This document shows positions 1 through 64,000 of a DNA stretch of 64,000 nucleotides, in pieces. This DNA comes from Curvibacter sp. CHRR-16. Lineage in GTDB: Bacteria > Pseudomonadota > Gammaproteobacteria > Burkholderiales > Burkholderiaceae_C. The notes under the pieces are model-generated. The model worked only from the letters and a program-made list of their open reading frames with translations. It was not told the origin of the DNA and ran no database searches. The stretch spans positions 372,001 to 436,000 of the forward strand of contig NZ_JAHCSH010000004.1 of NCBI RefSeq assembly GCF_018474005.1, given 5' to 3'. The translations under genes were made by a program, and so were the position numbers. Each line of letters begins with the position of its first letter. The first letter of the stretch is position 1.

Positions 1-411
1 ACCCAGCACCTGGCTCATGGGCAGCAGCACGACCTGAAAGGGCATGAAGACGCCAAAGAGCAAGAAGCCAAACAGCACTTCGCTGCCCTTGAACTTCCAC
101 ATGGACAACACGTAGCCGTTGATAGCACCCCATGCGGTGGAAATCAGCACCGCGGGAACGGCCATGAGGACGGAGTTCCAAAAGTAAGGCTGCAGGCCAC
201 GGCAGTCCACCCCAGTACAAGCGGAAGACCACGCAGCGACCCAAGAATCTAGGCTGAAGCTTTGTGGCAGGCTCAGCAGGTTGCCGTTGCGGATTTGGTC
301 GGCGTCTTTGAGCGAGGTGACCAACATCACGTACAGCGGTGCCAAGAAGAACAGTGCGGCCACCAGCAAGATGCCGTAGACCAGCACGCGGGAGAGAATT
401 TTTGCGTTCAT
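1..411 (-). CDS. gtsC: carbohydrate ABC transporter permease (MalG/GtsC type), 3' end outside window
   Basis: Inner-membrane permease of a sugar ABC importer. Only the first 137 codons are present; the frame runs off the left edge without a stop. The protein begins MNAKILSRVLVYG, with a first membrane segment at about residues 8-30, then a periplasmic stretch and two further hydrophobic segments at about residues 80-98 and 110-135. That matches the N-terminal half of MalG-family permeases. The EAA loop that contacts the ATPase lies in the missing part. It is the third gene of a leftward operon after the binding protein and the first permease, 19 bases downstream of the latter. The family is clear from order and topology. 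Glucose or mannose as substrate is inferred from the binding protein. Confidence 0.82.
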   Translation of the reverse strand, partial: MNAKILSRVLVYGILLVAALFFLAPLYVMLVTSLKDADQIRNGNLLSLPQSFSLDSWVAAWSSACTGVDCRGLQPYFWNSVLMAVPAVLISTAWGAINGYVLSMWKFKGSEVLFGFLLFGVFMPFQVVLLPMSQVLG

Positions 412-430
412 ACAGAAACCTTTGCTGTGC

Positions 431-1309
431 TCAGCGGTCGTGCGGCTTGCTGCGCAGCTCGCTGTACAGATAGGGCACCACCAAGGCAGCGACGGTGGCC
501 AGCATCATGGTGGCGCTGGCTGCGCCCAAACCAATCTGGCCGCGGGTAAAGCTCATGGTGAACATGAAGGTGGCAGGTACATCCGACGAATAGCCGGGGC
601 CGCCTGCGGTGAGCGCCATCACCAAGTCAAACGCCTTGATGGACAAGTGCGTGAGCACCAGCACGGTAGAAAACACCACGGGGCGCAGGATGGGCAAAAT
701 GATGCGCCAGTAAATGCGCGGCAAGCTAGCCCCGTCGATTTGCGCCGCTTTGATGATGCTGTCGTCAATGCCGCGCAAGCCCGCCAAAAACAAGGCCATG
801 GCAAAACCAGCGGACTGCCAGATACCCGCCAGCACCACGCAGTAGATGGCGGTGTCCGACTGCACCAGCCAGTCAAACGAGAACGAAGTCCAGCCCCAGT
901 CGTGCATGAGCTTTTCCAGGCCCAGGCTGGGGTTGAGAATCCACTTCCATGCGGTGCCCGTCACAATGAAAGACAGCGCCATGGGGTAGAGGTAAATGGT
1001 GCGCAGCGCGCCTTCGGCACGCACTTTTTGGTCCAAAAAGATGGCCAGCAACATGCCCAACAGCATGGAGCCACCCACATACAGGACGGTGAACAAGCCC
1101 AAATTCTTCAAGGCCACGTACCAACGGTCCATGTCCCACAGGCGGACGTATTGCTCCAAGCCTACGAACTCATCGTAGTTGGGCAGCATGCGGCTGCCAG
1201 TGACCGAGAGCACGCCGTTCCAGATCATGAAGCCGTAGATGAAGGCAAAGCCGAGGACGAAACCCGGAGCGATCACCAGCTTGGGCAGGATGTTTTCAAA
1301 GGTTTTCAT
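431..1309 (-). CDS. gtsB: carbohydrate ABC transporter permease (MalF/GtsB type)
   Basis: Inner-membrane permease subunit, 292 residues, about six membrane segments, the usual size for the short MalF-like permeases of group 1 sugar transporters. The EAA-type cytoplasmic loop is visible at about residues 186-212 (AAQIDGASLPRIYWRIILP), where the ATPase docks. It lies between the binding-protein gene (upstream, separated by 78 bases holding two hairpins) and the second permease. It would pair with the MalG-type subunit to form the channel. The gene order and the character of the binding protein match the Pseudomonas glucose/mannose gts operon. The ATPase gene is expected left of the window. Confidence 0.88.
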   Translation of the reverse strand: MKTFENILPKLVIAPGFVLGFAFIYGFMIWNGVLSVTGSRMLPNYDEFVGLEQYVRLWDMDRWYVALKNLGLFTVLYVGGSMLLGMLLAIFLDQKVRAEGALRTIYLYPMALSFIVTGTAWKWILNPSLGLEKLMHDWGWTSFSFDWLVQSDTAIYCVVLAGIWQSAGFAMALFLAGLRGIDDSIIKAAQIDGASLPRIYWRIILPILRPVVFSTVLVLTHLSIKAFDLVMALTAGGPGYSSDVPATFMFTMSFTRGQIGLGAASATMMLATVAALVVPYLYSELRSKPHDR

Positions 1310-1322
1310 GGAAAACTGAGCG

Positions 1323-1373
1323 AAAAAACAGCCACCCGGCCAGCGGGTGGCTAGAGCACACCTTGCGGTGTGC
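1323..1373 (-). terminator. tandem intercistronic hairpins, one terminator-like
   Basis: Two perfect inverted repeats lie between the binding-protein stop and the permease start. The first met by leftward transcription is a 7-base stem (1356-1362 with 1367-1373) with a 4-base loop. The second is an 8-base GC-rich stem (1330-1337 with 1345-1352) with a 7-base loop, and on the transcribed strand it is followed by a run of six T. That is the architecture of an intrinsic terminator, here inside an operon, so partial termination or RNA-end protection is likely. Confidence 0.7.
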
Positions 1374-1387
1374 GTGAGAGGCGCGTT

Positions 1388-2638
1388 TTATTGCGCTTGA
1401 GCAGCCTTGGCGATGTTCTTGATACCGTCGGCAACGGAAATCTTGTCATCGTTCCAGAACTGGCTCACGGCGTCCTTGATAGCGCCTTCAGCAGCAGGCT
1501 TGACCGCCATGCCGTGGGCGATAGAAGGCTCCAGCGTGCCCGCCTTGGCGGTGTCCACGAAGTCTTTGGCCGACAGCTTGGCGCAATCGTCAAACTTGTC
1601 CATCTTCATGTTCAGGCGCACAGGGATGGAACCCTTGTTCAGGTTGAACACTTCTTGGAACTCTGTGCCCATGATGGAAGCTGCCAAGTCGCCCTGTGCC
1701 TTCTGGGCACCAGCGTCTTTGAGCTTGAACATGGCAAAGGAATCCACGTTGAAGGTGTAGGCATTGGCAGTGCCGGGAGCGGCGGCGCAGATGTAGTCCT
1801 TGCCAGGAACCTTGCCAGCAGCGGCGAATTCGCCCTTGGCCCAGTCACCCATGAATTGGAAAGCAGCCTCACCCTTGATCACCATGGCAGTGGCCAAGTT
1901 CCAGTCGCGGCCAGGGGCTGCGGGGTCGATGTAACCCTTGATCTTGCGGAAGGTTTCCAGAGACTTCTTCATGGTGTCGCTGGTCAGGGCCTTTTGGTCG
2001 AGTTTGACCAATGCGTCGTTGTAGAACTTGGCACCGCCCACACCCAACACCACCGATTCAAAGGTGGTGAAGTCTTGCCAGTTTTGGCCACCGTGGGCCA
2101 CAGGAATCAGGCCAGCCTTCTTGATCTTGTCAGCAGCAGCAAAGAACTCGTCCCAAGTTTTGGGGGTGGATTTCACACCGGCTTTGTCCAACACGGCCTT
2201 GTTGGCCCACATCCAGTTGACGCGGTGCACGTTCACAGGGGCAGCCACGTAGTTGCCCTTGTACTTCATGATGTCAGCGACCACCTTGGGCAGCAGGGAA
2301 TCCCACTTCTCAGCCTTGGCAGTGGCGTCCAAGTTGGCCAGCACGCCTTCTGCCGCCCATTCTTGGATGGCAGGACCCTTGATCTGGGCAGCAGCGGGTG
2401 GGTTGCCTGCCACGACACGGCTCTTGAGCACGGTCATGGCATTGTCGCCAGCACCACCGGCCACGGCAAAGTCTTTCCACGTGTGGCCCTTGCCTTGCAT
2501 GATTTTTTTCAGCTCGGCCACCGACTTGGCCTCGCCACCGGATGTCCACCAGTGCAGCACTTCCACCTCGCCTGCCATTGCTGCAGAACCAGCGACCACC
2601 AATGCCACAGCAGTGGCCATTTGAGAAAGCTTCAACAT
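1388..2638 (-). CDS. gtsA: periplasmic glucose/mannose-type sugar-binding protein of an ABC importer
   Basis: Extracytoplasmic solute-binding protein family 1, 416 residues. The signal peptide covers residues 1-22 with a cleavage site after AMA. The mature protein starts with EVEVLHWWTSGGE, very like Pseudomonas GtsA, and shares its VNVHRVNWMW and LIPVAHGGQNWQDF segments (both quoted from memory of the family). It delivers sugar to the two permeases encoded downstream. It is the first gene of the leftward operon. A GGAGAC ribosome site lies 6 bases before the ATG. The two hairpins after its stop would favour high expression of this gene over the permeases. Substrate is inferred, not shown. 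Confidence 0.88.
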   Translation of the reverse strand: MLKLSQMATAVALVVAGSAAMAGEVEVLHWWTSGGEAKSVAELKKIMQGKGHTWKDFAVAGGAGDNAMTVLKSRVVAGNPPAAAQIKGPAIQEWAAEGVLANLDATAKAEKWDSLLPKVVADIMKYKGNYVAAPVNVHRVNWMWANKAVLDKAGVKSTPKTWDEFFAAADKIKKAGLIPVAHGGQNWQDFTTFESVVLGVGGAKFYNDALVKLDQKALTSDTMKKSLETFRKIKGYIDPAAPGRDWNLATAMVIKGEAAFQFMGDWAKGEFAAAGKVPGKDYICAAAPGTANAYTFNVDSFAMFKLKDAGAQKAQGDLAASIMGTEFQEVFNLNKGSIPVRLNMKMDKFDDCAKLSAKDFVDTAKAGTLEPSIAHGMAVKPAAEGAIKDAVSQFWNDDKISVADGIKNIAKAAQAQ

Positions 2639-2831
2639 CGTGTCTCCATTTCAGTGTTTGAATCCGGTAGCACCGCGCCACAACGGATTAATTAATTTTT
2701 AATTAAAACACGATGCAAGCACATGAGGGCTTTCCCTAGACCCCCTGCCCATGGTCGCTTGGCGAACTGCCGCAATAGAGATGTCTGTTGCTTCTTGTAG
2801 TATGGAGGGTTGCACCCCCTCTGCATGGCCC
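2639..2831. promoter_or_regulatory. divergent promoter region with twin TTAATTAA palindromes
   Basis: This 193-base stretch separates the leftward sugar-transport operon from the rightward diguanylate cyclase gene. It holds two copies of the 8-base palindrome TTAATTAA (2688-2695 and 2699-2706) three bases apart. This AT island is conspicuous in a GC-rich genome and is a candidate promoter core or operator. No precise -35/-10 pair could be assigned. Confidence 0.4.
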
Positions 2832-4193
2832 ATGAGTCTCATTGCACGCAATCGGTTTTTTTCTTGGCGCTTTGTCGCCTTGTACAGCGCCTTGGCCGTG
2901 CTGGCTTTGTCCATTGCGGGAGGTGAGTTGGTGCTGCGGGCGCAAGAAAAAGAAAGCACCAGCCAGCAAGAAACACAGACCGTTGCCTATGCCGCGCGCT
3001 TGCGCAGCGTGCTAGAGCGCGAGCTCAATGCCGTGCTGGGCTACCACAGCGGTCTGAAGGCCTACCTGACCGTGCGCAACCAGCACGTGCAAACCCAAGA
3101 ACTGATGGCCATCTTGAGCGAGATTTACCGCGACACCAAGTTTGTTCGCAACTTTGCCGTGGCCAAAGGCTTCACCATCAGCTATGTGTACCCGGTGGCT
3201 GGCAATGAAAAAGCCATCGGAGTGTCTTTCCAACAACTGCCCAACCAAATGCCCTTGGTGCGCAAACTGGCGCGCACCGGCCAACCCATACTGACCGGCC
3301 CATTTGAACTCGTCCAAGGCGGTATGGGTATGCCCTATCGCTTGCCGATTATGGTGCGCGGGCACTACTGGGGCATGCTCACTGCGGTGATCGATTCAGA
3401 GGCATTGTTCGCATACATCCACGGGCAATTGGTTGATGAACGCTTTGAATACGCCATCGTTGGCCGCGATGGACAAGGCATCAACGGCGATGCCATCTGG
3501 GGCGATGCAACGCTGCTCAAACACAACGGCGTCTATCTGCAAACCGTTCCTGTGCCCGGTGGGTACTGGGCTGTCGGGGTGCGTTACAAGAAACACGCAC
3601 AAGAGAACCAAGCGCTGCGCTGGCAAATACGCGGTGCCGCCCTAGTGCTGGGCTTGCTACTGAGCAGTGTGCTGTATTTGCTGGTGCGCAACCGCATCCA
3701 ATTTGCCGAACAAGCCATGTACGACAGCCTGACACAGTTGCCAAGCAGGCGTTTGTTTGAAGACCGCGTCGGCTTGGCTTTCCTGCGCCAGCGTCGGCAA
3801 GGGCCGCAGCCATGCGCCATTTTGTTTTTGGACTTGGATGACTTCAAAAGCATCAACGACCAATACAGCCACAAAGCGGGCGATGCCGTGCTGGCCACCG
3901 TAGCGGCCCGCGCCCGGCGCACCGTGCGCCCTCACGACACCGTGTCGCGCTGGGGTGGGGATGAATTCATCGTCCTACTGGAAAACATAGACGGCCCTGC
4001 TCTGCAAGCATTGGTAGAGCGCTTGCGCGAGGCGATTCAGCAGCCCATTTCCTACCACGGCCATAGCCTGCAAGTGGGCCTGTCAATTGGTCAGGCGCTA
4101 TACCCCAGCCAAGGCCAAACGCTGGACGAACTGCTGCAAGCCGCTGACCAGCACATGTACGCCAACAAAACCGAGCGCAAAGCCACGCCATAA
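2832..4193 (+). CDS. membrane diguanylate cyclase with CHASE-like sensor (GGDEF)
   Basis: Makes the second messenger cyclic di-GMP from two GTP. With the start at MSLIARNRFF the protein has 453 residues: membrane segment about 13-33, a periplasmic CHASE-like sensor about 45-260, a second membrane segment about 268-287, then a GGDEF domain to the end. The active site WGGDEF is intact (GGDEF at 375-379) and an RPHD product-inhibition site sits five residues before it, so the enzyme should be active and feedback-inhibited. The frame is open 27 codons further upstream. The 2832 start is preferred because the membrane anchor follows at once, although no strong ribosome site is seen at either. It is divergent from the sugar operon and convergent with the ROK kinase gene. 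Confidence 0.88.
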   Translation: MSLIARNRFFSWRFVALYSALAVLALSIAGGELVLRAQEKESTSQQETQTVAYAARLRSVLERELNAVLGYHSGLKAYLTVRNQHVQTQELMAILSEIYRDTKFVRNFAVAKGFTISYVYPVAGNEKAIGVSFQQLPNQMPLVRKLARTGQPILTGPFELVQGGMGMPYRLPIMVRGHYWGMLTAVIDSEALFAYIHGQLVDERFEYAIVGRDGQGINGDAIWGDATLLKHNGVYLQTVPVPGGYWAVGVRYKKHAQENQALRWQIRGAALVLGLLLSSVLYLLVRNRIQFAEQAMYDSLTQLPSRRLFEDRVGLAFLRQRRQGPQPCAILFLDLDDFKSINDQYSHKAGDAVLATVAARARRTVRPHDTVSRWGGDEFIVLLENIDGPALQALVERLREAIQQPISYHGHSLQVGLSIGQALYPSQGQTLDELLQAADQHMYANKTERKATP

Positions 4194-4209
4194 GGGTGGC
4201 GTTGCCCCT

Positions 4210-5193
4210 TTAGTCCATGACCAGCGCCAGGGCCGAGAAGTCGCCCACGCGCTCGCCTAAGCCTGCAGGCACCAGCTCCACACCGTCGGTCAGTGCGGCA
4301 AACTTGCCCTGCAAAAAGGCACGCAAGCGCGGCAGTATCAGGTCTTGGTTGTGCCAAAACACGCTGCCGCCCAGTGCAATGCGCTGCAAATCCAGCGTGG
4401 CAATCATGTTGAACAAGGTACGTCCCATGACCGTGCACAAACCATCCAATATGGCTGTAGCGCCCGCCTCACCTGCTCGAACCGCTACAAAAAGCGTAGC
4501 AGCATCGGTGTAGCCTTGACTGCCAAAACGGCGCGGTATCGCGTTGCCTGCAATCAGTGCTTCCACATCCCCGCGCAAGCCGCAGCCGCACAGCGTGTCG
4601 TCCAAGTCGGCCACAAAGGTGTGTCCCGCATGGCCCGCGTTGCCATTCTTGCCGCGCAGAATGCGACCATCCACACACAAGCCCATGCCAATGCCCGTGC
4701 TCCATGTCACGTAGGCGCAGTGGTCCACCCCCTGCAAGGCACCCCAGCGGCGCTCGGCTTCGAGCGCGCCCACACCATCGTTTTCCACCCGCACTTTGGG
4801 AAAGGCTGCGCGCAGTGGGGCTTCCAGCCAGGCGGTGGGCCAGTCGTTGGGCAGGCCACGTTCCTTGCCCGCCATGCCACCGCAAATATTGGGGGCGGCC
4901 AGTTCCACCAAACCTTGGTGGAGCACAAAGGGCCCGCACGAGGCCACGCCCACGGCGCTGATGCGCTCCACAGGCACACCCGCTGCGGCAGCACTTTGCC
5001 CTACCAAGCGGATGATTTGCGCTGCCAGCGCATCGCGCCCACCTTCTTTGGCAGTGGGTTCGCTCACCTTGCCGCGCACGCCGTGTTCATCGGCCACGCT
5101 CACGGCCACTTTGGTGCCACCAATGTCCACGCAAGCCACGGGAGCGGCCCCGGCTGGTAAACGCACAGAAATTTCAGGAGTAGGAAAGGACAT
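4210..5193 (-). CDS. ROK family sugar kinase, third zinc-site cysteine missing
   Basis: ROK proteins phosphorylate glucose, mannose, fructose or N-acylmannosamine with ATP; those with an N-terminal helix-turn-helix are repressors. This one is 327 residues with no DNA-binding domain, so it is a kinase. Visible motifs are the phosphate loop DIGGTK (23-28), the catalytic base in ENDG (Asp139), His188 and His191 of the metal site, and CGCGLRGDVE (202-211). The family signature there is CxCGxxGCxE; the third cysteine is Asp209 here. The cupin gene lies 2 bases upstream, so they are co-transcribed. With the nearby glucose/mannose importer a glucokinase or mannokinase role is likely but unproven. 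Confidence 0.85.
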   Translation of the reverse strand: MSFPTPEISVRLPAGAAPVACVDIGGTKVAVSVADEHGVRGKVSEPTAKEGGRDALAAQIIRLVGQSAAAAGVPVERISAVGVASCGPFVLHQGLVELAAPNICGGMAGKERGLPNDWPTAWLEAPLRAAFPKVRVENDGVGALEAERRWGALQGVDHCAYVTWSTGIGMGLCVDGRILRGKNGNAGHAGHTFVADLDDTLCGCGLRGDVEALIAGNAIPRRFGSQGYTDAATLFVAVRAGEAGATAILDGLCTVMGRTLFNMIATLDLQRIALGGSVFWHNQDLILPRLRAFLQGKFAALTDGVELVPAGLGERVGDFSALALVMD

Positions 5194-5195
5194 GA

Positions 5196-5564
5196 TTACT
5201 GGCGGCCGTAGTCGTCTTGCAAACGCACGATGTCATCCTCGCCCAGATAGGCACCGAACTGCACTTCGACGATCTCCACCGCCTCTTGCGTGTGGTTGGC
5301 CAAGCGGTGCACTTGCCCCACGGCGATGTCGATGTGCTGACCCACTGTCAGGTCAAAGGTCTTGTCGTCCAAGGTGATGGTGGCCACGCCCTGCGTCACC
5401 ACCCAGTGCTCAGCACGCTGGTGGTGTTTTTGCAGGCTCAGCTTTTGGCCGGGCAATACACCAATGCGCTTGATCTTGTTGCCGGGCACTTCCGAAATGG
5501 ACTCGTACCAACCCCAAGGGCGCTCGGTGCGTTCAATGTTCTCGGTGCGGTAGCTGGTACTCAT
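5196..5564 (-). CDS. mannose-6-phosphate isomerase-like cupin
   Basis: Small one-domain cupin of 122 residues. The sequence from RPWGWYES through GQKLSLQKHHQRAEHWVV and GQHIDIAVGQVHRLAN matches the C-terminal phosphomannose isomerase domain of ManC-type proteins (PMI type II), with metal-ligand histidines in KHHQRAEHW. It would interconvert mannose-6-P and fructose-6-P, or act as a sugar-phosphate isomerase of unknown specificity. An AGGAGG ribosome site 7 bases before the ATG at 5564 decides the start; a longer open frame to 5663 lacks one. It is followed after 2 bases by the ROK kinase gene, giving a small sugar kinase/isomerase operon beside the importer. Confidence 0.82.
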   Translation of the reverse strand: MSTSYRTENIERTERPWGWYESISEVPGNKIKRIGVLPGQKLSLQKHHQRAEHWVVTQGVATITLDDKTFDLTVGQHIDIAVGQVHRLANHTQEAVEIVEVQFGAYLGEDDIVRLQDDYGRQ

Positions 5565-5650
5565 ACAAGGCCTCCTCGGGTACAGAAAAACGCGAATGCT
5601 ATATGCAGATAGGGGGGTGCTGTTACAGCCCCAGTACATGGCCGGTACAT

Positions 5651-5667
5651 GGGCATGGCCCATGCCC
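5651..5667 (-). other. short hairpin after the MidA-type stop codon
   Basis: GGGCATG and CATGCCC form a perfect 7-base stem with a 3-base loop directly after the methyltransferase stop codon. No T-run follows on the minus strand, so it is at best a weak or Rho-assisted end, or an mRNA 3' stabiliser. Confidence 0.35.
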
Positions 5668-5668
5668 C

Positions 5669-6814
5669 TTATAAACGGTGCGTGCGGTCGCCCATGGCAA
5701 AGCCCAACAAGGGCTGCGGCACGCCACGGCCTATGGCCAGCACTTTGAAGATTTCCCCCATCTCGTGCTCATTGACCAACTTGGCCGCCGCAGCGCGGCG
5801 TGGCAAGTCCACCGCTTCCATGAGCGGTGCCAGCCCGCAGTTGAACAGAAAATGGCCTTGGTTGGTGTAACCCAGCACATCCAGCCCGGCGTCCTGCGCG
5901 GCCAATGCCACGCCGGTGAAGTTGACGTGCGCGGTGATGTCTTTGTCCCCCACGCCAGTGAGCGGATCGGGGTCGCTGCGGTGGCCTTGGTGGCACATCA
6001 CGGTGCCCATGTGGCGCTGCGGGTGGTAGTACTCGGCCTCGGGAAATCCATAGTCCAGCAGCAGTGCGGCACCCAGCTCCAGCTTGTCGGCCAAGGTGCG
6101 CACAAAGGCCTCGCCTTGGGGGTGGATTTCGGTCAGGTAATCGTGCGCCCCGTCCACGTCCAGCGGTGGGCGCAGCTCGGTGGGGCGATCGGCCCAAGCA
6201 AAAGCGGGGGCTGCAGCATCCGATGGGGCCAGCACCACGCCACGCTCGTACCACTGGCCCTGCACGCGCGCTAGCAGCTGCACAGGCATGGCGTCCAGCA
6301 CCTCGTTGCCCAGCACCACACCGCGCAGTTTGGCTGGCAACTCGGTAGCCCAGTGCACCTGCGCACCAAAGCGGGCCAAGGTCTCGCGCTGGCGCTGCTG
6401 CAAGCTGCCCGACAGATCGACGATGGTGTAGCGGCGCACGGCCACGCCCATGTCGGCCAGTGCACTGAGCACTTGCGCGGCCAAAGCGCCAGTGCCTGCG
6501 CCAAACTCCCACACCTCGTCCGTCCCCGTGGCTTGCAGAATTTGCGCCACTTGGCGTGCCAGCGTCAGGCCAAACAAAGGACTCAACTCGGGGGCGGTCA
6601 CAAAGTCGCTGCCCACGCCGCGCAGTTGTCCATCGGTGCGCAAGCCGCCTGGCATGGCACCAAATTTGGGCAGATTGTTGGCGTAGTACCCCAAGCCGGG
6701 CGCGTACAGGGCTTGGGCCATGAAGTGGTCAAAACCCACCCAGCCACCCTGCTGGGCGATGGCATCCGCGATAATTCGCACTAGGCTGGCCGCAGAAACG
6801 TCGGCGTTGGACAT
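5669..6814 (-). CDS. MidA/NDUFAF7-family SAM-dependent methyltransferase
   Basis: Class I methyltransferase of the DUF185 family; the mitochondrial relative NDUFAF7 methylates an arginine of complex I. The start at 6814 (MSNADVSAASLVRII) gives 381 residues, the family size. Motifs are GWVGFDHFMAQALYAPGLGYY near the N-terminus (about residues 24-44), the SAM-binding loop EFGAGTGALA, and LGNEVLDAMPV (motif IV-like acidic loop). The frame is open a further 525 bases upstream, but that part is antisense to folB and should be ignored. It is divergent from folB with a 72-base gap. The substrate in bacteria is unknown to me. Confidence 0.85.
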   Translation of the reverse strand: MSNADVSAASLVRIIADAIAQQGGWVGFDHFMAQALYAPGLGYYANNLPKFGAMPGGLRTDGQLRGVGSDFVTAPELSPLFGLTLARQVAQILQATGTDEVWEFGAGTGALAAQVLSALADMGVAVRRYTIVDLSGSLQQRQRETLARFGAQVHWATELPAKLRGVVLGNEVLDAMPVQLLARVQGQWYERGVVLAPSDAAAPAFAWADRPTELRPPLDVDGAHDYLTEIHPQGEAFVRTLADKLELGAALLLDYGFPEAEYYHPQRHMGTVMCHQGHRSDPDPLTGVGDKDITAHVNFTGVALAAQDAGLDVLGYTNQGHFLFNCGLAPLMEAVDLPRRAAAAKLVNEHEMGEIFKVLAIGRGVPQPLLGFAMGDRTHRL

Positions 6815-6886
6815 GGGAACCTGGCTTTCCGTGTTGTCAATCGAGCCTTTGATTATCCCGTCCCCCAGTAGCTCTTCGCACCATCC

Positions 6887-7303
6887 ATGTCTATGCCATC
6901 GCCATCGAATGCATCCGCTCCACGCCCTGCCCCGCGCGTGAGCACGGGTTTGCAAACCCTCTCGCTGTCCGGTCTGCGTTTCGATGCCAATTTGGGCATT
7001 TTGGAATCGGAGAAAACCGAGCCCCAGCCCATCCAAGTCGATGCCGAGCTGAGCCTGGGCACGCAGCCCCTGCTGCCGCACGACGACGAGATCAACCACG
7101 TGCTGGACTACCGCAAGGTGCGCCAGATCATCATTGCCGAGTGCACCGCCGAACACGTCAACCTGCTGGAGACGCTGATTGGCAAGCTGGCCCACCGCCT
7201 GCTGCAACTGCCCGGTGTGCTGGGCGTGCGCGTGCGCATCGCCAAGCTGGAAATTTTTGACGACTGCGAAGTCGCCATCCACATGGAAGCAGGCCAGTGG
7301 TAA
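6887..7303 (+). CDS. folB: dihydroneopterin aldolase
   Basis: Converts 7,8-dihydroneopterin to 6-hydroxymethyl-dihydropterin plus glycolaldehyde in folate synthesis. It is 138 residues, about 20 longer than the family core because of an unstructured Ser/Pro/Ala-rich N-terminus; a second ATG two codons later is equally possible. Family features are [14 protein letters not shown], the central [16 protein letters not shown] region, and the catalytic-region Glu and Lys in [15 protein letters not shown] and RVRIAKLE. The ttcA ATG follows 26 bases after its stop, so the two are probably co-transcribed. Confidence 0.9.
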
Positions 7304-7329
7304 GCGCGGCCTCACAAGGAGAAAAACAC

Positions 7330-8274
7330 ATGCAAACAAACCCCTGGTTGGACATCCACGAACAAGCCGACGAAACCAATGGCACAGGCGAAGACAAAGC
7401 GCTCAAGATTTACCGTGAGAGCATCAAGCTGGACAAGCGCCTGTGCCGCTTGGTGACCAAAGCCATCATCGACTTCAACATGATCGAAGAAGGCGACCGC
7501 GTGATGGTCTGCCTCTCGGGCGGCAAAGACAGCTACACCATGCTGGACATCCTCATGAAGCTCAAGGCCCGTGCGCCGATTGACTTCACGCTGGTAGCCG
7601 TCAACTTGGACCAAAAGCAGCCCGGTTTCCCCGCCCACATCCTGCCCGAGTACCTGTCCAAGCTGGGCATTGAATACCACATCGAAACGCAGGACACCTA
7701 CTCCATCGTCAAAGAGAAAATCCCCGAGGGCAAAACCATGTGCAGCCTGTGCAGCCGCCTGCGCCGGGGCATTTTGTACACCGTGGCACGCCAGCTCCGA
7801 TGCAACAAACTGGCGCTGGGCCACCACCGCGACGACATGCTGCAAACGCTGTTCCTCAACATGTTCTTTGGCGGCAAGATCAAGGGCATGCCGCCCAAGC
7901 TGACCAGCGACAACGGCGAGTTCATCGTCATCCGCCCGCTGGCCTATGTGGCCGAAAAAGACACCACCCGCTGGGCCGAGTACCGCCAGTTCCCCATCAT
8001 CCCCTGCACCCTGTGCGGCAGCCAAGAAAACCTGCAGCGCAAGCAAGTGGGCAACATGCTGCGCGAGTGGGAAAAGAAATACCCCGGCCGCTTGGAAACC
8101 ATGTTCACCGCGCTGCAAAACGTGGTGCCATCGCACCTGATGGACGGCTCGCTGTACGACTTCAAAAACATGCAGGTAACGGGCGAAGCCAACGACAACG
8201 GCGACAAAGCCTTTGACGCCGAAGAGTTTCCCACCCCCGGCCCGCTGCCCGGTGTGCAGGTGGTGACGCTGTAA
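7330..8274 (+). CDS. ttcA: tRNA 2-thiocytidine biosynthesis protein TtcA
   Basis: ATP- and Fe-S-dependent enzyme that thiolates cytidine 32 of certain tRNAs. It is 314 residues. The PP-loop SGGKDS is at 63-68 and the first cysteine pair CSLC at 138-141, with a further cysteine pair in PCTLCGSQ near residue 225; together these bind the cluster. AAGGAG (7314-7319) precedes the ATG at 7330 and decides the start over an open extension to 7297. It lies just downstream of folB. Confidence 0.95.
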
Positions 8275-8302
8275 ACCCAAACACGCTGTCGATTCAGGAG
8301 GT

Positions 8303-8356
8303 TGCTATGGTTTTAATAGCTGCTCAAGCAATACCAGCGCGCTGTACAGCCATTTT
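8303..8356 (-). repeat. dispersed two-hairpin repeat, copy 1
   Basis: A 54-base sequence aligning without gaps to the copy at 30357-30410 and, in reverse orientation, to 57889-57943. Shared blocks are TGCTAT, TAGCT, CTC, AGC and the terminal CATTTT/CCTTTT. It covers the start codon and first 17 codons of the next gene, which therefore arose in, or were overwritten by, the repeat. Confidence 0.65.
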
Positions 8357-8936
8357 TATGGCCATGGCACTGGGCCTTGGCCTGCTCACTGGCTGCGCCA
8401 CCAGCCGCATGATTGACAGCGATGTGAGCAGCTTTAGCAGCATGGGTGACAGCCTCGTGGCGCGCACCGATGCCAGCTTTGCTATCGAGCACCTGCCCTC
8501 CCAAAACCAAGGGCTGGATGCCAGTACGCAAGCGCAGCTCGACACCATCACCACCCAAGCCCTCGAGGCCGTGGGCTTGCACAGTGCAGGTGACAAGGCT
8601 GCTGACTACTTGGCCCAACTGCAAGTGCGTGTGGACACCATTGCCAACCCGCATTACCGCCCCCGCTACCGAGACTGGGTACGCGATAGCAACGGCCAAC
8701 TGGTGTACACCTTCCCTACCCTCCAGCTAGAACCCTCGTGGTATCGCCACCAAGTGCAACTGCTACTGCGCGACACGCACAGCAACCGCGTGGTCTATGA
8801 GGCACGCGCCACATTCGACGGCCCATGGCGCGATACCCTCAACCTGCTGCCGCCCATGCTGCAAGCAGCCCTGCGCGACTACCCCCACACTTTGCAAGGC
8901 AAGGTGGTGGTCGAGCTCCCTGCCCCGGCCCACTGA
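8307..8936 (+). CDS. DUF4136-type lipoprotein
   Basis: Predicted outer-envelope lipoprotein of 209 residues. The lipobox LLTGC places the lipidated cysteine at about residue 30 after a hydrophobic segment. The remainder (SRMIDSDVSSFSS and the beta-rich C-terminal half with LNLLPPMLQAALRDYP) fits DUF4136 proteins, whose function is not known. AGGAGG (8297-8302) ends 4 bases before the ATG at 8307, supporting this start, but the ATG and following codons lie inside a dispersed repeat. A downstream ATG at 8358 would leave a signal peptide too short and without basic residues. It follows ttcA and precedes the phosphatase gene on the same strand. Confidence 0.75.
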   Translation: MVLIAAQAIPARCTAIFMAMALGLGLLTGCATSRMIDSDVSSFSSMGDSLVARTDASFAIEHLPSQNQGLDASTQAQLDTITTQALEAVGLHSAGDKAADYLAQLQVRVDTIANPHYRPRYRDWVRDSNGQLVYTFPTLQLEPSWYRHQVQLLLRDTHSNRVVYEARATFDGPWRDTLNLLPPMLQAALRDYPHTLQGKVVVELPAPAH

Positions 8937-8965
8937 CCCACGCTATCGACACCGCATTGCTGCCC

Positions 8966-9634
8966 ATGCCCGATCAAATCACCCGCATATTGGCCATCCG
9001 CCACGGACAAACCGCGTGGAACGTAGACACCCGCATCCAAGGCCACACCGATATTGGTCTGAACGAACAAGGCCAATGGCAAGCCCAGCAAGCCGCGCAG
9101 GCCCTGCAAGGCGAAACCTTGGATGCCATTTACAGCAGCGACTTGCAACGCGCCCTGCACACCGCCCAGGCCATTGCACGCACCACGCTGCCAACACACG
9201 AAACGGTGCGCATCCACACTGGCTTGCGCGAACGGGGTTTTGGTTTGTTCGAGGGCAAGACTTGGGCTGAGATTGAAACCCACTGGCCCGAAGAATCGCG
9301 CCGCTGGCGCCAGCGCGATCCGCAGTTTGCACCCGAAGGTGGTGAAACCTTGTTGCAACTGCGCGAACGCGTGCATGCCACCTTCAGCGCCATAGCATCC
9401 CAGCACCAGGGGCAACACATCGCCATCGTCACCCACGGTGGTGTGCTGGATATGCTCTACCGCTTGGCCACCAGCCAAGAGCTATACGCCCCGCGCACGT
9501 GGGAACTGGCCAATGCAGGCTTTAACCGCCTACTCTGGACACCCGAAGGATTTAGCCTCATTGGCTGGGCCGACGTCGGCCACTTGGATAACCCCAGCCC
9601 CAGCACCGACGCCCCAATTACTCAGCCCAAGTAA
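8966..9634 (+). CDS. histidine phosphatase / phosphoglycerate mutase-like protein
   Basis: Member of the branch-1 histidine phosphatase superfamily, 222 residues. It has the phosphohistidine motif RHGQTAWN near residue 12, the conserved [18 protein letters not shown] block, the acid residue in [12 protein letters not shown], and the second catalytic histidine in THGGVLDML. It hydrolyses a small phosphate ester; phosphoglycerate, alpha-ribazole phosphate or another substrate cannot be told from the sequence. The ATG at 8966 starts [14 protein letters not shown]. The last 17 bases overlap the convergent uppP gene. Confidence 0.88.
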
Positions 9635-10451
9635 CCCACCCGAAATGGGCGGTGAGCAGCACCAGCACACCGAAGACGATGCGGTAGTAGGCAAATCCTA
9701 TAAAGCTGTGGGTCGCAATAAAGCGCAACAACCAACGCACGCACAACCACGCGCTGATGAATGAGGCCACCAGTCCCACCGCAAACAAAGGCACGTCGGC
9801 CATGCTGAGCAGGGCGCGCTCTTTGTACAGGCTGTACACCCCTGCACCAATGAGCGTGGGCATGGCCAAGAAGAATGAAAAATCGGTAGCTGCTTGACGC
9901 GACAGGCCCAAGAGCATGCCGCCAATGATGGTGGCACCGCTGCGGCTGGTACCGGGCACCAAGGCCAAGCACTGCACCAAACCGACTTTGAGGGCATCGA
10001 GCAGGCCCATGTCGTCCATGGTCTGCACCCGCACAACCGCAGGGTTGTGGTGTTGGCGCGTCTCTACCCACCAAATCACCACCCCGCCCAAGATAAAGGT
10101 GCTGGCAACCACACTGGGAGTAAACAAATGCTCTTTGATCACTTTGCCAAACAGCAAACCCAAGACCACCGCCGGCAGAAAGGCCACCAGCACATTGAGC
10201 GCAAAACGCTGCGCTTGCGGCTGACTGGGCAAAGCCACCACCGTACTGCGGATGCGCTGCCAGTACACCGCCATGACAGCAAAAATGGCCCCAGTTTGGA
10301 TAGCGATCTCAAACACCTTGGCCTTTTCCCCGGTGAAATTGAGCAAAGAGCCCGCCAAGATCAGGTGTCCTGTGCTGGAAATGGGCAAAAATTCCGTCAG
10401 CCCTTCCACGATGCCCATCACGGCAGCTTTGATCAGCAATGCAATGTCCAC
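9618..10451 (-). CDS. uppP: undecaprenyl-diphosphatase UppP (BacA)
   Basis: Inner-membrane enzyme that dephosphorylates undecaprenyl diphosphate to recycle the cell-wall lipid carrier; also linked to bacitracin resistance. It is 277 residues and highly hydrophobic, with both family signatures: [15 protein letters not shown] near the N-terminus and [10 protein letters not shown] in the middle. The start is a GTG at 10451 with GGAGG 4 bases upstream; the open frame continues much further but that part is antisense to the next gene. It is convergent with the phosphatase gene, overlapping it by 17 bases. Confidence 0.94.
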
Positions 10452-10620
10452 ACACCCTCCAGCCAGTTCATGAGTGAAAGGTGTATTTTGCCTTTGCTCA
10501 AGATGTGCTCTGGTCACACACTCGCAATAAAAATTGGTCTTGCCCCAATCTGCCCCCTGCGATCTACACATCCTCTCTACAATGCTTACATCTTTACCTT
10601 TTTTTGCGGAGCAGTTGGAG
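10452..10620. promoter_or_regulatory. divergent upstream region of uppP and the binding lipoprotein
   Basis: This gene-free stretch of 169 bases between divergent genes is AT-richer than its surroundings. A TACAAT hexamer at 10578-10583 is a possible -10 element for the rightward gene; no convincing -35 was found. Nothing else recognised. Confidence 0.3.
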
Positions 10621-11784
10621 ATGCAAAACCAAAACTCACGACGTCGTTTGGTGTTGGGCATGCTGGGCGTACCTGCCTTGGCCTCCACCGGTTTGCTAGC
10701 AGCCTGTGATTCGGTGTCACCCAGTGTCAAGATTGGCGTAGCACAGCCCCTCTCCGGCCCCATTGGCTCATGGGGACAAGACATGCTCAACGGCGTGCAA
10801 ATGGCCGTGGCCGACATCAACAAGGAAGGCCTGCGCGTCAAAGGCAAAGCTGTCACCCTAGAGGTAGTCTCTGGTGACGACAAATCCAATCCCGAAGAGG
10901 GCCAAAAAGTGGCCCAAACCCTCATTGATGCCGGTGTGGTCGCCGTCATTGGCAACCTCAACTCCGGTGTGAGCATTCCTGCCGCCCCGCTGTATGCACA
11001 AGCCCATGTGGCGCAGTTGGCCATCTCCACCAATCCCAAGTTCACACAACTGGGCTTTGACACGACCTTTCGCATCGTCGCCAACGACAACCTGCAAGCC
11101 AAAGCGATCGCCAGCTTCGCGATTGACCAAATTAAGGGGCAAGTGTTCACGCTGCTTGACGACGGCACCCCCTACGGCAAGGACTTGGCATCCCTGCTAG
11201 CGGCCACACTGAAAAAAGCCAACAAAACCATTGGTGTCCAACTGAGCCTGAACGACAAAAAGACCGATTTCAGCGATGTAGTGCCCAAAATCAAGGAGGC
11301 CAAATCGGACTGCTTGATCACCATCCTCAACGACTTTCAAATTGCCCCTTTTGTAGAAGCCTTGGTGGCAATCGATTACACCAACGTCACCATTTTGGGT
11401 GCGGACGGACTCAAAACCCCGCAGACGCTCAAAAGCGTGGGCCGGGTTAAACGCATTTACGCCTCGTCCAGCATTTTGGAAGCACCAGAGTTCAGTGCGG
11501 GTCGCCCTTGGCTAGAACGCTACCGCGTGCTGTTCAAAAAAGACCCCGTCTATGGTGGTCACTATGCATATGACGCCGTATTTGTGCTGGCTGCAGCGAT
11601 GCGCCGTGCCGGCTCTACTGACCGCGAAAAAATTGTGGAGGCGCTGCACAAAATCGATGGGTTTGCCCCTATTACCGGTTCCATGAAATGGAACGATGAT
11701 GGCGAGCAACGCTTTGGCGTGGTAGGTGTGTATGCCGCCACATCGAGCGGCTGGGAAAGCCTAATGCGCTCAGACGCATGGTAA
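10621..11784 (+). CDS. branched-chain-amino-acid-type periplasmic binding lipoprotein (LivK family)
   Basis: ABC-importer binding protein of the periplasmic-binding-protein type 1 family, 387 residues. The N-terminus [13 protein letters not shown] has a twin-arginine-like start, and GLLAAC is a lipobox, so it is probably exported folded or as a lipoprotein. The mature part opens [20 protein letters not shown] and continues with [10 protein letters not shown] and [19 protein letters not shown], as in LivJ/LivK proteins. GGAG stands immediately before the ATG; a longer frame from 10534 is less likely. No permease or ATPase gene is adjacent, so it must use a transporter encoded elsewhere or act as a sensor. 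Downstream are the P-loop and glutaminase genes on the same strand. Confidence 0.85.
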
Positions 11785-11824
11785 ATAAAAAAAACAGATA
11801 ACACCTCACATGAGGAGACACAGC

Positions 11825-12415
11825 ATGGCATTGCGCTATACGTTGGTGCCCAATGTTTTGCCCGAAAACAAAATGCGGATCTACCCCACCAAGGTTATCA
11901 ATGTGATTGGTGGCCCGGGGTGTGACAAGTCACTGATTTCTTCGGCCATTATTTTGTTCTTGCATTTGCACCATAAAACGGTGGAAACCATCCCCGACTA
12001 CGCCAAGTCTTTGGTCTGGCAACGCAACTTTGAAGTGCTCAAAAACCAGTACTTCATCGCCCAGCGTCAGTTTGAAATGCTGAGCCTGCTCGATGGTCAG
12101 GTGCAGTTTCTCATCACCGAGTGCGCCTTACCCCAAGTGCTGTACTACAACGAGAACTACGCCGACAACATCTGTGACATACAAAAAACCAGAAACCAAA
12201 TTCTGGATTGGCATAAACAGTTCAATAACGTCAATGTCTTCGTGACGCGGGGCGACAAAAAATACGTTCACACGGGTCGTTTCCAAGACGAAGAGCAAGC
12301 GCGTGCCATTGACCGCGGCATACGCGGATTACTGGTCCGCGAACGCATTCCCTACACAGTATTGCCACCCGATCTGGAACAGATCAACGCCTTCGCCCAA
12401 AGCCTGATTGAATGA
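11825..12415 (+). CDS. AAA_28/NadR-like P-loop protein with altered Walker A
   Basis: A 196-residue cytoplasmic protein. It begins with a short lead and then KVINVIGGPGCDKSLISSA (23-41), which resembles the Walker A of AAA_28/NadR-like nucleotide kinases, but the Gly before Lys of GxxxxGKS is Asp34. Later blocks also fit that fold: TVETIPDYAKSLV, QRQFEMLSLLDGQVQFLITECALP (Walker B-like strand), NVFVTRGDKKYVHTGR, and EEQARAIDRGIRGLL. GGAG 8 bases before the ATG at 11825 favours it over the ATG at 11810. The stop overlaps the glsA start (ATGA), implying translational coupling with glutaminase. Function is unknown; it may have lost kinase activity and kept nucleotide or peptide binding. Confidence 0.6.
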   Translation: MALRYTLVPNVLPENKMRIYPTKVINVIGGPGCDKSLISSAIILFLHLHHKTVETIPDYAKSLVWQRNFEVLKNQYFIAQRQFEMLSLLDGQVQFLITECALPQVLYYNENYADNICDIQKTRNQILDWHKQFNNVNVFVTRGDKKYVHTGRFQDEEQARAIDRGIRGLLVRERIPYTVLPPDLEQINAFAQSLIE

Positions 12416-13347
12416 ATTCCCTGCCAGAGATTCTGGCCAGTATCCACGCCCGCATCCCCCGCTACTGGGGTCAGGGCGCGGTGGCCAACTACATCCCCGC
12501 ACTCGCTCAAGTCAACCCACGCCAATTTGGCATGGCTGTAGCCTTGCTTGATGGCAGTGTGCACACGGTGGGTGACGCGCATGTGCCGTTTTCACTGCAA
12601 AGCATCACCAAGCTATTTACCTTTGTGCTGGCGCTGCGCTCCGAGGGCGATGCCTTGTGGCAACGCGTGGGGCGCGAACCATCGGGCGCGGCGTTCAACT
12701 CCATCGTCCAGCTAGAAACCGAAAGCGGCATCCCCCGCAACCCGTTTATCAACGCTGGGGCCTTGGTCATTACCGATATCTTGACCACGCGCTACGCCCA
12801 CTTGGACTACGCATTGCTCGGCTTGCTACGCCGCCTGTCCGATGCGCCCGACCTGCACTGGAACCCGCAGGTTGCCAAGTCCGAGCGCGAAACAGCCCAC
12901 CGCAACATGGCCATGGCTTATTTCATGAAAAGCCATGGCAACTTCCACAACGAGCCCGAACTGGTGCTGGACAACTACTGCCGCCAGTGCGCCACCGAAA
13001 TGAGTTGCGCCCAACTGGCACGCGCCAGCATCTTTTTGGCCAATGGTGGCCAAGACTTGACGCACAGCGGCACCCCGGGCGAGCGCCTGCTGCAACCCGA
13101 AGCGGCACGCCGCGTCAACGCCCTCATGCTCACCTGCGGTGCTTACGACGCTGCGGGTGACTTTGCCTACCGCATTGGCTTGCCCATCAAAACCGGCGTG
13201 GGCGGTGGCATGGTGGCCACAGTGCCCGGAGTAGGCAGCATAGCCGTGTGGTCGCCCGAGCTAGACGCCAAGGGCAACTCAGTGGCTGCACGCGCCGCCC
13301 TGGAAATGCTGGTCGATGCCACAGGCTGGGGTACCAAAGGCTTGTAA
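12412..13347 (+). CDS. glsA: glutaminase A
   Basis: Hydrolyses L-glutamine to glutamate and ammonia. It is 311 residues, the family size, with the beta-lactamase-like catalytic motif SITK (Ser64-Lys67) and the conserved GREPSGAAFNSI, PRNPFINAGAL, AYFMKSHGN and KTGVGGGMVA blocks. It is coupled by a 4-base ATGA overlap to the P-loop gene and lies downstream of an amino-acid-type binding protein, so the three may form one nitrogen-acquisition operon (inference). The convergent gene to the right is separated by 22 bases. Confidence 0.94.
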   Translation: MNSLPEILASIHARIPRYWGQGAVANYIPALAQVNPRQFGMAVALLDGSVHTVGDAHVPFSLQSITKLFTFVLALRSEGDALWQRVGREPSGAAFNSIVQLETESGIPRNPFINAGALVITDILTTRYAHLDYALLGLLRRLSDAPDLHWNPQVAKSERETAHRNMAMAYFMKSHGNFHNEPELVLDNYCRQCATEMSCAQLARASIFLANGGQDLTHSGTPGERLLQPEAARRVNALMLTCGAYDAAGDFAYRIGLPIKTGVGGGMVATVPGVGSIAVWSPELDAKGNSVAARAALEMLVDATGWGTKGL

Positions 13348-13369
13348 CAAGCCTAGGCACCACCGGGCT

Positions 13370-13786
13370 CTAGAACTGAAAAGCCCCCGCCAGCGCCAAG
13401 GCCCACAAGGCCCCAAATACAAACGGCAAAGTACGGGCTGCCAAACTACCGTAGTTGCCAATACGCTGGCTGGGCGTTAACGGGCATAAGCGCTCCAAAC
13501 CAGCCTCAAGGTACACCCGGTGCACCTCATCCAAAGCGATGAGGGCAGCGTAAATGCTGATGCCAATGACCGCCGCCACCGCCATGCCAAAAAACGGGAA
13601 ACCAAAAACCAGCCAATGCAGCTTGGCAGTGGTTAGCGTGCCATAGGCGGTAAATAGCAAGCCTTGGGAGAGGATGAGCCACATCAGCCGGTGGTTGATG
13701 AGGTTGTCCTCGTGCGTCCATTGCTCGCGCAGCGCCCGGTAAATTTCCCAATCGGGCAAGGGTTGTGGGGGTGTTGTTGTCTCCAT
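13370..13786 (-). CDS. small membrane protein of unknown function
   Basis: A 138-residue protein with a polar N-terminus (METTTPPQPLPDWEIYRALREQW) followed by about four membrane segments (residues about 33-52, 58-82, 115-136, with a re-entrant part between). The DxEIYRALREQWTHEDNLINHRLMWL-type start is seen in small hypothetical membrane proteins of several phyla, but I know no function. It is convergent with glsA and divergent from the next membrane protein gene. Confidence 0.6.
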   Translation of the reverse strand: METTTPPQPLPDWEIYRALREQWTHEDNLINHRLMWLILSQGLLFTAYGTLTTAKLHWLVFGFPFFGMAVAAVIGISIYAALIALDEVHRVYLEAGLERLCPLTPSQRIGNYGSLAARTLPFVFGALWALALAGAFQF

Positions 13787-13983
13787 GGCGGCACATGGTA
13801 GTCAAACTGCAGACTTTGTTTAAGTCTCGCTACCACCTGCCAACACCAGTTGGCACCAACATTTACATCGGCAACACAAAAGAAACTAAAAGTTTTTTTC
13901 GTTGGTGTTTGCAAAAAAATTCAACACCAGTATCCAAGACCTGCTTGAGCATTCCTGCGTATTCACTCGCACAAAGAAATGTC
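13787..13983. promoter_or_regulatory. divergent intergenic region with clustered CCAAC/GTTGG half-sites
   Basis: CCAAC (13840-13844), GTTGG (13849-13853) and CCAAC (13856-13860) make overlapping inverted repeats of 14 and 12 bases; a further GTTGG is at 13901-13905. The surrounding sequence is AT-rich with runs of T and A. It is a candidate operator/promoter for one or both flanking membrane-protein genes; the regulator is unknown. Confidence 0.35.
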
Positions 13984-15045
13984 ATGCACAGTCGGCCACA
14001 GCTTATTTACCCTCTCTGGCTTTGTGTCGGCTTGGCGGCATGGCCTCTGTCTAGCCAAGCCCACGTGAAATGGTTTTCCCGCGAAGCAGATTGCGCCATG
14101 CCACCACTATCGGCACTGGACGTTTGGGCCGCACCCGAATTTGTGCTGTGGTGGCTGGTGTCTAGCGCTGCGATGCTGCTGGTCGCTTGGCTTGACGTGC
14201 ATTTGGCACGCCCCCAATCAGCTTGGCAGCACACTGCGCAGCGCCTTGATGAACGGATAAGCCCTTTCGTGGCCCCTGCCATGCGCTGGTGCATGGCAGT
14301 CTTTTTCGTCACAGCGGCCTACTACTTTCATGCCCATCAGGTGTACCTAACCCCCGAACTGCGCACCAACGATGCCTGGGTACCCGTGGTACAGGTGCTC
14401 AGCGCTGTCGCCTTTGTGCGCCGCTCCAGTGCGTGGCTTGGGAGTCTGGGTATCGTGTGCCTGTATGCAGGAGCGATCTCTACCTATGGCTGGTTTCATT
14501 TGCTTGATTACCCGGTCTTCCTTGGCGTAGCGGCCTATCTGCTGCTGGACTCCATCTACCAAGGCAAACACCACGATCTGGCGCTGGGCATTCTGCGCGG
14601 CAGCGCGGGCTTTACGCTGATGTGGGCAGGTGCAGAAAAATGGCTATTCCCATGGTGGAGCTACGCCATGGTGGACAACCAGCTCAGTGCTTTGCTCATG
14701 GGTTTGAGTCACTATGCGTTCATGAATGCAGCCGGATTCATTGAATTCGGGGCTGCTTTCGCACTCACATTCGGCCGCGCAGTTCCCCAGCTGGCTGCGC
14801 TTTTCCTGCTGGTGCCATTTGTCGCTGCTGTGCCTGTATTTGGCAGTTTGGATTTGGTGGGGCATGCGCCCATCATCGCGGTGCTGCTGGCACTGACCCT
14901 TACCCGCACTCGCCTACCGTCTGTTGCCGCGCACAGACCCCGCATCCAACGCATCATGGGCTATGGCTGCGCCATGGCGCTTGGCTCATGGAGCCTTGTA
15001 GGCCTGTACTGGGGCTTGCACGCAATCGCTTACGGCTGGCACTAA
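13984..15045 (+). CDS. polytopic membrane protein, DoxX-like, function unknown
   Basis: Predicted inner-membrane protein of 353 residues with an N-terminal signal/anchor (residues about 8-26 ending SSQA) followed by AHVKWFSREADC and some eight hydrophobic segments. The AHVKWF start after the signal, a central GSAGFTLMWAGAEKWLFPWW segment and the C-terminal LYWGLHAIAYGWH recall DoxX-like hypothetical membrane proteins. The start at 13984 was chosen because it gives a proper signal; the open frame extends to 13765 but through non-coding-like sequence. The ribosome site is weak. It is convergent with hutC, 7 bases away. Confidence 0.6.
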   Translation: MHSRPQLIYPLWLCVGLAAWPLSSQAHVKWFSREADCAMPPLSALDVWAAPEFVLWWLVSSAAMLLVAWLDVHLARPQSAWQHTAQRLDERISPFVAPAMRWCMAVFFVTAAYYFHAHQVYLTPELRTNDAWVPVVQVLSAVAFVRRSSAWLGSLGIVCLYAGAISTYGWFHLLDYPVFLGVAAYLLLDSIYQGKHHDLALGILRGSAGFTLMWAGAEKWLFPWWSYAMVDNQLSALLMGLSHYAFMNAAGFIEFGAAFALTFGRAVPQLAALFLLVPFVAAVPVFGSLDLVGHAPIIAVLLALTLTRTRLPSVAAHRPRIQRIMGYGCAMALGSWSLVGLYWGLHAIAYGWH

Positions 15046-15052
15046 AGCAGGC

Positions 15053-15787
15053 TTAAAAACTCCCCGTGAACTGGTAGCGACTGGCTGGGTGCCACATGGC
15101 CGCCACCGTCGCCACCTGGCCTTGGCTCAGGGTTTGGCGGCGCAGCACCAAGCAGGGCTCTGCCTCGGCCATGCGCAGCATATCGCGCACGGTGCTGGTA
15201 GGTGCACAGGCTTCAATGGCAAAGCGCACCCCTTGCAGTGGCGCCACCCGCATCAGGTAGGCATTAGGGGTTTGGGTGGTGAAGTCCTGCTCCAAATAAT
15301 CGGGCGCCACTTTCGGATTCACGTACCGATCTTCCAACTGAATAGGCATGCCGTTTTCGCAGTGCACCACCAGCGAATGGAACAACGTTGCCTTGGGCCC
15401 CATGCCAAAGGCCTGCCCCAGCGCAACGCCCGCATTCACGCGTTCTAGCTTGTGCAACTCGCTGCGGTGGGTGTGGCCGCGTGCGGCAATTTCGTCGGCA
15501 ATGTTGCGTATTTCCACCAGTGTGGCTTGGTACTTTTGCTGCGCCACATAGCTGCCCGAGCCTTGGCGGCGTTCGATGATTTGCTCATCACTCAACTCGC
15601 GCAGCGCCCGGTTCACCGTCATACGCGAAACCGCAAAGCTGCGCGAGAGCGCCTCCTCGGTCGGAATGGCATCGCCCTCTTTCCACACCCCGCTTTGGAT
15701 TTGCTCCACCACGTGCTGCTTGATCTGCACATAGGCAGGCAAACGCACAGCGCTGCTGGGAGTGGCTACAGAAGGTTTGCTGACCAT
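15053..15787 (-). CDS. hutC: histidine utilisation repressor HutC
   Basis: GntR/HutC-family transcriptional repressor, 244 residues. The N-terminal winged helix (about 15-82) includes YVQIKQHVVEQI, PTEEALSRSFAVSRMTVNRALREL and GSGSYVA. The UTRA ligand domain follows, ending HPASRYQFTGSF as in HutC proteins. It represses the hut genes and is released by urocanate. It is divergent from hutU, and a palindromic operator lies in the 107-base gap, so autorepression is likely. Confidence 0.94.
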   Translation of the reverse strand: MVSKPSVATPSSAVRLPAYVQIKQHVVEQIQSGVWKEGDAIPTEEALSRSFAVSRMTVNRALRELSDEQIIERRQGSGSYVAQQKYQATLVEIRNIADEIAARGHTHRSELHKLERVNAGVALGQAFGMGPKATLFHSLVVHCENGMPIQLEDRYVNPKVAPDYLEQDFTTQTPNAYLMRVAPLQGVRFAIEACAPTSTVRDMLRMAEAEPCLVLRRQTLSQGQVATVAAMWHPASRYQFTGSF

Positions 15788-15832
15788 ATTGGGGTTTGCT
15801 TGGATGGATGAAATTCATTATGGCCGCATAAT

Positions 15833-15856
15833 TTGTATATACAACTTGGCTGTACA
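15833..15856. promoter_or_regulatory. HutC operator
   Basis: A perfect 12-base palindrome TTGTATATACAA at 15833-15844 sits midway between hutC and hutU, and a second partial site TGTACA follows at 15851-15856. The known HutC site is a TGTA-N-TACA-type palindrome, so both genes should be controlled here. The palindrome's TATATA may overlap the hutU -10 region. Confidence 0.75.
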
Positions 15857-15894
15857 CTCCAAACCAAGCCACTTCTCGACGAGGAACACCCACC

Positions 15895-17598
15895 ATGAGC
15901 AACACCGCTACCAATCCCCGCATCGACCCCACCCGCGTGGTGCGTGCCCCGCGCGGCACCACCCTGCATTGCAAAAACTGGCTCACCGAAGCGGCTTACC
16001 GCATGATCCAGAACAACCTCGACCCCGAAGTGGCCGAGAACCCGCAAGCCTTGGTGGTCTACGGCGGCATTGGCCGCGCAGCGCGCGACTGGGCCTGCTT
16101 TGACCAAATCCTGAGCAGCCTGAAAAACCTGAACGACGACGAATCCCTGCTCATCCAGTCCGGCAAGCCGGTAGGCGTGTTCAAAACCCACCCCAACGCT
16201 CCCCGCGTGCTGCTGGCCAACAGCAACCTGGTGCCCAAGTGGGCCCACTGGGAGCACTTCAACGAGCTGGACCGCAAAGGCCTGTTCATGTACGGCCAAA
16301 TGACCGCGGGCAGCTGGATTTACATCGGCAGCCAAGGCATCGTGCAAGGCACCTTCGAGACTTTTGTCGAAGCCGGTCGCCAGCACTACGGCAACGACCT
16401 GTCTGGCCGCTGGATACTGACCGCCGGCTTGGGTGGCATGGGTGGTGCACAGCCTTTGGCCGCCACGCTGGCAGGGGCATGCTCGCTCACCATCGAATGC
16501 CAGCAAAGCAGCATCGACTTTCGCCTGCGCACCCGCTATGTGGACAAACAAGCGCGCGACATTGACCACGCATTCGAACTGCTGAAAGAACACACCGCCA
16601 AGAAAGAAGCCGTCTCCATCGCCCTCTTGGGCAACGCTGCCGAGGTGCTGCCGGAGCTGGTACGCCGTGCCAAGGCCGGCGGCATGCGCCCTGACATCGT
16701 GACCGACCAAACCTCGGCACACGACCTCATCCACGGCTACCTGCCTCTGGGCTGGAGCGTGGCGCAGTGGAAAGCCGCGCAGCAAGACCCCAGCCAGCAC
16801 GCCGCCCTGAAAACCGCCGCCGCCAAGAGCTGCGCCGTGCACGTGCAGGCCATGCTGGACTTCCACGCCATGGGCGTGCCCACCGTGGACTACGGCAACA
16901 ACATCCGCCAAGTGGCGCTGGACGAAGGCGTGAAAGACGCTTTCGCCTTCCCCGGCTTTGTACCCGCCTACATCCGCCCTCTGTTCTGCGAAGGCAAAGG
17001 CCCCTTCCGTTGGGTGGCGCTCTCAGGCGACCCCGAGGACATTTACAAAACCGACGCCAAGATCAAAGAACTGTTCCCCAACAACCACCACACCCACCGC
17101 TGGCTGGACATGGCGCGCGAGCGCATCTCCTTCCAAGGCCTGCCCGCCCGCATCTGCTGGTTGGGCTTGGGCGAGCGCCACATTGCCGGTTTGGCCTTTA
17201 ACGAGATGGTGAAAAACGGCGAACTCAAAGCACCCATCGTCATTGGCCGTGACCACTTGGACACCGGCAGCGTGGCCAGCCCCAACCGCGAAACCGAAGG
17301 CATGCGCGACGGCACCGACGCCGTGAGCGACTGGCCGCTGCTCAACGCCCTGCTCAACACCGCAGGCGGCGCTACCTGGGTCAGCCTGCACCACGGCGGT
17401 GGCGTGGGCATGGGCTACAGCCAGCACTCGGGCATGGTCATCGTGGCCGACGGCACCGATGCCGCCGCCGAGCGCTTGGCCCGCGTGCTGGTGAATGACT
17501 GCGGCAGCGGCGTCATGCGCCATGCCGACGCTGGCTACGAGCTGGCCGTGGCCACCGCCAAAAAGTTTGGCCTCACACTTCCCATGATCAGCGCCTGA
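15895..17598 (+). CDS. hutU: urocanate hydratase
   Basis: Second step of histidine breakdown: converts urocanate to imidazolonepropionate using tightly bound NAD as electrophile. It is 567 residues, normal length. Recognisable are [21 protein letters not shown] at the N-terminus, [11 protein letters not shown], the NAD-binding [11 protein letters not shown] (about 179-189), and the C-terminal [26 protein letters not shown] precedes the ATG. It is the first gene of the hutUHDIG operon, downstream of the HutC operator, and hutH follows after 20 bases. Confidence 0.97.
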
Positions 17599-17618
17599 AC
17601 ATTCCAACGAGTTACACC

Positions 17619-19163
17619 ATGAGCAACACCACTTTCACCCTAGAACCCGGCAGCATGACACTGGCCGACCTGCGCCGCATTTGGCAGCAGCCCGTGCAGG
17701 TGAGCCTTGCTGGCAGCGCCCACGCCGCCATTGCGGCATCAGCCGCCACCATCCACAGCATCGTGGCCAAGGGCGATGCCGCCTACGGCATCAACACCGG
17801 CTTTGGCAAACTGGCCAAAACCCGCATCCCCGACGAGCAATTAGAACAACTGCAGCGCAACCTCATCCTGTCCCACTCGGTCGGCACGGGCGAACCCATG
17901 AGCGACGCCACCGTGCGCTTGGTCATGCTCATGAAGGCAGCCAGCTTGGCACGTGGCTACTCCGGCGTGCGCGCCGTGGTGGTGGACACGCTGCTGGCCT
18001 TGCTCAACGCGGGCATCATGCCCGTCATCCCAGTCAAAGGCTCGGTGGGTGCATCGGGCGACTTGGCCCCGCTGTCGCACATGACGCTGGCCCTCATGGG
18101 CGAAGGCCCGGTGCGCGTGAACGGCGCCACGCAAGACGCCAAAGCCGCCCTGCAAGCGGCAGGCATTGCCCCCATCAACCTGGCCGCCAAAGAAGGCTTA
18201 GCCCTCATCAACGGCACGCAGGTCTCCACCGCACTGGCGCTGCATGGTTTGTTCATGGCCGAGCGCTTGCTCGAAGCGGGCACCGTCATCGGCGCGCTGT
18301 GTGTGGACGCGGCCAAAGGCAGCGATGCCCCGTTTGACCCGCGCATCCACGCCGTGCGCGGCCAACCCGGTCAAATGGCCGTGGCAGCCGCCACCCGCAC
18401 CCTGCTGGCGGGCAGCGCCATCCGCCTGTCGCACATGGAAAACGACGAGCGCGTGCAAGATCCCTACAGCCTGCGCTGCCAGCCGCAAGTCATGGGTGCA
18501 TGCCGCGACATCATCGCCAACGCCGCCCGCACCCTGCTGCTTGAGGCCAATGCCGTCACCGACAACCCGCTGGTCTTCACCGACACGGGCGAAGTACTCT
18601 CGGGTGGCAACTTCCACGCCGAGCCAGTGGCCTTTGCTGCCGACACGCTGGCGCTGGCCATCAGCGAGATTGGCGCTATATCGGAGCGCCGCATCGCCCT
18701 GCTGATCGACAGCAGCATCTCCGGCCTGCCCGCTTTCTTGGTCAACAACCCTGGCCTGAACAGCGGCTTCATGATCGCGCACGTCACCGCAGCGGCCTTG
18801 GCGTCTGAGAACAAATCGCACGCCCACCCCGCCAGCGTGGACAGCCTACCCACCAGTGCCAACCAAGAAGACCACGTCAGCATGGCCACCTACGCAGGCC
18901 GCCGCTTGGCCGAGATGGCCGACAACACCGCCACCATCTTGGGTATTGAGTGGCTGGCTGCCGCCCAAGGCGTGGACTTCCATCGCCCCCTGCGCACCAG
19001 CGCCGCGCTGGAAACCACCCACGCCACGCTGCGCAGCCAAGTGCCGTTTTACGACCAAGACCGCCTGTTCGCCCCCGATATAGAAGCGGCGAAACAGCTG
19101 GTGCTACTGGGTGCAGCAAGCCACAGCCACGAGGCCACGCTGCAAGGCCTGTGGAGCGCGTAA
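17619..19163 (+). CDS. hutH: histidine ammonia-lyase
   Basis: First enzyme of histidine degradation: removes ammonia from L-histidine to give trans-urocanate. It is 514 residues. Ala145-Ser146-Gly147 in [14 protein letters not shown] form the MIO electrophile by self-cyclisation. The catalytic tyrosine lies in [11 protein letters not shown] (Tyr56), and [15 protein letters not shown] is conserved. Its last 13 bases overlap hutD. Confidence 0.97.
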
Positions 19164-19825
19164 CCGCCCTTGCATCCATTGCGCCCACCCCGTGGCGCAA
19201 TGGCGGCGGCACCACCCGCGAGCTGCTGGCATGGCCCAGCAGCGCCGACTGGCAACTGCGCCTGAGCGTGGCCGACATTGCCAGCGATGGCGATTTTTCG
19301 GCCTACCCCGGCGTGCAGCGCTGGTTTGCCGTGCTCAGCGGTGCGGGCGTGGTACTGCACTGGCCTGCACAGGCCAGCCAACCCGCCCACACCGAGACAG
19401 CTACCCCCACCAGCGGCGTACTGCAGTTTGACGGTGCCACCCCACCCTACGGCCAACTGGTAGATGGCCCGGTGCAAGACTTCAACCTCATGAGCCGCAG
19501 CGCCCACGCTGACTTGCTGCCTGTGCAGGCAGGCCAAGCGTGGCAAGCTCCTGCCAGTGCACCAAACACCATGCTGTGCGGCCTGTTCATCTGCCAAGAC
19601 GGCGTGCTGCAGACTGGCGATGCCCAGCACCCCTCGCACAAGCTGCCCGCCATGAGCCTGTACCACCGCATCGTTCATACGCCCAGCCACGGCACTGCCG
19701 CGCAGGCGCTTGCACCTTGGGTGTTTGAACCCACCCCCATGCCGCAGCAGCATGGCTCCACCGGACACAGCAGTCCCCTGCTGGGCTGGTGGTTCTACTT
19801 TCAGCCCGCAACACAGCCCCTATGA
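19151..19825 (+). CDS. hutD: HutD family protein
   Basis: Cupin-like protein found in hut loci of many proteobacteria. In Pseudomonas it is thought to limit hut expression by binding formylglutamate or urocanate, but its biochemistry is not settled. It is 224 residues from a GTG at 19151, overlapping hutH by 13 bases. The N-terminal [38 protein letters not shown] and the middle [11 protein letters not shown] are HutD hallmarks. No ATG is available nearer. The stop overlaps the hutI ATG. Confidence 0.88.
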
Positions 19826-21102
19826 CCGCGCTCCACCTCTGGCACAACGCCACCGTTTGCACCCTGACGCCCGCCCCCGGCAACACCGTGCCCGATAGCC
19901 CCGCGCCAGATTGGGGCCTCATCCCCTACGGCGCGGTGGTGACCGAAGGCGACACCATCCGCTGGGTGGGGGCCTACAGCGACCTGCCCGCCCAGTACAC
20001 CCCCAGCGCGGGCCAGACCGCCCAGCCCATCACCGCGCACGACTTGGGCGGCGCGCTGCTCACCCCCGGCTTGGTGGACTGCCACACCCACTTGGTGTAC
20101 GGCGGCCACCGCGCCAACGAGGCCGAGATGCGCCTGCAAGGTGCCAGCTACGAGCAAATAGCCCGAGCAGGCGGCGGCATCCGCTCCACCGTGCAGGCCA
20201 CGCGCAGCGCCAGCGAAACCGCGCTGCTGGAAAGCGCTCGCAAGCGGCTGCTGCAACTGGCCGCCCAAGGCGTGACAACGGTGGAGATCAAATCCGGCTA
20301 CGGCCTGAGCTTGGAGAGCGAAGCGCGCAGCCTGCGCGTGGCCCGCGCTGTGGGCAGCGAAACAGGCCTGACCGTGCGCACCACCTACCTAGGTGCCCAC
20401 GCCCTGCCGCCCGAATACGCAGGCACCCCGCACGAGGCCGATGCCTACATCGACGCCGTGTGCACCTGGCTGCACGAGCTGCACGCCCAAGGCTTGGTGG
20501 ACGCAGTGGACGCGTTTTGCGAAACCATAGGCTTTAGCCCTGCGCAGACCGAGCGCGTGTTTGCCACCGCCCGCGCCTTGGGCTTGCCCGTCAAACTGCA
20601 TGCCGAGCAACTGAGCAACCAAGAGGGGGCCGCGCTGGCCGCCCGCTACCAAGCCCTGTCGTGCGACCACCTGGAGTACCTGAGCGATAGCGGCATCGCC
20701 GCCATGCGCGCCGCTGGCACCGTGGCCGTGCTGCTGCCCGGCGCGTTTTACGCCCTGCGCGAAAAACAGCTACCCCCCATAGACGCGCTGCGCCGCGCTG
20801 GCGTGCCCATGGCCGTGGCCACCGACCACAACCCCGGCACATCGCCCACGCTGTCGCTGCCGCTCATGCTGCACATGGCGTGCACGCTGTTTCGCCTCAC
20901 GCCGCTGGAAGCCGTGCTGGGTGCCACCGTGCACGCCGCCCGCGCTCTGGGCCTGCACGACAGAGGCCAACTGGCCGCTGGCCAGCGCGCCGACATGGCC
21001 GTGTGGCAACTGCAACACCCCAACGAGCTGGCCTACTGGTTTGGCAATTTGCCTTGCCAGCACACCATCGTGGGCGGACAAGTCTTTCACCCTGCGCTGT
21101 AA
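19822..21102 (+). CDS. hutI: imidazolonepropionase
   Basis: Third step of the pathway: a metal-dependent amidohydrolase that opens imidazolonepropionate to N-formimino-L-glutamate. It is 426 residues. The metal-binding histidines lie in [17 protein letters not shown]. Other landmarks are [39 protein letters not shown], and [19 protein letters not shown] near the C-terminus. The ATG at 19822 overlaps the hutD stop (ATGA), so translation is coupled. hutG follows after 6 bases. Confidence 0.96.
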
Positions 21103-21108
21103 ACCACC

Positions 21109-22131
21109 ATGAGCCATTCCACGCCCCTGACCAACACCCCCGCTCCCTTCCACTGGCAAGGCCGTGTGGACTCGGAAGAAGTTGGCCCCTCTGCCCGCTG
21201 GCATCAGCGGGTGCAAGCGTTTGACGCTGCAAGCAGCCATGGCGGCAGCGCTGGTGGTGTGGCACATGGTGTGGCCCTCATAGGTTTTGCCAGCGACGAA
21301 GGCGTACGCCGCAACCAAGGCCGCCCCGGTGCCGCTGATGGGCCGCGTGCCCTGCGCCAAGCGCTGGCGGGCCTGCCCGTGCTGGGCGAGCCTGCGCTGT
21401 GGGATGCAGGCGACGTGGCCTGCACCGACGGTGCGCTAGAAAGCGCCCAAACCGCACTGGCCCAGCGCATAGCGCAGGTCAGCCAAGCGGGCTGCTTTCC
21501 GCTGGTGCTGGGCGGCGGACACGAGGTGGCGTGGGGCAGTTTTCAGGGGCTGATGCAGGCACACCCGCAACTCAAGCGCGTGCTCATCCTCAATCTGGAC
21601 GCGCACTTTGACCTGCGCACCGCAGCGCAAGGCAACTCGGGCACGCCGTTTCGCCAGATACACGACTGGTGCCAAGCGCACAGCCTGCCCTTTGTGTACC
21701 GCGTGCTGGGCATCAGCCGCTTTGCCAACACAGAGGCGCTGTTTGACCGCGCCGACCAAATGGGCGTGCGCTACTGGCTGGACGAAGCCCTGCAAAGCAC
21801 CGACCAACTACAAACCGCGCTGGACGCGCTGCAGGCCGACGTGCTGGCCGCCGACGCCGTGTACCTGACCATTTGCCTGGACGTGCTGCCCGGCGGCCAA
21901 GCGCCCGGTGTGTCCGCCCCCGCACCGCTGGGCGTGCCCCTGCACTTGCTAGAAATGGTGGTGGACTGGGTGTTTGCCCAGCGCAAAGTGCTGCTGGCCG
22001 ACGTGGCCGAACTCAACCCCAACCACGACCGCGACAACCTGACCGCCAAAATTGCCGCCCGCTTGGTTGCACGCATGGCGCGGGTGGTAGCGCCCACAGG
22101 GAAATTCACGCGCAGTGCTTCAATCTTGTAA
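21109..22131 (+). CDS. hutG: formimidoylglutamase (arginase family)
   Basis: Fourth and last step: hydrolyses N-formimino-L-glutamate to glutamate and formamide. It is 340 residues of the arginase/agmatinase fold. Manganese ligands are visible in GGGHEVAWG, NLDAHFDLR and ICLDVLPG. No formiminoglutamate deiminase (hutF) is present, so the cluster encodes the four-step route to formamide. It is the last gene of the hut operon. No terminator hairpin was seen in the 148 bases before the chemoreceptor gene. Confidence 0.92.
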   Translation: MSHSTPLTNTPAPFHWQGRVDSEEVGPSARWHQRVQAFDAASSHGGSAGGVAHGVALIGFASDEGVRRNQGRPGAADGPRALRQALAGLPVLGEPALWDAGDVACTDGALESAQTALAQRIAQVSQAGCFPLVLGGGHEVAWGSFQGLMQAHPQLKRVLILNLDAHFDLRTAAQGNSGTPFRQIHDWCQAHSLPFVYRVLGISRFANTEALFDRADQMGVRYWLDEALQSTDQLQTALDALQADVLAADAVYLTICLDVLPGGQAPGVSAPAPLGVPLHLLEMVVDWVFAQRKVLLADVAELNPNHDRDNLTAKIAARLVARMARVVAPTGKFTRSASIL

Positions 22132-22279
22132 AGAATCACTCACCCGACGGGCCAACGGTCATTGAATTTGGTAAATAAAGGAAAATTTACCCGTTATTTA
22201 TCGGTAACCATTCATTTAAATCATTTTCTTCAGTTAGATACTGTCACAAGCAAAGACATTCTTTCGGGAGATACAAGGT
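22132..22279 (+). promoter_or_regulatory. AT-rich leader of the chemoreceptor gene
   Basis: This 148-base gene-free stretch is AT-rich. It holds a weak inverted repeat (TTACC and GGTAA around 22187-22207) and, close to the ATG at 22280, a GGGAG ribosome-site candidate. No sigma-28-type flagellar promoter was recognised on the plus strand. Confidence 0.3.
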
Positions 22280-23932
22280 ATGGGTCGGTTATCGAATTTG
22301 TCGGTTTCGAAAAAGTTAGCGTTGGGTTTTGCAGCACTGCTGCTACTTTCTCTGGGGGTTATTGGACTGAGTATTTCGCGCCTGAATGCCGTGGCTGATG
22401 CCACGCAGCAAATGCTGAAAAGCCCCATCAAAACGGAGCGACTCATCAGCGACTGGGCCCGCAATGTGCGTGCTAGCCTGACCCGCGCCACCGCCATTGC
22501 ACGCAGTGCAGACAATTCCTTGGTGGACTTCTTCAAAGACGAGCAAACCCAGTCCAGCAAAGAGTCCGCTGAATACATGAAGGCTGTGCAAGCAGAAATG
22601 GACAGACCCGATGAACAAGCCCTCATGGCTGACATCGAAGTTCTTCGCAAAAATTATTTGCAAACGCGTGATGAGATATTTGCACTCAAAAAAGAGGGCA
22701 AAAACGACGAGGCCATTAAGCTACTAGAAGAGAAGTACACCCCACAAACCGGGCAATACCTGAGCAAGGTGCAAGCCCTGCTCATGGAGCAGCGCAAGCA
22801 AGTGGATCAATTTGCAGCCGACATCGATGCCAATCGCCAAGCCAGCAATCTGCTGCTCATGGCCTTAGGCGTAGTGGGTTTGCTTATGGGGGGACTATTC
22901 ACTTGGCTGCTGGCGGGCACCATTACCAAACCACTGATCCAGGCCACCGATACGGCTGAGCGCGTGGCCTCGGGCGATTTGAGCACAGCCATCCACATCA
23001 CCAGCAACGACGAAGTCGGCCGCTTACTGGCATCGCTGCAAAAAATGCAAACCAGCCTGATCACCGTGGTGGGCAATGTGCGCCGTGGATCGGATGCGCT
23101 AGCGCTGGCCAGCAACGAAATCGCACAGGGCAACCAAGACCTCTCTAGCCGCACCGAAAGCCAAGCCAGCGCGCTGCAACAAACCGCCGCCAGCATGACC
23201 CAACTGGGCAGCACCGTACGCCAAAACGCCGACAACGCCATGCAGGCCAACCAACTGGCGCAAAGCGCCAGCACCATTGCAGTGCAAGGCGGCGACATGG
23301 TCAGCGATGTGGTGGGCACCATGCGCGGCATCCACGAAGCTAGCAAAAAGATTGGCGACATCATCGGCGTGATCGACAGCATTGCCTTCCAAACCAACAT
23401 ACTGGCCCTGAACGCCGCTGTAGAAGCTGCCCGCGCTGGCGAGCAAGGGCGTGGCTTTGCCGTGGTCGCCAGCGAAGTGCGCGCCCTAGCAGGCCGCAGC
23501 GCCGAGGCAGCCAAGGAGATCAAATCACTCATTGGCAACAGCGTGGAATGGGTGGAAAAAGGCACCAACCAAGCCGATCAAGCAGGCCAGATCATGCAAG
23601 ACGTGGTCAGCAGCATCAAACGCGTAACCGACATCGTGGCCGAAATCAGCGCCGCCAGCACCGAGCAAAGCGCTGGCGTGGAGCAAGTAGGCTCGGCTGT
23701 AGCCTCTATCGACCAAACCACCCAACAAAACGCAGCCTTGGTAGAAGAAATGGCCGCCGCTGCAGCCAGCCTACGCAGCCAAGCGGGTGAACTAGTGCAG
23801 GCGGTGGGCGTGTTCAAACTCAGCGCATCGGACAAAGTACACAGCGCCATAACCGCCGTTATCCCAGCGCCCAAACGGTTGCTGGCAGTAGCCAAGCCCG
23901 CTGGCGGTGGTGATGCGTGGGAAACCTTTTAA
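22280..23932 (+). CDS. methyl-accepting chemotaxis protein with C-terminal WETF tail
   Basis: Transmembrane chemoreceptor, 550 residues: membrane segment about 12-31, a four-helix-bundle type periplasmic sensor about 35-188, a second segment about 190-212, HAMP about 213-265, and a long methyl-accepting coiled-coil. The signalling tip includes [20 protein letters not shown] and [15 protein letters not shown]. The protein ends DAWETF, which resembles the NWETF pentapeptide that tethers CheR/CheB in enteric receptors, so it may serve as a high-abundance receptor. The ligand is unknown; it follows the hut operon on the same strand, but a link to histidine sensing is only a guess. Confidence 0.92.
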
Positions 23933-23976
23933 GCGCTGGCATTTATCGGGGGTCTGCACCGCATAAAATCGTTCAA

Positions 23977-25812
23977 ATGAGCGCATCTACCCCCGACAAC
24001 ACCAACACCCCCACCACCCACGTCAGCAACTTCCTGCGCCAGATCATCGAGAGCGATCTGGCCAAAGGCACCTACGCCAGCCGCCGCTGGGCTGGGGAGC
24101 CCGGCGACGCTGCCCACCATGCCAAGGGCGAGCCCGACCCAGCCAAGATTCGCACCCGCTTTCCGCCCGAGCCCAACGGCTACCTGCATCTGGGCCATGC
24201 CAAGAGCATCTGCATCAACTTCGGCCTGGCGCGTGACTACGGCGGCGTGTGCCACCTGCGCTTTGACGACACCAACCCCGAAAAAGAAGACCAAGAGTAC
24301 GTCGACAGCATCATCGACGCCGTGCGCTGGCTCGGCTTTGACTGGGTGCAAAAAGGCCAAGCCCCCGGCACGGCCAAGCCCTACCAAGCCAGTGACTACT
24401 TTGGCTTTATGTACCGCGCAGCGGTGTACCTTATTGAGTCTGGCAACGCCTACGTGGACGAGCAAACGCCCGAAGAAATGCGCGTGAACCGTGGCGACTT
24501 TGGCAAGCCCGGCGTGGACAGCCCCTACCGCAACCGCACCCCGGCGGAAAACCTGGCACGTTTTGAAGAAATGAAAAACGGCCAGCACGCTGACGGTGCC
24601 ATGGTGCTGCGCGCCAAGATCGACATGGCCAGCCCCAACATCAACATGCGTGACCCGGCCATCTACCGTATCAAGCATGCAGAGCACCACAACACGGGCA
24701 ACACCTGGTGCATCTACCCCATGTACACCTTTGCGCACCCCATAGAGGACGCGCTGGAGCAGATCACCCACAGCATCTGCACGCTGGAGTTTGAAGACCA
24801 ACGCCCGTTTTACGACTGGCTGCTGGACAAACTGGTGCAAGGCGGCCTGCTGGCAGCCCCATCGCCCCGCCAGTATGAGTTTTCGCGCCTGAACCTGACC
24901 TATGTGATCACCAGCAAGCGCAAGCTAGCCCAACTGGTGAACGAGGGCAAGGTACACGGCTGGGACGACCCCCGCATGCCCACCATCGTGGGCCTGCGCC
25001 GCCGTGGCTACACGCCCGAAAGCCTGCAACTGTTTGCCGAGCGCATAGGCGTGACCAAGAGCGACAGCTGGATCGACTACAGCACGCTGGAAGGCTGCCT
25101 GCGCGAAGACCTGGAAAACAAAGCCCACCGCGGCATGGCCGTGCTGGACCCCGTGAAGCTGGTGCTGACCAACTGGGACGACGTATTTGCCGACAAAGGG
25201 GGAGCAGCCTACCTGGAGCCCTGCACCCTGCCCGCCCTGCCCCACCCGCCAGAAGGAACCGAGTCCCCCGTGCGCCACTTCACCATAGGCAAAGAAGTGT
25301 GGATAGAGCGCGAAGACTTCGCCGAAGTACCGCCCAAGGGCTACAAGCGCCTCTTCCCCGGCAACAAAGTGCGCCTGAAGGGCGGCTACGTGATCGAGTG
25401 CACCGGCTGCAACAAGGACGCCAACGGCACCATAACCGAAGTGCTGGCCACCGTGGTGCCTGACACCAAGAGCGGCACCCCCGGCGCCGACAGCGTGAAA
25501 GTGAAAGCCGCCATCACCTGGGTGGGCGTGGCCGACGGTAGACCAGCCGAAGTGCGCATGTACGACCGCCTGTTTAGCGACGCACACCCCGACGCAGGCG
25601 GCAAGAACTTCTTGGAAGCGCTCAACCCGAACAGTCTGAAGGTGGTAACAGCCATAGTGGAACCGACCCTAGCCAACGCGCAGCCCGACCAGAAGTTCCA
25701 GTTTGAACGGCACGGCTACTTTGTGGCCGACCGCAAAGACCACCAAGCGAACAAGCCGGTGTTTAACTTGGCGGTGGGGTTGAAGGATTCTTGGCAGGCT
25801 CCACAGAAATGA
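23977..25812 (+). CDS. glnS: glutaminyl-tRNA synthetase
   Basis: Class I aminoacyl-tRNA synthetase that charges tRNA-Gln. It is 611 residues from the ATG at 23977; an open extension to 23917 is not needed. The HIGH-type motif is in PPEPNGYLHLGHAKSICINF, the KMSKS-type loop is VITSKRKLAQL, and RFDDTNPEKE is conserved. The C-terminal anticodon-binding barrels are complete, ending VGLKDSWQAPQK. The stop codon overlaps the start of a foreign-looking kinase gene (ATGA), so an accessory cassette abuts the exact 3' end of this essential gene. Confidence 0.96.
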   Translation: MSASTPDNTNTPTTHVSNFLRQIIESDLAKGTYASRRWAGEPGDAAHHAKGEPDPAKIRTRFPPEPNGYLHLGHAKSICINFGLARDYGGVCHLRFDDTNPEKEDQEYVDSIIDAVRWLGFDWVQKGQAPGTAKPYQASDYFGFMYRAAVYLIESGNAYVDEQTPEEMRVNRGDFGKPGVDSPYRNRTPAENLARFEEMKNGQHADGAMVLRAKIDMASPNINMRDPAIYRIKHAEHHNTGNTWCIYPMYTFAHPIEDALEQITHSICTLEFEDQRPFYDWLLDKLVQGGLLAAPSPRQYEFSRLNLTYVITSKRKLAQLVNEGKVHGWDDPRMPTIVGLRRRGYTPESLQLFAERIGVTKSDSWIDYSTLEGCLREDLENKAHRGMAVLDPVKLVLTNWDDVFADKGGAAYLEPCTLPALPHPPEGTESPVRHFTIGKEVWIEREDFAEVPPKGYKRLFPGNKVRLKGGYVIECTGCNKDANGTITEVLATVVPDTKSGTPGADSVKVKAAITWVGVADGRPAEVRMYDRLFSDAHPDAGGKNFLEALNPNSLKVVTAIVEPTLANAQPDQKFQFERHGYFVADRKDHQANKPVFNLAVGLKDSWQAPQK

Positions 25813-27173
25813 CTGCCTTCATCTACAAAAATTTAAAGGACCTAGGAAGCGGCTCTTTTGGTCGGGTGTATCTTTCCAAGAACGAGTCTGGTGTCGAAGT
25901 CGCAGTTAAGACTTTTGAGCCAAGCCCCGGGGTTCGAGCAGCAATAGCTCAGAATCAAATTGCCGAAGCTGAACTCAAACGCAGATTTTTTGCAGAAGCG
26001 AAGTACCAAGCAAAGATCACGCACCCTAACGTAGTCGCGGTTCTAGACAGTAACTTGTCCGACGAACCACCGTTTTTCGTTATGGAGAGAGCGGCGAAGT
26101 CACTTGCAGAAGATCTGAAGCTCGATCGCACACTAGGCGGAAAACCAGAAAAAGCACTTTTCGATGTGCTTTCAGGTCTTGAAGCAATTCATGAGCTAGG
26201 CATCTACCATCGGGATCTGAAGCCACAGAACGTTCTGCGAATTGAGGGCGCTGATGGAAGTTCTCGTTATGCCATTTCGGACTTTGGGCTAATGAAGGCA
26301 ACGACAGGCGATTCAACCACTCTCACTGCTACAGGGGCAATGGGGGGAACCGAACGATATGCTGCGCCAGAGTTGATGGGTGACTTCAAAAGAGCAACGG
26401 CAAGGTCAGATATTTTTTCATTTGGGGTGTTTTTGTGGGATATCTTCGTAGGGCCTGTTAACAGAGTTCCCTACACAGAAGTCCAGTTTGCTGGTCCGAT
26501 TGGTCTTGTCGCGGCAAAGTGCACAAAACGCTTACCAGCCCGTCGTTTTGCTTCAGTTGCAGAGCTTCGCTCTGCCTTGTTTGAGTCTTTAGCGCAAGAG
26601 CCTCAGCTTTTCTCGTCGTCCAAAGAACAAGACGTATTAAATCTATTGAAGTCAGACGCTCCGCTAAGTGATCAAGAATGGGATCAAGTTTTTTTGGCGC
26701 TTGAAGATGCAGATCCAAAAGGAAAGCCGCTCGCAGCAATTCTGCTTGCGTTTACCAAAACACATTTGCATCAGTTGCGAAACGAAGCACCGGATTTACT
26801 CGCGGCGTTTTCTAGTTATTACTTAGATTATGTTGACAGAGGAGAAGGTAGTTTCGATTTTGATTATTGTGATGTGATCGCAGACAAGCTAAATTGGCTC
26901 TTTGATTTAGGAGAACGCGCGATAAAGGCCAAGGTAATTTTGTCGCTCTTGATTCTGGGCGCTTCACACAACAGATGGAAGGTTGAACACATGTTTATGC
27001 GTCTCGCAGGTGCAAACCTTGAGAGCCCGGTTGCGGATCGCATATGCACTGAAGTTGAAGTAAGTGGAATTGCATTTGAAAAATACATTGCACATGTAGA
27101 AGGTTCAATTGATGTTAGCCGCAAAAATTTGCATCCGCTGCTCCATCGAATCTGGGAAAAGCCAGATGCATAA
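25809..27173 (+). CDS. Hanks-type Ser/Thr protein kinase with helical C-terminal domain
   Basis: Cytoplasmic protein kinase of 454 residues, no membrane segment. All catalytic motifs are intact: glycine loop GSGSFGRV (13-20), VAVK with Lys34, HRDLKPQN with Asp136, DFG with Asp158, and AAPE at about 185-188. The kinase domain ends near residue 265. The remaining 190 residues look mostly alpha-helical and match no domain I recognise; they may be the partner- or substrate-binding part. The ATG overlaps the glnS stop, and the PP2C phosphatase start overlaps its own 3' end by 8 bases. Base composition and codon use (AAA, GAA, TTT, AGA) differ sharply from neighbours, indicating recent acquisition. 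Confidence 0.85.
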   Translation: MTAFIYKNLKDLGSGSFGRVYLSKNESGVEVAVKTFEPSPGVRAAIAQNQIAEAELKRRFFAEAKYQAKITHPNVVAVLDSNLSDEPPFFVMERAAKSLAEDLKLDRTLGGKPEKALFDVLSGLEAIHELGIYHRDLKPQNVLRIEGADGSSRYAISDFGLMKATTGDSTTLTATGAMGGTERYAAPELMGDFKRATARSDIFSFGVFLWDIFVGPVNRVPYTEVQFAGPIGLVAAKCTKRLPARRFASVAELRSALFESLAQEPQLFSSSKEQDVLNLLKSDAPLSDQEWDQVFLALEDADPKGKPLAAILLAFTKTHLHQLRNEAPDLLAAFSSYYLDYVDRGEGSFDFDYCDVIADKLNWLFDLGERAIKAKVILSLLILGASHNRWKVEHMFMRLAGANLESPVADRICTEVEVSGIAFEKYIAHVEGSIDVSRKNLHPLLHRIWEKPDA

Positions 27174-27870
27174 CCTGCTATCAGCGTTTTTCTCCATTCC
27201 TAGAAACGAAGGGTCGGAAAACGCAGATTCGATTGCGTTTAAACAATATGAGGAAAAAACGTTTTGCATCGCACTTGCTGACGGCGTTGGCAAAAGTATT
27301 CATGGGCCCGATGCATCTCGAATTGCAACAAATATCGCTACCTCCGAAGCGTTGACGAAAAGCATCCCCGCAATATTCGATGAAGCGCGTAGTGCATTGA
27401 TTTCAGGTGCATCTAAGACACCAGGGGCTGTCTGGAGTACAACCCTCACAGTTTGCAAAGTTTCCAACTATCGCGCTGTTGTAGGGCATGTGGGAGACGC
27501 TCGCCTTTATCACTTGCGAGGGGAAGGAATAGTCACTAGAACTCGTGATCAAACAGAGCTTCAAGCCCTACTCGATGAAGGTGTGATATCCAAAGAACGG
27601 GCAAAAAAATATCCACGAAAGAACGTCCTCCTTTCAGCACTCAGCAGTGAATCGAACTACAACTTACAGGTGACTGAGTTTGAAGTCACGGTGGGGGATC
27701 GTCTCCTCATAGTTTCTGATGGCGTTTACAAGCAAATACTGCGTCGAGAAATTGCTGAGCTATCAGCTAAAGCGCCATTAGTAGATGTTTTCATTAACAG
27801 CTTATGTAGCCTACTAAAGGAGCGCGGAATCGTTGACGACAGCACTGCACTTTGCATTGAACTAGATTAG
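27166..27870 (+). CDS. PP2C-family Ser/Thr protein phosphatase
   Basis: Metal-dependent phosphatase of 234 residues, expected to reverse the kinase encoded just upstream. PP2C motifs are present: NADSIAF near residue 19, ALADGVG with Asp39, VGHVGDARLYHL with Asp111, LLIVSDGVY with Asp185, and DDSTAL (224-229). The protein has only the catalytic domain and is slightly shorter than typical PP2Cs. The start at 27166 overlaps the kinase gene by 8 bases. It shares that gene's low GC. No FHA, VWA or type VI secretion gene is nearby, so this is a stand-alone kinase/phosphatase pair. Confidence 0.85.
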   Translation: MHNLLSAFFSIPRNEGSENADSIAFKQYEEKTFCIALADGVGKSIHGPDASRIATNIATSEALTKSIPAIFDEARSALISGASKTPGAVWSTTLTVCKVSNYRAVVGHVGDARLYHLRGEGIVTRTRDQTELQALLDEGVISKERAKKYPRKNVLLSALSSESNYNLQVTEFEVTVGDRLLIVSDGVYKQILRREIAELSAKAPLVDVFINSLCSLLKERGIVDDSTALCIELD

Positions 27871-27925
27871 TTTCTAGTCACTTTGCGTGTTTAGTGTCTC
27901 AACTCAACGCGAGACTGAAGTAGTC

Positions 27926-28160
27926 ATGCAATCCCAATCCATCCTCCACTTCTGGTTCACCGAGCTAACCCCCAAGCAGCACTTCGCCAATGACGCTACC
28001 TTGAACCAAGCCATCCGCCCCCGCTTCGGCGCCACGCTGGAGGATGCGGCTCCGTGTGAGTTGTTTGCCTAGCGCCCCTCGCCCGAGCGGCGGGAGAAAA
28101 GATGTGTACCGCGACACTGCACGCTCCTTTGCACAGGAGGCGCTAGCACAGTAAAGTAGC
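27926..28160 (+). pseudogene. DUF924 family protein, 5' fragment (broken)
   Basis: The first 48 codons encode the start of a DUF924 protein (ILHFWFTELTPKQHFA, then RFGATLEDAAPCELFA). A TAG at 28070-28072 replaces what is normally a Trp codon, a short stretch is deleted, and the reading resumes in another frame at 28101 with VYRDTARSFAQEALAQ, as in intact DUF924 proteins. The middle and end are absent here; an intact toxin-antitoxin pair begins at 28180. A related 3' piece lies at 28690-28871 and a second 5' piece at 29487. Confidence 0.75.
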
Positions 28161-28165
28161 GCCTC
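28137..28165. promoter_or_regulatory. perfect 9-base inverted repeat before the antitoxin gene
   Basis: GAGGCGCTA (28137-28145) and TAGCGCCTC (28157-28165) flank an 11-base spacer. The repeat straddles the junction between the DUF924 fragment and the toxin-antitoxin unit, 15 bases before the antitoxin ATG. It could be the autoregulatory operator or a hairpin at a recombination junction. Confidence 0.5.
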
Positions 28166-28179
28166 TCGAAGGAGCATTC

Positions 28180-28398
28180 ATGTCCAATACTCAAGCTCTG
28201 CAACAACAAATTGCACAACTGCCAGCGCTGGAACGCATCGCGCTGGTAGAAGAAATTCTTCAGGGTCTTGATGCGCCAGATCCCAGCATAGATGCTGCAT
28301 GGGCAGCAGAAGCAGAGAAGCGCCTTGCTGCCTACCGCGCTGGCAAAGTCAATGCGATTCCCCTATCGGAAGTGATGGCTAAGTACAAGCTGCGATGA
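28180..28398 (+). CDS. addiction module antitoxin (TIGR02574 type)
   Basis: Small acidic protein of 72 residues of the 'putative addiction module component' family: QLPALERIALVEEILQGL, then DAAWAAEAEKRLAAYRAGKVNAIPLSEVM. It should bind and neutralise the RelE/ParE-type toxin encoded immediately downstream, with which it overlaps by 4 bases (ATGA), and repress the pair's promoter. AAGGAG (28169-28174) precedes the ATG. It is complete. The inverted repeat just upstream is a likely operator. Confidence 0.85.
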   Translation: MSNTQALQQQIAQLPALERIALVEEILQGLDAPDPSIDAAWAAEAEKRLAAYRAGKVNAIPLSEVMAKYKLR

Positions 28399-28697
28399 AT
28401 TTCAAGCTGCTACCCGAAGCCCAGGTTGAGCTTGATGAAGCCTATGAATGGTATGCACTGCAAGCAGAAGGTTTGGGAGAGCGTTTCTTAGCTGAACTTA
28501 TCCATACATTTGGCTTGATACAGCAGTACCCTACGGCATGGCATCCGCTTAGTACCAACACTCGGCGCTGCAGGCTCAAACGCTTTCCATATGGCGTGAT
28601 CTACGCAATAGAAGCGCAAGAAATCATCATCATTGCAATTGCGCATTTGCACCGCAGACCCAACTACTGGATTGAACGGACTACTTCAGAACCATAA
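28395..28697 (+). CDS. RelE/ParE-family toxin
   Basis: Type II toxin of 100 residues; family members cleave mRNA at the ribosome or poison gyrase. The sequence shows the usual EAQVELDEAYEWYALQAEGLGERFLAEL helix pair and the C-terminal core RCRLKRFPYGVIYAIE followed by IIIIAIAHLHRRPNYW. It is fully open and translationally coupled to its antitoxin. The stop is followed within a few bases by a 3' fragment of the DUF924 gene, so the unit sits inside, or replaced the middle of, that gene. Confidence 0.85.
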   Translation: MNFKLLPEAQVELDEAYEWYALQAEGLGERFLAELIHTFGLIQQYPTAWHPLSTNTRRCRLKRFPYGVIYAIEAQEIIIIAIAHLHRRPNYWIERTTSEP

Positions 28698-28871
28698 AGC
28701 AGTTGATGCCGTACATGCACAGCGAGTCCGCGCTGGTGCACGCGCAAGCCGTGGCCCTGTTTTCGCAGCCGGGCATGGAAGACACCCTGCGTTTTGAGCT
28801 GCACCATACTAGGCCGCACCTCCACCCCCGAGGAGCTGGCTTTCTTGAGCGAGCCGGGGTCTAGCTTTTAA
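28690..28871 (+). pseudogene. DUF924 family protein, 3' fragment (broken)
   Basis: Translation gives LMPYMHSESALVHAQAVALF, SQPGMEDTLRFELHH, and then after a frame change ILGRTSTPEELAFLSEPGSSF with a TAA at 28869-28871. This is the C-terminal quarter of DUF924 proteins, with about 15 residues missing at the frame break. It follows directly on the RelE/ParE toxin stop, in the same orientation as the 5' fragment at 27926. Confidence 0.72.
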
Positions 28872-28911
28872 GCCTAGCGTTGTTATTAGTTGGCACAGTA
28901 AACTCCTGCAC

Positions 28912-29259
28912 ATGCTGGCCAAAGACCTACCAACCGACACTTTGCAAGCCACGCGCGCATTCGCCGCGCGGGTAGCCAGCGTGTACCCCACACAGCGCAT
29001 AGTGCTGTTTGGCAGCCGTGCACGGGGCACTGCACATGCTGAGAGCGATGCCGATGTGGCGGTGGTACTCAAAGGGGAGCCGGGGCACTTTGTCCACACC
29101 AAGATGGCGATGAACGACATTGCCTACGACATTTTGCTGGACACAGGTATCCGTATTCAGCCGCTGCCTGTGTGGGAGTCCGAGTGGGCTCACCCTGAAA
29201 ACTATTCCAACCCCTACCTGCTGCACAACATTGCACGGGATGGGATTGCGGTTTCATGA
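28912..29259 (+). CDS. MNT-type minimal nucleotidyltransferase (antitoxin of an MNT/HEPN pair)
   Basis: A 115-residue nucleotidyltransferase of the pol-beta/MNT class. The motif GSRARGTAHAESDADVAVV carries the paired metal-binding aspartates, and a third acidic position is in AYDILLDTGIRIQPLPVW. In MNT/HEPN modules this protein adenylylates the HEPN RNase toxin to silence it. The gene is intact, but its partner downstream is truncated, so it is an orphan antitoxin. The ribosome site is weak. Confidence 0.8.
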   Translation: MLAKDLPTDTLQATRAFAARVASVYPTQRIVLFGSRARGTAHAESDADVAVVLKGEPGHFVHTKMAMNDIAYDILLDTGIRIQPLPVWESEWAHPENYSNPYLLHNIARDGIAVS

Positions 29260-29478
29260 ACGCACAGCGGATTAATCAGCGCGTTCTCGTTGCACCTTGT
29301 CAAACCCGGCATATTCCCGGTCGAACTGGGAAGGTCATTCAACAAAGCAGAAGACTTGCGACTGATTGCAGACTACAAAGGCGACCCGCTAGAACCAGAA
29401 GATGCACGCTGGGTAGTGACACAAGCTAGCGAGTTTGTAAGCGCTGTTGAAAACCGCTTCTTTAGTCGTTTGAAGTAG
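29260..29478 (+). pseudogene. HEPN toxin remnant (C-terminal half only)
   Basis: Directly after the MNT stop codon, and in the same frame, THSGLISAFSLHLVKPG then VELGRSFNKAEDLRLIADY and ARWVVTQASEFVSAVENRF reproduce the last 70 or so residues of HEPN proteins paired with MNT genes. The N-terminal half, which carries the first helix pair and the RNase-site arginine, is gone. An ATG at 29256 overlapping the MNT stop is probably the original start; the deletion joins it out of frame just after the initiation codon. The protein cannot be an active toxin. Confidence 0.72.
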
Positions 29479-29486
29479 CAAGGGGA

Positions 29487-29600
29487 ATCCTCCACTTCTG
29501 GTTCACCGAGCTAAGCCCCAAGCAGCACTTCGCCAAAGACGCTGCCTTGGACGAAGCCATCCGCACCCTGTTTTCACAGTAGCGCATGGAAGACTTACTC
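29487..29600 (+). pseudogene. DUF924 second copy, internally deleted fragment
   Basis: The 80 bases at 29487-29566 repeat those at 27941-28020 with only six or seven differences, and encode ILHFWFTELSPKQHFA then DAALDEAIRT. The sequence then jumps to LFSQ, a stop, and RMEDLL, matching LFSQPGMEDTL of the 3' fragment at 28690. It is therefore a second copy of DUF924 from which most of the middle has been deleted. It stands between the HEPN remnant and the HigB/HigA pair. Confidence 0.72.
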
Positions 29601-29604
29601 CAGC

Positions 29605-29641
29605 AGTTGCCAATTTATATCCAAATAAGTATATTTAACCC
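29605..29641 (+). promoter_or_regulatory. AT-rich promoter/operator of the HigB/HigA pair
   Basis: The 37 bases before the toxin ATG are about three quarters A+T and include AAATA and TATTT half-sites four bases apart (around 29622-29636), a candidate binding site for the HigA-type repressor overlapping the promoter. Assignment rests on composition and position only. Confidence 0.35.
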
Positions 29642-29968
29642 ATGAAACCAGTGCGCTTCTTGGGCAACTCACTCAAATGCCTGCGGGACTTTCCCGAAGA
29701 TGCCAAGCAGGATGCGGGCTATCAAATAGACAAAGTGCAACGCGGCGAGCAGCCTGACGACTTCAAACCTATGCCCAGTATTGGCAAAGGGGTTGAAGAG
29801 ATTCGAATATGGGACGAGTCGGGCACCTATCGGGTGGTGTACACGGCACGCATTGCTGAAGCTGTCATCGTGCTCCATGCATTTCAAAAGAAAACGCAGG
29901 CGACACCCAAACGCGATATAGATATTGCCAAAGAGCGTTTCAACAAGTTCATGAAAGGCCTGAAATGA
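29642..29968 (+). CDS. HigB-type (phage Gp49-like) RelE-fold toxin
   Basis: A 108-residue toxin of the Gp49/HigB group: KPVRFLGNSLKCLRDFPEDAK at the start, a middle IGKGVEEIRIWDESGTYRVVY, and the typical VIVLHAFQKKTQATPKRDI near the end. Such proteins cleave mRNA on the ribosome. The order toxin-then-antitoxin with a 4-base ATGA overlap is the HigBA arrangement. It is complete. No good ribosome site is seen before the ATG; a leader with a weak site is plausible. Confidence 0.87.
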   Translation: MKPVRFLGNSLKCLRDFPEDAKQDAGYQIDKVQRGEQPDDFKPMPSIGKGVEEIRIWDESGTYRVVYTARIAEAVIVLHAFQKKTQATPKRDIDIAKERFNKFMKGLK

Positions 29969-30246
29969 CCAAAGCCGAAACCTACACCAGCGTATGGGAT
30001 GCGCTGGCCGATACGCCCGAGCAGGCGGCTAACCTGCGCACGCGCGCAGAGCTGATGCAGCAAATCGCTGCCATCATCAAAGAGAATGGCTGGATTCAGG
30101 CGGAAGCTGCAACGCACTGTGGCATTACCCAGCCGCGCATGAATGACCTACTGCGCGGCCGCGTATCCCGCTTTTCGCTGGATGCCCTTGTCAACATCGC
30201 TACAGCCATTGGACGGCGCGTTCACGTTGAACTGGAGCTTACGTAA
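29965..30246 (+). CDS. HigA-type XRE-family antitoxin
   Basis: A 93-residue helix-turn-helix antitoxin. The HTH is EAATHCGITQPRMNDLLRGR followed by FSLDALVNIATAIGRRVHVEL, as in XRE antitoxins of Gp49-type toxins. It should neutralise the toxin encoded upstream and repress the promoter at about 29605-29641. The ATG overlaps the toxin stop by 4 bases. It ends the toxin-antitoxin cluster. Confidence 0.87.
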   Translation: MTKAETYTSVWDALADTPEQAANLRTRAELMQQIAAIIKENGWIQAEAATHCGITQPRMNDLLRGRVSRFSLDALVNIATAIGRRVHVELELT

Positions 30247-30356
30247 ACAACTAAAAGATGCATCACAGCGCCGAAACTGGCTGCCAACCTGTGTCCATCG
30301 CAAAGAGTTGCACCAGACACCTCAGGCCGCACGCACTGCCCGTTAATCCCTGCCAT

Positions 30357-30410
30357 TGCTATAACTTTTATAGCTACTCCAGCTTGCTAGATAAGCTTTA
30401 GCGGCCTTTT
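30357..30410 (-). repeat. dispersed two-hairpin repeat, copy 2
   Basis: A 54-base element that reverse-complements to AAAAGGCC then AAGCTTAT, AAGCTGGAGTAGCTAT and ATAGCA. It aligns gap-free with 8303-8356 and nearly so with 57889-57943. It can form two small hairpins (AGCTTAT/AAGCT and GCTAT/ATAGC type). It lies alone in the 243-base gap between the HigA-type gene and the next gene; otherwise that gap holds only a presumed promoter. Confidence 0.7.
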
Positions 30411-30489
30411 GATGCATAAATGCCACTAACCTCTCTGGTCTTGTTCGGCTTGCCACTACCATCGGTTTTTTTAAAAGGAGTGGCACCCT

Positions 30490-31758
30490 ATGCAACGTGT
30501 TTGGATCAAGGCCGCAGGCGTGGCGGCGTTGTCGGCGGTAGCGTCTGTGGCTAGTGCTCAATCGCTGGACAAGGCTTTTGCGGTATTTACAGCATGCGAC
30601 GGCAGTTTTTTCAAGGCGCTGGCTACTGACCAAGCCCTGTGGCAGCAGCAAGTGCCGCTGGAGAACAAGGATGGGGTGGCGTGGATCAAGACACCCAACC
30701 GCTTGGCCGAAGATGGCAATGTGGTGGAGCTGCCAGCCAAGCCCACGGTGGCGGGACTGACGGTGACGCACTATCTGGACGAGTTTTCTGCCCTGATGCC
30801 TGCCGTCATGCCCCGCAGCCATTTTGCGTACTGGGGGTTTAAGGTGAACGGCTCTCTGGAGGCAGTGGCCAGTGCTATCAAACCGCTGGTACAAGATAGC
30901 AAGCGGTTGCGTAAAGATGGCGATGTGTATGTACGCACCGAACTGAAGGTGGGCGATTTGCCTTGGCGGGCTGCTGCACTGGCCTCGGGCGTACCACGTC
31001 CACTCAATACGGAGCGGGCTTTTCTGCTGGAAACTGACCCGGAGTTGCCCAACACTGTGAAGGTGCTGTGCTCACTGCAGGGCAATGTGAGCGGCGACAT
31101 GCTAGCTGAGCTACGCCCGGATGTGCCCCGGCATGAGTGGCCCGCTTCGCTAGACCCAGACCTGCTGCAAAAGACAGCGGCCAATGAGGCGGTGCTGGCG
31201 CAGTTCAAAGAGGCGCAGGAGAAGAATCCGCTGCTGGTTCCCAAATTCAAGCGCGTGAGTTACACAACGGCTGAAGGCGGTGACAAAAATACGGTGCAGG
31301 TCACAGTGCAGACTACGGGTGATGGCTTGCTGGAGGTAACGGAGGACTACGGCGTATTCAAAATGCAGCGCCAGATGCTGGCAGGCTGGATACAGGCCAA
31401 AGGACGCATGGGCAAGGTGGGTTCTGTATTTCGCGTGGAAAGCCTAGAACTGGATCTGCCTGATAGCTGGCGCAAGGGCGACAAGCTGCGCTACAGCACC
31501 GTGCTACGCGATGTACCACCAGAAGCAGACTCCAAAGAAAAAGCCTACAGCGAGACCTGCGTAGTGGGTGACACGTTTGAAGCCAGCAAGATATTTGCCA
31601 CCCTGAGCGGCAACGCCATAGCGCTGACGTGTAGCACCAGCGGGCGCGAAAACAAGCAAGCGTTTATCGAATCGCTGGGATTGTTTGTGGATTACACACC
31701 GGCATCGGGCTTTTTTGGCAGCGCCAAACCCAAGTACACGCGGTTTACGGTGGAGTGA
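30490..31758 (+). CDS. exported protein of unknown function, 422 residues
   Basis: The signal peptide is clear (MQRVWIKAAGVAALSAVASVASAQ, cleavage after ASA or nearby). The mature part is about 400 residues with few cysteines (three are seen, in FTACDGSFF, KVLCSLQG and ALTCSTSG, plus one in SETCVVG) and no membrane segment, so it is periplasmic or surface-exposed. I recognise no family. AAGGAG 9-10 bases before the ATG supports the start. GC and codon use match the core genome, so this gene probably marks the right edge of the main accessory segment. Confidence 0.65.
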   Translation: MQRVWIKAAGVAALSAVASVASAQSLDKAFAVFTACDGSFFKALATDQALWQQQVPLENKDGVAWIKTPNRLAEDGNVVELPAKPTVAGLTVTHYLDEFSALMPAVMPRSHFAYWGFKVNGSLEAVASAIKPLVQDSKRLRKDGDVYVRTELKVGDLPWRAAALASGVPRPLNTERAFLLETDPELPNTVKVLCSLQGNVSGDMLAELRPDVPRHEWPASLDPDLLQKTAANEAVLAQFKEAQEKNPLLVPKFKRVSYTTAEGGDKNTVQVTVQTTGDGLLEVTEDYGVFKMQRQMLAGWIQAKGRMGKVGSVFRVESLELDLPDSWRKGDKLRYSTVLRDVPPEADSKEKAYSETCVVGDTFEASKIFATLSGNAIALTCSTSGRENKQAFIESLGLFVDYTPASGFFGSAKPKYTRFTVE

Positions 31759-31767
31759 GCACCAAAA

Positions 31768-31808
31768 ATACCCATTTAGGGTATTGTTAAACCCATTATG
31801 GGTATTAA
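31768..31808. promoter_or_regulatory. two TACCC/GGGTA inverted repeats
   Basis: Two near-identical palindromic sites, a TACCC-N5-GGGTA (about 31769-31783) and ACCCAT-T-ATGGGT (about 31791-31803), are spaced 22 bases apart and the second overlaps the ATG of the small remnant gene. They look like an autoregulatory operator pair of that gene's former winged-helix product. Confidence 0.5.
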
Positions 31809-31962
31809 AGAAAACTCATCAGCCATCCCACCCGCCTCAGCGCTGTTTCCCAAAGTGCGCCAGCGGGTGCAAAGCGACAATGCGTTCATTCGCCGTATTT
31901 GGCAGCAGCCCAAAATCTGGCTTGTAGGAAGCGAGGCACAACTTGACGCATCCAGCGCTTAA
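31798..31962 (+). pseudogene. deletion remnant of a winged-helix/nucleotidyltransferase regulator
   Basis: An open frame of 54 codons encoding PPASALFPKVRQRVQ then DNAFIRRIWQQPKIWLVGSEAQL. ALFPKVRQRV is the N-terminal signature, and FIRRI...QPKIWLVGSE the C-terminal signature, of proteins with a winged helix followed by a nucleotidyltransferase domain; everything between has been deleted in frame. The short product has no complete domain. Its palindromic leader is still intact. Confidence 0.55.
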
Positions 31963-32008
31963 ATCCCACTAAGATCACGCCCTTTTGTCAGCCGGGTACG
32001 GAGTCAGC

Positions 32009-32656
32009 ATGAGCAAGCCACAGAACAAACCATTCATCATTGGAGTCGCCGGGGGTAGCGGCAGTGGCAAGTCGACGGTGACGCGGCAGGTCTTGGCCTC
32101 GGTGGGGGCGGACATGACGGCGGTGCTGTTCCAGGACGATTACTACCTGGACCAAACGCACCTCTCACCCGAGGAGCGCTGCAAGACCAACTACGACCAC
32201 CCGGAGGCATTTGACTGGCCGCTGATGATGCAGCACGTGCAAGCGCTGCGCAGTGGGCAGGCCATACAGATGCCCACGTACGACTTCACGCAGCACAACC
32301 GCGATACGCAAACCATCACGGTGCAGCCAGCGCCCATCATCGTCATAGAGGGCTTGTTTGCGCTGTACGACGCGGAGTTGCGCAAGATGATGTCGCTGAA
32401 GATTTTTGTGGATACAGCGGCCGATGTGCGCTTTATCCGCCGCCTGCAGCGCGACGTGGCCGAGCGTGGCCGCACGGCCGACAGCGTGATAGCCCAGTAC
32501 CTAGAAACGGTGCGCCCCATGCACAAGCAGTTTATTGAACCGACCAAGCGCTACGCCGATGTGATCTTGCCGCATGGGGCCAATGGCCCGGCAGTGGATA
32601 TCATCACCACCAAGGTGCAAAGTTTGGTCAGCCACCTGAAAAAACCGCAGAGCTAA
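32009..32656 (+). CDS. udk: uridine kinase
   Basis: Phosphorylates uridine and cytidine with ATP or GTP in pyrimidine salvage. It is 215 residues. The Walker A GVAGGSGSGKSTVTRQ is near residue 12. The family block FDWPLMMQHVQALRSGQAIQMPTYDF, the Walker B-like IIVIEGLFALYD and the lid RRLQRDVAERGR are all present. The ATG at 32009 was preferred over a TTG at 31985 because the protein then starts at the usual position before the P-loop. Confidence 0.95.
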   Translation: MSKPQNKPFIIGVAGGSGSGKSTVTRQVLASVGADMTAVLFQDDYYLDQTHLSPEERCKTNYDHPEAFDWPLMMQHVQALRSGQAIQMPTYDFTQHNRDTQTITVQPAPIIVIEGLFALYDAELRKMMSLKIFVDTAADVRFIRRLQRDVAERGRTADSVIAQYLETVRPMHKQFIEPTKRYADVILPHGANGPAVDIITTKVQSLVSHLKKPQS

Positions 32657-32679
32657 CTCCCTTACCGAAAAGGCCCCAT

Positions 32680-33252
32680 ATGCGCGCAGTCCGAATCCTT
32701 GGCATCTCTACCGTGGGCTTGGCGCTGGCCTTGCTTAGCGCCTGCTCCAGTACACCCAAACAGGTGCGCCCCAGCTATTTGCTTAGCCAGCAAACCATGG
32801 GCAGCCTGAGCGATGTGGGGGTGCTGCTCAACGCCTACCGCACGCCCGAGGCCAAGGCGGCACAAGACAAAGCCAGAAAAGAGCGTCCGCTGTTCAAGCG
32901 CGACACAGACGAGGAACGCAATATGGTGAAGGCGGTGGATGCATCGCTCTTTGCCATCAGCCGCATGGACGATGTGGAGAGCACCCAGCCCTACCCCTTG
33001 GCGCTGGATCGTCATGGCAGAACCATGCCCTACCTGCTGCTAACGCCCGGTATCTACCGCGTGACGGTGCACTGCAAGTACGCCGACTTGTTTGCCTACA
33101 TTTCCACCCTGGCACTGGTGAAAAAAGGCCATACCACCACGGTGAGCTGCACGCTCAAGGACGAGGCAACCAAACCGGTTTTTAAAGCCGCTGTAGCCGA
33201 CCCCGAGGCCACCGCACCAGACTTGCTGAGCATGCCGGTGCATTTTTATTGA
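32680..33252 (+). CDS. lipoprotein of unknown function
   Basis: A 190-residue predicted lipoprotein with a signal ending LLSAC (lipobox, Cys near residue 22). The mature part has no domain I recognise; LLTPGIYRVTVHCKYADLF and TTTVSCTLKDE suggest a beta-rich fold with two cysteines that could pair. It is 23 bases downstream of udk and may be co-transcribed. Confidence 0.65.
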   Translation: MRAVRILGISTVGLALALLSACSSTPKQVRPSYLLSQQTMGSLSDVGVLLNAYRTPEAKAAQDKARKERPLFKRDTDEERNMVKAVDASLFAISRMDDVESTQPYPLALDRHGRTMPYLLLTPGIYRVTVHCKYADLFAYISTLALVKKGHTTTVSCTLKDEATKPVFKAAVADPEATAPDLLSMPVHFY

Positions 33253-33281
33253 TGCAACGCCAAGCTACTGCTAGGTCCCCA

Positions 33282-34259
33282 CTAGGTATTAGCCAAAAAC
33301 CCCAAGGCCCCGCACACCGCAGCCACTTGGGCGGCTATGCATTGCTCGGGCGTGGCGCGGGGGCTGTCGGGATAGACCTCGGTGGCGCTGGTGTAGCGGG
33401 CCCCGGTGATGCTGGTGCACAGGCCCATGGGGCCGACGTCGTACTCGATGACGCCGGGCGCTGCCAACGGGGTTCCAAATAGGCCGCCGGATGCGTCGGC
33501 CTGCGCGATGTGCGTGACCTGCTCCACCGCCCGCAAGATGGCTTGCTGGAAGGCGGGTTGGGGGTTTTGGCTGTCGTCCACCAGATAAAACCCATCGGGC
33601 ACTTGGGCGGGCTCAAAGCGCTGGCCGTCGCGGGCAGCAAAGGCGGGGCGGAACTCGCTCTCGTCGGTGTCGGTGGTTTCATGCAGGTCTATGTGGGCCA
33701 GCCACTGGCCGTGCAGCGGGGCCACTAGCTGCATGAGAGCGGCAGCCTCGGCTGCAGGGCTGGGCTGCCCGGCTGCGCGAAATGCCCGATTGGGGTCTAC
33801 CGCGTGGTGGTTCCAGCGCTGGATGCGCTCGTAAGCCCAAGGGCTGACGCAAGGTGCTACCAGTAGATTGAAGCGGTGGGTATAGGCGGCCAAGTCGGCA
33901 TGGCCTTGTGCCCATAGCTGAGCAAAGCGCAGCGCGCCGTGCACGCCACTGGTTTCGTAGCCGTGCACGCCGCCCGTCACCAGCACCCACGGCAAGCCTG
34001 TAGTGGGTTGCTTGCTGCGCAGGGCCTGCAGCGGAAAAAGCTCCTCGGCGTACTGCAGTTGACCGTACTGTTCTAGCTGCCATGGGCTACTGGACGCGGC
34101 GGTCAGTGCCTGCAAGGGGGCCAGCACGTCGGCAGCGTAGCTGCGGTGGCGGGTTTGGCGCTGTTGCCACTGGGTACGCTCGGCATCGCCCCACGCTTGG
34201 CCAGGGGTGCCTATGGGGTAGCTAGGATATAGAGCGGTTTGAGAAATAGGGTGTTGCAT
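33282..34259 (-). CDS. M14/AstE-like zinc peptidase or deacylase
   Basis: A 325-residue metalloenzyme of the carboxypeptidase A/succinylglutamate desuccinylase superfamily. Zinc ligands are visible in VTGGVHGYETSGV (His and Glu of HxxE) and IDLHETTDTDE (His). The conserved arginine/asparagine region is RWNHHAVDPNRAF. It removes an acyl group or C-terminal residue from a small substrate; the substrate is not evident. It is divergent from the old yellow enzyme gene, whose start is 71 bases away, and convergent with the lipoprotein gene. Confidence 0.78.
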   Translation of the reverse strand: MQHPISQTALYPSYPIGTPGQAWGDAERTQWQQRQTRHRSYAADVLAPLQALTAASSSPWQLEQYGQLQYAEELFPLQALRSKQPTTGLPWVLVTGGVHGYETSGVHGALRFAQLWAQGHADLAAYTHRFNLLVAPCVSPWAYERIQRWNHHAVDPNRAFRAAGQPSPAAEAAALMQLVAPLHGQWLAHIDLHETTDTDESEFRPAFAARDGQRFEPAQVPDGFYLVDDSQNPQPAFQQAILRAVEQVTHIAQADASGGLFGTPLAAPGVIEYDVGPMGLCTSITGARYTSATEVYPDSPRATPEQCIAAQVAAVCGALGFLANT

Positions 34260-34330
34260 GGGTGTATTGTGGGGGTGTTAAGGTCACACGCTTTCACAAA
34301 ACAATGAACCCACAAGGAAGGACAGACACC

Positions 34331-35392
34331 ATGGCATCGTTGTTCACCCCCCTGCAAGTAGGCGCGCTGACGCTGCCCAACCGCATCGTTTTGGCACCAT
34401 TGACCCGCACCCGCGCAGGCATGGAACACCAACCCAACGCGCTGATGGCCGAGTACTACGCCCAGCGCGCCAGCGGTGGCTTGCTCATTACCGAGTGCAC
34501 CATGATCCAGCCCAATACATCGGCCTTTGTGGCTGAGCCTGGCATTTACTCGGCAGAGCAAATTGCGGGCTGGAAGTTGACCACCGATGCAGTGCACGCC
34601 AAGGGCGGTCGTATCTTTGCCCAAATCTGGCACGCAGGCCGTGCGGCCCACCCCAACATGTGCGAGGGCTTGCAGCCCGTATCAGCTACCAACGTGGCCA
34701 TTGAAGACGTGGTACACACCCCTGCTGGCAAGGTGCCGTATGTGGCGCCACGCCAGTTGAGCGAGAGCGAGATTCCTGCCATCGTGGCGGCCTTTGCCCA
34801 AGCGGCCAAGAACGCTATTGCTGCTGGCTTTGACGGCGTGGAAGTGCACGGTGCCAACGGCTACCTGATCGACCAGTTCCTGCGCGATGGCTGCAACCAG
34901 CGCACCGATGGCTACGGCGGCAGCCGCGAAAAGCGCGCACGCTTTTTGTTTGAGGTGCTCACTGCGGTGTCTGAGGCGATTGGTGCTGAACGTGTAGGCC
35001 TGCGCCTGTCGCTGCTCAACAGCTTTAACAGCATGATCGACAGCGACCCTGTGGGATTGGCTGGCTATTTGGCCGAGGAACTCAACCGCTTCAACCTAGC
35101 CTACCTGCACATGATGCGCGCCGACTTTTTCCAAAAGCAAAAGGGCGATGTGATGGCCATCACCCGCGAAAAATACAAGGGCGTGCTGATGGGCAATATG
35201 GGCTACAACGCCCAAGAGGCCGAAGAAGCGATTGCCAGTGGCAAGCTCGATGTGGTGGCCTTTGGTACCAGCTTCTTGGCCAATCCAGACTTACCCAAGC
35301 GCATCCAAACTGGCGCACCGCTGAACGCGCCCAACCCCAAAACTTTCTACACCCCCGGCCCAGAGGGCTATACCGACTATCCCACTCTGTAA
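34331..35392 (+). CDS. old yellow enzyme family alkene reductase (NemA type)
   Basis: FMN-dependent ene-reductase that uses NADPH to reduce activated double bonds, N-ethylmaleimide-type electrophiles or nitro-compounds. It is 353 residues, a TIM barrel: LFTPLQVGALTLPNRIVLAPLTRTRA at the start, GGRIFAQIWHAGR, GFDGVEVHGANGYLIDQFLRD with the His/Asn substrate pair, GGSREKRARFL, and VVAFGTSFLANPDLPKR. The ATG at 34331 with AAGGA upstream was chosen over the open extension. It is followed after 4 bases by a glutathione transferase gene, giving an electrophile-detoxification operon. Confidence 0.9.
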   Translation: MASLFTPLQVGALTLPNRIVLAPLTRTRAGMEHQPNALMAEYYAQRASGGLLITECTMIQPNTSAFVAEPGIYSAEQIAGWKLTTDAVHAKGGRIFAQIWHAGRAAHPNMCEGLQPVSATNVAIEDVVHTPAGKVPYVAPRQLSESEIPAIVAAFAQAAKNAIAAGFDGVEVHGANGYLIDQFLRDGCNQRTDGYGGSREKRARFLFEVLTAVSEAIGAERVGLRLSLLNSFNSMIDSDPVGLAGYLAEELNRFNLAYLHMMRADFFQKQKGDVMAITREKYKGVLMGNMGYNAQEAEEAIASGKLDVVAFGTSFLANPDLPKRIQTGAPLNAPNPKTFYTPGPEGYTDYPTL

Positions 35393-35396
35393 CACC

Positions 35397-36026
35397 ATGA
35401 CCCAACTGACACTGACCTACTTTGACATGCCCGGTGGCCGCGGCGAACCCATCCGCTTGGCGCTGCATCTGGGTGGTATTGCATTTGAAGACAAGCGCTT
35501 TGCCTACGCAGACTTTGCGCAAGTACGCGCTACCACCCCACTGGGCCAAGTGCCCACGCTGGAGGTGGACGGCGTGCAGGTGACACAAAGCGATGCGCTG
35601 CTGCGCTATGCGGGCAAGCTGGCGGGTCTGTACCCCACCGATCCGTTCCAAGCCCTGCTGTGCGACGAAGTGCTGCAAGGCGCTGAGGATGCCAACATCA
35701 AGCTGTCGGCCACCTTTGGTTTGCAAGGCGATGCCCTCAAGCAAGCCCGCGAGGCCTTGGCACACCCCGAAACGGGTGCGCTGCCCAAGTACCTGCGCTG
35801 GCTGCAAAGCCTGCTACTGGCCCACGGTGGGCAGTTCTTTGCCGACAACCGCCTAACGATTGCCGACCTGAAGGTGCTGGTGTGGGTCAATGGCTTGCGC
35901 TCAGGCCGTTTGGATCACATACCACTGGACATGGTGAACACCGCTGCACCCGAGCTGTTGGCCTACCTGAACCGGATTGCTGCAACACCGGCCATCGCCG
36001 CGTGGTACGCACGGTTCAAGGGTTAA
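35397..36026 (+). CDS. glutathione S-transferase family protein (sigma-like)
   Basis: Conjugates glutathione to electrophiles or serves as a thiol isomerase. It is 209 residues. The N-terminal thioredoxin-like domain starts LTYFDMPGGRGEPIRLALHLGGI, whose Tyr/Arg pattern is typical of sigma/alpha-type enzymes, and contains QVPTLEVDGVQVTQSDALLRY with the cis-Pro and glutathione-binding Gln-Ser. The C-terminal domain holds NRLTIADLKVLVWVNGLRSG. It is co-transcribed with the old yellow enzyme gene. It ends 3 bases before the convergent TraB/GumN gene. Confidence 0.88.
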   Translation: MTQLTLTYFDMPGGRGEPIRLALHLGGIAFEDKRFAYADFAQVRATTPLGQVPTLEVDGVQVTQSDALLRYAGKLAGLYPTDPFQALLCDEVLQGAEDANIKLSATFGLQGDALKQAREALAHPETGALPKYLRWLQSLLLAHGGQFFADNRLTIADLKVLVWVNGLRSGRLDHIPLDMVNTAAPELLAYLNRIAATPAIAAWYARFKG

Positions 36027-36029
36027 CCG

Positions 36030-36950
36030 TCACTTTTTTGCTAGCCGCTTGACCGCAGGCTGCTGCGGTTTATCCAGAGCCGCTTGCATTAGCTGCACCA
36101 AACCGTCTGGCCCCACGAGGTGGCCAGCCCCCACCACTACCAGTGCCTGCCCCGCCCCGGGTTGGCGCAGGTAGGCCAGCAGCACAGGCATCCACGTCCG
36201 GTTGCGCTGTACCAACAACTGCGCGTACATCTGCGGCGATGTGTCGCGCATATCGTCCAAAAAGTCTTGCGCCAAGGCATCGGCATTGCCACTACGCCAG
36301 TGGGTGTAGAGGCGATCCAAGGCATTGCCTCCATGCGCAGTGTCATCCAGCGCTTCAGCCAAGAACTGGTCTTGCAAGGTGGCATCCCAGTTGGCAAACA
36401 GGGCTATTTGCTCGCGCAGGGTTTCCAAACCCAGTACCTGCTTGCCCGCTGCCATAGCGCGCTGGCGGATGTGCTCATCCAGCCCGATGCTGGCGTCAAA
36501 GCCCTGTTCTTTCAGTTGGGTGGTAGTAACTGTCATAGCTGCCATCCACGGCTGCAAACCTTGGAAGCTGCTAATGGGCAGCTTGCGTTGGCTGCTAAAG
36601 GCCTGCAAAGCCTGCCATGTGCTGGGCTGCACAGTCTGCTGCAGCGTTCGGCCCACCGGCTGGGTGCCCGCCTGCAGCATGTAGGTGATTTGCTCCGGGT
36701 CGGTCATGGATTCGCTCGATAGCTCCAGATACACCTGCTGCGCAGCGTTCAAGGCGGCATACACGCTGGAGGCCAGCGGGTAGTCATCGGCCTTGAGGGC
36801 GTGCATGGAGCCCAACAGGTACAGCGTGCGCTGGCCTTGGGTGACCTGCCACAACAGGGGTTCAGGTGGCACCGCATGGTTTTGGGTTTGGGCATGCAAA
36901 GGAGCCAAACCAAGCACCAGCAAACCAAGAAGTAGGATTTTTCTCAACAT
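36030..36950 (-). CDS. TraB/GumN family exported protein
   Basis: Secreted or periplasmic protein of 306 residues; members are proposed metal-dependent proteases (Tiki-like) but the bacterial role is unclear. The signal peptide covers about residues 1-20 (MLRKILLLGLLVLGLAPLHA). The core starts LLWQVTQGQRTLYLLGSMHALK, with a GS(M/I)H motif, and ends VVVGAGHLVGPDGLVQLM, both characteristic. It is divergent from the ferredoxin gene and convergent with the GST gene. Confidence 0.85.
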   Translation of the reverse strand: MLRKILLLGLLVLGLAPLHAQTQNHAVPPEPLLWQVTQGQRTLYLLGSMHALKADDYPLASSVYAALNAAQQVYLELSSESMTDPEQITYMLQAGTQPVGRTLQQTVQPSTWQALQAFSSQRKLPISSFQGLQPWMAAMTVTTTQLKEQGFDASIGLDEHIRQRAMAAGKQVLGLETLREQIALFANWDATLQDQFLAEALDDTAHGGNALDRLYTHWRSGNADALAQDFLDDMRDTSPQMYAQLLVQRNRTWMPVLLAYLRQPGAGQALVVVGAGHLVGPDGLVQLMQAALDKPQQPAVKRLAKK

Positions 36951-36973
36951 AGGGCCATGCTAGCATTTGCCGC

Positions 36974-37258
36974 ATGACAAACCCCACCCTGTATACGGCT
37001 GTGGCCGAACCCGATGGCATTCAGGTCGATGCCATGTCCGACGAAACCTTGCTGGCCTCGCTCGAGTGGGGTGGAGTGAACTGGCCCAGCTCGTGCCGGG
37101 GTGGTAGCTGCCGCACCTGCATTGGCAAGCTGCGCAGTGGGCAAGTGCAATACAGCATCGAGTGGCCTGGCCTGACCGCCGAGGAAAAAGCCGAGGGCTA
37201 CTGCCTGCCCTGCGTGGCCTACCCGCGCAGCAATGTGGTGGTGGAGCAAGGCTGGTAA
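36974..37258 (+). CDS. plant-type 2Fe-2S ferredoxin
   Basis: Small electron carrier of 94 residues. Cluster ligands are SCRGGSCRTC (Cys-x4-Cys-x2-Cys) and the distal Cys in YCLPCVAYP. The partner reductase or oxygenase is not encoded nearby. It is followed, 4 bases later, by the YeeE/YedE genes and may be read with them. The ATG lies 23 bases from the divergent TraB/GumN start, so the two share a promoter region. Confidence 0.88.
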   Translation: MTNPTLYTAVAEPDGIQVDAMSDETLLASLEWGGVNWPSSCRGGSCRTCIGKLRSGQVQYSIEWPGLTAEEKAEGYCLPCVAYPRSNVVVEQGW

Positions 37259-37262
37259 GCGC

Positions 37263-37742
37263 ATGAACTGGCAGGCAATATTTCCCCAAGGCTGGTGGCA
37301 TTACTGGGCCGGTGGCTTGTGCATTGGTGCTGGCACGGCCCTGCTGTTTGTGCTCACTGGCCGCATTGGCGGCATGAGCACGGTGTTTAGCAGCACTTGG
37401 TCGTATGTGGTGCGGCGGCCTTTCTTTCAACAAGCGCGCTTTGTCGGCTCTCGCGGCTGGCGCTTGGTGTATGCCGCGGGCTTGCTACTGGGTGCCTATG
37501 TCTGGTGGTGCTGGGCGGGGCAGCCTGCACAGCACACGGCGATTGGCCCGCTGCAGTTGCTGCTGGGTGGCGTGCTGGTGGGCTTTGGGGCGCGGCTTGG
37601 CAATGGCTGCACCTCAGGCCATGGCATTTGCGGGCTGGGTTCGCTGCAGTGGCCGTCGCTATTGGCGGTGCTCACGTTCATGGCCACGGGCTTTATTTCG
37701 GCCAATGTGGTGGCGTATTGTTTTCAAGGGTGGTTGGCATGA
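37263..37742 (+). CDS. YeeE/YedE sulfur-compound transporter, first half
   Basis: Inner-membrane protein of 159 residues with about four membrane segments. The motif LGNGCTSGHGICGLG is the YeeE/YedE signature; in the full-length thiosulfate channel a cysteine of this type relays the substrate. This version is half length and pairs with the next gene, which supplies the second half. Their ATGA overlap couples translation. Split YeeE/YedE pairs are common and are not a frameshift artefact. Confidence 0.88.
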   Translation: MNWQAIFPQGWWHYWAGGLCIGAGTALLFVLTGRIGGMSTVFSSTWSYVVRRPFFQQARFVGSRGWRLVYAAGLLLGAYVWWCWAGQPAQHTAIGPLQLLLGGVLVGFGARLGNGCTSGHGICGLGSLQWPSLLAVLTFMATGFISANVVAYCFQGWLA

Positions 37743-38173
37743 CGCAGTGGGTGACAGTAGGCAAAGCATTGGCCACTTTGCTGGCGGGCGTCTTGTTTGG
37801 CTTTGGGCTGTCGTACTCCACCATGATCCAGCCTGAGGTGGTGCTGTCGTTTTTGCGCCTGCACGATGCCGGGCTGATGCTGGTGATGGGAGGTGCGGTA
37901 GCCGTGGTACTACTGACCTACCAGCTAGCACCCCGCTGGCTGCGCAGGCCGCTGTGGGATACGCATTTTCATACCCACCCCAGCACATGGAACCGCCAAA
38001 CGGCGGTGGGAGCGGCTATTTTTGGTATCGGCTGGGGCTTGTGTGGCGTCTGTCCCGGCCCTGCCATTGCGGCACTGGGGACGGGCCACTGGGACATAGC
38101 ATGGGCGCTGGTCGGCATCGCCCTCGGCGCCCTGCTGCAGGGGTGGTTTAGCGCGCCACCAGCACAGGAATAG
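37739..38173 (+). CDS. YeeE/YedE sulfur-compound transporter, second half (DUF6691 type)
   Basis: Inner-membrane protein of 144 residues, about four membrane segments, containing the second-half signature GLCGVCPGPAIAALG. With the preceding protein it should form one importer for thiosulfate or a related sulfur anion. Its ATG overlaps the upstream stop (ATGA). Its last 26 bases overlap the convergent universal stress protein gene. The open frame begins earlier at 37397, but that part is out of frame with the first half. Confidence 0.87.
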   Translation: MTQWVTVGKALATLLAGVLFGFGLSYSTMIQPEVVLSFLRLHDAGLMLVMGGAVAVVLLTYQLAPRWLRRPLWDTHFHTHPSTWNRQTAVGAAIFGIGWGLCGVCPGPAIAALGTGHWDIAWALVGIALGALLQGWFSAPPAQE

Positions 38174-38585
38174 GCGACTCGGCCACCACGCGGCCAGCCA
38201 CGCTGCCGAGCATGAGTCGGACAATGCCGGTGCGGCCATGCGAACCCATGATGATGAGATCAGCGTCTTCACTTTTGGCTGCTTCCACAATGCCGATGGC
38301 TGCCGTCATGTCTTGCAAAGTGCGCTTGTTCAAACCGGTATAACCCGCTTCGGCGCAAAACGTTTCCACCGTGGCATGCGCCTCAGCAGCCACTTTTTCA
38401 GCAGCGACCATATAGGCTTGGTAACCCTCGGGGTTCACGGGGCCTACCCCCACAAAAGGATAGGGATCGGTCACGTAGAGAGCGGTCAGCTTGGCGTTGT
38501 GCAGCTTGGCCATTTGCACTGCCATCTTGGCGGCGTGCTCAGAAGTGGCTGAACCGTCAGTTGCTACGAGAATGTGTTTGAACAT
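38148..38585 (-). CDS. universal stress protein (UspA family)
   Basis: Cytoplasmic 145-residue UspA-domain protein, expected to bind ATP or AMP: HILVATDGSATSEHAAKMAV at the N-terminus and the ATP-loop IIMGSHGRTGIVRLMLGSVAGRVV near the C-terminus (G-2x-G-9x-G-S type). Its role is stress survival in general. AGGAGG 5 bases before the ATG at 38585 decides the start; five codons upstream have no ribosome site. The 3' end overlaps the YeeE/YedE gene. Confidence 0.9.
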   Translation of the reverse strand: MFKHILVATDGSATSEHAAKMAVQMAKLHNAKLTALYVTDPYPFVGVGPVNPEGYQAYMVAAEKVAAEAHATVETFCAEAGYTGLNKRTLQDMTAAIGIVEAAKSEDADLIIMGSHGRTGIVRLMLGSVAGRVVAESPIPVLVAR

Positions 38586-38660
38586 ATTGGCCTCCTTCAA
38601 ATAACAAGTGGGTATGCCTGTTATGGTGCGCCTTGCTAGGGCTGGAGGCCTTGATCCAAG

Positions 38661-39218
38661 TCATGGCTTGGGTGTGCTGGGCATCAACTCCTTCCACACT
38701 TGCCGCAAATGCTGCAGCTTGGGGTTGATGACGGCTTGGCAATAGCCGTAGTTGGGGTTACGGGCATAAAAGTCTTGGTGGTAATCCTCTGCTGGCCAGT
38801 AGTTATGCAAAGGCATTACCTCTGTAACGATGGGGGCATCAAACGCATCAGACTGGCGCACACTGTCCACAAAGGCCTGCACTTGAGGCAACTGTTCAGG
38901 ACTAGTGGTGTAAATGCCACTGCGATACTGGGTGCCTACGTCATGCCCTTGGCGGTTGAGCGTGGTGGGATCGTGGATGGTAAAAAATATGCTCAGTATT
39001 TGCCGCAAGCTGATGCGCGCTGGGTCATAGTGCAACAGCACTACCTCGGCGTGCCCCGTGTCGCCACGGCACACATCTTCGTAGCCAGGCTGGTGCTGCT
39101 GCCCATTGCTGTAACCGCTTTGCACCGACAGTACACCCGGCACTTGGGCGTACACAGCATCTAGGCACCAAAAACATCCCCCACCTAAGGCCAAGGATGG
39201 GGTAGTGGTAGCTTGCAT
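38661..39218 (-). CDS. msrA: peptide-methionine (S)-S-oxide reductase MsrA
   Basis: Repairs oxidised methionine in proteins. It is 185 residues. The catalytic cysteine lies in LGGGCFWCLDAVYAQVPGV, and YEDVCRGDTGHAEVV, IHDPTTLNRQGHDVGTQYRSGIY and AEDYHQDFYARNP are conserved. Further cysteines (YGYCQAV) may resolve the sulfenic acid. GGAGG lies before the ATG at 39218. It is divergent from the TetR gene, and the palindrome at 39263-39276 between them may regulate both. Confidence 0.94.
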   Translation of the reverse strand: MQATTTPSLALGGGCFWCLDAVYAQVPGVLSVQSGYSNGQQHQPGYEDVCRGDTGHAEVVLLHYDPARISLRQILSIFFTIHDPTTLNRQGHDVGTQYRSGIYTTSPEQLPQVQAFVDSVRQSDAFDAPIVTEVMPLHNYWPAEDYHQDFYARNPNYGYCQAVINPKLQHLRQVWKELMPSTPKP

Positions 39219-39262
39219 AAAAACCTCCGATTTGACCAAATGCGCAAGGATGTATAAACTAC

Positions 39263-39276
39263 TGACCAGTTAGTCA
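39263..39276. promoter_or_regulatory. TetR-type operator candidate
   Basis: TGACCAGTTAGTCA is an imperfect 14-base palindrome (TGAC and GTCA arms) of the pattern bound by AcrR-like repressors. It lies 16 bases before the regulator ATG, between divergent msrA and the efflux operon. Confidence 0.6.
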
Positions 39277-39291
39277 TTAATACTTTTCATC

Positions 39292-39951
39292 ATGATCCCC
39301 ACAATAGCAGACACCTTGTGCACCGCTAAACGCAGCCGCCGCAAAGAAGCACGGCCAGGCGAACTACTGAGTGCTGCCATGACATTGTTCACAGAAAAAG
39401 GATTTGCTGCCACGCGCGTGGAAGACATCGCCAAGCGCGCTGGGGTTTCTAAAGGCACCCTGTTCTTGTATTTCAGCAGCAAAGAAGATCTGTTCAAAGC
39501 AGTGGTTCGCGAAAACATTCAAGGCCGCTTCAGTGAGTGGCGAGAAATGATCGACACCTTTGAAGGCAGTACGCGCGAGCTCATCCACACCTGCACCCAA
39601 CAGTGGTGGGAGCACATGGTCAACACCAATGCGGCAGGCATTGACTTGGTGCTCATCAACGAGGGGGAGCACTTTCCCGACTTGGTGCATTTCTACCAAA
39701 CAGAAGTCATGATGCCCGGTCACGCACTGGTGCGCACCGTCATTGAGCGCGGTATTGCCAAAGGGGAATTTCGGCCACTCAATGCCGAATACGCCACCTA
39801 TTCTTTGGTGGCATTAATGAACTTTATGAATCTGGTGAAACACAAACCAGCGTTCGTATTGCCACAAATTCGCTCGCTCGATATGACACACTACTTGGCG
39901 ACCCAAGTGGACTACATATTGCATGGCTTTAACGCGCCAAGCGCCCCCTAA
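39292..39951 (+). CDS. TetR/AcrR-family regulator of the RND efflux operon
   Basis: Repressor of 219 residues. The N-terminal HTH (about 24-70) reads LLSAAMTLFTEKGFAATRVEDIAKRAGVSKGTLFLYFSSKEDLF. The C-terminal ligand domain resembles TetR_C proteins of efflux operons. It is followed after 13 bases by the membrane fusion gene, so it heads the operon and probably represses it, sensing an exported compound. A palindromic site upstream suggests autorepression. Confidence 0.9.
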   Translation: MIPTIADTLCTAKRSRRKEARPGELLSAAMTLFTEKGFAATRVEDIAKRAGVSKGTLFLYFSSKEDLFKAVVRENIQGRFSEWREMIDTFEGSTRELIHTCTQQWWEHMVNTNAAGIDLVLINEGEHFPDLVHFYQTEVMMPGHALVRTVIERGIAKGEFRPLNAEYATYSLVALMNFMNLVKHKPAFVLPQIRSLDMTHYLATQVDYILHGFNAPSAP

Positions 39952-39964
39952 AAGGAACGATTTC

Positions 39965-41095
39965 ATGAAGCGCTGGTTTGGCTGGATCGCACTGGTAGTA
40001 GTAGTGGCCCTCTTGGCTGCTGGGGTGGTACGCGCCTTGGCATCGCGCAAAGCCCAACAAGACGCCTTGCAACAGCAAACTGCATCCATGCAACAAGCCG
40101 CCACGTTGCAGATACGCTCGAGCGATATCGTGACCGCGCAAGAGCTAGAGCTAACACAAACTTTGCCTTTAACCGGCACGATCAAGGCGGCCAATACTGC
40201 CATCGTGAAGGCCCGCGTCAGTGGCGAACTGCAAGACCTGAGCGTGCGCGAGGGCGATTTTGTCAAAGCAGGCCAAGTGCTGGCCCGCGTGGTATCGAGC
40301 GAATACGCCGCCCGTGTGCAGCAGGCCCAGCAGCAAGCACAAGCAGCTCAAACGCAAGTAGACATCGCTCAGCGTAACTACGACAACAACAAAGCGTTGG
40401 TTAACCAAGGTTTTATTTCCCCCACAGCACTGCAAAGCTCTCTGGCGACGCTGCAAGGCGCACAAGCCACCTACCAAGCTGCCTTGGCAGCGGTAGACGT
40501 GAACCGCCAAGCCGCCAATGACTCCGTTTTGCGCGCACCCATCAGTGGGCAAATATCCCAACGCATGGCACAGCCCGGTGAACGCGTGGCTCCCGATGCA
40601 CGTATCGTGGAAGTAGTGGACTTATCCAAACTAGAACTTGAGGCCACATTGGAGCCTGCCCAGTCACTGCAAGTACGAGTGGGACAAACTGCCCAACTGC
40701 ATGTTGATGGCAGTACAGATCTGATGGATGCCAAGATCATGCGCATCAACCCCGCTGCACAAGCCGGTAGCCGTGCCGTATTGGCTTATTTGTCACTGCC
40801 ATCCAGTGCTGGCTTGCGCCAAGGTTTGTTCATGCAAGGCCAACTGCTTCTGGGGAAAGCCAAGGGCGTGGCCCTGCCACTGGATGCTGTGCGCACCGAC
40901 AAACCAGCGCCCTATGTGCAGTGGTTGGATAAAAACACCGTACAACACCAAAACGTGCAAGTAACAACCCAAGGCTTGTGGAAACAACAACCCTACGTGC
41001 TGGTGCAAGGCCTGCGCGCTGGCGTCCCTGTGTTGATGGGCTCCGTTGGCACGCTGCGTGCCGGCACTCCGGCACAAGAGCAAGGTGGCCATTAA
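39965..41095 (+). CDS. RND efflux periplasmic adaptor (membrane fusion protein)
   Basis: Links the inner-membrane pump to an outer-membrane channel. It is 376 residues: N-terminal membrane anchor about 4-23 (no lipobox), biotinyl-lipoyl halves in VKARVSGELQDLSVREGDFVKAGQVLARV and LRAPISGQISQRMAQPGERV, an alpha-helical hairpin (AQQQAQAAQTQVDIAQRNYDNNKAL), and a beta-barrel end. AAAGGA precedes the ATG at 39965. The pump gene follows without a gap. Confidence 0.93.
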   Translation: MKRWFGWIALVVVVALLAAGVVRALASRKAQQDALQQQTASMQQAATLQIRSSDIVTAQELELTQTLPLTGTIKAANTAIVKARVSGELQDLSVREGDFVKAGQVLARVVSSEYAARVQQAQQQAQAAQTQVDIAQRNYDNNKALVNQGFISPTALQSSLATLQGAQATYQAALAAVDVNRQAANDSVLRAPISGQISQRMAQPGERVAPDARIVEVVDLSKLELEATLEPAQSLQVRVGQTAQLHVDGSTDLMDAKIMRINPAAQAGSRAVLAYLSLPSSAGLRQGLFMQGQLLLGKAKGVALPLDAVRTDKPAPYVQWLDKNTVQHQNVQVTTQGLWKQQPYVLVQGLRAGVPVLMGSVGTLRAGTPAQEQGGH

Positions 41096-44000
41096 ATGTG
41101 GTTCACGCGCCTGAGCCTGAAAAACCCTGTCATGGCCACCATGGTCATGCTGGCCTTGGTGGTGCTGGGTTTGTTCTCCCTGCAACGCCTGCAGGTAGAC
41201 CAGTTCCCCAACATCGATTTCCCGGTGGTGGTGGTGGTGACCGACTACCCCGGAGCTGGGGCGGAAATTGTCGAAAGTGAAGTCAGTAAAAAGATTGAAG
41301 AAGGCGTGAACTCGATTGCCGGCATCAACGCCCTGACCTCGCGCAGTTATGACGAGCAGAGTGTGGTCATCATCGAATTTGGTTTGCACATCGATGGACG
41401 CAAAGCAGCCGATGATGTGCGCGAGAAAGTAGCCGCCGTCAAACCCAACCTGCGCACCGAAGTGAAAGAGCCGCGTGTGCTGCGCTTTGACCCCGCATCA
41501 CGGGCTATTTGGTCGGTAGCCGTGTTGCCAACAGCCGACGCACAAGGCAAGGCCATGAGTGCTGTGGAATTGACCAGCTGGGCCGATCAAGTGCTGAAAA
41601 AACGCTTTGAAAACGTGCGAGGGGTAGGCTCTGCCACCTTGGTGGGCGCAACAGATAGGCAAATCAACATCTACCTCAATGCCCAAGCGCTCGAGGCGTA
41701 TGGCGTGACCCCCGACCAAGTGATGGCGGCAGTACGCAACGATAACCAAGACTTTCCAGTAGGCACATTGCGCACCCGTAACAGCGAGCGGGTGATACAG
41801 GTGCAAGGTCGTTTGGATCGACCGCAAGATTTTGGCGACATCATTGTGGTGCGTAAAAACGGCTCTCCAATACGCCTAAGCCAGTTGGCTCGCGTGGTTG
41901 ATGGCCCCAAAGAAGCAGAAAGCCTTGCTCTGTACAACGGCCAGCGCACACTGGTGCTCAATATCCAAAAAGCACAAGATGAAAACACCATTGCTGTAGT
42001 GGATGGGCTCAAACGCACGCTGGCTGACATGCAAACCCAGCTCCCTCCCGGCATTCGCTTGGAGCCCATTACCGACGGCTCACGCCAGATTCGCGTCTCG
42101 GTGCAAAACGTGCGCCAAACCCTGATCGAAGGCGCGCTGCTGACGGTGTTGATCGTGTTCTTGTTCCTCAACTCGTGGCGCTCCACCATCATCACGGGCT
42201 TGGCTCTGCCCATTGCCATCATCGGTACCTTCTGGTTCATGAGCATGTGGGGCTTTACCATCAACATGATCACGCTCATGGCCTTGTCGCTGTGCGTGGG
42301 CTTGTTGATTGACGATGCCATCGTGGTGCGCGAGAACATCGTGCGCCACGTGCAAATGGGCAAGAGCGCCTACCAAGCGGCGTTGGACGGTACCCAAGAA
42401 ATAGGCCTTGCAGTGCTGGCCACCACCCTATCCATCGTGGCAGTGTTCCTGCCCATCGGATTCATGGGTGGCATCATCGGCAAGTTCTTCCACGAGTTTG
42501 GCCTGACCATTGTGGCAGCGGTGCTTATTTCCATGTTTGTCAGCTTCACGCTCGACCCCATGCTCTCCTCGCTCTGGCACGACCCCAGCATCAGCCACGA
42601 AACACCAGGCAACAGCCTGTACAACCGCACACTGGGCCGCATCACACGGTGGTTTGAACACGGCACAGACGCGCTGGCTGCGCTCTACCAACGCATACTG
42701 GGTTGGTCTTTGCGCCACCGCTTGGCCACTGTTGGGATTGCTGTGGTCACGTTCGTAGGCAGCATTTTCATGGTGCCGCTGCTAGGAACTGAATTTGTCC
42801 CCAAGGCAGACTTTTCCGAAACCACCGTCAACTTTTACACGCCCGTAGGTTCATCCTTGGAAGTCACCGAAGCACGCGCCAAAGAAGTCGAGTCCGTGCT
42901 ACGCGAGTTTCCCGAGGTGCGCTACACACTCACCACCATCAACAGTGGCAACGCCCAAGGCAAGATGTACGCCAGCATTTATGTGCGCTTGGTTGACCGC
43001 AAAGAGCGCCAGCGCAGCGTAGACCAAGTATCGGCCCTGCTGCGCGAGCGACTGCGCCAAGTACCGGGCATTACAGTCACCCATGCTGGTTTAATGGACT
43101 CGGTAGGTGGACAAAAACAAATTCTGTTCTCGGTATTGGGCGCTGATATGGGAGAGCTTGAACGCATCAACCAGCGAGTGCTAGAGCAAGTGCGCATGGT
43201 GCCGGGCTTGGTGGATTTGGACTCCAGCCTCAAGGCCGACAAACCCACCATCGACATCATGGTGCGCCGCGATGCGGCATCGGACTTGGGCTTATCCAAC
43301 GCTCAAGTGGGCAACGCGCTACGTCCTCTATTGGCTGGCACCAGTGTCGGTAACTGGCGCGCTCCCGACAGCCAAACCTACGATGTCAACGTCCGCTTGT
43401 TACCCGAACAGCGTACTGATTTAGGGCAGTTACAACGCACTCCCTTCACCGTCGGCACAGACAGCAATGGCAATCCCCGTGTAGTGCCTTTGGGTCAGGT
43501 AGCACAACTGCACGAATCCACGGGTGTTAGCCAAGTCAACCGCCGTGACCTGACACGCGAAATTGCTTTCAGTGCCAACGTCTATGGCCGCTCAGCCGGC
43601 GAAGTGTCGGCAGACATCCGCAAGATCATGGATGGCATGCAACTGCCTCCGGGCTACAGCTACAAATTCAGCGGCTCTACCAAAGACATGGCCGAAGCCT
43701 TTGGCTACGCCATCTCAGCACTGGCCATGGCGGTCATCTTCATTTACATGATTTTGGCCAGCCAGTTCCGCAGCTTTGTACAGCCCTTGGCGCTCATGAC
43801 CTCGCTGCCGCTCACCCTCATTGGCGTGGTGCTGGCTCTGCTCATGTTCCACTCCACGCTGTCCATGTTCTCCATCATCGGCATCATCATGCTCATGGGT
43901 TTGGTGACCAAAAACGCCATTTTGTTGGTGGACTTTGCCATCCGTGCCCGTGCCGATGGGATGTCCCGCGAAGACGCCTTGCTGATGGCTGCCAAAGTAC

Positions 44001-44227
44001 GACTGCGCCCCATCTTGATGACTACGCTGGCCATGGTTTTTGGCATGATTCCCTTGGCTTTCGCCCTGAGTGAAGGCGCCGAAGTGCGCGCCCCCATGGG
44101 TCAAGCCGTGATAGGTGGCGTTATCACCTCTTCGCTTCTTACCTTGGTGGTGGTACCAGTGGTGTACTGCTACTTGGAAGACTTCACGCTGTGGCTGCGC
44201 CGCTTGCGCAAGCCCAGTGCCCATTAA
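41096..44227 (+). CDS. RND multidrug efflux pump, HAE1 family (AcrB type)
   Basis: Proton-driven inner-membrane exporter of 1043 residues, full length. It starts [19 protein letters not shown]; the 12 membrane segments and two large periplasmic loops are in the usual order. Proton-relay aspartates lie in [14 protein letters not shown] (about residue 400). [19 protein letters not shown], and the distal [21 protein letters not shown] repeat the signature of the second half. It starts directly after the adaptor stop. The outer-membrane partner is probably the TolC-type protein encoded at 44940. Substrate is unknown. Confidence 0.95.
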
Positions 44228-44265
44228 CCCCGCAAACAACGAACTACTTCTCAGGAGTACGCACT

Positions 44266-44919
44266 ATGAACTTTGCACAAGCCCGCTTCAACATGATTGA
44301 GCAACAAATCCGCCCATGGAACGTGTCCGACCCGACTGTTCTCGATTTGCTGGGTGTACTGCCACGCGAAAACTTTGCCCCCGAGGCATACAAGCTGCTG
44401 GCCTACGCCGATGTCGAGTTGCCTTTGCCTGCTGGACAAACGATGTTGTTTCCTCGCATGGAAGCCCGCATGCTGCAAGACTTGGCCTTGCAACACAGCG
44501 ACCGTGTGCTCGAAATCGGTGCTGGCTCTGGCTACATGGCTGCCTTGCTGGCCCAGAAGGCCCGCGAAGTGGTCAGCGTGGAAATTGAGCCCGAACTGGT
44601 GGCACTGGCACAGCGCAATATCAGTCAAGCGGGTATCCGCAACGTGAGCATCCACCATGCCGACGGCGCAGCCTTACCCGATAGCCTAGGCAATTTTGAC
44701 GCCATCGTGCTCAGTGGCTCTGTGGGTGCTGTACCTCCTTCTTTGCTGCAGCGTCTGCAACCCCAAGGCCGTTTGGTTGCCATCGTGGGCGACGACGTAG
44801 AAGCCCACGCCACGATTTACATCCGCAACGCGCACGGTGGCTTCAGCGTGCGCAAACCATGGGACTGCAATGCCCCTCGCCTGCGTCACTTTGCTGAAGC
44901 CAGCACCTTCCAACTCTGA
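44266..44919 (+). CDS. protein-L-isoaspartate O-methyltransferase family protein
   Basis: SAM-dependent methyltransferase of 217 residues. MNFAQARFNMIEQQIRPWNV is typical of the PCMT family in Burkholderiales, followed by the SAM loop RVLEIGAGSGYMAALLA and VVSVEIEPELVALAQRN. The classical PCMT motif is retained, although in these short proteins the isoaspartyl activity is often assumed rather than shown. AGGAG lies before the ATG at 44266. It stands 38 bases after the efflux pump and before the TolC-type gene. Confidence 0.85.
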   Translation: MNFAQARFNMIEQQIRPWNVSDPTVLDLLGVLPRENFAPEAYKLLAYADVELPLPAGQTMLFPRMEARMLQDLALQHSDRVLEIGAGSGYMAALLAQKAREVVSVEIEPELVALAQRNISQAGIRNVSIHHADGAALPDSLGNFDAIVLSGSVGAVPPSLLQRLQPQGRLVAIVGDDVEAHATIYIRNAHGGFSVRKPWDCNAPRLRHFAEASTFQL

Positions 44920-44939
44920 TCTTTTCGACTGGATTTTTC

Positions 44940-46277
44940 ATGTCTACTCAGTCCACACCATCCGTGCGCCAGCGCACAAATCGCCTGACCATGCTGGCAA
45001 TAGCAAGCGCGTTGACCTGCTTGGCAACCTCTGCCAGCGCCCACAGCTTGGGCGATTTGCTGCAAGCAGCGCGCCAATACGATGCCACCTACTTGGGCGC
45101 CCAACAGCAATACCAAGCCAACTTGGCCAAAGCAGAACAAAGCAAATCTTTGCTGCTGCCCACCGTAGGGCTGAGTGCCAGCAGCACCCGCACCTCCACC
45201 CAGTCGGATCCCGGTGTCAATGAATACGCATACAACACCAATTCCGCAACGGTGAGCGCCAGCCAACCGCTGTACAACCCATCCAACAAAGCCAGCTACG
45301 ACCAAGCAAAAATCCAGCTTATATCGTCCCAAGCCCAGCTGAACGCGGCAGAACAAGACCTGATCGTGCGCGTGGCACAGGCTTACTTTGACGCACTGGC
45401 CTCACAAGACAGCCTGAGCTATGTGCAAGCGCAGAAAAAAGCCGTGGCCGAGCAACTGGCATCGGCCAAGCGCAACTTTGAAGTCGGTACGGCCACCATC
45501 ACCGACAGCAAAGAGGCGCAATCGCGGTATGACTTGGTAGTAGCCCAAGAATTGGCAGCACAAAACGATTTGGAAATCAAAACCTTGGCCTTGCGCCAGT
45601 TGGTTGGCATTGCTGATGCGCAGCCCGATCCCATTTCCAATACCCTGCCCACAGCAGAAGGTGATATGCAAGCCTGGATAGACAAGGCTATGCAACAACA
45701 CCCCACCTTGCAACAACTCCAAATCGCAGAACAGGTGGCCAAGCTGGAAACGGAGAAAGCCCGTGCAGGTCACAAACCCACTGTCAGTTTGACCGGTAGC
45801 TACACCATGGCCGATGCTGTAGATGGAACTTCATCAAAGTCTTTTGGTGGCACCACCGTACACAACAAAAATGCCAGCATCGGTGTGAGTGTGAGCATTC
45901 CACTCTACTCGGGTGGCTCTACGCAAAACCGCATCAAAGAAACTTTGGCCTTGGAAGACAAAGCCCATGATGATGTACTGGCAGCTCAGCGCAGCATCAG
46001 CCAAAACGTGCGCAGTGCCTACTTGGGCCTGACATCGGGTTTGAGCCAAGTAAAGGCCGAAGCCTCCAGCCAAAGCTCCTTGGAGTCCAACCAAGTGGGC
46101 TACCGTGTAGGCGTACGCATCAACATCGATGTGCTCAATGCCCAAAGCCAGCTATACAGCACCAAATCGAGCTTGGCCCAAGCGCGCTACAACGTGCTCA
46201 TGACCAGCCTCAAGCTCAAACAAGCAGTGGGTGTATTGACTACAGAAGACGCACTCAAACTGAGTCCCAAACCCTGA
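44940..46277 (+). CDS. TolC-type outer-membrane efflux channel
   Basis: Outer-membrane factor of 445 residues forming a trimeric exit duct. The N-terminus MSTQSTPSVRQRTNRLTMLA leads into a signal ending SASA, then HSLGDLLQAARQYDATYLGAQQQY and the paired helical repeats (SQPLYNPSNKASYDQAK and VSIPLYSGGSTQNRIKETL mark the two repeats). It likely completes the adaptor/pump system encoded at 39965-44227, although it could serve other pumps. Convergent waaA follows after 15 bases. Confidence 0.92.
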   Translation: MSTQSTPSVRQRTNRLTMLAIASALTCLATSASAHSLGDLLQAARQYDATYLGAQQQYQANLAKAEQSKSLLLPTVGLSASSTRTSTQSDPGVNEYAYNTNSATVSASQPLYNPSNKASYDQAKIQLISSQAQLNAAEQDLIVRVAQAYFDALASQDSLSYVQAQKKAVAEQLASAKRNFEVGTATITDSKEAQSRYDLVVAQELAAQNDLEIKTLALRQLVGIADAQPDPISNTLPTAEGDMQAWIDKAMQQHPTLQQLQIAEQVAKLETEKARAGHKPTVSLTGSYTMADAVDGTSSKSFGGTTVHNKNASIGVSVSIPLYSGGSTQNRIKETLALEDKAHDDVLAAQRSISQNVRSAYLGLTSGLSQVKAEASSQSSLESNQVGYRVGVRINIDVLNAQSQLYSTKSSLAQARYNVLMTSLKLKQAVGVLTTEDALKLSPKP

Positions 46278-46292
46278 GCCAATGCCTAGGCA

Positions 46293-47606
46293 TCAGCCCA
46301 ACACAGCCCGCACCGCATGGGCTGTGCGTTGGGCGGCCCCCCGGTGCTGTGCCACCCAGTCTTGGGCAAGCACTTGGGTTTGCGGCAATTGCGCCCCATA
46401 AGCCCATGCGGTGGCAGCGTGCACAGCTTGGCCTATGTCGGCCACGCGGCGTGCGACCCCAGTTTGTTCCGCATCCAAGCAGGCTTGGGTAAAGTTGAAG
46501 GTGTGCGGCCCCATCACAATGGGCACACCGCAGGCAGCAGCTTCTATCAAGTTCTGCCCCCCCAAGGGCGCAAAGCTTCCCCCCAGCAAAGCCACATGGG
46601 CCATGCCAAAGTACAACGGCATTTCACCCAAACTATCACCCAACCACACCGTAGGTTGGGGGGTATTCAGTTGCGGACCGGCATCACCCCATTGACTGCG
46701 CCGCTGCACCACATAACCCGCTTGCTCTAGCAGTTGGGCCACTTCACCAAAACGCTGCGGATGGCGTGGAACCACCAGCCACTGGACTCGCGGCGCCCCC
46801 TGCTGCGTGGAGCTGAGTGTTTGCAGCGCCTCCAGCCACAGGGTTTCTTCCCCTTCACGTGAACTGGCAAATAGCAGCACGGGGATGCCCTGCTGGACGC
46901 GGCATGCATCGCGCCATGCACGGCCTTGGGCTTGCAAACTGGGCGATGGATGCACGTCGTATTTGAAATTACCCATCACCCCCTGCACTGTCGCACCAAG
47001 CTGGCGCAGACGCTGGGCATCGGCTTCGGTTTGGGCCCACACACCATGCAGCGCACGGTATGCAGGCAAGGCCAAGCTGCTCCAGCGCAAGGACTGGCGC
47101 AGGGTTTTCTCGCTCATGCGGGCATTGACCAAGCACAGTGGTATGCCTGCCTCACGGCACACGTGGGCCAAGTTGGGCCACACCTCGGTTTCCATGAGCA
47201 AACCTATGCTGGGCTGGAAATGGCGCACAAAACGCTGCACCGCCGCCGGGCTGTCCCACGGCTGCCATACCTGCAGGTCTCCAGCTTGCAACAAGGCCTG
47301 CCCGGCCTCGCGCCCGGTGGCTGTGCCATGGGTGAGCAGCAAACGCATGCCCGGCAAGGCTTGGCGCAAGGCCTGCAAAAAAGGCACCACGGCCCGCGTT
47401 TCGCCCAAAGACACGGTGTGCAACCACACCAGCGGTACGCTGCGTTGTGACACTTCAGCAGGGCAGGTGTAATAGCCCATGCGCTCAGGCAGATGCAGCC
47501 CATAGAGCGGCTCCTGCTTAGCGCGGCGCAGCCACTTGCGGCGCGCCACAGGCTGGGCCAGTGTCATGACCAGGCTGTAGAAGGCTAAGGCAAGGGTTTT
47601 GCGCAT
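46293..47606 (-). CDS. waaA: 3-deoxy-D-manno-octulosonic acid (Kdo) transferase
   Basis: Adds Kdo to lipid A precursor at the inner membrane in LPS synthesis. It is 437 residues with an N-terminal membrane anchor (LALAFYSLVMTLAQPVA). Family blocks are WLHTVSLGETRAVVPFLQAL, LLLTHGTATGREAG, LLMETEVWPNLAHVCREAGIPLCLVNARMSEKT, ASSREGEE, and LGGSFAPLGGQNLIEAAACGVP. The ATG at 47606 starts 2 bases after the waaC stop, so it belongs to the leftward PGM-waaC-waaA operon. Confidence 0.95.
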   Translation of the reverse strand: MRKTLALAFYSLVMTLAQPVARRKWLRRAKQEPLYGLHLPERMGYYTCPAEVSQRSVPLVWLHTVSLGETRAVVPFLQALRQALPGMRLLLTHGTATGREAGQALLQAGDLQVWQPWDSPAAVQRFVRHFQPSIGLLMETEVWPNLAHVCREAGIPLCLVNARMSEKTLRQSLRWSSLALPAYRALHGVWAQTEADAQRLRQLGATVQGVMGNFKYDVHPSPSLQAQGRAWRDACRVQQGIPVLLFASSREGEETLWLEALQTLSSTQQGAPRVQWLVVPRHPQRFGEVAQLLEQAGYVVQRRSQWGDAGPQLNTPQPTVWLGDSLGEMPLYFGMAHVALLGGSFAPLGGQNLIEAAACGVPIVMGPHTFNFTQACLDAEQTGVARRVADIGQAVHAATAWAYGAQLPQTQVLAQDWVAQHRGAAQRTAHAVRAVLG

Positions 47607-47608
47607 CG

Positions 47609-48691
47609 TCAATGTCCAGACAGTGTGGCTTGTGGTGGCAGCACGGGAACGCCCAAAGCAATCCATGCCGACCAGACCTCTTGCACGTTGGGTGTCGGCT
47701 GGGCATACACGCTTAACTGGCGCGCTGCACCACCATAAGGATCCGGCAAAGGGCCCGTGCGCCATGCGGTGTTGAAGTTGTATATCTGCACGTGGGGCAA
47801 ATCCAAGGCCACGGCAATGTGGCTCACCCCACTGTCCACCCCGATCACTCCAGCGCAAAAAGCCAGCGTATCGGTCAGGTCATCGAGCGGCATCAGCGGC
47901 CACAGCACCGGGCGCTCTAGCCCCGCTGCAATGGATTGGCTCTGGTCTTGTTCGCGTTGGCTTCCATGGGCTAAAGCCACCAGAAAACCAGCTTTTTCCA
48001 AGCGTTGGCCCAAGGCTACCCACTGGGCCAAGGGCCATTCTTTGTCGGCACGCGATGTGCCATGCACCAACGCCACCACAGGCTGAGCAGGCACAAAGGG
48101 GCTGCTGGCAGGGGCCAGCCATGCGGGCGCTTGGGTGCGTGCAGCGCGCAAGCCAAACCTGGGTGCAGGATGCGCATCGCTGCCCAAGGCTTGGGCGCAC
48201 AGTTGGCGCGAGCGCTGCACAGCATGCACATGCGGATGCATGCTGATGGCCTCATCGGCCACCCAGCGGGTGGGGGCTTCGTAGCTGGATCCATCGGTAC
48301 GGTGCGCCAGCGCATAGCGCTTGCCACCCTGCGCAGTGCGGGCCAAGCGCGCCACCAAAGCCGATTTGGTCAGACCTTGTAGGTCGAGCACAGCATCGTA
48401 GGCATCGCGCTGCAACTCCTGCTTGAATGCACGCCATGCAGCACGCGTGGCCGCCGTCCACCAGCTTTTGCGCCAGCGGCGAAGATCGCAAGGGATGACG
48501 CGCCCTACCCCATCGCAACGCTGCACCAGCGGGGCAAAGCCACGCTCCACCACCCAGTCAATCTGGGCCTGTGGATAAGCGCGGTGCAAGTCTTGCACCG
48601 CCGGCATGGCGTGCACCACATCGCCCAGCGACGACAGCTTGACGATGAGAATGCGCTGCACAGCAGGGCGCGTCGGTGCAGGCAAATTCAA
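47609..48691 (-). CDS. waaC: LPS heptosyltransferase I
   Basis: Adds the first heptose to Kdo in the LPS inner core, using ADP-heptose. It is 360 residues, GT-B fold. ILIVKLSSLGDVVHAMPAVQDL at the N-terminus, VLDLQGLTKSALVARLA, HGTSRADKEWPLAQWVAL and GVIGVDSGVSHIAVALDLPHV are the family blocks. The upstream ATG overlaps the phosphomannomutase stop by 4 bases (ATGA) and waaA follows after 2 bases. It acts in the cytoplasm at the inner membrane. Confidence 0.94.
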   Translation of the reverse strand: MNLPAPTRPAVQRILIVKLSSLGDVVHAMPAVQDLHRAYPQAQIDWVVERGFAPLVQRCDGVGRVIPCDLRRWRKSWWTAATRAAWRAFKQELQRDAYDAVLDLQGLTKSALVARLARTAQGGKRYALAHRTDGSSYEAPTRWVADEAISMHPHVHAVQRSRQLCAQALGSDAHPAPRFGLRAARTQAPAWLAPASSPFVPAQPVVALVHGTSRADKEWPLAQWVALGQRLEKAGFLVALAHGSQREQDQSQSIAAGLERPVLWPLMPLDDLTDTLAFCAGVIGVDSGVSHIAVALDLPHVQIYNFNTAWRTGPLPDPYGGAARQLSVYAQPTPNVQEVWSAWIALGVPVLPPQATLSGH

Positions 48692-50082
48692 TGCGCGCTC
48701 TCCTGCAACTTGGCATCGGGTTTGACTTGGTGCAGCAGCGCCAGCATGGCTGCGCGGATACGCTCCAGCGCGGCATCGGTCTGGCCTTCAAAGCGCAGCA
48801 CCAGCACGGGCGTGGTGTTGGAGGCACGGATGAGGCCAAAGCCGTCGGCCCAGTCCACACGCAAGCCGTCGATGGTATTGACCTCGGCCGGGGCTTCAAA
48901 TGCCGGGTTGCCTTGGGCTGCTTGCACCAGCTGGGCCACCAATTGGTGTGGCTCGCCTTCGGCACAGGCCACATTCAATTCGGGCGTGCTGTGGCTCTGG
49001 GGCAAAGCGTTGAGCACCGCGCTGGGGTTGGCCGAGCGGCTCACGATTTCGAGCAAACGGCAGCCCGCATAGGTGCCGTCGTCAAAACCGAACCAACGCT
49101 CTTTGAAGAAGATGTGGCCGCTCATCTCGCCACCCAAGGGGGAATCCACCTCGCGCATTTTGGCTTTGATGAGCGAATGTCCCGTTTTGAACATGAGCGC
49201 TTGACCACCTGCAGCGCGGATGGCCGGAGCCAACTGCTGCGAGCACTTGACGTCAAACACGATGTTGCCACCGGGTACGCGCGAGAGCACATCGGCGGCA
49301 AACAGCATCATCTGGCGGTCAGGAAAGATGTTGTTGCCCTCTTTGGTGACGATGCCCAAGCGGTCGCCATCGCCGTCAAACGCTAAGCCCAGCTCGGCGT
49401 CGCTGTTTTTCAGCGCCTCGATCACGTCGTGCAGGTTCTCGGGCTTGGAAGGGTCGGGGTGGTGGTTGGGGAAGGTGCCATCCACTTCGCTGTAGAGCTC
49501 CTGCACCTCGCAGCCAATGGCACGCAAGATAGCCGGGGCCGAGGCACCGGCCACGCCGTTGCCCGAATCGACCACCACCTTGATGGGGCGGACCAGCTTG
49601 ATGTCGCTGCGGATGCGCTCCAGATAGGCAGGGAACACGTCCACTTGGCGCTGCGAACCACCGGGCTGCAGCACCCAGCTTTCTTGTTCCATCATCTGGC
49701 GCAGGGCTTGGATTTCATCGCCATAAATGGCCTTGCCCGCCAGCACCATCTTGAAACCGTTGTAGTCCTTGGGGTTGTGGCTGCCAGTTACCTGGATACC
49801 GCTTTGGCACAGCGTAGTCGCTGCAAAGTACAGCATGGGCGTGGTGACCATGCCGACGTCAATCACCTCCATACCCGCTTCTTGCAAACCTTGGCGCAGC
49901 GCAGCAGCCAGCTCAGGGCCACTCAAACGGCCATCGCGGCCCACTGCCACCTGCTTTTGCCCCAGCCGCAAAGCTGTGGTGCCAAAAGCACGGCCCAGCC
50001 CCAGCGCCACCGCGGGAGTGAGGGTGCTGGGCACGATGCCACGGATGTCATAGGCCTTGAAAATGCTGGCAGCTAACTGCAT
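48688..50082 (-). CDS. phosphomannomutase/phosphoglucomutase
   Basis: Interconverts hexose 1- and 6-phosphates for LPS or exopolysaccharide nucleotide-sugar supply. It is 464 residues, four-domain alpha-D-phosphohexomutase. The catalytic serine is in VTGSHNPKDYNGFKM (Ser101), the magnesium loop is FDGDGDRLGIV, and the sugar-specificity loop GGEMSGHIFF is complete. AlgC-like enzymes of this type act on both mannose and glucose phosphates. It heads the waaC-waaA operon and overlaps waaC. Confidence 0.92.
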   Translation of the reverse strand: MQLAASIFKAYDIRGIVPSTLTPAVALGLGRAFGTTALRLGQKQVAVGRDGRLSGPELAAALRQGLQEAGMEVIDVGMVTTPMLYFAATTLCQSGIQVTGSHNPKDYNGFKMVLAGKAIYGDEIQALRQMMEQESWVLQPGGSQRQVDVFPAYLERIRSDIKLVRPIKVVVDSGNGVAGASAPAILRAIGCEVQELYSEVDGTFPNHHPDPSKPENLHDVIEALKNSDAELGLAFDGDGDRLGIVTKEGNNIFPDRQMMLFAADVLSRVPGGNIVFDVKCSQQLAPAIRAAGGQALMFKTGHSLIKAKMREVDSPLGGEMSGHIFFKERWFGFDDGTYAGCRLLEIVSRSANPSAVLNALPQSHSTPELNVACAEGEPHQLVAQLVQAAQGNPAFEAPAEVNTIDGLRVDWADGFGLIRASNTTPVLVLRFEGQTDAALERIRAAMLALLHQVKPDAKLQESAH

Positions 50083-50153
50083 GGGTTCCCCTTGGTTTGT
50101 TTATGGTGGTTGATGGAATGAACGGCGGGCATTGTAGGGGGGCGACATGACGC

Positions 50154-50804
50154 CTAGAGGGCAGCTGCGCGGGTGCGCCACAGCGACCACAACTCTTGGG
50201 ACACCTGCCACAGCAGCTTGGCCCCAAAGGCCGCCACCAAAACCGCACACACGCGGTTCATGCGCTGGCGCTGCGTGGCATAAAAGCGCTGTACCCGGTG
50301 GTTGGAAAAAACCAAGGACAGCAGCACATGCCAGCACAGTGAGTTGAGGTAACACACCACCATGCTGGCGACCACCAATTGCCACGGGGCATCGGCAGGC
50401 AGCAAGCTGGCAAACACGCTGCTAAAAAACAGCGCCGTTTTGGGGTTGAGGATGTTGGTGACAAATCCCGTGCGCATAGCAGGCATCCAACCGCGCAGCA
50501 CCGCTTGTGTGGCTTGCTCCCCGCTGGAGCGCGCAGCAGCCATGCGCCATGCCACGTACAGCAAATACAAGCCACCCGCTATTTGGGCCACCTGACGCAA
50601 CACCGGATGCAAGGCAAACACCACCCCAAGCCCCAATACGGCCAGGGTGGCCCACGCCGCTGTGACGCACGAAATACCTACTGTGGCGGCCAAGGCCTCG
50701 CGGCGCTGCCCCGATGCAGCCAACTGCCCCACCAGCACAAAGTTGGCCCCAGGGGTGATGAGCACCACCCAGTGCAGCATGGCAATCGACAGCAATACCG
50801 TCAT
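50154..50804 (-). CDS. LysE/RhtB-family amino-acid exporter
   Basis: Six-segment inner-membrane exporter of 216 residues. LITPGANFVLVGQLAASG (TPGxxF motif) and GFVTNILNPKTALFFSSVF are diagnostic. Members export homoserine, threonine, leucine or other small compounds; the substrate is not visible. It stands alone between the phosphomannomutase and MOSC genes on the same strand. A 71-base gap to the upstream-lying neighbour holds nothing recognisable. Confidence 0.9.
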   Translation of the reverse strand: MTVLLSIAMLHWVVLITPGANFVLVGQLAASGQRREALAATVGISCVTAAWATLAVLGLGVVFALHPVLRQVAQIAGGLYLLYVAWRMAAARSSGEQATQAVLRGWMPAMRTGFVTNILNPKTALFFSSVFASLLPADAPWQLVVASMVVCYLNSLCWHVLLSLVFSNHRVQRFYATQRQRMNRVCAVLVAAFGAKLLWQVSQELWSLWRTRAAAL

Positions 50805-50831
50805 GTGTTGTCTCCTGTGTTGTCTGGGTCA

Positions 50832-51794
50832 TTACACCCCATAGCCTACCCACACCGTCTGTCCCACGTGCAGCGGGGTGGCCGAGGGCCGCAGCACCAC
50901 CGCATTCATGCCAAACGTGGGCGCACCGTCCATGCGGGCGTCGCGGCGGTAGCGCAAGAGTGCATCGCCCACGGCAGGGTCGCCCTGGGCGGTTTGGGGA
51001 TCGATATTGGGGATGGGGCAGCGCACGCAAGGCTTGACGAGTTGCAAGCGCGCATCGGCATGGGTAGCAGTGCCCGTCCACAGCGTGCACAGGTAGTCTT
51101 CCTCGTGCGCGGGCAAGTCGCTGAGCACGATGTTGGGGCGAAAGCGCAACAGGCTGGGCACTGCAGGGAGCGTACCTTGGCCTGCGCTGTGCTGGACTAT
51201 GTCCTCGTGCAAAGCCTGGGCTGCGCTGTCGGTGGTCAGCAGCAACGGATAGCCATCGGAAAAGCGGGTGTGGGTTTGCCAGCCCTCGGTGCGGCTGGTG
51301 CTGCACAGGCGCTGCTGGGCGGGGTCAAACGCCACCAAGCGCACGGAGTGGCCCAAAAAGTAGCTGAACCACGCCGCAGTGGCATCGCCCACATCGTGCG
51401 CGGGCACACTGTCGCGCCACACCTGCACGGTGCGCACGCTGGCCCCTGCTGTGTGGGCTGACCACCTTGCGGGCACCTGCAGCGCTGGCATGCCCGGGGC
51501 TTGCAACAGCAAGTGATCCAACTCCCCGCTGGCATGGTCATAGACCAGTTGCGGCTGGATCAAGACCATGCGCGGCCATTCACGCTGGGTGCAAAAGCGC
51601 CCGGCCTCGTCCACCAGCATCCAGTGCCTGTCCCACTGCAGGCCCTGCTCCAGCAGATGCGCTTGCTGCAGGGCAATGCCCGCGCACGATTTGATGGGGT
51701 AGACCCAGAGCTGGGCAATGTGGGCTTGTGCATCGGGCTCGGGCAAAGCGGCAAAAGGATGGTGCTTGGGCAGCGTTTGGGTGGGTGCAGTCAT
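50832..51794 (-). CDS. MOSC domain protein (YcbX-like)
   Basis: Binds molybdenum cofactor and may reduce N-hydroxylated bases or similar compounds, as mARC/YcbX proteins do. It is 320 residues: an N-terminal MOSC-N beta barrel (IAQLWVYPIKSCAGIALQQA) and a MOSC domain with RFRPNIVLSDLPAHEEDYL and the cofactor-binding cysteine in LVKPCVRCPIPNID. The C-terminal 2Fe-2S domain of longer YcbX proteins is absent, so it needs a separate partner. It is divergent from the UbiH-type gene. Confidence 0.9.
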   Translation of the reverse strand: MTAPTQTLPKHHPFAALPEPDAQAHIAQLWVYPIKSCAGIALQQAHLLEQGLQWDRHWMLVDEAGRFCTQREWPRMVLIQPQLVYDHASGELDHLLLQAPGMPALQVPARWSAHTAGASVRTVQVWRDSVPAHDVGDATAAWFSYFLGHSVRLVAFDPAQQRLCSTSRTEGWQTHTRFSDGYPLLLTTDSAAQALHEDIVQHSAGQGTLPAVPSLLRFRPNIVLSDLPAHEEDYLCTLWTGTATHADARLQLVKPCVRCPIPNIDPQTAQGDPAVGDALLRYRRDARMDGAPTFGMNAVVLRPSATPLHVGQTVWVGYGV

Positions 51795-51849
51795 GGAAAG
51801 CGTGGCAGTTAGCGCGACAATGGCGGCTGTTTTGGAGTACGAGGCATGT

Positions 51850-52983
51850 ATGTCGCAAACCTATGATATTGGCATTCGGGGCGGAGGCATTGTGGGCTGC
51901 ACCTTGGCCCTGCATTTGGCCGCCAAACGCCTGCGCGTGGCCCTGCACGCGCCCACCTTGCACCGCGATGAGCAAGGCGGTGACGTGCGTGCTTATGCCC
52001 TGAACCAATCGTCCCGCCAGTTGCTGGACGCCATTCGCTGCTGGCCCGGCGAACTGGCCGCTACGCCCGTGCTGCGCATGCAAGTGCATGGCGACCAAGG
52101 GGGTGCCATCCAGTTTGATGCAGCCATGCAAGGCGTACCGGCGCTGAACTGGATCGTGGATGTGCCAGCGCTGGAGGCCAAACTGCGAGAAGCCATAGGC
52201 TACCAACCCCTCATCACCTTGGTGGATGAACCCGCCCCGGCCGAGCTGACCGTGGTATGTGAAGGCCGCGCCAGCCAAACCCGGGCCGAGTTGAGTGTGG
52301 AGTTCGACACCCACCCCTACCAGCAATATGCCGTGGCCACCCGGGTACGCAGCGTCACGCCGCACCAGCGCATCGCCCACCAGTGGTTCCAGCACAGCGG
52401 CAACGACAGCGCCATCGCAGGCTTTTTGCCCATGGGTGGGCGCGACAGTGGCGACTGGGCTGTGGTGTGGTCCGTATCGGCCACCCAGCAACAGCAGCTA
52501 CTGGCCCTGAGCGACGACGAGTTTTGCCAGCAACTGGCCGCAGTGACCGAAGGCGAGCTAGGCCCCTTTACCTTGCTAGCACCGCGCCAAACTTGGATGC
52601 TGCAACACGCCTGCGCCCAGCGCTGGAGCGGCCGCGCCGCTTGGGGCAGCTGGGTGCTGGCCGGTGATGCCGCCCACAACGTGCACCCACTGGCAGGCCA
52701 AGGGCTCAACTTAGGCCTGGGCGATGCTACAGAATTGATAGCACGCATAGCGCACCGGGATTACTGGAGGGCCGTATCCGACCCCAAAGTGCTGCGCGCC
52801 TACGAACGCGCCCGCAAGGCCGACTTTGCACTGGTAGGCGGCACTGGCGATGCGCTGCAGCGCCTGTTTGCCCACCCCCACACCGCCGTGCAACAACTGC
52901 GCAACCGCGGCATGAGCCTGATGAACGCCAGCGGTTTTGCCAAACACTGGCTGGCCCAGCAAGCCATGCACACCCACGGCTAA
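51850..52983 (+). CDS. FAD-dependent UbiH/UbiF-type monooxygenase
   Basis: Aromatic-ring hydroxylase of 377 residues in the ubiquinone-pathway family (UbiH/UbiF/UbiI). The FAD Rossmann loop is GIRGGGIVGCTLALHLAAKR. The middle DG-type and C-terminal VLAGDAAHNVHPLAGQGLNLGLGD motifs are complete. GAGG is 5 bases before the ATG at 51850; open sequence upstream belongs to the opposite strand. Which ring position it hydroxylates cannot be told. The DsbC-type gene follows after 78 bases on the same strand. Confidence 0.87.
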   Translation: MSQTYDIGIRGGGIVGCTLALHLAAKRLRVALHAPTLHRDEQGGDVRAYALNQSSRQLLDAIRCWPGELAATPVLRMQVHGDQGGAIQFDAAMQGVPALNWIVDVPALEAKLREAIGYQPLITLVDEPAPAELTVVCEGRASQTRAELSVEFDTHPYQQYAVATRVRSVTPHQRIAHQWFQHSGNDSAIAGFLPMGGRDSGDWAVVWSVSATQQQQLLALSDDEFCQQLAAVTEGELGPFTLLAPRQTWMLQHACAQRWSGRAAWGSWVLAGDAAHNVHPLAGQGLNLGLGDATELIARIAHRDYWRAVSDPKVLRAYERARKADFALVGGTGDALQRLFAHPHTAVQQLRNRGMSLMNASGFAKHWLAQQAMHTHG

Positions 52984-53061
52984 GACGTGCGCCTGCAACA
53001 CCCCGCCATCCGCAAGGGGCATGCCTTAGCGGCATCGGGGCAGCGTGGCTACACTTAAGGC

Positions 53062-53826
53062 ATGCAATACCTGTACACCCCTGCCAGCCGCCTCACCCGC
53101 GCCTTGCGTCCAGCCGCTGTGTTGGCCGCTGTACTCACTCTCTCGCTGTCGGTACACGCTCAGGCGCAAGAAGACGCGCTGCGCGCTGCACTGCAAAAAC
53201 GCATTCCGCAACTGGGCAAGATCGACGAAGTGCGCAAAGCCCCCATGCCCGGTTTGTACGAAGTGCGCGTCAATGGCGCTGAGATTTACTACACCGACGC
53301 CAAGGGCGACTTCATCATCAACGGCTCCATTTTGGAGAGCAAAAGCCTGCGCAACCTGACTGAAGAGCGGCTCAACAAGCTCACCGCGGTGGCCTTTGAC
53401 AAGCTGCCGCTGGCCGATGCCTTCACCATCGTGCGTGGCAACGGCAAACGCAAGCTGGCGGTGTTTGAAGACCCCAACTGCAGCTACTGCCACCGCTTCG
53501 AGCGCGATTTGCAAAAAATCGACAACGTGACGGTTTACCTCTTCCTCTACCCCATCTTGGGGCCAGACTCGGTGGAAAAGTCCAAAGCCATCTGGTGCTC
53601 GCGTGACAAAGGCCAAGCCTGGCAAGACTGGATGCTGCGCCAGCAGCAACCGCCGGCTGCCGCTTCCATGTGCAACACCACCCCGATTGCCCGCAACGTG
53701 GAGTTCGGCAAAACCTACCGCCTCAACGGCACGCCTACGCTCATCTTCCCCGATGGCACCCGCATTCCCGGCGCCATGGAAGCATCGCAAATCGAGAAAT
53801 ACCTGAGCCAAACCAACAAGGGCTAA
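53062..53826 (+). CDS. DsbC-type periplasmic disulfide isomerase
   Basis: Periplasmic thiol:disulfide interchange protein of 254 residues. The signal peptide ends near residue 35 (VHAQAQ). The mature protein has an N-terminal dimerisation domain (about 38-115) and a thioredoxin-fold domain with active site CSYC (Cys140, Cys143) and cis-proline loop NGTPTLIFPDG. The second cysteine pair of DsbC is in IWCSRD and ASMCNTT. It isomerises wrong disulfides with electrons from DsbD. A 21-base gap leads to the M61 gene. Confidence 0.92.
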   Translation: MQYLYTPASRLTRALRPAAVLAAVLTLSLSVHAQAQEDALRAALQKRIPQLGKIDEVRKAPMPGLYEVRVNGAEIYYTDAKGDFIINGSILESKSLRNLTEERLNKLTAVAFDKLPLADAFTIVRGNGKRKLAVFEDPNCSYCHRFERDLQKIDNVTVYLFLYPILGPDSVEKSKAIWCSRDKGQAWQDWMLRQQQPPAAASMCNTTPIARNVEFGKTYRLNGTPTLIFPDGTRIPGAMEASQIEKYLSQTNKG

Positions 53827-53846
53827 ACGCCACCATCATCATCGCC

Positions 53847-55700
53847 ATGAGTCACCCCTCACTGCCGACCGCCGCTGGGGCGGTGCATTACCAGGTGGAC
53901 GTGCAAGACGTGCACGCCCACCTGTTCCAAGTCACACTGCACATTGCCAAGCCAGTAGCCCAGCAAACCGTGCTGTTGCCGGTGTGGATACCGGGCAGCT
54001 ACTTGGTGCGTGAATTCGCCAAAAACCTGCAAAGCCTGCAAGCGAGCCAAAACGGCCAACCCGTCGCACTGCAGCAACTGGACAAAACCAGCTGGCGCGT
54101 GGACAACACGGCCGACAGCCCCTTGGTGCTGCAATACCGCGTGTACGCGCTGGACCATTCGGTGCGCACCGCGTGGCTGGAGGCATCGCGTGGATTTTTC
54201 AATGGCACCAGCCTCTTGCTGCGCGTGCCCGAGCAAAGCCAACAAGCCCATACCCTGCACATCACCGCCCCCAGCCACAGCACAGCCAGCGCCCCATGGC
54301 AACTGGCTACGGGGCTGTCCCCGGTGGCCGTGGATGCCCACGGCTTTGGTCTGTACAGCGCCCCCGATTACGACACGCTGGTGGACTGCCCGGTGGAGAT
54401 GGGCCTGCTGTGGAGCGGCAGTTTTGAGGCCTATGGCATCCCGCACCGCTTTGTGGTGTCGGGCGTGCCCGCCAGCTTTGATGGTGCCCGCCTGCTGGCC
54501 GACACCAAGGCCATTTGCGAGGCGCAACTGCGCTTTTGGCACCCCGGCATAGAGAACGGCAACGCAAGCGGCAACAGCAGCGCGCCGTTTGGCCACTACG
54601 TGTTCATGCTCAACGCCACGCACGACGGCTACGGTGGGCTGGAGCACCGCAACTCCACCGCGCTGATCGCCAGCCGCCAAGACCTGCCGCGCCACCTTAT
54701 TCCCGGCGTGAGTGACAAGCAGCCCGAGGGCTACACCACGCTGCTGGGGCTGATCAGCCACGAATACTTCCACACCTGGAACGTGAAACGCCTGCGCCCG
54801 TTTGAACTGGCGCAGTACGACTACCAACGCGAGAACTACACCGAACTGCTGTGGTTCTTTGAAGGCTTTACCAGCTACTACGACGACTTGCTACTGGCCC
54901 GCAGTGGTCGACTGGACGCCACGCAATACCTCCAGCAACTGGGCAAAACCGTACAACAGGTGCTGCAAGCGCCGGGCCGCCACGTGCAAACCGTGGCCCA
55001 AGCCAGCTGGGATGCCTGGGTGAAGTACTACCGCCCGGACGAAAACACGCCCAACAGCACCATCAGCTACTACACCAAAGGTGCTTTGGTGGCGCTGTGC
55101 CTGGACCTGACGCTGCGCAGCGAAGGCCACGGCACGCTGGACGGCGTGATGCGCGACCTGTGGCAGCGCTGCCAAGGCGGCCCCATGCGCGAGGCCGATG
55201 TGCTGGCTGCGCTGCACAGCGTGGGCCAGCGCAGCTACGCCACCGAACTGCAGCAATGGGTGCACAGCACGGCTGAACTGCCCGTGGCCGAGCTGCTGGC
55301 CCGCCACGGCGTACGTGTGGCCCAAGAGCCGCACAAACTGGCGCAACAGTTGGGCCTGCGCGTGAAAGACAACCAAGGCAGCGTGCACATACAAACCGTG
55401 CTCAGTGGCAGCGTAGCGGCGCAAGCGGGTTTGAGCGCAGGCGACGAGTGGCTGGGTTTTCGCTTGGTCGACATGCCAGAGGGCAGCGGCGCACACCTGC
55501 ACAGCGCATGGCGCTTGCGCAGCTTGGACGACCTGCCGCTGTACGCGGGCAATGCACGGCAGCTCATCGCCATCGTGGCGCGCGACCAGCGCCTGCTCGA
55601 ACTGCCGCTGCAGTGGCCCGTGCCCAGCTTCGGCTACAAACTGGAAGTGGACAACGACAGCACCGTGCAAGCGTGGCTGCAGCCACCTGCCACCGCCTAA
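53847..55700 (+). CDS. M61-family glycyl aminopeptidase-type metallopeptidase with PDZ domain
   Basis: Zinc aminopeptidase of 617 residues. The N-terminal beta-rich M61 domain (HYQVDVQDVHAHLFQVTLHI) is followed by the catalytic domain with HEYFH (His305-His309) and the downstream glutamate in LLWFFEGFTSYYDDLLL. A PDZ-like domain occupies about 500-590 (VLSGSVAAQAGLSAGDEWLGF). No signal peptide is seen, so it is probably cytoplasmic. The ATG at 53847 begins MSHPSLPTAAG; the longer open frame overlaps the previous gene. The enoyl-CoA hydratase follows after 18 bases. Confidence 0.93.
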   Translation: MSHPSLPTAAGAVHYQVDVQDVHAHLFQVTLHIAKPVAQQTVLLPVWIPGSYLVREFAKNLQSLQASQNGQPVALQQLDKTSWRVDNTADSPLVLQYRVYALDHSVRTAWLEASRGFFNGTSLLLRVPEQSQQAHTLHITAPSHSTASAPWQLATGLSPVAVDAHGFGLYSAPDYDTLVDCPVEMGLLWSGSFEAYGIPHRFVVSGVPASFDGARLLADTKAICEAQLRFWHPGIENGNASGNSSAPFGHYVFMLNATHDGYGGLEHRNSTALIASRQDLPRHLIPGVSDKQPEGYTTLLGLISHEYFHTWNVKRLRPFELAQYDYQRENYTELLWFFEGFTSYYDDLLLARSGRLDATQYLQQLGKTVQQVLQAPGRHVQTVAQASWDAWVKYYRPDENTPNSTISYYTKGALVALCLDLTLRSEGHGTLDGVMRDLWQRCQGGPMREADVLAALHSVGQRSYATELQQWVHSTAELPVAELLARHGVRVAQEPHKLAQQLGLRVKDNQGSVHIQTVLSGSVAAQAGLSAGDEWLGFRLVDMPEGSGAHLHSAWRLRSLDDLPLYAGNARQLIAIVARDQRLLELPLQWPVPSFGYKLEVDNDSTVQAWLQPPATA

Positions 55701-55718
55701 AACACAGAGGAGAAGCCC

Positions 55719-56498
55719 TTGGCCTACGACTGCATACTGACCCACGTAGAAGGCGAAAAAGTGGGCGTTATCACGCTCAACCGCCCCAAACAGCTCAACG
55801 CGCTGAACGACCAACTCATGGACGAACTGGGCCACGCCCTACTGGCCTTTGACGCCGACCCCGCCATTGGCTGCATGGTCATCACCGGCAGCGAAAAAGC
55901 CTTTGCCGCAGGTGCAGACATCACCGCCATGGCCAACCTGAGCTTTGCCGAGGTGTTTCGCAGCAACCTGATTGGCCGCAACTGGAACGCCATCAGCCAA
56001 GTGCGCAAACCCGTCATCGCGGCCGTGGCTGGCTTTGCGCTGGGCGGCGGCTGCGAGCTGGCCATGATGTGCGACATCCTCATCGCCGCCGACACGGCCA
56101 AGTTTGGCCAACCCGAGATCAAGCTGGGCATCATCCCCGGCGCAGGCGGCACCCAGCGCCTGCCCCGCGCCGTGGGCAAGGCCAAAGCCATGGATTTGGC
56201 CTTGACAGGCCGCATGATGGACGCCACCGAGGCCGAACGCGCTGGCCTAGTCAGCCGCGTAGTACCTGCCGAACAACTGCTGCAAGAAGCCTTGGGCGCG
56301 GCGCTGCAAATTTGCAGCTACTCCCAACTGGCCACCATGGCCGCCAAAGAAGCCGTGAACCGCGCTTTTGAGGCCCCACTGGCCGAAGGCCTGCTGCTCG
56401 AGCGCCGCCTGTTCCACGCCCTGTTTGCCACCGCCGACCAAAAAGAAGGCATGGACGCCTTCGTGAACAAACGCCCCGCCAACTTCTCCAACCGCTAA
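55719..56498 (+). CDS. enoyl-CoA hydratase
   Basis: Crotonase-family enzyme of 259 residues that hydrates trans-2-enoyl-CoA in fatty-acid or amino-acid breakdown. The start is TTG at 55719, supported by GAGGAG 7 bases upstream; no ATG is near. Motifs are [10 protein letters not shown] (oxyanion hole), [16 protein letters not shown] and [20 protein letters not shown], which hold both catalytic glutamates. It ends 26 bases before the tRNA gene. Confidence 0.94.
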
Positions 56499-56524
56499 AA
56501 ACTGCGCTACAATGCGCGTCTTTC

Positions 56525-56601
56525 GGTGGTATAGCTCAGTTGGTTAGAGCGCAGCATTCATAATGCTGATGTCCCAGGTTCAAGTCCCGGTACCACCACC
56601 A
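56525..56601 (+). tRNA. tRNA-Met (elongator, anticodon CAT)
   Basis: A complete 77-base cloverleaf with an encoded CCA end. The acceptor stem GGTGGTA/TACCACC pairs fully, the anticodon stem CAGCA/TGCTG holds loop TTCATAA with CAT, and the D and T loops are normal. The T stem CCAGG/CCCGG has one A-C mismatch, which the E. coli elongator tRNA-Met also has. The first base pairs of initiator tRNA (C-A mismatch) are absent, so this is the elongator. A terminator follows. Confidence 0.95.
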
Positions 56602-56608
56602 AATGCAA

Positions 56609-56643
56609 AAACCCGCTTCTCTGCAAAGATAAGCGGGTTTTTT
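56609..56643 (+). terminator. intrinsic terminator of the tRNA-Met gene
   Basis: A perfect 10-base stem AAACCCGCTT (56609-56618) with AAGCGGGTTT (56631-56640), a 12-base loop, and a T run to 56643. It ends the tRNA transcript and possibly the enoyl-CoA hydratase transcript. Confidence 0.93.
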
Positions 56644-56675
56644 CTTGCCTGCACTGTTTTACAGAAAGAATTCGC

Positions 56676-57311
56676 ATGCTGACCCTGACCCAAACCCTCT
56701 CCTTTTTGCTTGTGGCCATGGCCTTGACCATCACGCCGGGGCCGGACAACCTCATGGTGCTGGGAGTGGGCATGTCCAAGGGGCGGCGGCACGGCATGGC
56801 GTTTGGGCTGGGTTGTGCACTCGGTTGCCTAAGCCACACCCTGCTGGCCGTGGTGGGGGTCAGTGCTCTGCTGGCCTCGTCCGCCGTGGCGCTGACCGTG
56901 CTGCGCTGGGTCGGTGGTGCGTACTTGGTGTGGCTGGGCGTGCAAGCGTGGCGCCATGCGGGCAGTAGCCAACTGTCCAGCAGCGCAGCCGAAACGAGCG
57001 CAGCCCCTTCGGTACGCAGCCTGTTTGCCAAAGGACTGGTGGCCAACGCCATCAACCCCAAAGTGGCGCTGTTTTTCCTCTCATTCTTGCCCCAGTTCGT
57101 GGTGGTGGGCCAAGGCCACCCCAGCCTGCAACTGGGCTTGCTGGGCCTGCTATTTACCGCCCAAGCGGCTCTGCTGTTTGGGCTGCTGGGCTTTTTCTCG
57201 GGCACAGTGGGCGCTTGGCTGGGCCGACGCCCGCGCTTGGGGCTGTGGCTGGATCGCATGGCAGCGGGCGTGTTCGTTGCACTGGGGCTACGCATTGCCA
57301 GCAACAGCTAG
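56676..57311 (+). CDS. LysE/RhtB-family exporter
   Basis: Inner-membrane exporter of 211 residues, six segments, with ITPGPDNLMVLGVGMSKG and LVANAINPKVALFFLSFLPQF, the hallmark motifs of LysE/RhtB proteins. It is a second member of this family in the window (the other at 50154) and only distantly similar to it. The substrate is unknown. It begins 33 bases after the tRNA terminator. Confidence 0.91.
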   Translation: MLTLTQTLSFLLVAMALTITPGPDNLMVLGVGMSKGRRHGMAFGLGCALGCLSHTLLAVVGVSALLASSAVALTVLRWVGGAYLVWLGVQAWRHAGSSQLSSSAAETSAAPSVRSLFAKGLVANAINPKVALFFLSFLPQFVVVGQGHPSLQLGLLGLLFTAQAALLFGLLGFFSGTVGAWLGRRPRLGLWLDRMAAGVFVALGLRIASNS

Positions 57312-57392
57312 GGCTGCACGGTAGCGGGACAGAGGGGGTCGGTACAATCGCTGCTCTTCTTCCCTCACTCTCCCAGCCTCTGGATACACACC

Positions 57393-57809
57393 ATGAACCG
57401 CTGTTTTTCCCTGACCCGTTGGACTGGCACCTTGGCCTTGGTGGCGGCCTGTCTGTCCCTAGCTGTGCCCAGCAGCACGCTGGCGCAAACGCTGACGGGC
57501 ACCACCCAAGTGACCAACGCCCAAGGGCAGACTGTCACCATCCGCACCTTTCCCGCCAATAGCAAACGGGGCGATTTGCAAGTGACCAACGCACCCGTGG
57601 TGCTGCTCGATGGCAAAGCCGACCGCCTGTCGCCCGGTGCTCGCATTCGCAACACCAACAACCTGCTCATGCTCTCGGCCAGCCTGACGGGTCAGACCGT
57701 GCCGGTGATGTACCGCCGCGAGTCCACCGGCATGTTGCACGAGGTGTGGCTGCTCACGGCCGATGAGGCCGAAGCCTACCCCGCTGAAAAACGCTACTTC
57801 ATCAACTGA
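57393..57809 (+). CDS. small exported protein of unknown function
   Basis: A 138-residue protein with a signal peptide (MNRCFSLTRWTGTLALVAAC, cleavage after SSTLAQ or near residue 32). The mature domain of about 105 residues is beta-rich: TTQVTNAQGQTVTIRTFPANS, DGKADRLSPGARIRNTNNLL and VPVMYRRESTGMLHEVWLLT. No family is recognised; similar short exported proteins precede miaB in some Burkholderiales, which is from memory. The 140-base gap to miaB contains a dispersed repeat. Confidence 0.65.
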   Translation: MNRCFSLTRWTGTLALVAACLSLAVPSSTLAQTLTGTTQVTNAQGQTVTIRTFPANSKRGDLQVTNAPVVLLDGKADRLSPGARIRNTNNLLMLSASLTGQTVPVMYRRESTGMLHEVWLLTADEAEAYPAEKRYFIN

Positions 57810-57888
57810 GCACAAGGCCATCGCCCACAGTGCCTGCCTGCGCGGCAGCACATGGGGGGCATGCCAAACCAGACTGAAGAATTTATAC

Positions 57889-57943
57889 AAAACAGGCTGT
57901 AGAGCTTATGCAGTAAGCTGGAGCAGCTATTAATTTGATAGCA
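57889..57943 (+). repeat. dispersed two-hairpin repeat, copy 3
   Basis: A 55-base element ending 6 bases before the miaB ATG. It contains AGCTTA-TGCAG-TAAGCT and GCTAT-TAATTTG-ATAGC, two perfect 6- and 5-base stems. It matches the copies at 30357-30410 and 8303-8356 in reverse orientation. It occupies the position where a ribosome site would be expected. Confidence 0.72.
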
Positions 57944-57949
57944 AACACC

Positions 57950-59290
57950 ATGAGCAAAAAAGTATTCATCAAAACCTACGGCTGCCAGATGAACGAGTAC
58001 GACTCGGACAAGATGAGTGACCTGCTGCGCGCCGCCGAAGGCTACGAACCCACGCAAGACGTGGAAGAGGCCGACCTGATTTTGTTCAACACCTGCTCGG
58101 TGCGCGAAAAGGCGCAGGAAAAGGTGTTCAGCGACCTAGGGCGCATCAAGCACCTGAAGGCGCGTGGGGCGCAAATTGGCGTGGGCGGTTGTGTGGCCAG
58201 CCAAGAGGGCGATGAGATTGTGAAACGCGCGCCCTATGTGGACGTGGTGTTTGGCCCGCAAACCCTGCACCGCCTGCCCGAACTGCTGCAACAGCGCCGC
58301 AAGCTGGACAAACCGCAGGTGGACATCAGCTTTCCCGAGATTGAAAAATTCGACCACCTGCCCCCCGCCCGCGTGGAAGGCGCGTCGGCCTTTGTGAGCA
58401 TCATGGAAGGCTGCTCCAAATACTGCAGCTACTGCGTGGTGCCCTACACCCGTGGCGAAGAAGTAAACCGTCCGCTGGAAGACGTGCTGGTGGAAGTGGC
58501 AGGTTTGGCCGAGCAAGGGGTGAAAGAAATCAACCTGTTGGGCCAAAACGTGAACGCTTGGCGTCACACGCTGGGCAACACCAGTGAGATGGCCGACTTT
58601 GCCACCCTGCTGGAGATGGTGGCCGAGATTCCGGGCATCGAGCGCATCCGCTACACCACCAGCCACCCCAACGAGTTCACGCCCAGCCTGATTGCGGCCT
58701 ACGAGCGCATTCCCAAGCTGGTGAGCCACCTGCACCTGCCCGTGCAGCACGGCAGCGACAAGGTGCTGATGGCCATGAAGCGTGGCTACACCGCCATGGA
58801 ATACAAGAGCACCATCCGCAAGCTGCGCGCCATTCGGCCCGACATGAGCATCAGCTCGGATTTCATCGTCGGCTTTCCCGGCGAGACCGAGGAGGACTTC
58901 GCCAAGCTCATGAAGCTGGTGGAAGACATTGGCTTTGACAACTCCTTCAGCTTTGTCTATAGCCCACGCCCCGGCACGCCAGCGGCCAACCTGCACGACG
59001 ACACCCCGCAAGAGGTGAAGCTGCGCCGCCTGCAAACGCTGCAAGCGGCCATCAACGGCAATTTGCAGCGCATCAGCGAGCAGCGCGTGGGCACCGTGCA
59101 GCGCATTTTGGTAGAGGGCCTCTCCAAGCGCGATGGCAGCGAGCTGATGGGCCGCACCGAGTGCAACCGCGTGGTGAACTTCGCTGGCAACCCGCGCTTG
59201 ATCGGCCACATGGTGGATGTGCGCATCACCGAAACACGCACCTACACGCTGCGCGGCGAGGTCTTGACTGAAGTCAACGCGCTAGCCTGA
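57950..59290 (+). CDS. miaB: tRNA-2-methylthio-N6-dimethylallyladenosine synthase
   Basis: Radical-SAM methylthiotransferase that adds the 2-methylthio group to i6A37 of tRNAs reading U-starting codons. It is 446 residues. The N-terminal domain holds cluster cysteines in YGCQMN, NTCSVRE and GGCVASQ. The radical-SAM cluster is [15 protein letters not shown], and a TRAM domain ends the protein. The ATG at 57950 follows a repeat with no evident Shine-Dalgarno sequence. Confidence 0.95.
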
Positions 59291-59303
59291 GTCCCGGCGT
59301 AGC

Positions 59304-60851
59304 ATGCGGTGCATGACCACCGCTTCGATACCCCATAACACCGCCCACGAGCGGGTGCTACACCCCGCGTTCCACAGCAAAATCATGACGGCCGCCCAAG
59401 CGGCCGCTCTCATTCCAGCCGGTGCCAATGTGGGCATGAGCGGCTTTACCGGCTCTGGCCACCCCAAAGCCGTGCCGCAAGCCTTGGCCCAGCGCATAGA
59501 GGCGCTACACGACCAAGGTCAAGACTTTCGCATTGGCCTGTGGACGGGCGCTTCCACTGCGCCGCAACTGGACGGAGCCTTGGCCCAAGCCCACGGCATC
59601 CGCACACGCCTGCCCTACCAGTCTGACCCGGTGGTGCGCCAGCAAATCAATGCCGGCGAGATCGACTACACCGACATCCACCTCTCGCACGTGGCGCAAC
59701 TGGCGTGGTTTGGCTTTTTGGGCCCCCTCGATGTCGCCGTAGTGGAGGTGACTGCCATTTTGGAAGACGGGCGCATGGTGCCCTCGTCCTCCGTGGGCAA
59801 TAACAAAACTTGGCTGGACAACGCCAAAATGGTGATTCTGGAAGTGAACCAGCGCCAGAGCCTGCAGCTCAAGGGCATGCACGACATTTACTACGGCACC
59901 CGCCTGCCGCCGCACCGCAACCCCATCCCCCTCATCCACCCGGCTGACCGCATTGGCCAGCCCTACCTGCAATGCGACCCAGCCAAGGTGGTGGCCGTGG
60001 TGCTGACCGACGAGAGCGACCGCAACAGCGCATTTGCGCCGCCCGATGCGGTGTCGCACCAAATTGCAGGGCACATCTTGGACTTTTTGCAGCAAGAGGT
60101 AGATGCCAAGCGCCTGCCACCCCACCTGCTACCCCTGCAATCGGGCGTAGGCAATGTGGCCAACGCGGTGCTGTCGGGCCTGAACCAAGGGCCGTTTGAA
60201 GGGCTCACGGCCTACACCGAAGTGCTGCAAGACGGCATGCTGGAGATGCTCCAATCGGGCAAGCTGACCAGCGCCTCGGCCACGGCCTTGTCGCTCAGCC
60301 CTGTGGCGCTGGAAGAGTTTGAACGCCATATTGATTTTTACCGCCAGCGCATCATTCTGCGCCCGCAAGAGATGAGCAACCACCCCGAGGTGGTGCGCCG
60401 CTTGGGCGTGATCGCCATGAACGCCATGATTGAGGCCGACATCTACGGCAACGTCAACTCCACCCACATCATGGGCTCGAGCATGATGAATGGCATCGGC
60501 GGCTCGGGCGACTTTGCGCGCAATGCCTACTTGTCGTTTTTCATGACACCATCGACCGCCAAGAATGGCTCCATCTCGTGCATCGTGCCCATGGTCTCGC
60601 ACACCGACCATACCGAGCACGATGTGGAAATCATCGTCACCGAACAAGGCTTGGCCGACTTGCGTGGCCTCTCGCCCAAGCAGCGGGCGCGGCGCATCAT
60701 CGACCGCTGTGCCCACCCCGACTACCGCGACGCCCTGCACGATTACTTTGATCGCGCCCAACAACAGGCCACGGGCCGCCATACGCCCCACCTGCTGGGG
60801 GAGGCGCTGTCATGGCATGAGCGCTTTGTGCAAACCGGCAGCATGCGCTGA
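59304..60851 (+). CDS. acetyl-CoA hydrolase/succinyl-CoA:acetate CoA-transferase family protein
   Basis: CoA-transferase of 515 residues that moves CoA between acyl-CoA and a carboxylic acid, or hydrolyses acetyl-CoA. Landmarks are ANVGMSGFTGSGHPKAVPQAL, VPSSSVGNNKTWLDNAK, the G-x-G-N-type QSGVGNVANAVLSGL, and the C-terminal HIMGSSMMNGIGGSGDFARNA with ITEQGLADLRG-like VTEQGLADLRGLSPKQRA. An ATG three codons later (59313) is an alternative start. It follows miaB after 13 bases and is convergent with the EamA gene. Confidence 0.9.
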   Translation: MRCMTTASIPHNTAHERVLHPAFHSKIMTAAQAAALIPAGANVGMSGFTGSGHPKAVPQALAQRIEALHDQGQDFRIGLWTGASTAPQLDGALAQAHGIRTRLPYQSDPVVRQQINAGEIDYTDIHLSHVAQLAWFGFLGPLDVAVVEVTAILEDGRMVPSSSVGNNKTWLDNAKMVILEVNQRQSLQLKGMHDIYYGTRLPPHRNPIPLIHPADRIGQPYLQCDPAKVVAVVLTDESDRNSAFAPPDAVSHQIAGHILDFLQQEVDAKRLPPHLLPLQSGVGNVANAVLSGLNQGPFEGLTAYTEVLQDGMLEMLQSGKLTSASATALSLSPVALEEFERHIDFYRQRIILRPQEMSNHPEVVRRLGVIAMNAMIEADIYGNVNSTHIMGSSMMNGIGGSGDFARNAYLSFFMTPSTAKNGSISCIVPMVSHTDHTEHDVEIIVTEQGLADLRGLSPKQRARRIIDRCAHPDYRDALHDYFDRAQQQATGRHTPHLLGEALSWHERFVQTGSMR

Positions 60852-60858
60852 GACGGAC

Positions 60859-61791
60859 TTAACTGGGTAAGACTGAGCTTTGCTCATCGAGCACGCTGTG
60901 GTAGCGCTTGGCTTGCTGCTCCCGTTGGGTCAGCCATGCACTGGTGGCACCGCAAGCAGCAATCAAGGCCATGCCCAACCACGACAAGGTATCGGGCATT
61001 TGGTCAAATGCCAGCCAACCGCCCAGCACGGCAAAACCAATTTGCGTGTAGTTGAATGGCATGACCGTTGCCACGGGCGCGTGCTTAAAGGCCAAAGTAA
61101 ACAAATAGTGGCCCACTGAAGCCAACAGCGCTGTAGCGACTATGCCCCCCCACAGGGCAGGATTGGCCACAGGTTCCCAAATCCACGGCAGCATGAGAGC
61201 AGGGATGATGGCACCACTCCACGCGGTGTAGAGCTGCATGGTCATGGGGCTTTCGGTGCGGGTCATGCGGCTGGTGAGCAGTTGGAACGCGGCATTGATG
61301 AGCACCAGCAAAAACGGCAGCAGCATAAGCCACTGAAAATCATCCGCACCCGGGCGCAAGATGAGCAGCGTGCCGCCAAAGCCCACCACTACCAGCAGTT
61401 TGCGCTGCCATGACACGCTATCACCCAGCATGCGCGCCGCCACCAAAGTGACCACCACCGGGGTGAGCAGCACGATGGCGGTGAAGTCGCCCATGGGCAA
61501 GTGGCGCAAGCTGATAAAAGCCAACACGCTCACGGACAGCAAGAGCAAACCCCGCAGCACATGCAAGCCCAGATGCTGGGTGCGCCACACCTGCCAACCA
61601 CGCCCAGGCAGCACCACGGCGGTAGTGATCAAAGCCTGCACCGCATAGCGCAAGGCCAGCGCCATCATGACGTGCATGCCAGCGGCTACCCATTTGGTGG
61701 TGGTGTCCAAGGTGGCAAAACAAGCCATGGCGGCTACCGCCAAGGCAATGCCGCGCAAGGGATGCTGACCGTGGGACGCCGATGCCGGCAT
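60859..61791 (-). CDS. EamA/DMT-family transporter
   Basis: Inner-membrane drug/metabolite-type transporter of 310 residues with ten hydrophobic segments in two EamA halves: a first half from IALAVAAMACFATLDTTTKWVAAG and a second half from WLMLLPFLLVLINAAFQLLTSRM. The substrate is unknown. Its start overlaps the ffh stop by one base (TGATG), so it is probably translated with ffh. Confidence 0.88.
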   Translation of the reverse strand: MPASASHGQHPLRGIALAVAAMACFATLDTTTKWVAAGMHVMMALALRYAVQALITTAVVLPGRGWQVWRTQHLGLHVLRGLLLLSVSVLAFISLRHLPMGDFTAIVLLTPVVVTLVAARMLGDSVSWQRKLLVVVGFGGTLLILRPGADDFQWLMLLPFLLVLINAAFQLLTSRMTRTESPMTMQLYTAWSGAIIPALMLPWIWEPVANPALWGGIVATALLASVGHYLFTLAFKHAPVATVMPFNYTQIGFAVLGGWLAFDQMPDTLSWLGMALIAACGATSAWLTQREQQAKRYHSVLDEQSSVLPS

Positions 61792-63158
61792 CAGAAAGGC
61801 ATTCCTGGCAGGCCTTTTTTCATGCCGCCTAGGCGCTTCATGAGTTTCATCATGCCACCGCCCTTCATCTTTTTCATCATGTCTTGCATCTGCTCAAACT
61901 CTTTGAGCAAGCGATTGACCTCTTGCACTTGCACGCCAGCACCGGCTGCAATGCGGCGCTTGCGCGATGCCTTGATGAGCTCGGGCTTGGTGCGCTCTTT
62001 CTGGGTCATGCTGTTGATGATGCCCTCTTTGCGGCGGATGTCTTTTTCTGCCTTGTCCATGTCCACCTGCCCAGCTTTGGCGGCCAGTTGGGTGGGCAAC
62101 TTGTCCATCAGACTGGAGAGTCCGCCCATCTGCTTCATTTGCTGCAACTGGGCCAAGAAGTCATTGAAGTCAAAGCCTGCGCCGCTCTTGACCTTGGCGG
62201 CGAGCTTTTGCGCTGCTTCCATGTCCACGCTGGCGGTGACCTGCTCGACCAACGCCACGATGTCGCCCATGCCCAGCACCCGACCAGCGTGACGCTGCGC
62301 ATCGAAGACTTCCAGGCCATCGAGCTTTTCGCTGGTACCGGCAAATTTGATGGGAGCCCCGGTCACGTGGCGCACCGACAGGGCGGCACCACCGCGCGAG
62401 TCGCCATCGAGCTTGGTCAACACAATGCCGGTGAGCGGCAGCGCGTCTTTGAACGCCTTGGCGGTGTTGATGGCGTCCTGCCCCTGCATGGCATCCACCA
62501 CAAACAGGGTTTCCACCGGATTGAGCACGGCGTGCAGGTCGCGGATTTCGGCCATCAAGGCCTCGTCGATGGCCAAGCGGCCGGCGGTATCGACCAGCAG
62601 CACATCGACAAAGTGTTTTTTGGCGTAGTCCAAGGCAGCGCGGGCGATGTCTGCCGGCTTTTGATCGGGCGTGCTGGGAAACCACTCGGCACCGGCTTGC
62701 GCCGTCACGGTCTTGAGCTGCTCAATGGCTGCGGGGCGGTACACGTCGCCCGAGACAGTCAGCACTTTTTTCTTGCGCTTTTCCACCAAGTGCTTGGCCA
62801 GCTTGCCTGTGGTGGTGGTTTTACCAGCACCTTGCAAACCAGCCATCAAAATCACCGCAGGGGGTTGGGCAGCAAGGTTGATGTCACTCACGCCCTCGCC
62901 CATGGTGGCGGCCAGCTCTTGGTTAACGATGCTCACCAGCACTTGGCCGGGCTGCAAGGAACCCAAGACCTCTTGGCCCAAGGCCTTTTCTTTGACGCGG
63001 GCAATGAAGTCGCGCACCACGGGCAAGGCCACATCGGCTTCCAACAAGGCCATGCGCACTTCGCGCAGCATGTCGGACACGTTGGTTTCGGTAATGCGGG
63101 ACTGGCCACGCAGGTCTTTGATGAGACGGGATAGTTTGTCGGTAAGAGCTGATGCCAT
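61791..63158 (-). CDS. ffh: signal recognition particle protein Ffh
   Basis: GTPase that binds 4.5S RNA and signal sequences and targets inner-membrane proteins to FtsY and SecYEG. It is 455 residues: N domain (1-85), G domain with GLQGAGKTTTTGKLAKHL, DTAGRLAIDE and TKLDGDSRGGAAL, and a methionine-rich M domain ending GGMKKGLPGMPF. It is divergent from the cytochrome assembly gene, a pairing often seen in this order. Confidence 0.97.
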   Translation of the reverse strand: MASALTDKLSRLIKDLRGQSRITETNVSDMLREVRMALLEADVALPVVRDFIARVKEKALGQEVLGSLQPGQVLVSIVNQELAATMGEGVSDINLAAQPPAVILMAGLQGAGKTTTTGKLAKHLVEKRKKKVLTVSGDVYRPAAIEQLKTVTAQAGAEWFPSTPDQKPADIARAALDYAKKHFVDVLLVDTAGRLAIDEALMAEIRDLHAVLNPVETLFVVDAMQGQDAINTAKAFKDALPLTGIVLTKLDGDSRGGAALSVRHVTGAPIKFAGTSEKLDGLEVFDAQRHAGRVLGMGDIVALVEQVTASVDMEAAQKLAAKVKSGAGFDFNDFLAQLQQMKQMGGLSSLMDKLPTQLAAKAGQVDMDKAEKDIRRKEGIINSMTQKERTKPELIKASRKRRIAAGAGVQVQEVNRLLKEFEQMQDMMKKMKGGGMMKLMKRLGGMKKGLPGMPF

Positions 63159-63221
63159 AGATGGTGTGCGCCATGCGGTGGATCAGGGACGCCCACGCAT
63201 GCAAAACGCTAAACTGTGGGC

Positions 63222-64000
63222 ATGATTTTAGCGACACCCTCCCCTTGGGCCTTGGGCCTGACCGCAGCCACCGCTGCTGCCTATGCGTGGCCGGCTTTGC
63301 GAGCGGGGCATGTATCGGCCAGTTTGGCCCGCAAATGGGTGGTGCTGGCGTGGGTGCTGCACGCTGCAACTTTGTTGCAAGGTTTGCTGATGGGGGAACC
63401 CCATTTTGGCTTTGCACCTGCCTTATCGGTCTGTGCTTGGCTGGTTGCCGCTATCTACATGGTGGAGAGCCAGGTTTTTCCACGCTTGCAAACGCGCTGG
63501 GCGCTGGCAGCAATAGGCTCCGTGGCCGTGGTATTGGCCCTGCTGTTTCCGGGCACGGTGCATGTGCGCGAAGGCAACAACCTGCTTTTGGTGCTGCACC
63601 TGCTCTTGGGCTTGGGCAGCTATGCGCTGTTTGCCTGCGCAGCCATCCATGCGTGGGTGATGGAACGCGCCGAAGATCGCATCCGCAAAGCCGCAGAACC
63701 CCAAAGTGGCCTGCCCTTGCTGACGCTGGAACGCCTAACGTACCGTTTTGCTTGGGCTGGCTTTGTCATGCTATCGCTCACCTTGTTGTTGGGAGCGGTG
63801 TTTGAACAATTGCTCAACGCCCCCCAAGGTTGGCGCTGGGATCACAAAACCGTGTTCTCTCTCATGGCTTGGGTGGTATTTGCAGGCTTATTGGCAGGGC
63901 GTCACTGGCGTGGCTGGCGTGGCAAGAAAGCCATGCGCTTGCTCTACATAGGCACAGCTTTGCTGCTATTGGCCTATGTGGGATCGCGCTTTGTGAAAGA
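63222..64000 (+). CDS. CcsA/YpjD-type cytochrome c assembly family membrane protein, 3' end outside window
   Basis: Polytopic membrane protein; 259 codons are present without a stop, and the C-terminus lies to the right. The frame starts MILATPSPWALGLTAATAAA, with about eight hydrophobic segments, and contains LHLLLGLGSYALFACAAIHAWVM and WRWDHKTVFSLMAWVVFAGLLAGRHWRGWRGKKA, the pattern of YpjD/HemX-like members of the cytochrome c assembly family. It usually lies beside ffh. Whether it handles haem is not established. Confidence 0.85.
   Translation, partial: MILATPSPWALGLTAATAAAYAWPALRAGHVSASLARKWVVLAWVLHAATLLQGLLMGEPHFGFAPALSVCAWLVAAIYMVESQVFPRLQTRWALAAIGSVAVVLALLFPGTVHVREGNNLLLVLHLLLGLGSYALFACAAIHAWVMERAEDRIRKAAEPQSGLPLLTLERLTYRFAWAGFVMLSLTLLLGAVFEQLLNAPQGWRWDHKTVFSLMAWVVFAGLLAGRHWRGWRGKKAMRLLYIGTALLLLAYVGSRFVK

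Follow-up and report, generated by a model that had tools for sequence, protein, structure and literature searches.

We describe P0001, a protein encoded in a 64,000-nucleotide stretch of Curvibacter sp. CHRR-16 (hereafter the window), as a member of a lineage-restricted protein family in which the last glycine of the Walker A motif has given way to an acidic residue. Judged from the aligned sequences, Asp34 is a family trait, i.e. a real, conserved and unusual variant of the P-loop. The family itself is a variant within the known small P-loop kinase fold, and is ordinary as to its neighbour glsA. Our preferred reading, to which we give a probability of about 0.5, is that P0001 stands for a stand-alone, chromosomally encoded branch of the small P-loop kinases whose donor site has been re-set to an acidic form; such a protein would probably still bind a phosphorylated ligand, with altered phosphotransfer. 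The last P-loop glycine is regarded as near-obligatory, and its replacement by Asp counts as a loss-of-function mutation. The occurrence of Asp or Glu at position 34 in dozens of species, with the Lys and the arginines intact and several apparent returns to Gly, constitutes a natural variant set that can serve two questions: the role of the last P-loop glycine and the re-purposing of a kinase fold.

The start at 11825 is backed by the GAGGAG stretch upstream of it (Table 1), and NVIGGPGCDKSLISS is read near the N terminus of the translated open reading frame. An earlier note on this DNA had reported a GGPGCDKS motif with Asp for the last Walker A glycine, a remaining Walker B-like region and a 4-base overlap with glsA, and the translation and the DNA bear out all three. 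GGPGCDKS departs from the P-loop NTPase pattern GxxxxGK[ST] in that its last Gly is Asp; the first Gly, the Lys and the Ser are kept. The Walker B-like strand FLITECALPQ is present, and QFLITE has the form expected of a P-loop NTPase Walker B, namely a hydrophobic strand (residues 95-98 in the model) followed by the acidic Glu99, although this Glu stands where the phage relatives carry Asp. At the other end of the gene, the stop codon TGA (12413-12415) overlaps the glsA start codon ATG (12412-12414) in the sequence ATGA (12412-12415). The binding-protein neighbour on the upstream side is found in part of the P0001 relatives, where it is 54-58% identical.

Table 1. Positions of the P-loop gene, its motifs and its immediate neighbours in the window
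Feature	Position	Strand	Basis or remark
P-loop kinase-fold protein P0001, 196 aa	11825..12415	+	ORF translation; PHROG 2107, Pfam AAA_28, AlphaFold2 model
GAGGAG, ribosome-binding-site-like	11812..11817	+	Seven bases 5' of the ATG at 11825; sequence reading
Walker A GGPGCDKS, residues 29-36	11909..11932	+	Asp34 codon GAC at 11924-11926
Asp58, just past strand β2	11996..11998	+	Glu in phage relatives
Glu99, Walker B-type position, end of strand β3	12119..12121	+	Asp in phage relatives
NICD segment, residues 115-118	12167..12178	+	Inside a stretch gapped in at least 42 of 46 phage rows
Arg142 and GRFQ (151-154), presumed lid region, conserved residues	12248..12286	+	Family and phage alignments
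glsA, glutaminase	12412..13347	+	Pfam Glutaminase E 1.6e-107; NCBIfam PRK00971.1-2, 436 bits vs cut-off 368
ABC-type periplasmic binding protein (Peripla_BP_6), upstream	10624..11784	+	Pfam 9.9e-49; 40 bases before the P-loop gene

The conservation of Asp34 was judged from 98 distinct full-length family proteins, drawn from 79 genome_contigs loci, the window and the same-family or same-order loci L117-L147. Fragments (L104, L106, L107 and L109), identical proteins and L148, a distant relative with the normal loop GAPCSGKS, were dropped before counting. With the window's protein included, position 34 is Asp in 86, Glu in 7, Gly in 4 (L076, L088, L095 and L144) and Asn in 1; it is acidic in 93 of the 98 and Ala or Ser in none. 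The conservation of the Asp in homologues, which the earlier note had proposed as a check, is therefore found in the large majority of the family. Among the fragments outside the counts, L107 reads Asp and L109 reads Glu. The 29 same-genus loci L002-L030 come for the most part from the same genomes as the genome_contigs loci and are left out of the 98; they carry Asp in 23, Glu in 4 and Gly in 2, the latter being L029, a further Gly protein, and L030.

The P-loop Lys35, the Walker B-type Glu99 and the residues Arg142, Arg152 and Gln154 are each present in all 98 proteins; position 36 is Ser in 96 and Thr in 2, and position 58 is Asp in 92 and Glu in 6. Cys117 and Asp118 of the NICD segment (12167-12178) are likewise invariant (98/98). 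They lie in the stretch where nearly all phage rows show a gap, and are possibly part of the acceptor site. In the N-terminal tail, Lys16 and Arg18 occur in 73 of 73 proteins. Most members have TE[CSAG][SA]LPQ after strand β3, which is TECALPQ in P0001. The columns that appear to covary with Gly34 are H59, H130, A150 and E155; each of these residues also occurs in 1-5 of the other 94 rows, of which some are closely related.

Outside the family, the closest sequence relatives are the 'thymidylate kinase' or AAA-domain proteins of large phages that make up PHROG 2107 ('thymidylate kinase'), a group in which P0001 is placed by a profile match over residues 23-175 (E 6.8e-14). In all, 68 phage-collection records match P0001; the 40 listed are 27-34% identical to it and, if annotated at all, bear the names thymidylate kinase, AAA-domain, NadR-like or hypothetical protein. 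We used 46 of the 54 de-duplicated phage rows, chosen for GGP in the first 60 residues and blind to position 34, and combined them with 28 family members in the 74-member alignment A3. The family and the phage rows have N26, GGPG, K35, S36, E54, K61, R142 and GRxQ in common, with Arg142 in 45, Arg152 in 46 and Gln154 in 37 of the 46 phage rows. In contrast to the family, the phage rows carry Gly at position 34 (45/46, with Ser in the remaining one), Asp at position 99 and Glu at position 58 (46/46 each), and are mostly devoid of the N-terminal tail and the NICD stretch. From the comparison of the family with the 46 phage rows at these three positions, two changes, G34 to an acidic residue and D99 to Glu, thus mark the family branch, while a third, E58 to Asp, marks most of it.

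The acidic form was sought in viral DNA as well. Among 80 viral loci, 72 were parsed at position 34 with a motif expression, giving Gly in 65, Asn in 1 and Ser in 1, and five 'Met' readings that are false matches of the expression. Among the 8 loci that were not parsed, a normal GKST loop escaped the expression in seven, and no loop can be read in one. A DNA pattern for the Asp form, covering only Asp in one sequence context, matched once in the viral contigs, in an unrelated protein, and the Gly-form version of the pattern matched at least 120 times. Within the reach of these searches, the Asp form belongs to bacterial chromosomes. Among the viral contigs scanned, the Gly-form relative nearest to P0001 lies at a contig end (L149:1-546); it is 41% identical to P0001 and has the loop GGPGTGKSC. 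In Myxococcus phage Mx1 (L112:1-3064), a relative annotated as nicotinamide-nucleotide adenylyltransferase is located near an annotated nicotinamide phosphoribosyltransferase gene, a neighbourhood that would be consistent with the phage proteins having an NAD-related role.

Structure prediction and profile comparison point to the same kind of fold. The AlphaFold2 model, built with 74 homologues, has a mean pLDDT of 90.2 and a pTM of 0.84, and its weak part is the N-terminal tail of residues 1-20, whose two blocks have pLDDT values of 52 and 63. Thymidylate kinases head the Foldseek list (E 3.2e-5, TMq 0.61), and NadR heads that of VIA (8x7f; Z 16.2, rmsd 2.6 over 166 residues, 10% identity, for residues 18-196 of P0001), with thymidylate and deoxycytidine kinases at Z 13.6-14.8 among the best 50 rows. 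A BFVD viral protein matches the model with a TMq of 0.88 and an rmsd of 1.2. By profile alignment with hhalign (probability 82%, E 1.1e-5), GGESSGKST, WEYGRD and IDTD of E. coli NadR align over residues 29-37, 57-62 and 96-99 of P0001, i.e. over the three changed spots. On the strength of the model, the structural matches and the NadR profile alignment, P0001 has, by prediction, the NadR kinase/thymidylate kinase fold, which is a small-molecule kinase fold. The sequence search for solved relatives gave weak matches only, the best of which (E 0.0024) covers an adenylate kinase in its P-loop region.

Within this fold, P0001 is set apart from both named groups. The predicted model has the fold of the NadR ribosylnicotinamide kinase domain (AAA_28, PF13521; PDB 8x7f, 6gye and 1lw7), a likeness that says nothing on function, and in E. 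coli NadR the Walker A motif, the β2 acid and the Walker B-type position line up with those of P0001. However, P0001 consists of the kinase fold only, without the fused NMN adenylyltransferase (NMNAT) domain that defines NadR or an HTH domain, and it has the P-loop Asp and the Walker B-type Glu. Its match to Pfam AAA_28 over residues 25-185 reaches 25.4 bits (E 1.9e-5), just below the gathering cut-off of 27, as against 106.7 bits for E. coli NadR; 65 of the 74 members of alignment A3 match AAA_28 at E 0.01 or better. The thymidylate kinases (PDB 4unr, 4s35 and 1e2d) give the best Foldseek E-value and VIA Z values of up to 14.8, but are only about 8-15% identical. A DR(Y/H) motif follows β3 in thymidylate kinases, whereas P0001 has TECALPQ at this place. 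The automatic names thymidylate kinase and NadR may be wrong for the P0001 branch. The genome of the window also holds one further AAA_28 protein above the cut-off (L247, G000:C1:106606-107079 on contig C1; 214 aa, 70.9 bits), which has the normal loop GAECTGKT.

The gene is under constraint. The dN/dS ratios of the window's gene against seven relatives are 0.06-0.12, which are rough values since dS exceeds 1 in all seven, and the median over the 260 usable of 300 sampled pairs is 0.15. Both Asp codons and both Glu codons are used at position 34 among 73 genes. The low dN/dS, the acidic residue in nearly all members and this use of all four codons together argue that Asp34 is more than chance.

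The history of position 34 was followed on two trees, a quick one of 106 rows with phage outgroups and with column 34 kept, and a more careful one of 64 rows with column 34 removed. On both, the four Gly members fall at three places within the Asp family, requiring three changes, and Glu likewise requires three. When well-supported branches alone are considered, two changes to Gly are forced on the 64-row tree and one on the 106-row tree. For the 64-row tree, none of 200 bootstrap trees groups the Gly members together, and forcing the four of them with four phage rows costs 36.5 log-likelihood units (p-AU 0.021, in a test made after the first tree had been seen). Since the Gly members nest inside the Asp family on both trees, Asp is best taken for the ancestral state, from which Gly was regained. 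The branch that separates the family from the phage rows is very long, however, and the two trees disagree on the deepest splits within the family, so that this is the most economical reading and not proof.

The family is narrowly distributed. Among sampled whole genomes of the same genus, 32 of 61 are positive, and two of these genomes (G009 and G029) show pieces only; in the same family, 32 of 299 sampled genomes and 15 of 141 genera are positive, with weaker matches in G084 and G211 that yielded no locus and whose position 34 is outside the counts. At the level of the order, the 5 positives in 300 genomes comprise the window's own genome, three from a single genus that belongs to another family, and one with a distant relative whose loop is normal; across the phylum (398 genomes) only the window's own genome and the same distant relative were found. 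Asp34 was read in each of the 15 positive genera and in the second family of the order. The 79 loci come mainly from Rhodoferax, Curvibacter and other Burkholderiales/beta proteobacteria. A search of plasmids gave no near DNA match to the locus and only distant protein relatives in 9 records, and a PADLOC search of the locus for defence systems gave no match. A Variovorax (Comamonadaceae) plasmid carries a phage-type relative with the normal loop GAPGVGKS beside a RecD-like helicase (L111:2474-3073). Searches of open-licence papers for the altered motif or the family gave none that deals with the P0001 family.

In the reading that we prefer, the gene would be a chromosomal member of the small-molecule kinase fold (NadR/thymidylate kinase type, in the neighbourhood of AAA_28), akin to the phage kinase-like proteins, whose donor site may have been re-set in this lineage. 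The last P-loop Gly would have become Asp (sometimes Glu or Asn), the Walker B-type Asp would have become Glu and, in most members, the β2 Glu would have become Asp, with the P-loop Lys and the lid arginines fixed throughout and the Ser almost always. Since Lys35 and the lid arginines never vary and Ser36 hardly does, with the glycine and the two acids shifted, a phosphorylated small molecule is most likely still bound through Lys35 and the arginines, in an altered geometry. The carboxylate at position 34 would alter how the β/γ phosphates or the metal are held; it may occupy the place of the phosphate, or share the metal with Glu99. The outcome would be a slow, donor-shifted or sensing protein, presumably with altered phosphotransfer, rather than a standard ATP-dependent kinase.

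We also consider, tentatively, that the carboxylate was built into the P-loop under selection, and that Asp/Glu34 and Glu99 together form a new metal or phosphate-mimic site, whereby the protein would use another donor or another metal, or act as a self-occluded switch that only its true ligand can open. If this is true, the family would be an exception to the rule against an acidic residue for the last P-loop Gly in a working site, and one kept in at least 15 genera.

Several points weigh against a re-set donor site. The Asp is not strictly required, as Gly is found in 4 of the 98 proteins and in L029 and L030, and E58D is found in 92 of the 98 but not in all. It is just as conceivable that an Asp next to the P-loop Lys prevents phosphate from binding at all. 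In PMC9599734, the Walker B Asp is described as strictly conserved and its replacement as causing loss of activity, with a few Glu-bearing members noted, a statement that speaks for a disabled site.

The main rival is a pure scaffold, which we regard as somewhat unlikely. P0001 would be a true pseudokinase, in which Asp34 pairs with Lys35, fills the phosphate site and binds nothing there, and which acts as a scaffold or regulator of a protein partner. A change from Gly to Asp at the last P-loop glycine is expected to hinder phosphate binding, and the conserved but flexible N-terminal tail, with its invariant Lys16 and Arg18, could be a docking peptide. There is also a precedent in EcpK of Myxococcus, a bacterial P-loop pseudokinase that is proposed as a scaffold in PMC12004946, and that resembles P0001 in that a bacterial P-loop fold has persisted despite altered motifs. 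According to the same source, however, EcpK falls within the tyrosine-kinase branch and has residues that depart from the Walker motifs, whereas the Lys of the P0001 family is invariant and the Ser nearly so. More generally, Lys35, Ser36, Glu99, Arg142 and Arg152 are without sign of decay, Gly has been regained three times on the best trees, and the loci read show no fixed neighbour that could serve as the partner.

An unlikely alternative is that P0001 is an ordinary active small-molecule kinase in which a non-glycine residue at position 34 is simply tolerated. MCM helicases tolerate Ala at the position of the last P-loop glycine, and in the P0001 family Asp, Glu, Asn and Gly interchange within one scaffold whose Lys35 and both arginines are invariant. 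Mere tolerance does not agree well with the composition of the position, which is overwhelmingly acidic and never Ala or Ser, nor with the replacement of the Walker B-type Asp by Glu, which accompanies it in every member and is seen in none of the 46 phage rows.

We consider it very improbable that P0001 is a translationally coupled regulatory partner of the glutaminase GlsA, as the earlier note had proposed from the ATGA overlap in the window. The linkage to glsA, which that note had proposed to check in homologues, does not recur: glsA is next to the P-loop gene in none of the 77 judgeable genome_contigs loci, i.e. those with at least 600 bases past the match (the other 2 of the 79 reach less than 600). 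No adjacent glsA was seen in the 29 same-genus and 31 same-family or same-order loci, with flanks of up to 1.5 kb, or in the 10 wider loci, these locus sets being overlapping. The conserved linkage that would characterize a glutaminase operon partner is hence lacking in the loci compared. In 14 of the 79 other loci glsA is within the fetched flank, never closer than about 1.4 kb, and in all 14 one or two called genes stand between it and the P-loop gene. Ten of the 14 have both a second binding protein and an opposite-strand membrane-type protein there, three have only the binding protein and one has only the membrane-type protein. The orthologue of the second binding protein (79% identity) is located on contig C6 of the window's genome. 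Because these genes intervene in the relatives and one of them is found elsewhere in the genome, the ATGA overlap appears to be secondary, arising from a local loss or move of the genes between. Thus, from gene order, glsA is best explained as a neighbour by rearrangement, and the overlap as no evidence of shared function.

A local mutation or sequencing error in one genome has a negligible chance of being the explanation, with Asp in 86 of the 98 distinct proteins, in 15 genera and in a second family of the order; of the counter-case raised in the earlier note, homologues with normal GK(S/T) and no link to glsA, the first half is excluded for the Asp by this count and the second half is what the 77 judgeable loci show.

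Other neighbours were surveyed in 80 loci (the 79 and the window's slice), in which genes were called and then named by sequence reading, not by profile search. The glutaminyl-tRNA synthetase gene glnS is found in 45 of the 80, a LytTR-type regulator in 26 and a queG-like gene in 9, a LON-domain-like protein is present in 15 loci, and trp or htpG genes occur in some of the wider loci. We considered glnS as a linked partner on the basis of its 45 loci and rejected it, since other loci carry other neighbours; contig ends truncate many of the loci surveyed. What looked like tandem paralogues in 15 loci was a clustering artefact; the upstream protein is the unrelated LON-domain-like protein, which probably joined the cluster through a fused ORF. 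No fixed neighbour gene was seen among the loci read, and the flanking genes are read, from their order and names, as the probable local synteny of housekeeping genes, with no partner among them. In the window, glnS is at 23917-25812, 11.5 kb downstream of the P-loop gene. Between glsA and glnS, at 15053-22131, lie histidine-utilisation genes named by reading as hutC-like, hutU, hutH, hutD-like, hutI and hutG-like, and in some relatives, e.g. L052 and L088, glsA and glnS are adjacent.
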